Positions 1-8,069 of a DNA stretch of 8,069 bases are shown here, one piece after another. Made by a program: the position numbers and the translations under genes. Every line of letters starts with the position of its first letter. Position 1 is the stretch's first letter. The notes beneath the pieces are model-generated. The model made no database searches and was not told the DNA's origin. It was given only the letters and a program-made list of their open reading frames with translations. Location of the stretch: the NCBI RefSeq assembly GCF_016680995.1, contig NZ_JAEQMG010000079.1, positions 1 to 8,069 of the forward strand. The letters are read 5' to 3'. Source of the DNA: Ruminococcus difficilis (GTDB lineage Bacteria > Bacillota_A > Clostridia > Oscillospirales > Acutalibacteraceae).

Positions 1-357
1 GAAAATATAGTTGTCACCTGTCAGCCTAATGTTTTGATTCTGCTTGAGCGCTTCGTTATATGCTAAGCTGTCCTTTTTCAACGCCTCAATGTTTATATAA
101 CCGTTTGATCTTGATGATGTTACTCCGTCTGACCGGCTATGCTCCCTTGTATCAGTATCATAATCCGTTTTGTATTTGTCTTTATTTTCAGGCTGTCTAT
201 TACTACCGCTATCCGTTTTTCCACTTTGGCTCTCTTGGAGTTGTTCGATAGACTGGTTAAAATCATTTATTTTGCTCTCCACTTGGACATAATGAGAATA
301 GTACATTGTTAAAATTACTGCCATAATGATTACGCCGATAGACGTTATACCGATCAC
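1..357 (-). CDS. N-terminal part of a membrane-anchored, sortase-like protein (runs off the window)
   Basis: The minus-strand frame is open from 393 down to base 1 and continues beyond the window. It encodes a basic RVCKW stretch, one hydrophobic segment of about 20 residues (LVIGITSIGVIIMAVILTMY), then a polar helix-rich region (VQVESKINDFNQSIEQLQES), a Ser/Asp/Lys linker and DSLAYNEALKQNQN. A single N-terminal anchor, a polar stalk and a 'YN..L' stretch resemble the N-terminus of clostridial class B/C-like sortases, but the catalytic His/Cys/Arg domain lies outside the window, so the family is a guess. The start is unresolved. GTG at 357 is the first usual start in the open part. An upstream ATG at 417-415 is in the same frame and makes an ATGA overlap with a preceding stop, but a TGA at 396-394 separates it from the body. 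Confidence 0.42.
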   Translation of the reverse strand, partial: MIGITSIGVIIMAVILTMYYSHYVQVESKINDFNQSIEQLQESQSGKTDSGSNRQPENKDKYKTDYDTDTREHSRSDGVTSSRSNGYINIEALKKDSLAYNEALKQNQNIRLTGDNYIF

Positions 358-413
358 CAGCCACTTGCAAACCCGAATTTGAAAACCACGATTTCATAAG
401 TGGTTACTGCCCC

Positions 414-530
414 TCATAGGGCTTTAATAAAATCCTCCAAAACGCTTGAAAACAAAGGATTTATCGCAATGTGTCCGCCTTATCCCTTTATACGATTTCA
501 CTTGCGTTTATGCTTCCCTCGCCACCTCAT
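414..530 (-). pseudogene. Decayed 3' end of an unrecognised gene upstream of the sortase-like gene
   Basis: In one minus-strand frame, 39 codons from the ATG at 530-528 to a terminal TGA at 416-414 read as protein-like sequence interrupted by two stops: MRWRGKHKRK, TGA, NRIKG, TAA, then GGHIAINPLFSSVLEDFIKAL and the final stop. The final TGA overlaps the candidate ATG of the sortase-like frame as ATGA, the usual sign of translational coupling in an operon. A GGAGGA ribosome-binding-like stretch lies at 438-433. This may be the remnant of the gene once upstream in that operon, cut at its other end by the left border of the integrated element. I do not recognise the family. Low complexity is not the explanation, but chance coding cannot be excluded over so short a length. 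Confidence 0.28.
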
Positions 531-550
531 AAGGGCAAAAATAAGGGAAG
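513..550. repeat. Candidate left attachment site (attL) of the integrative element
   Basis: Bases 526-549 match 7740-7763 at 22 of 24 positions in direct orientation, sharing TAAGGGCAAAAA and AAGGGAA. The left copy sits inside a CTTCCCT (513-519) / AGGGAAG (544-550) dyad, and the right copy sits in a corresponding dyad just after the integrase stop codon. Tyrosine integrases bind inverted core sites around a short crossover region, so paired dyads in direct orientation at the two ends of the gene cluster fit attL and attR. The exact crossover point cannot be set without an empty site. Confidence 0.6.
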
Positions 551-579
551 AAAAATCTGATAACAAGCTATAAAAACAA

Positions 580-606
580 GTGGCAATCGGGAAACTGTGA
601 CATATG
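580..606 (+). repeat. Left arm of a long-range inverted repeat
   Basis: The sequence GTGGCAATCGGGA, then AA, then CTGTGACATATG is the reverse complement of 6374-6398 except for the two extra A bases. The copy ends about 30 bases before the tnpV start codon and lies about 30 bases inside the candidate attL. Its role is unknown; possibilities include a regulator or recombinase binding site, or the scar of a rearrangement. Confidence 0.75.
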
Positions 607-636
607 TGCGAATATATTATACTGGAGGATTTCAAG

Positions 637-1014
637 ATGGACAAGTACATTTATGATGAAAACAACGGTCTTTGGTATGAACTGCAAGGCGAATACTATT
701 TGCCGTGCCTTAGCTTGCCACCCGAAGAAGAAAAGCCTATCGGGATATGGGGACAGCGGCACAAACGCTACCTGAAAGAACATAGAAAAGCAACCTACAC
801 AACACTTCTGACCAGCGGTAAGCTCAACACTTATCTTTCCGGCATCAACGAACAGGCGCAGGAACGCTTTGAACGGCTCATAGATGGCATGAAGCAGGCA
901 CAGGGTATCACGGAACAATTAAAGGCGGAAAACGCCTTAGAATGGGTCAGGAGAATGAATAATATACGGGCTTGTGCGATGGAGATTGTGAATAAAGAAA
1001 TCATCTTCGCATAG
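637..1014 (+). CDS. tnpV: TnpV-family transposon-encoded protein
   Basis: The 125-residue product is soluble and has the features I associate with the TnpV family: an N-terminal WYELQGEYYLPCL stretch (about residues 13-25), IGIWGQRHKRYLKEH (36-50), then TYTTLLTSGKLNTYL (53-67) and a helical Gln/Glu-rich C-terminus. TnpV proteins occur next to recombinase and mobilization genes in clostridial transposons; their biochemical role is not established. The ATG at 637 is chosen because GGAGG at 624-628 lies 8 bases upstream. An in-frame ATG at 604 has no ribosome binding site and falls in the inverted repeat. The gene is single, at the left end of the element, and is closed by its own terminator. 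Confidence 0.8.
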   Translation: MDKYIYDENNGLWYELQGEYYLPCLSLPPEEEKPIGIWGQRHKRYLKEHRKATYTTLLTSGKLNTYLSGINEQAQERFERLIDGMKQAQGITEQLKAENALEWVRRMNNIRACAMEIVNKEIIFA

Positions 1015-1035
1015 CAGACTGGCGGTAACGCAAAG

Positions 1036-1074
1036 CGAGGGGTAAAGGTGTAAATGCCTTACCCCTCGTATTTT
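1036..1074 (+). terminator. Rho-independent terminator of tnpV
   Basis: A perfect 10-bp stem, CGAGGGGTAA (1036-1045) with TTACCCCTCG (1059-1068), has a 13-base loop and is followed by TATTTTAT. It begins 22 bases after the tnpV stop and separates this gene from the cargo operon. Confidence 0.8.
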
Positions 1075-1200
1075 ATGACGAGAATATGGCTTAACACAAG
1101 GCATTTGTGGGTTAAAAGCGCTACAGTAGAGAGATTATGCTGAAAACATAGGGTTTGGCAATCCAAAAGCAAACTTTTTATGAATGTTGTCTGTTGCCTC

Positions 1201-1229
1201 TTGACTTATATCGGCAATCTATATATAAT
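1201..1229 (+). promoter_or_regulatory. Sigma-A type promoter of the padR operon
   Basis: TTGACT at 1201-1206 and TATAAT at 1224-1229 are separated by exactly 17 bases. The predicted transcript would start near 1236, within the dyad described at 1209-1249, so a bound regulator would block it. No internal promoter was found before the next three genes, so it likely drives padR through the KTR gene. Confidence 0.8.
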
Positions 1230-1249
1230 CGATATGTAGACTGTCGATA
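1209..1249. promoter_or_regulatory. Imperfect dyad over the padR -10 region, probable PadR operator
   Basis: The left arm (1209-1225, TATCGGCAATCTATATA) and the reverse complement of the right arm (1233-1249, TATCGACAGTCTACATA) agree at 14 of 17 positions. The dyad spans the -10 box and predicted transcription start. PadR proteins usually repress their own operons by binding AT-rich dyads of this size, so autoregulation is the natural reading. That this particular PadR binds it is inferred. Confidence 0.65.
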
Positions 1250-1264
1250 CAAGGAGGGACATAT

Positions 1265-1612
1265 ATGGCAATTGATAAATCTCTGATTTCAGGGAATACA
1301 GATATGCTGATTTTGAAGCTGCTTGAAAAACAAGATATGTATGGGTATCAGATGATAGAAGAACTTGCGAAGCAATCCGACCATACTTTTGAATTGAAAG
1401 CAGGAACATTATATCCTCTGCTCCATCTCTTAGAGCAAAAGCAGTATCTTGTGTCCTATGACGGAGAAACTGTTGCGGGGAAAACAAGAAAATATTACAG
1501 GATTACAGATGAAGGGAAAAGATTTCTTGTGGTGCGGCTGTCTGAGTGGGAAAGCTACTCTGCCGCAGTCAATAAGGTTTTGTCGGGGGGTGTTTTGCTT
1601 GCAGGAATATAA
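1265..1612 (+). CDS. PadR-family transcriptional regulator
   Basis: The 115-residue protein is the length of a minimal PadR regulator. It has the winged-helix pattern DMLILKLLEKQDMYGYQMIEEL (residues 13-34, given in part), then FELKAGTLYPLLHLLEQKQYL (41-61 region), in which GTLYPLL is the family signature, and the wing TRKYYRITDEGKRFL. Such dimeric repressors typically sense envelope stress or small molecules and control neighbouring membrane-protein genes. GGAGG at 1253-1257 lies 7 bases before the ATG. The C-terminus (SGGVLLAGI) is encoded in the stretch that overlaps the start of the next gene by 14 bases, so the two are translationally coupled. The regulator and its partner form the known PadR plus PadR-associated-domain pairing. 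Confidence 0.93.
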   Translation: MAIDKSLISGNTDMLILKLLEKQDMYGYQMIEELAKQSDHTFELKAGTLYPLLHLLEQKQYLVSYDGETVAGKTRKYYRITDEGKRFLVVRLSEWESYSAAVNKVLSGGVLLAGI

Positions 1613-2894
1613 TTCTCCCGAAGAATATATCAAGGATGTTCAAAGATACATTCGTTGGAGCAGAGCAAAGGTTGTGGCAACAAGAGAGCTTTCTGACCAC
1701 ATAAACGACCAATACGATGCTTTGCGGGAAAACGGTCTGAATCAGAAAGAAGCAATGAGAAAAGCCATTGAAGAAATGGGCGATGCAGATGTAGTTGGGA
1801 CAGAGCTTGATATTGTCCACCGCCCGAAAGTGAATTGGCTGTTGCTGCTCATAGCAGGCGTGTTGCTGCTGAGTGGTATTCTAATCTCTGCTATGCTAAC
1901 CTCAATATCCCTGACCGTACCAAAGATAATCGGTATTGTGCTTGGAGTTTGTGTTGCTGCTTTTTTGTATTTTATTGATTACACTGTCTTAATTCGCTTT
2001 CCAAGAGCGTTATACGGACTGCTCTCACTGGCGGCAATCTTCGGGCTACTCTATGAATTATGGAACGGATTTGCACCGCTTGGATACGGTTTTCTGTTCT
2101 ACCTGCTGCTATGCTATCCGATTGTTTTGGTCGGAATCCTGTTTTATGAAAAGAACAGTGAAAGCGAGACAAAAATCATACATTACTGGCTATATGCTAT
2201 TTTTCCGCTGACTTTAGCGTTAATAAATCAAGCGTTTCCAGTTTTTGTGTTGCTGTTGGCTTGCGAGCTATTCATCTTTTGCTGCGGGTTAAAATTAAAA
2301 TGGCTGAAATGGAATCGTGTTAATATCTTCGGTGTGGCTTGTATGCTGATTTTTCTTATTATCGGAGTGTACCTGTTAAGCCGCTTTTATCATCTTTTTC
2401 GCTTGCAGGAAAATACAGGATATTTACAACAGCTCGATTTCTTTTCGGTGTTTCGTGAAGCGGAGTTAATTGGAAAAAGCGGAATGCCTGTTGATGTGAA
2501 GGTAATGAGCTACTTCTATGACCACCCAATCACCCTGCTCCTGTACGAATACGGAAAATTTTCACTTATATTTTTGCTGTTTGTATTCGGGATATTGTTT
2601 GCTATCCTTTACAGGACTTCAAAAAAGCAGGATACAGAGGTTGGCAAACTTCTAACCAATACCGTGCTGTTGATTTATATTTTACGAATTGTTTTCACTG
2701 CCTTATCCGACATTGGGGTTCTTCCGAACTTCTTTATGTGCGTCCCCTTCGTTGTAACAGGAGGAATGTTCATTATTTACGATATGGCACTTGTTGGAAT
2801 TATCCTATCAGTAAACCGCAATGAGAGCATTGCAAAGGATTGGATTAAATTAAAAAGCAAGCGTAACGCTGCTAAAAACGGAGGTCAACTATGA
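1599..2894 (+). CDS. Membrane protein with N-terminal PadR-associated (HAAS/permease-prefix) domain and divergent SEDS (FtsW/RodA-like) body
   Basis: The 431-residue product starts with a soluble helical domain of about 75 residues (EEYIKDVQRYIRW; RELSDHINDQYDALRENG; EAMRKAIEEMGDADVVG). This is the domain seen in PadR-linked membrane proteins. Residues 79-405 hold about nine or ten hydrophobic segments. The C-terminal half resembles SEDS proteins: a large loop after about residue 265 with GYLQQL and LIGKSG, then YEYGKFSLIFLL, and a last pair of segments with DIGVLPNFFMCVPFVVTGG followed by ALVGIILSVNRNES, matching the FtsW pattern 'IGvlP.tGiPlPFvS.GG...l...GilLsi.R'. The catalytic Asp of the 'HTDFIFA' motif seems absent; the aligned stretch reads DHPITLLLYE (308-317). 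TTG at 1599 is preferred because a G-rich Shine-Dalgarno (1585-1590) precedes it; GTG at 1590 is an alternative. Its stop overlaps the next ATG by ATGA. A polymerase role is not assured. Confidence 0.72.
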   Translation: MQEYNSPEEYIKDVQRYIRWSRAKVVATRELSDHINDQYDALRENGLNQKEAMRKAIEEMGDADVVGTELDIVHRPKVNWLLLLIAGVLLLSGILISAMLTSISLTVPKIIGIVLGVCVAAFLYFIDYTVLIRFPRALYGLLSLAAIFGLLYELWNGFAPLGYGFLFYLLLCYPIVLVGILFYEKNSESETKIIHYWLYAIFPLTLALINQAFPVFVLLLACELFIFCCGLKLKWLKWNRVNIFGVACMLIFLIIGVYLLSRFYHLFRLQENTGYLQQLDFFSVFREAELIGKSGMPVDVKVMSYFYDHPITLLLYEYGKFSLIFLLFVFGILFAILYRTSKKQDTEVGKLLTNTVLLIYILRIVFTALSDIGVLPNFFMCVPFVVTGGMFIIYDMALVGIILSVNRNESIAKDWIKLKSKRNAAKNGGQL

Positions 2895-3361
2895 AAAAAT
2901 TCTTATGTGCTATTCTATTCTTGACGATGGTAATCAGTCTCTCCGCCTGCGGCGGTAAAGGCGTTTCGACACTTGTGAAGCATTATGGTCAGGAAAAGGT
3001 CGATGAAATGGAAATCGAGTGTACCGATGAAACACAGCTAAAGGTCGCAAATGACCTCATAGCAGAAGCAAAGGATATTATGTCTTACTGCGGGTCAGGA
3101 GACGGTACGAATAAAGAGGACTGCGGTGCGTTAGAAAGATACTATTTCTTTGATGATAAGGCGGTTCGGGCAGATGTTTCGATAGAACTTGTAACCACCA
3201 AACAGGAAAATGGGAAGGGATATATCTGGGTGAAATATTCAGCCGATTATTACGATAAGGATGATACTCTCATTTCTGGTAACGGAGAAGCATATTCACG
3301 TTGGGATATTGAACAGTTAGATGGAAAATGGACGGTAACGTTAATTGACGAAATACCGTAA
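2891..3361 (+). CDS. Small secreted lipoprotein of unknown function
   Basis: The 156-residue product has a classic lipoprotein signal: MKKF, a hydrophobic core (LCAILFLTMVIS) and the lipobox LSAC, with the lipidated cysteine at residue 20 followed by GGKG. The mature part is acidic, contains three more cysteines (44, 67 and 79) and an aromatic, beta-strand-like C-terminus (YIWVKYSADYY, WDIEQLDGKWTVTLI) similar in style to small extracellular domains. I recognise no family. GGAGG at 2880-2884 lies 6 bases before the ATG, which overlaps the stop of the membrane protein gene by four bases. The coupling suggests that the lipoprotein works with that protein at the outer face of the membrane. Confidence 0.85.
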   Translation: MKKFLCAILFLTMVISLSACGGKGVSTLVKHYGQEKVDEMEIECTDETQLKVANDLIAEAKDIMSYCGSGDGTNKEDCGALERYYFFDDKAVRADVSIELVTTKQENGKGYIWVKYSADYYDKDDTLISGNGEAYSRWDIEQLDGKWTVTLIDEIP

Positions 3362-3375
3362 GGATTGGTGAGTGT

Positions 3376-3552
3376 ATGCAGAAACAAGCCGAATGGATAT
3401 TATGTCCTGTTTGTGGCAACAAAACCCGTGACAGAACAAGATATGATACGGTCTTGAAAAACTATCCTCTCTACTGCCCGAAGTGCAAGCAGGAAACGCT
3501 GATAGAAGCAGAGAACTTGAAAGTAACCGTTATAAAGAAACAGGAAAACTAA
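3376..3552 (+). CDS. Cysteine-rich KTR domain protein
   Basis: This short gene encodes 58 residues: an N-terminal EWILCPVCGNKTRDRTRYDT stretch and a second YCPKCKQE knuckle. The four cysteines (10, 13, 34, 37) form two CxxC pairs expected to hold one zinc ion, and NKTR after the first pair is the signature of the Cys-rich KTR family, common in clostridial mobile elements and of unknown function. It starts 14 bases after the lipoprotein stop; its ribosome binding site is weak (AAGGA at 3360-3364, or GGTGAG at 3366-3371). It ends just before a strong terminator and is probably the last gene of the padR operon. Confidence 0.85.
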   Translation: MQKQAEWILCPVCGNKTRDRTRYDTVLKNYPLYCPKCKQETLIEAENLKVTVIKKQEN

Positions 3553-3566
3553 TCTCTATATGTATG

Positions 3567-3603
3567 CCGCCGTGTATGGGTAAAACCATAGCGGCGGTTT
3601 TTC
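3567..3603 (+). terminator. Rho-independent terminator closing the padR operon
   Basis: CCGCCG (3567-3572) and TATGG (3575-3579) pair with CCATA (3586-3590) and CGGCGG (3592-3597), with a small internal loop, and a run of five T follows. It lies between the convergent KTR and relaxase genes. The T run is on the plus strand only, so it mainly stops plus-strand transcription, though the stem may also slow polymerase coming from the relaxase gene. Confidence 0.85.
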
Positions 3604-3608
3604 TTCGC

Positions 3609-5021
3609 CTATCGGCTGCCTCTGTCAAAGGATTTCTTTCGTGGCTTTTGCTGTCTGCCCTGCTCCTGCAACTGTCTGAGCCTGTTTCGGACGCTCTCCT
3701 TTTCGGGCGGTCTTGGCGGTCTGCTCTTTTGTTTCACCTGACGCTCCCATTCGGCAAGGTCACGGTTGTATTGTTCCACAACGGCTTCCGCCTCCCGATA
3801 GGTCGCCATGAATGCCTGCACATCGGGATAACCGTCCTCCCTGAGAATATCGGGGAGCTTATCCAGCCTGCGGTCAATTTCTTGCTCCGTCTGCTGTATC
3901 TGCTCGGTAAGGGCTTTGCGCTCCTTGCCCTTGAAAATCCCTGTTGTTTCTGCAAGCTGTGTTTTCAGCTTGGGCAGAATGTTGTCCTGCAAATTCCTAA
4001 TCCCTCTTGCCTCATCCTGCACCCGTATCATTAGATTCCGCATGGTGCAGAACTCTGTCATATCAATATCCAGCGTGGGCTTCGGCGGTATCCCGTATTC
4101 ACGGATAAGGTTTTGTAAAATGTCCTTCGCCTTGTTCACGATACGGCGGAACAGATTCGGCAGCCAGCCCTCGCTTTTAATGGATTGGCTAACCTTGTCG
4201 TGTATCTCGGTTTGTTTGATTTCCAGTATTTTAGCCTCCTCAATCCCCGATACAAGTGCCATGTCCGCTGTCCTGTTCCATTCCTGCCTTGTAGCGTTGT
4301 CGGCTGCAATCTCTTCGGCTTTGGGATTGTTCTTGCCTATTTTCTTTGTCGGCAGGTACACGCTGTTTTTGTCAAATACCTTCAGGTGCTGTTCAGGGTT
4401 TTCAATATGGAGATTGATAAGGTTTGTATAATCCTCTTTTACCTCCCGAAGAAAAGGCTCTCTCTTGAAGCGGTCATCCTTTACGGTGAACAGATGGCTT
4501 TCGTAAACCTCTCCCTTTTTGATAATGGTACAGCCTTTTCTTATCTGCCCGTCCTCACCTGTGATTTCCTTCTTGGTGCGTACCCGCTTGCCTGTTTCGT
4601 CAAAGAATACGCTTCTTGTGGCAATCTTCACATCAGGCTCAGGAAGCAGCTTCCTTTCGCTGAAAATCAGATGAATGTGGTAATTGGTCTTGCGCTTATT
4701 GTGGTGCAATGCCGACACACATTCCACGCCGTACCGCCTGCGGAACTCATCTGTAAAATCCTCAAGCACCTGCTGCGGCTCGTACTGCGTGTAAACTTCG
4801 GGCAGGGCGATAATCAGCTCCCTTGCCTCAATACATTTCCCCTCTGCGCCGCTGCGCTGGAACTCCTGCCGGCTCTCCCTTGCGAGATTATTCCAAAAGG
4901 CATTGTCGGCGGTGCGGTAAGTGGCGTACAGATTTTCCTGTCTTGCGTGGCTGGTGATATACGATATTCGTCCTTTGACATTAGGCAGCTTCGACATCTG
5001 TATGAAGCTGTGTCTTGCCAT
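3609..5021 (-). CDS. MobA/MobL-family relaxase (MOBQ type)
   Basis: The 470-residue protein nicks the transfer origin of the element and stays linked to the 5' end of the strand it leads into the recipient. The relaxase domain fills about residues 1-240. Tyr21 in KGRISYITSH is the probable nicking tyrosine by position. The metal-binding three-histidine motif is HHNKRKTNYHIHLIFSER, with His107, His115 and His117 likely ligands. Residues 265-460 are charged and helical (LKTQLAETT, LTEQIQQTEQEIDRRL, AEAVVEQYNRDLAEWERQ), and the tail PPRPPEKE...RKKSFDRGSR is basic. AAAGG at 5029-5033 sits 7 bases before the ATG. No coupling protein or type IV secretion genes are present, so the element must borrow the conjugation machinery of a co-resident element. 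Confidence 0.92.
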   Translation of the reverse strand: MARHSFIQMSKLPNVKGRISYITSHARQENLYATYRTADNAFWNNLARESRQEFQRSGAEGKCIEARELIIALPEVYTQYEPQQVLEDFTDEFRRRYGVECVSALHHNKRKTNYHIHLIFSERKLLPEPDVKIATRSVFFDETGKRVRTKKEITGEDGQIRKGCTIIKKGEVYESHLFTVKDDRFKREPFLREVKEDYTNLINLHIENPEQHLKVFDKNSVYLPTKKIGKNNPKAEEIAADNATRQEWNRTADMALVSGIEEAKILEIKQTEIHDKVSQSIKSEGWLPNLFRRIVNKAKDILQNLIREYGIPPKPTLDIDMTEFCTMRNLMIRVQDEARGIRNLQDNILPKLKTQLAETTGIFKGKERKALTEQIQQTEQEIDRRLDKLPDILREDGYPDVQAFMATYREAEAVVEQYNRDLAEWERQVKQKSRPPRPPEKESVRNRLRQLQEQGRQQKPRKKSFDRGSR

Positions 5022-5058
5022 AATCCAACCTTTCTTTAAAATATACCGTTCTCATTTT

Positions 5059-5078
5059 GCAACCGTCTTGACGGTTGC
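5059..5078. repeat. Perfect 9-bp inverted repeat just upstream of the relaxase gene
   Basis: GCAACCGTC and GACGGTTGC are perfect reverse complements separated by TT. The left arm overlaps a TTTTGCAA box at 5055-5062 that matches the boxes in front of the excisionase-like and XRE genes. The repeat lies about 38 bases before the relaxase start and may be an operator for the relaxase gene or part of the transfer origin. Confidence 0.7.
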
Positions 5079-5249
5079 TGCTGTTTCGGCGGCTTTGCTG
5101 ACGGAACAGCGCCGTATCAAAAGCGGCAGGGATTTCCTGCAAGCGTTGATACGGTAGCTCCCCGCAGGGGCGAAATACCCTGAGTACAAATCGACAGATT
5201 TGTGCGAGGGGTGTATTTCGCTCTCAAACGCCGAGGGCTTTAAGAACGG
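5079..5249. other. Non-coding hairpin cluster, candidate origin of transfer (oriT)
   Basis: Several stems are packed between the relaxase and excisionase-like genes. CCGTATCAA (5112-5120) pairs with TTGATACGG (5146-5154), enclosing GCAGG/CCTGC (5126-5130 and 5136-5140) with a symmetric AAGCG on each side. CCCC/GGGG flanks GCA at 5160-5170. GCGAAATAC (5170-5178) pairs with GTATTTCGC (5213-5221), enclosing ACAAATC/GATTTGT (5186-5192 and 5197-5203) with a GACA loop. None has a T run, so they are poor terminators. Stem-loops directly upstream of a relaxase gene are typical of oriT; the nick site cannot be identified by eye. Confidence 0.55.
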
Positions 5250-5465
5250 TCAATCTACTCGGCGGACATCATTCTGATTGAGAAGATTTCTGCCTTGATT
5301 GACCGTCATAAAACGCTCCAGCGTGTCCCTTCGGATAATGGTCTTGCGCCCTACCTTTAAGACAGGCAGCTTGCCCCAGTCCACCAATTTCCGCATGGTG
5401 TTCCTGCCGATACCCGTACATTCGGCGGCTTCCTCGATGGTCATACCTATTTTAACTGCGTTCAT
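5250..5465 (-). CDS. Excisionase-like small helix-turn-helix DNA-binding protein
   Basis: The 71-residue protein matches the excisionase/MerR-like HTH_17 fold: MTIEEAAECTGIGRNTMRKLVDWGKL (residues 8-33 region) forms the helix-turn-helix, and LPVLKVGRKTIIRRDTLERFM is the wing and last helix. Proteins of this type bend DNA at attachment sites and shift the integrase from integration to excision, or act as small regulators. AGGAGG (5473-5478) lies about 8 bases upstream of the ATG. It is divergent from the XRE gene and followed by the candidate oriT and relaxase, so it may be cotranscribed with the relaxase. Unlike many Xis genes it is not adjacent to int. Confidence 0.8.
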   Translation of the reverse strand: MNAVKIGMTIEEAAECTGIGRNTMRKLVDWGKLPVLKVGRKTIIRRDTLERFMTVNQGRNLLNQNDVRRVD

Positions 5466-5490
5466 TATCTCATCCTCCTTTTGAAATACT

Positions 5491-5603
5491 TGTTTTGCAA
5501 CTGTACAATCCTAATTATACTTATTTTGCAATCTCGTGTCAACCTGTTTTGCAACTGTTTAGGAATTTTTTTTAATATTTATCCCGTTTCAGGGTTGCAA
5601 TCT
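5491..5603. repeat. Array of four TTGCAA-centred boxes in the divergent control region
   Basis: TTGCAA, itself palindromic, occurs at 5495-5500, 5526-5531, 5549-5554 and 5595-5600. Boxes 1 and 3 share TGTTTTGCAACTGT exactly (5491-5504 and 5545-5558); boxes 2 and 4 share TTGCAATCT (5526-5534 and 5595-5603). A fifth TTTTGCAA is at 5055-5062 before the relaxase. Positions relative to the two promoters (spacer, upstream, start site, -35) are those of operators. The XRE-family protein encoded alongside is the likely ligand, though the excisionase-like protein is also possible. Confidence 0.75.
5514..5542 (-). promoter_or_regulatory. Consensus sigma-A promoter for the excisionase-like gene
   Basis: On the minus strand, TTGACA (5542-5537) and TATAAT (5519-5514) are both perfect hexamers with a 17-base spacer. 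Transcription would start near 5507. A TTTTGCAA box lies in the spacer (5524-5531), one just upstream (5547-5554) and one just downstream of the start (5493-5500), so this very strong promoter is probably kept silent by a repressor. Confidence 0.85.
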
Positions 5604-5623
5604 GCATTTTGATGTGCTATAAT
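5595..5623 (+). promoter_or_regulatory. Sigma-A promoter of the XRE regulator gene with operator over the -35 box
   Basis: TTGCAA (5595-5600) and TATAAT (5618-5623) are separated by 17 bases, and TG at 5615-5616 gives an extended -10. The -35 hexamer is itself the fourth TTGCAA box, which implies negative autoregulation if the box is bound by the gene product. The leader would be short, starting near 5630 and leading directly into the AGGAGG at 5634-5639. Confidence 0.8.
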
Positions 5624-5647
5624 GATACTCGTCAGGAGGTGGAAACC

Positions 5648-6313
5648 TTGAAAAAAGAAATTGAATTCACCGCAAAACAAGTCGGTGAACGGGTAAAAGA
5701 GCGCCGAACAGAACTAAACCTTACCATGCCTGAGCTTGGAAAGCGTATCGGCGTAAACAAATCCACCATTCAGCGGTATGAAGCAGACGGCGTTGACCCG
5801 AAGCGTACTATGATTATCAACGGTCTTGCCGATGCGCTGCTTACCACTCCCGAATGGCTGACAGGGCTTTCCGAGGAAAAGGAATATGATGCCCGCACGC
5901 TCTGCCAAAAGGACATTGAGGAGCATATCAAAAAGTACCTTGATACGGTTTCCTCCACGGTCAGCGGAGAGCCGCACCAGCAGCTTCTTACCACCTTCCT
6001 CGGCAAGATGATTGACCTGTACTCGGTGCTGTGCCACTACTTTGCCAACGCTATGGCGGAGGTTGACCGTGTGGCGGAGGACGAGGGCTTGAAGCAGTCG
6101 ATTATGCGGTATGCGATTGAGGTGGGCGCAATCGAAGAACGGGTCTACCGCAAAGAAATGGAAATACCTATCGAAGATATGAAGCGTTTTTTAGACGGAA
6201 TTTTACATATCTACGATGAGGGACGCACCAAAGTATCTATGGGCGACCTCTTCGGGATAGTGACGGAAGCCGAAAACAGGCTTGCCGAAAAAGAAAATTC
6301 CGTGGCACCTTGA
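5648..6313 (+). CDS. XRE-family helix-turn-helix regulator, probable master repressor of the element
   Basis: The 221-residue protein has an N-terminal Cro/CI-type domain: VGERVKERRTELNLTM, PELGKRIGVNKSTIQRYEADG (about residues 28-48) and a following helix ending in LLTTPEWLTGLS, the usual end of such domains. The remaining 150 residues are helical and acidic, with no autocleavage (LexA/CI-like) or metallopeptidase motif seen, and may serve dimerization. The TTG at 5648 is chosen because AGGAGG at 5634-5639 lies 8 bases upstream; the in-frame ATG at 5612 overlaps the promoter -10 box and so cannot be on the main transcript. By position it likely controls itself, the divergent excisionase-like gene and perhaps the relaxase. 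Confidence 0.85.
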   Translation: MKKEIEFTAKQVGERVKERRTELNLTMPELGKRIGVNKSTIQRYEADGVDPKRTMIINGLADALLTTPEWLTGLSEEKEYDARTLCQKDIEEHIKKYLDTVSSTVSGEPHQQLLTTFLGKMIDLYSVLCHYFANAMAEVDRVAEDEGLKQSIMRYAIEVGAIEERVYRKEMEIPIEDMKRFLDGILHIYDEGRTKVSMGDLFGIVTEAENRLAEKENSVAP

Positions 6314-6323
6314 CAAAAAAATA

Positions 6324-6345
6324 TGCCGATTGAAACCAACCGGCA
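6324..6345 (+). other. Hairpin between the XRE gene and int
   Basis: TGCCG (6324-6328) and TTG (6330-6332) pair with CAA (6337-6339) and CGGCA (6341-6345), with one A/C mismatch and an AAAC loop. It begins 11 bases after the XRE stop. No T run follows, so it may be a weak terminator or a transcript-stabilising structure that lowers read-through into int. Confidence 0.4.
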
Positions 6346-6373
6346 AAAGTGACATTCTTTACTTTACGCACAC

Positions 6374-6398
6374 CATATGTCACAGTCCCGATTGCCAC
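6374..6398 (-). repeat. Right arm of the long-range inverted repeat, upstream of int
   Basis: CATATGTCACAG followed by TCCCGATTGCCAC is the reverse complement of 580-606, lacking only two A bases of that copy. It ends 22 bases before the int start codon, next to the int ribosome binding site. A second small inverted repeat, GTGACAT at 6349-6355 with ATGTCAC at 6377-6383, overlaps it, which hints at protein binding in front of int. Confidence 0.75.
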
Positions 6399-6420
6399 GG
6401 ATAGAAAGGAGTTTTTATCT

Positions 6421-7719
6421 ATGGCAAAAGGTTCTGTAAGAAAGAAAGGCAAAAAGTGGTACTACCGCTTCTATATCGAAGATGAAAGCGGCAATCTGGT
6501 ACAGCGTGAATTCGTGGGAACAGAAAGCAAATCCGAAACGGAAGCCCTGCTCCGCAAGGCGATGGAGGACTACGAGGAAAAGAAATTCGTTGCAAAGTCT
6601 GAAAACGCCACGGTGGGAATGCTGCTGGATATGTGGGTGGAGGAAGAACTAAAGCCCGGCAGTCTCAGCAACGGTACGGTAATGGCATATCAGGGTACGG
6701 TAAACCGTATCAAGCAGCACCCTATCGGCAGCCGAAAGCTGAAAACCGTCACCGCCGACCATTTGCAGGCGTATATGGATTTTCTCAGCTTCGGCGGGAC
6801 AAATCCCGACGGTACAACGGCAAAGGCACTTAGCAAAGGGTATCTGCGTTTGTTCTCGGCAGTCCTGCAAGGAGCGTTCCACTTTGCGGTATTCCCCAAA
6901 CGGCTGATTACCTTCAACCCGATGCAGTATGTGGTATGGCGGGGCAAAAAAGAGGACTATGACCTGTTTTCGGACGAGGACGGCAATACCGATTCCACAC
7001 CCACGCTCAGCCATGAGCAATATCTGAAGCTGGAGGAATTTCTGAAAAAGAAAGATAACCCCGCTTTACTGCCCATTCAGATTGCCTACTACACGGGGCT
7101 TCGCATCGGCGAAGTCTGCGGCTTGACTTGGCAGGATGTCAACCTTGACAAGCAGTACCTTACGGTGCGCCGCAGTATGCGCTACAACGGGGCAAGGCAT
7201 AAAACCGAGATAGGAGCGACCAAACGGAAGAAAGTCCGTACCGTGGACTTCTGCGACACGCTGGCGGTGATCCTCAAAGCGGCGAAAACCGAACAGCACA
7301 AAAACCGCCTCCAGTATGGCGGGCTTTACCACCTCAACTACTACACCGAGGTGAAGGAAAAAGACCGTACTTACTACGAGGTTTACAGCCTGCCGAGGAC
7401 AGATGAAATCCCAGAGGGGTACAAGGAAATATCCTTTGTCTGCCTCAGACCTGACGGCGCATACGAATCACCGAGTACGGTAGGGATTATGTGCAGGACG
7501 GCAAGCAGAAAGGTCGAGGGCTTGGAGGGCTTTCATTTCCACCAACTTCGTCACACATTCACGAGCAATCTGCTCTCAAACGGGGCAGCGCCGAAGGATG
7601 TGCAGGAGCTTCTCGGACATGCCGATGTCAGTACCACAATGAATATTTACGCTCACGCTACAAGGGAAGCGAAGCGTACTTCCGCAAGACTGCTGGATAA
7701 GGTGGTCGGCGGAGAGTAA
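6421..7719 (+). CDS. int: Tn916-like tyrosine recombinase (integrase)
   Basis: The 432-residue integrase catalyses strand exchange between the element's attachment site and the chromosome. Residues 1-58 form an arm-type DNA-binding domain ([22 protein letters not shown]); about 62-165 is the SAM-like core-binding domain ([14 protein letters not shown]); about 195-425 is the catalytic domain. All active-site residues are present: Arg228 in TGLRIGE, a lysine near 268-270, His374 and Arg377 in HFHQLRHTF, His400 in LLGH, and the nucleophile Tyr410 in MNIYAH. A spacer of about 70 residues between the lysine and HxxR blocks is longer than in phage lambda integrase but usual for Tn916-type enzymes. 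AGAAAGGAG (6403-6411) lies 9 bases before the ATG; an earlier in-frame start at 6349 lacks one. It is the last gene before the candidate attR. Confidence 0.95.
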
Positions 7720-7724
7720 AAAAC

Positions 7725-7764
7725 TTTCCCTTGTTTCGGCTCGTAAGGGCAAAAACAAGGGAAA
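7725..7764 (+). terminator. Perfect 12-bp stem after int: candidate terminator within attR
   Basis: TTTCCCTTGTTT (7725-7736) and AAACAAGGGAAA (7753-7764) are perfect reverse complements around a 16-base loop. The stem starts 6 bases after the int stop. No T run follows, so termination would be modest; its main role may be as the inverted core sites of the attachment site that shares the same bases. Confidence 0.5.
7740..7763 (+). repeat. Candidate right attachment site (attR)
   Basis: This segment matches 526-549 at 22 of 24 positions in the same orientation, differing at G/A (7743) and C/T (7756). It lies 20 bases after the int stop codon, the usual place for attR in elements of this type. 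The surrounding dyad is longer and more perfect than at the left copy, which suggests that this side carries the element's own core sequence and the other side more of the host target. Confidence 0.6.
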
Positions 7765-7790
7765 ATACATAAGGTTGGAACACAAGATAG

Positions 7791-8069
7791 GCGAAATGCC
7801 TTGAAAATACAGCGTTTTCAGAGGGTTTAACAGATAAACTGGAATTTAGAGGAGAAATCGTGTTTTTCTGCTGTGCGTCCCCATATGACAAAGATGCTTT
7901 TAAGCAGATCAGAAGTCATAATATGAAGGATAAACTATCTGATATTCCGATTTTTATTGCCGTGGTGCATGGGATATGGATTCAATGTCGTTCAAGGACA
8001 AGACACTGTGTAAAATGCTGAGAAAAGCAGTAAGCAAAAAGGATCCTGCCGATTATGAAATATGGGAGA
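7791..8069 (+). pseudogene. Truncated, frameshifted flavodoxin-like domain protein
   Basis: One frame from 7791 reads EFRGEIVFFCCASPYDKDAFKQ and on to LSDIPIF, then degenerates; the -1 frame takes over at about 7955 with YCRGAWDMDSMSFKDKTLCKMLRKAV and continues to the window end. The joined product resembles the C-terminal half of flavodoxin-like domain proteins ('..vFf...........ifhlrGg.d...lsfk.k.m.k.l'). The break is in a run of five T (7951-7955), where six would restore the frame. No N-terminal flavin-binding part or start codon with a ribosome binding site is seen upstream; a TAG at 7788 and the attR border precede it. The gene therefore seems truncated as well as shifted. The family call is from pattern memory only. 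Confidence 0.5.

Follow-up and report, generated by a model that had tools for sequence, protein, structure and literature searches.

The window, an 8,069-nucleotide stretch of Ruminococcus difficilis DNA (contig NZ_JAEQMG010000079.1), carries between positions 1201 and 3552 four co-directed genes, which encode a PadR regulator, a membrane protein with a HAAS domain and a SEDS-like body, a predicted lipoprotein and a Cys-rich KTR protein. This module represents the known HAAS-PadR dyad in a mobile form that also bears a lipoprotein. We see about even chances that the cargo is a cassette against cell-envelope stress, inducible and autorepressed, with a receptor derived from a SEDS protein, and carried on a mobilizable element.

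Gene organization and mobile context

The features of the window are as follows.

375–7847, no strand: whole predicted integrative mobilizable element, from flank comparison, with the GAATTT core at 375–380 and 7842–7847
604–1014, forward: TnpV transposon-encoded protein (PF14198, 161.4 bits)
1201–1229, forward: sigma-70-type promoter, TTGACT-17-TATAAT, 11/12 match, at a position common to relatives
1207–1225, no strand: operator-like palindrome 1, in the −35/−10 spacer, 19 bp, 6/9 pairs
1233–1251, no strand: operator-like palindrome 2, directly after the −10 element, 19 bp, 6/9 pairs
1265–1612, forward: PadR-family regulator, 115 aa (PF03551, 79.8 bits, cut-off 27)
1599–2894, forward: membrane protein joining HAAS (permease prefix 1) to a divergent SEDS fold, 431 aa, TTG start
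2891–3361, forward: predicted lipoprotein, 156 aa, ATG start, putative NTF2-like fold
3376–3552, forward: Cys-rich KTR protein, 58 aa (PF14205, 103.5 bits, cut-off 25.5)
3609–5021, reverse: MobA/MobL-type relaxase (PF03389, 46.7 bits)
5250–5465, reverse: excisionase-like HTH protein (Tn916-Xis PF09035, TIGR01764)
5648–6313, forward: HTH_3 regulator of the element (domain match)
6421–7719, forward: tyrosine recombinase, the integrase (PF00589, 98.2 bits)

The PadR and membrane-protein genes overlap by 14 nt (1599–1612), the membrane-protein and lipoprotein genes are joined by an ATGA overlap (2891–2894), and a 14-nt gap precedes the KTR gene, coordinates that bear out the gene anatomy described in the initial annotation. 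The KTR protein probably belongs to the element backbone. No Rfam match was found in the window at gathering scores.

Integrase, excisionase, relaxase and defined ends together suggest that 375–7847 is an integrative mobilizable element. The same element DNA is present in four MAGs, two of Ruminococcus and two of Clostridia: L003 matches window positions 375–7856 at 99.91% identity; L004, whose contig begins inside the element, matches 683–7650 at 99.93% and, beyond a run of N, a further 96 bases at 97.9%; L005 matches 367–4790 at 99.93%; and L006 matches 368–3546 at 99.87%. The left flanks of the window, L003, L005 and L006 diverge upstream of GAATTT, and the right flanks of the window, L003 and L004 diverge downstream of it. 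Because the flanks differ outside this core, we read these copies as one element at different sites; with mobility genes around the operon, this upholds the earlier proposal that the operon travels as mobile cargo. L005 and L006 break off at other junctions and lack the right part of the element, which may reflect truncation or assembly error. A cassette in a relative, L007, is located behind TnpV and a Mob_Pre relaxase, and relatives thus ride another mobile backbone.

Several other settings were considered. A tRNA attachment site was rejected because the window contains no tRNA. The search for phage and plasmid relatives matched weakly to two Listeria phage records and to one record each from Listeria and Subdoligranulum; the operon DNA had no near match among plasmids, and none of the viral contigs was confirmed for the SEDS, relaxase or lipoprotein genes. 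A phage-defence cassette was likewise rejected, since no PADLOC model matched the SEDS-like protein, the lipoprotein or the KTR protein at E 0.01; PadR had a single weak match (Csa3, 16.7 bits).

Promoter and operator-like palindromes

A strong promoter with a dyad operator had been proposed in front of the operon. The promoter score alone is little proof, because promoter-like matches taken together do not exceed chance (6 found, 6.5 expected). Support is instead comparative, in that the window's imperfect palindromes are placed where the stricter pairs of relatives sit. Many relatives carry TTGAC(A/T)-TATATAGATnATCTATATA-TAAT upstream of PadR, with a second palindrome ~24–28 bp further, and a counterpart of palindrome 2 is present in L007–L009 and others. 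In a count that used no consensus and took its expectation from dinucleotide shuffles, pairs of 19-bp palindromes, each at 7/9 pairs or better and 22–29 bp apart, occurred in 20 of 57 upstream regions (0.53 expected); the window, with both sites at 6/9, is outside these 20. Within the spacer of a TTGAC promoter, 24 of the 57 regions, the window included, have a palindrome with 6/9 pairs or more (0.22 expected). The 57 include the near-copies L007–L009, of which L009 was left out of the earlier promoter comparison of relatives. Against an autorepressed cassette count the 33 regions in which the spacer rule is unmet and the imperfection of the window's own operators. On this comparative support the proposed promoter with its dyad stands, and the dyad of the window itself is imperfect.

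Conservation of the PadR pairing

We searched 398 genomes from the phylum of the Clostridia MAG G004 (Bacillota by inference) and found at least 35 with a match starting in the HAAS region; two matches starting elsewhere (the second in G211, and that in G319) were left out of the fetched set. PadR adjoins the SEDS-like gene in 33/34 fetched regions, or 34/35 genes (L050 holds two), and L081 has no PadR beside this gene by the PadR search used. A profile search with the close group matched 20 of 394 genomes, 18 of them new, and PadR adjoins the SEDS-like gene in 18/18 new loci, with a 76-base gap in L123. The same neighbour is found in L007–L009, L002 and the Listeria locus L001; L010, a remnant of 57 residues, lacks it. 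That a regulator adjoins the prefix-domain membrane protein, as first annotated, is thus conserved across nearly all fetched loci. Downstream of distant HAAS-SEDS genes, a same-strand ORF occurs at 11/35 genes, none recurring by eye, and the two that were scanned matched no Pfam family; a common downstream partner in these operons was therefore rejected.

The constancy of the pairing bears on where the signal enters. The SEDS-like protein could be a pure effector, binding or blocking host FtsW/RodA complexes or shielding lipid II, with PadR alone sensing a small molecule. Precedents come from the introduction of PMC6624303, where LmrR changes shape upon drug binding and aurantimycin induces the LftR-controlled lieAB, and from the Listeria lltR operon, whose cold-harmful product is reported to be the membrane protein Lmo0600. 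However, HAAS beside PadR at nearly every fetched locus argues for signalling through HAAS, and PMC11237479 states that HAAS-PadR coupling always holds; we regard the pure-effector reading as distinctly improbable. The persistence of PadR-SEDS order and promoter palindromes among proteins 20–62% identical to the window's also speaks against the operon being passenger DNA of little function in its hosts. Such a reading can point to Listeria, where overproduction of Lmo0421, or its loss in that background, left sensitivity to six wall antibiotics unchanged and gave no ultrastructure phenotype in the tests used (PMC6624303), and we consider it very improbable indeed.

Fold and catalytic residues of the membrane protein

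The N-terminus of the membrane protein matches permease prefix 1 (NF038403, 49.4 bits, cut-off 30), and the protein matches FTSW_RODA_SPOVE (PF01098) at 32.3 bits (cut-off 26.4). Seven SEDS chains top both fold lists, with the FtsW/RodA/SpoVE fold extending over model residues 71–414. From the profile match and the predicted fold, the protein is assigned to the SEDS fold family, in line with the earlier description of a prefix domain fused to a divergent FtsW/RodA-like body. The ABC-permease fold that the initial annotation had named as a contrary outcome did not appear, and with SEDS chains leading both lists an ABC permease or other transporter fold is not supported. The protein cluster identical to this membrane protein represents 2503 member sequences. 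Counting against a receptor role, Pfam HAAS scores 17.2 (cut-off 27), and the GxP motif, described at the kink of the third HAAS helix (PMC11237479), reads G61-D62-A63 (GDA) in the window and varies among relatives.

In the E. coli RodA-PBP2 complex, Asp262Ala and Pro257Ala abolish activity, and Trp102Ala, Gln111Ala and Asp159Val lower it; Glu114Ala and Lys117Asn have a modest in vitro effect with little activity lost, whereas the equivalent SpoVE changes severely affect sporulation (PMC10449877). We aligned these positions in 68 HAAS-SEDS proteins (59 distant and 9 close, four of the latter being the near-copies P0026 and L007–L009; the split-frame L125 and the remnant L010 are left out) and in a small canonical set, the best PF01098 match from each of eight MAG genomes. 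Gln111, Glu114, Lys117 and Trp102 are all kept in 8/8 canonical proteins, and none of the four is kept in the close group (0/9). The complete Gln111/Glu114/Lys117 set occurs in 0/59 distant and 0/9 close proteins, hence 0/68. Singly, the distant members retain Glu114 in 6, Gln111 in 1, Lys117 in 1 and Trp102 in 14, and one of the 59 retains two of Gln111, Glu114 and Lys117. The loop PL2 stretch with Trp102 is gapped in 9/9 close proteins. Pro257 is retained in 46/59 distant and 2/9 close proteins, the window having Met in one alignment and a gap in another. The register in TM3–TM4 and at Pro257 differs among alignments, none of which restores a Gln, Glu or Lys to the window. Asp159 was discarded as a marker of lost activity because 6/8 canonical proteins also lack it, as was Arg210 in the close group, where the alignment shifted between two runs.

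By contrast, the catalytic Asp262 (periplasmic loop 4) is Asp in 46/59 distant and 8/9 close proteins; over all 68 the position holds 54 Asp, 7 Glu, 5 Asn, 1 Gly and 1 Lys. The window's D308 aligns to it in three alignments, and pairwise BLAST likewise aligns this Asp with the Lys of L110. Some members that lack even this Asp still sit in PadR operons. In these alignments the family thus retains the fold and, in most members, the catalytic Asp, without the complete conserved set around PL2.

These residues leave two readings of the protein. In the main rival to ours, it is an active, specialised SEDS glycosyltransferase or ligase that PadR switches on when housekeeping enzymes are blocked, either as a drug-tolerant back-up or as an enzyme on modified lipid II or another acceptor; for Lmo0421, Hauf et al. 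left room for both a back-up and an action on modified lipid II (PMC6624303). Because Asp262 is mostly retained, D308 included, catalysis may persist, and one lipid site may survive where Pro257 and Arg210 (43/59 distant proteins) are kept. These points, the single residues kept in some distant members and the modest in vitro effect of the RodA Glu114 and Lys117 mutants count against a receptor. Against the active enzyme stand the incomplete residue set in all 68 proteins, the gapped PL2 stretch, the window's substitution or gap at a proline essential in RodA, the Asp lost in 14/68, and the lack of a penicillin-binding-protein domain among the ten window proteins scanned. FtsW1 and RodA, moreover, are not replaceable by Lmo0421 (PMC6624303), and since SEDS residues are also missing, the peptidoglycan-polymerase role is weakened. 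We judge the active-enzyme reading rather unlikely. With several conserved working residues missing, the protein may act as a sensor of, or a buffer against, cell-wall stress instead of building wall.

The lipoprotein and the variable third gene

The third gene product is predicted to be a lipoprotein from its signal-like N-terminus and lipobox (LSAC), whose Cys20 is invariant in 8/8 aligned rows (the window and seven relatives), as expected of the small lipoprotein partner first annotated. It matches no Pfam family and may have an NTF2-like alpha+beta fold. Its metagenomic relatives P0043, P0048, P0054 and P0064 share 48–85% identity with it. Relatives outside the element were found in 8/394 genomes (E 1e-5), and two overlapping family draws each gave the same 8/260 genomes in addition to that of the query (E 1e-12). 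No PadR or SEDS gene was found near the distant lipoprotein genes in 15 fetched loci, although in L094 and L140 the lipoprotein gene lies 0.3 and 0.6 kb from the upstream contig end; a match at a contig start (G848) was left out. Of the three-gene linkage anticipated in other genomes, the PadR-SEDS pair is therefore conserved and the lipoprotein is not.

Other genes take its place in relatives. VanZ (PMC7146870) fills the third-gene slot in the L007 (87.9 bits) and L110 (84.7 bits) operons, where the window holds the lipoprotein instead, and L008 carries a near-identical ORF. A sigma-factor-like ORF follows in L120–L123 and L127 (5/17 examined), L122 being the one tested with Pfam. VanZ in the same slot points to protection from envelope-active compounds.

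Proposed function

We infer a scheme in which PadR would bind both operators, arranged in tandem across the promoter of its own gene, and keep the operon off. The SEDS-fold body has probably ceased to polymerise peptidoglycan and would bind a membrane ligand or a lipid-linked one, such as a precursor carried on undecaprenyl pyrophosphate or a drug attached to that precursor, and the N-terminal HAAS domain would relay ligand state to PadR, releasing repression. Derepression would then raise the membrane protein and the lipoprotein, which may serve outside the membrane as co-sensor or shield. Of the inducible envelope system carried as mobile cargo that was first proposed, mobile carriage and the envelope theme are retained, and the polymerase role is weakened. 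PsigC-lacZ in Listeria was induced by none of the compounds listed as tried (PMC6624303), which counts against inducibility.

More broadly, and tentatively, at somewhat short of even likelihood, HAAS-SEDS proteins may be pseudo-polymerase receptors that report the state of lipid-linked wall precursors, or of drugs on them, to PadR and so substitute for a two-component system, with an element-captured pair spreading among gut Clostridia and exchangeable outputs in relatives (NTF2-like lipoprotein, VanZ, ECF sigma). With a mobile copy available from gut bacteria, the system becomes compact and portable enough to be tested in a laboratory strain.

Comparison with known systems

The initial annotation took the module to be possibly undescribed, which does not hold: lstR-lmo0421 is the same PadR/HAAS-SEDS pair (PMC6624303), and PMC11237479 names HAAS, lists an FtsW/RodA fusion (CAC98500.1) and a VanZ-type fusion for it, and suggests that HAAS and PadR together offer an alternative to two-component systems. 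The window likewise has a stand-alone PadR beside a HAAS membrane protein. The accessible portion of PMC11237479 mentions neither carriage on a mobile element nor an NTF2-like lipoprotein as partner, nor which SEDS residues are kept, and we found no report in the open-licence literature of a PadR/HAAS-SEDS pair as mobile cargo. The extracytoplasmic domain of an anti-sigma factor in L097 matches the window lipoprotein profile at 40.6 bits; there the domain lies behind zf-HC2 and a hydrophobic segment, whereas in the window it is a free lipoprotein.

The closest described system is Listeria sigC-lstR-lmo0421, in which PadR likewise overlaps a HAAS-prefix SEDS-fold membrane protein (PMC6624303; PMC6686043), with homology between Lmo0421 and the window protein over 392 columns. 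Autorepression was shown there, deletion of lstR raising lmo0421 and sigC ~140-fold (Hauf et al. 2019, PMC6624303). Lmo0421 itself was set aside in PMC6686043 because its homology is weak and lineages I and III lack it, and the words catalytic, aspartate and active site are absent from the PMC6624303 main text. As far as it is accessible, the published work documents functions that Lmo0421 lacks; the pattern of residues across the family supplies an explanation that can be tested and suggests that the protein acts as a receptor. The Listeria operon begins with a sigma-factor gene and has no lipoprotein gene, whereas the window has no sigma domain among the ten proteins scanned by domain profile searches, carries the lipoprotein and lies within a mobilizable element.

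Composition of the cassette downstream of the HAAS-SEDS gene

The position that the lipoprotein gene occupies in the window is filled differently at other loci carrying a HAAS-SEDS gene, which encodes a permease-prefix domain fused to a divergent FtsW/RodA-fold body. A VanZ-family gene lies directly 3′ of the HAAS-SEDS gene in a close relative of the cassette (L007) and at a distant locus (L110), as follows:

L007 3021-3638, VanZ-family gene
L110 1904-2494, VanZ-family gene

In addition, five of 17 loci (L120-L123 and L127) have a sigma-factor-like ORF 83-184 bp 3′ of the HAAS-SEDS gene, an assignment for which the Pfam check covers L122 only. The profile of the window's lipoprotein matches the C-terminal part of a zf-HC2 anti-sigma-like protein encoded at a further, distant locus, L097. 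There, positions 4115-5321 span a Sigma-70-type gene and, after it, the gene for this protein.

Eleven metagenomic proteins of 536-549 aa (P0003-P0013) are predicted PadR-SEDS fusions, each with both Pfam domains. A single indel within the 14-nt overlap of the two genes would yield such proteins, whether as a real fusion or as a sequencing error.

Mobile backbones and element boundaries

The PadR-SEDS-VanZ cassette of L007 adjoins genes of a different mobile backbone, and the window's left end holds a partial frame:

L007 40-1256, Mob_Pre relaxase and TnpV
Window 1-357, minus strand, open frame that continues beyond the left end and has a single hydrophobic segment at its N-terminus

The Mob_Pre/TnpV pair is a second mobile backbone carrying the same kind of cargo as the window element. 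The frame at 1-357, in which a Pfam scan found no family, is host DNA outside the element. Two copies of the element stop early, one at L006 9948 (window 3546) and the other at L005 11192 (window 4790), with unrelated DNA beyond; these ends reflect either truncation or assembly chimeras.

Relatives of the integrase occur in records labelled as phage and plasmid. MT838164.1, a 5.6-kb "Bacteriophage sp." record of human faecal origin, encodes an integrase that shares 70% identity with that of the window across 68% of its length. This record may represent a mobilizable element instead of a phage. NZ_CP143948.1, an Agathobacter rectalis plasmid record, carries a tyrosine recombinase gene 68% identical to the window integrase region at the DNA level.

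The clostridial L007 cassette recurs in almost identical form on a contig labelled as an Alphaproteobacteria MAG (L008), a bin label that may be wrong. In Listeria, sigC-lstR-lmo0421 is part of a 569-kb record (NZ_LR134402.1) that bears the label "plasmid 5", also contains pgdA and is probably a piece of chromosome.
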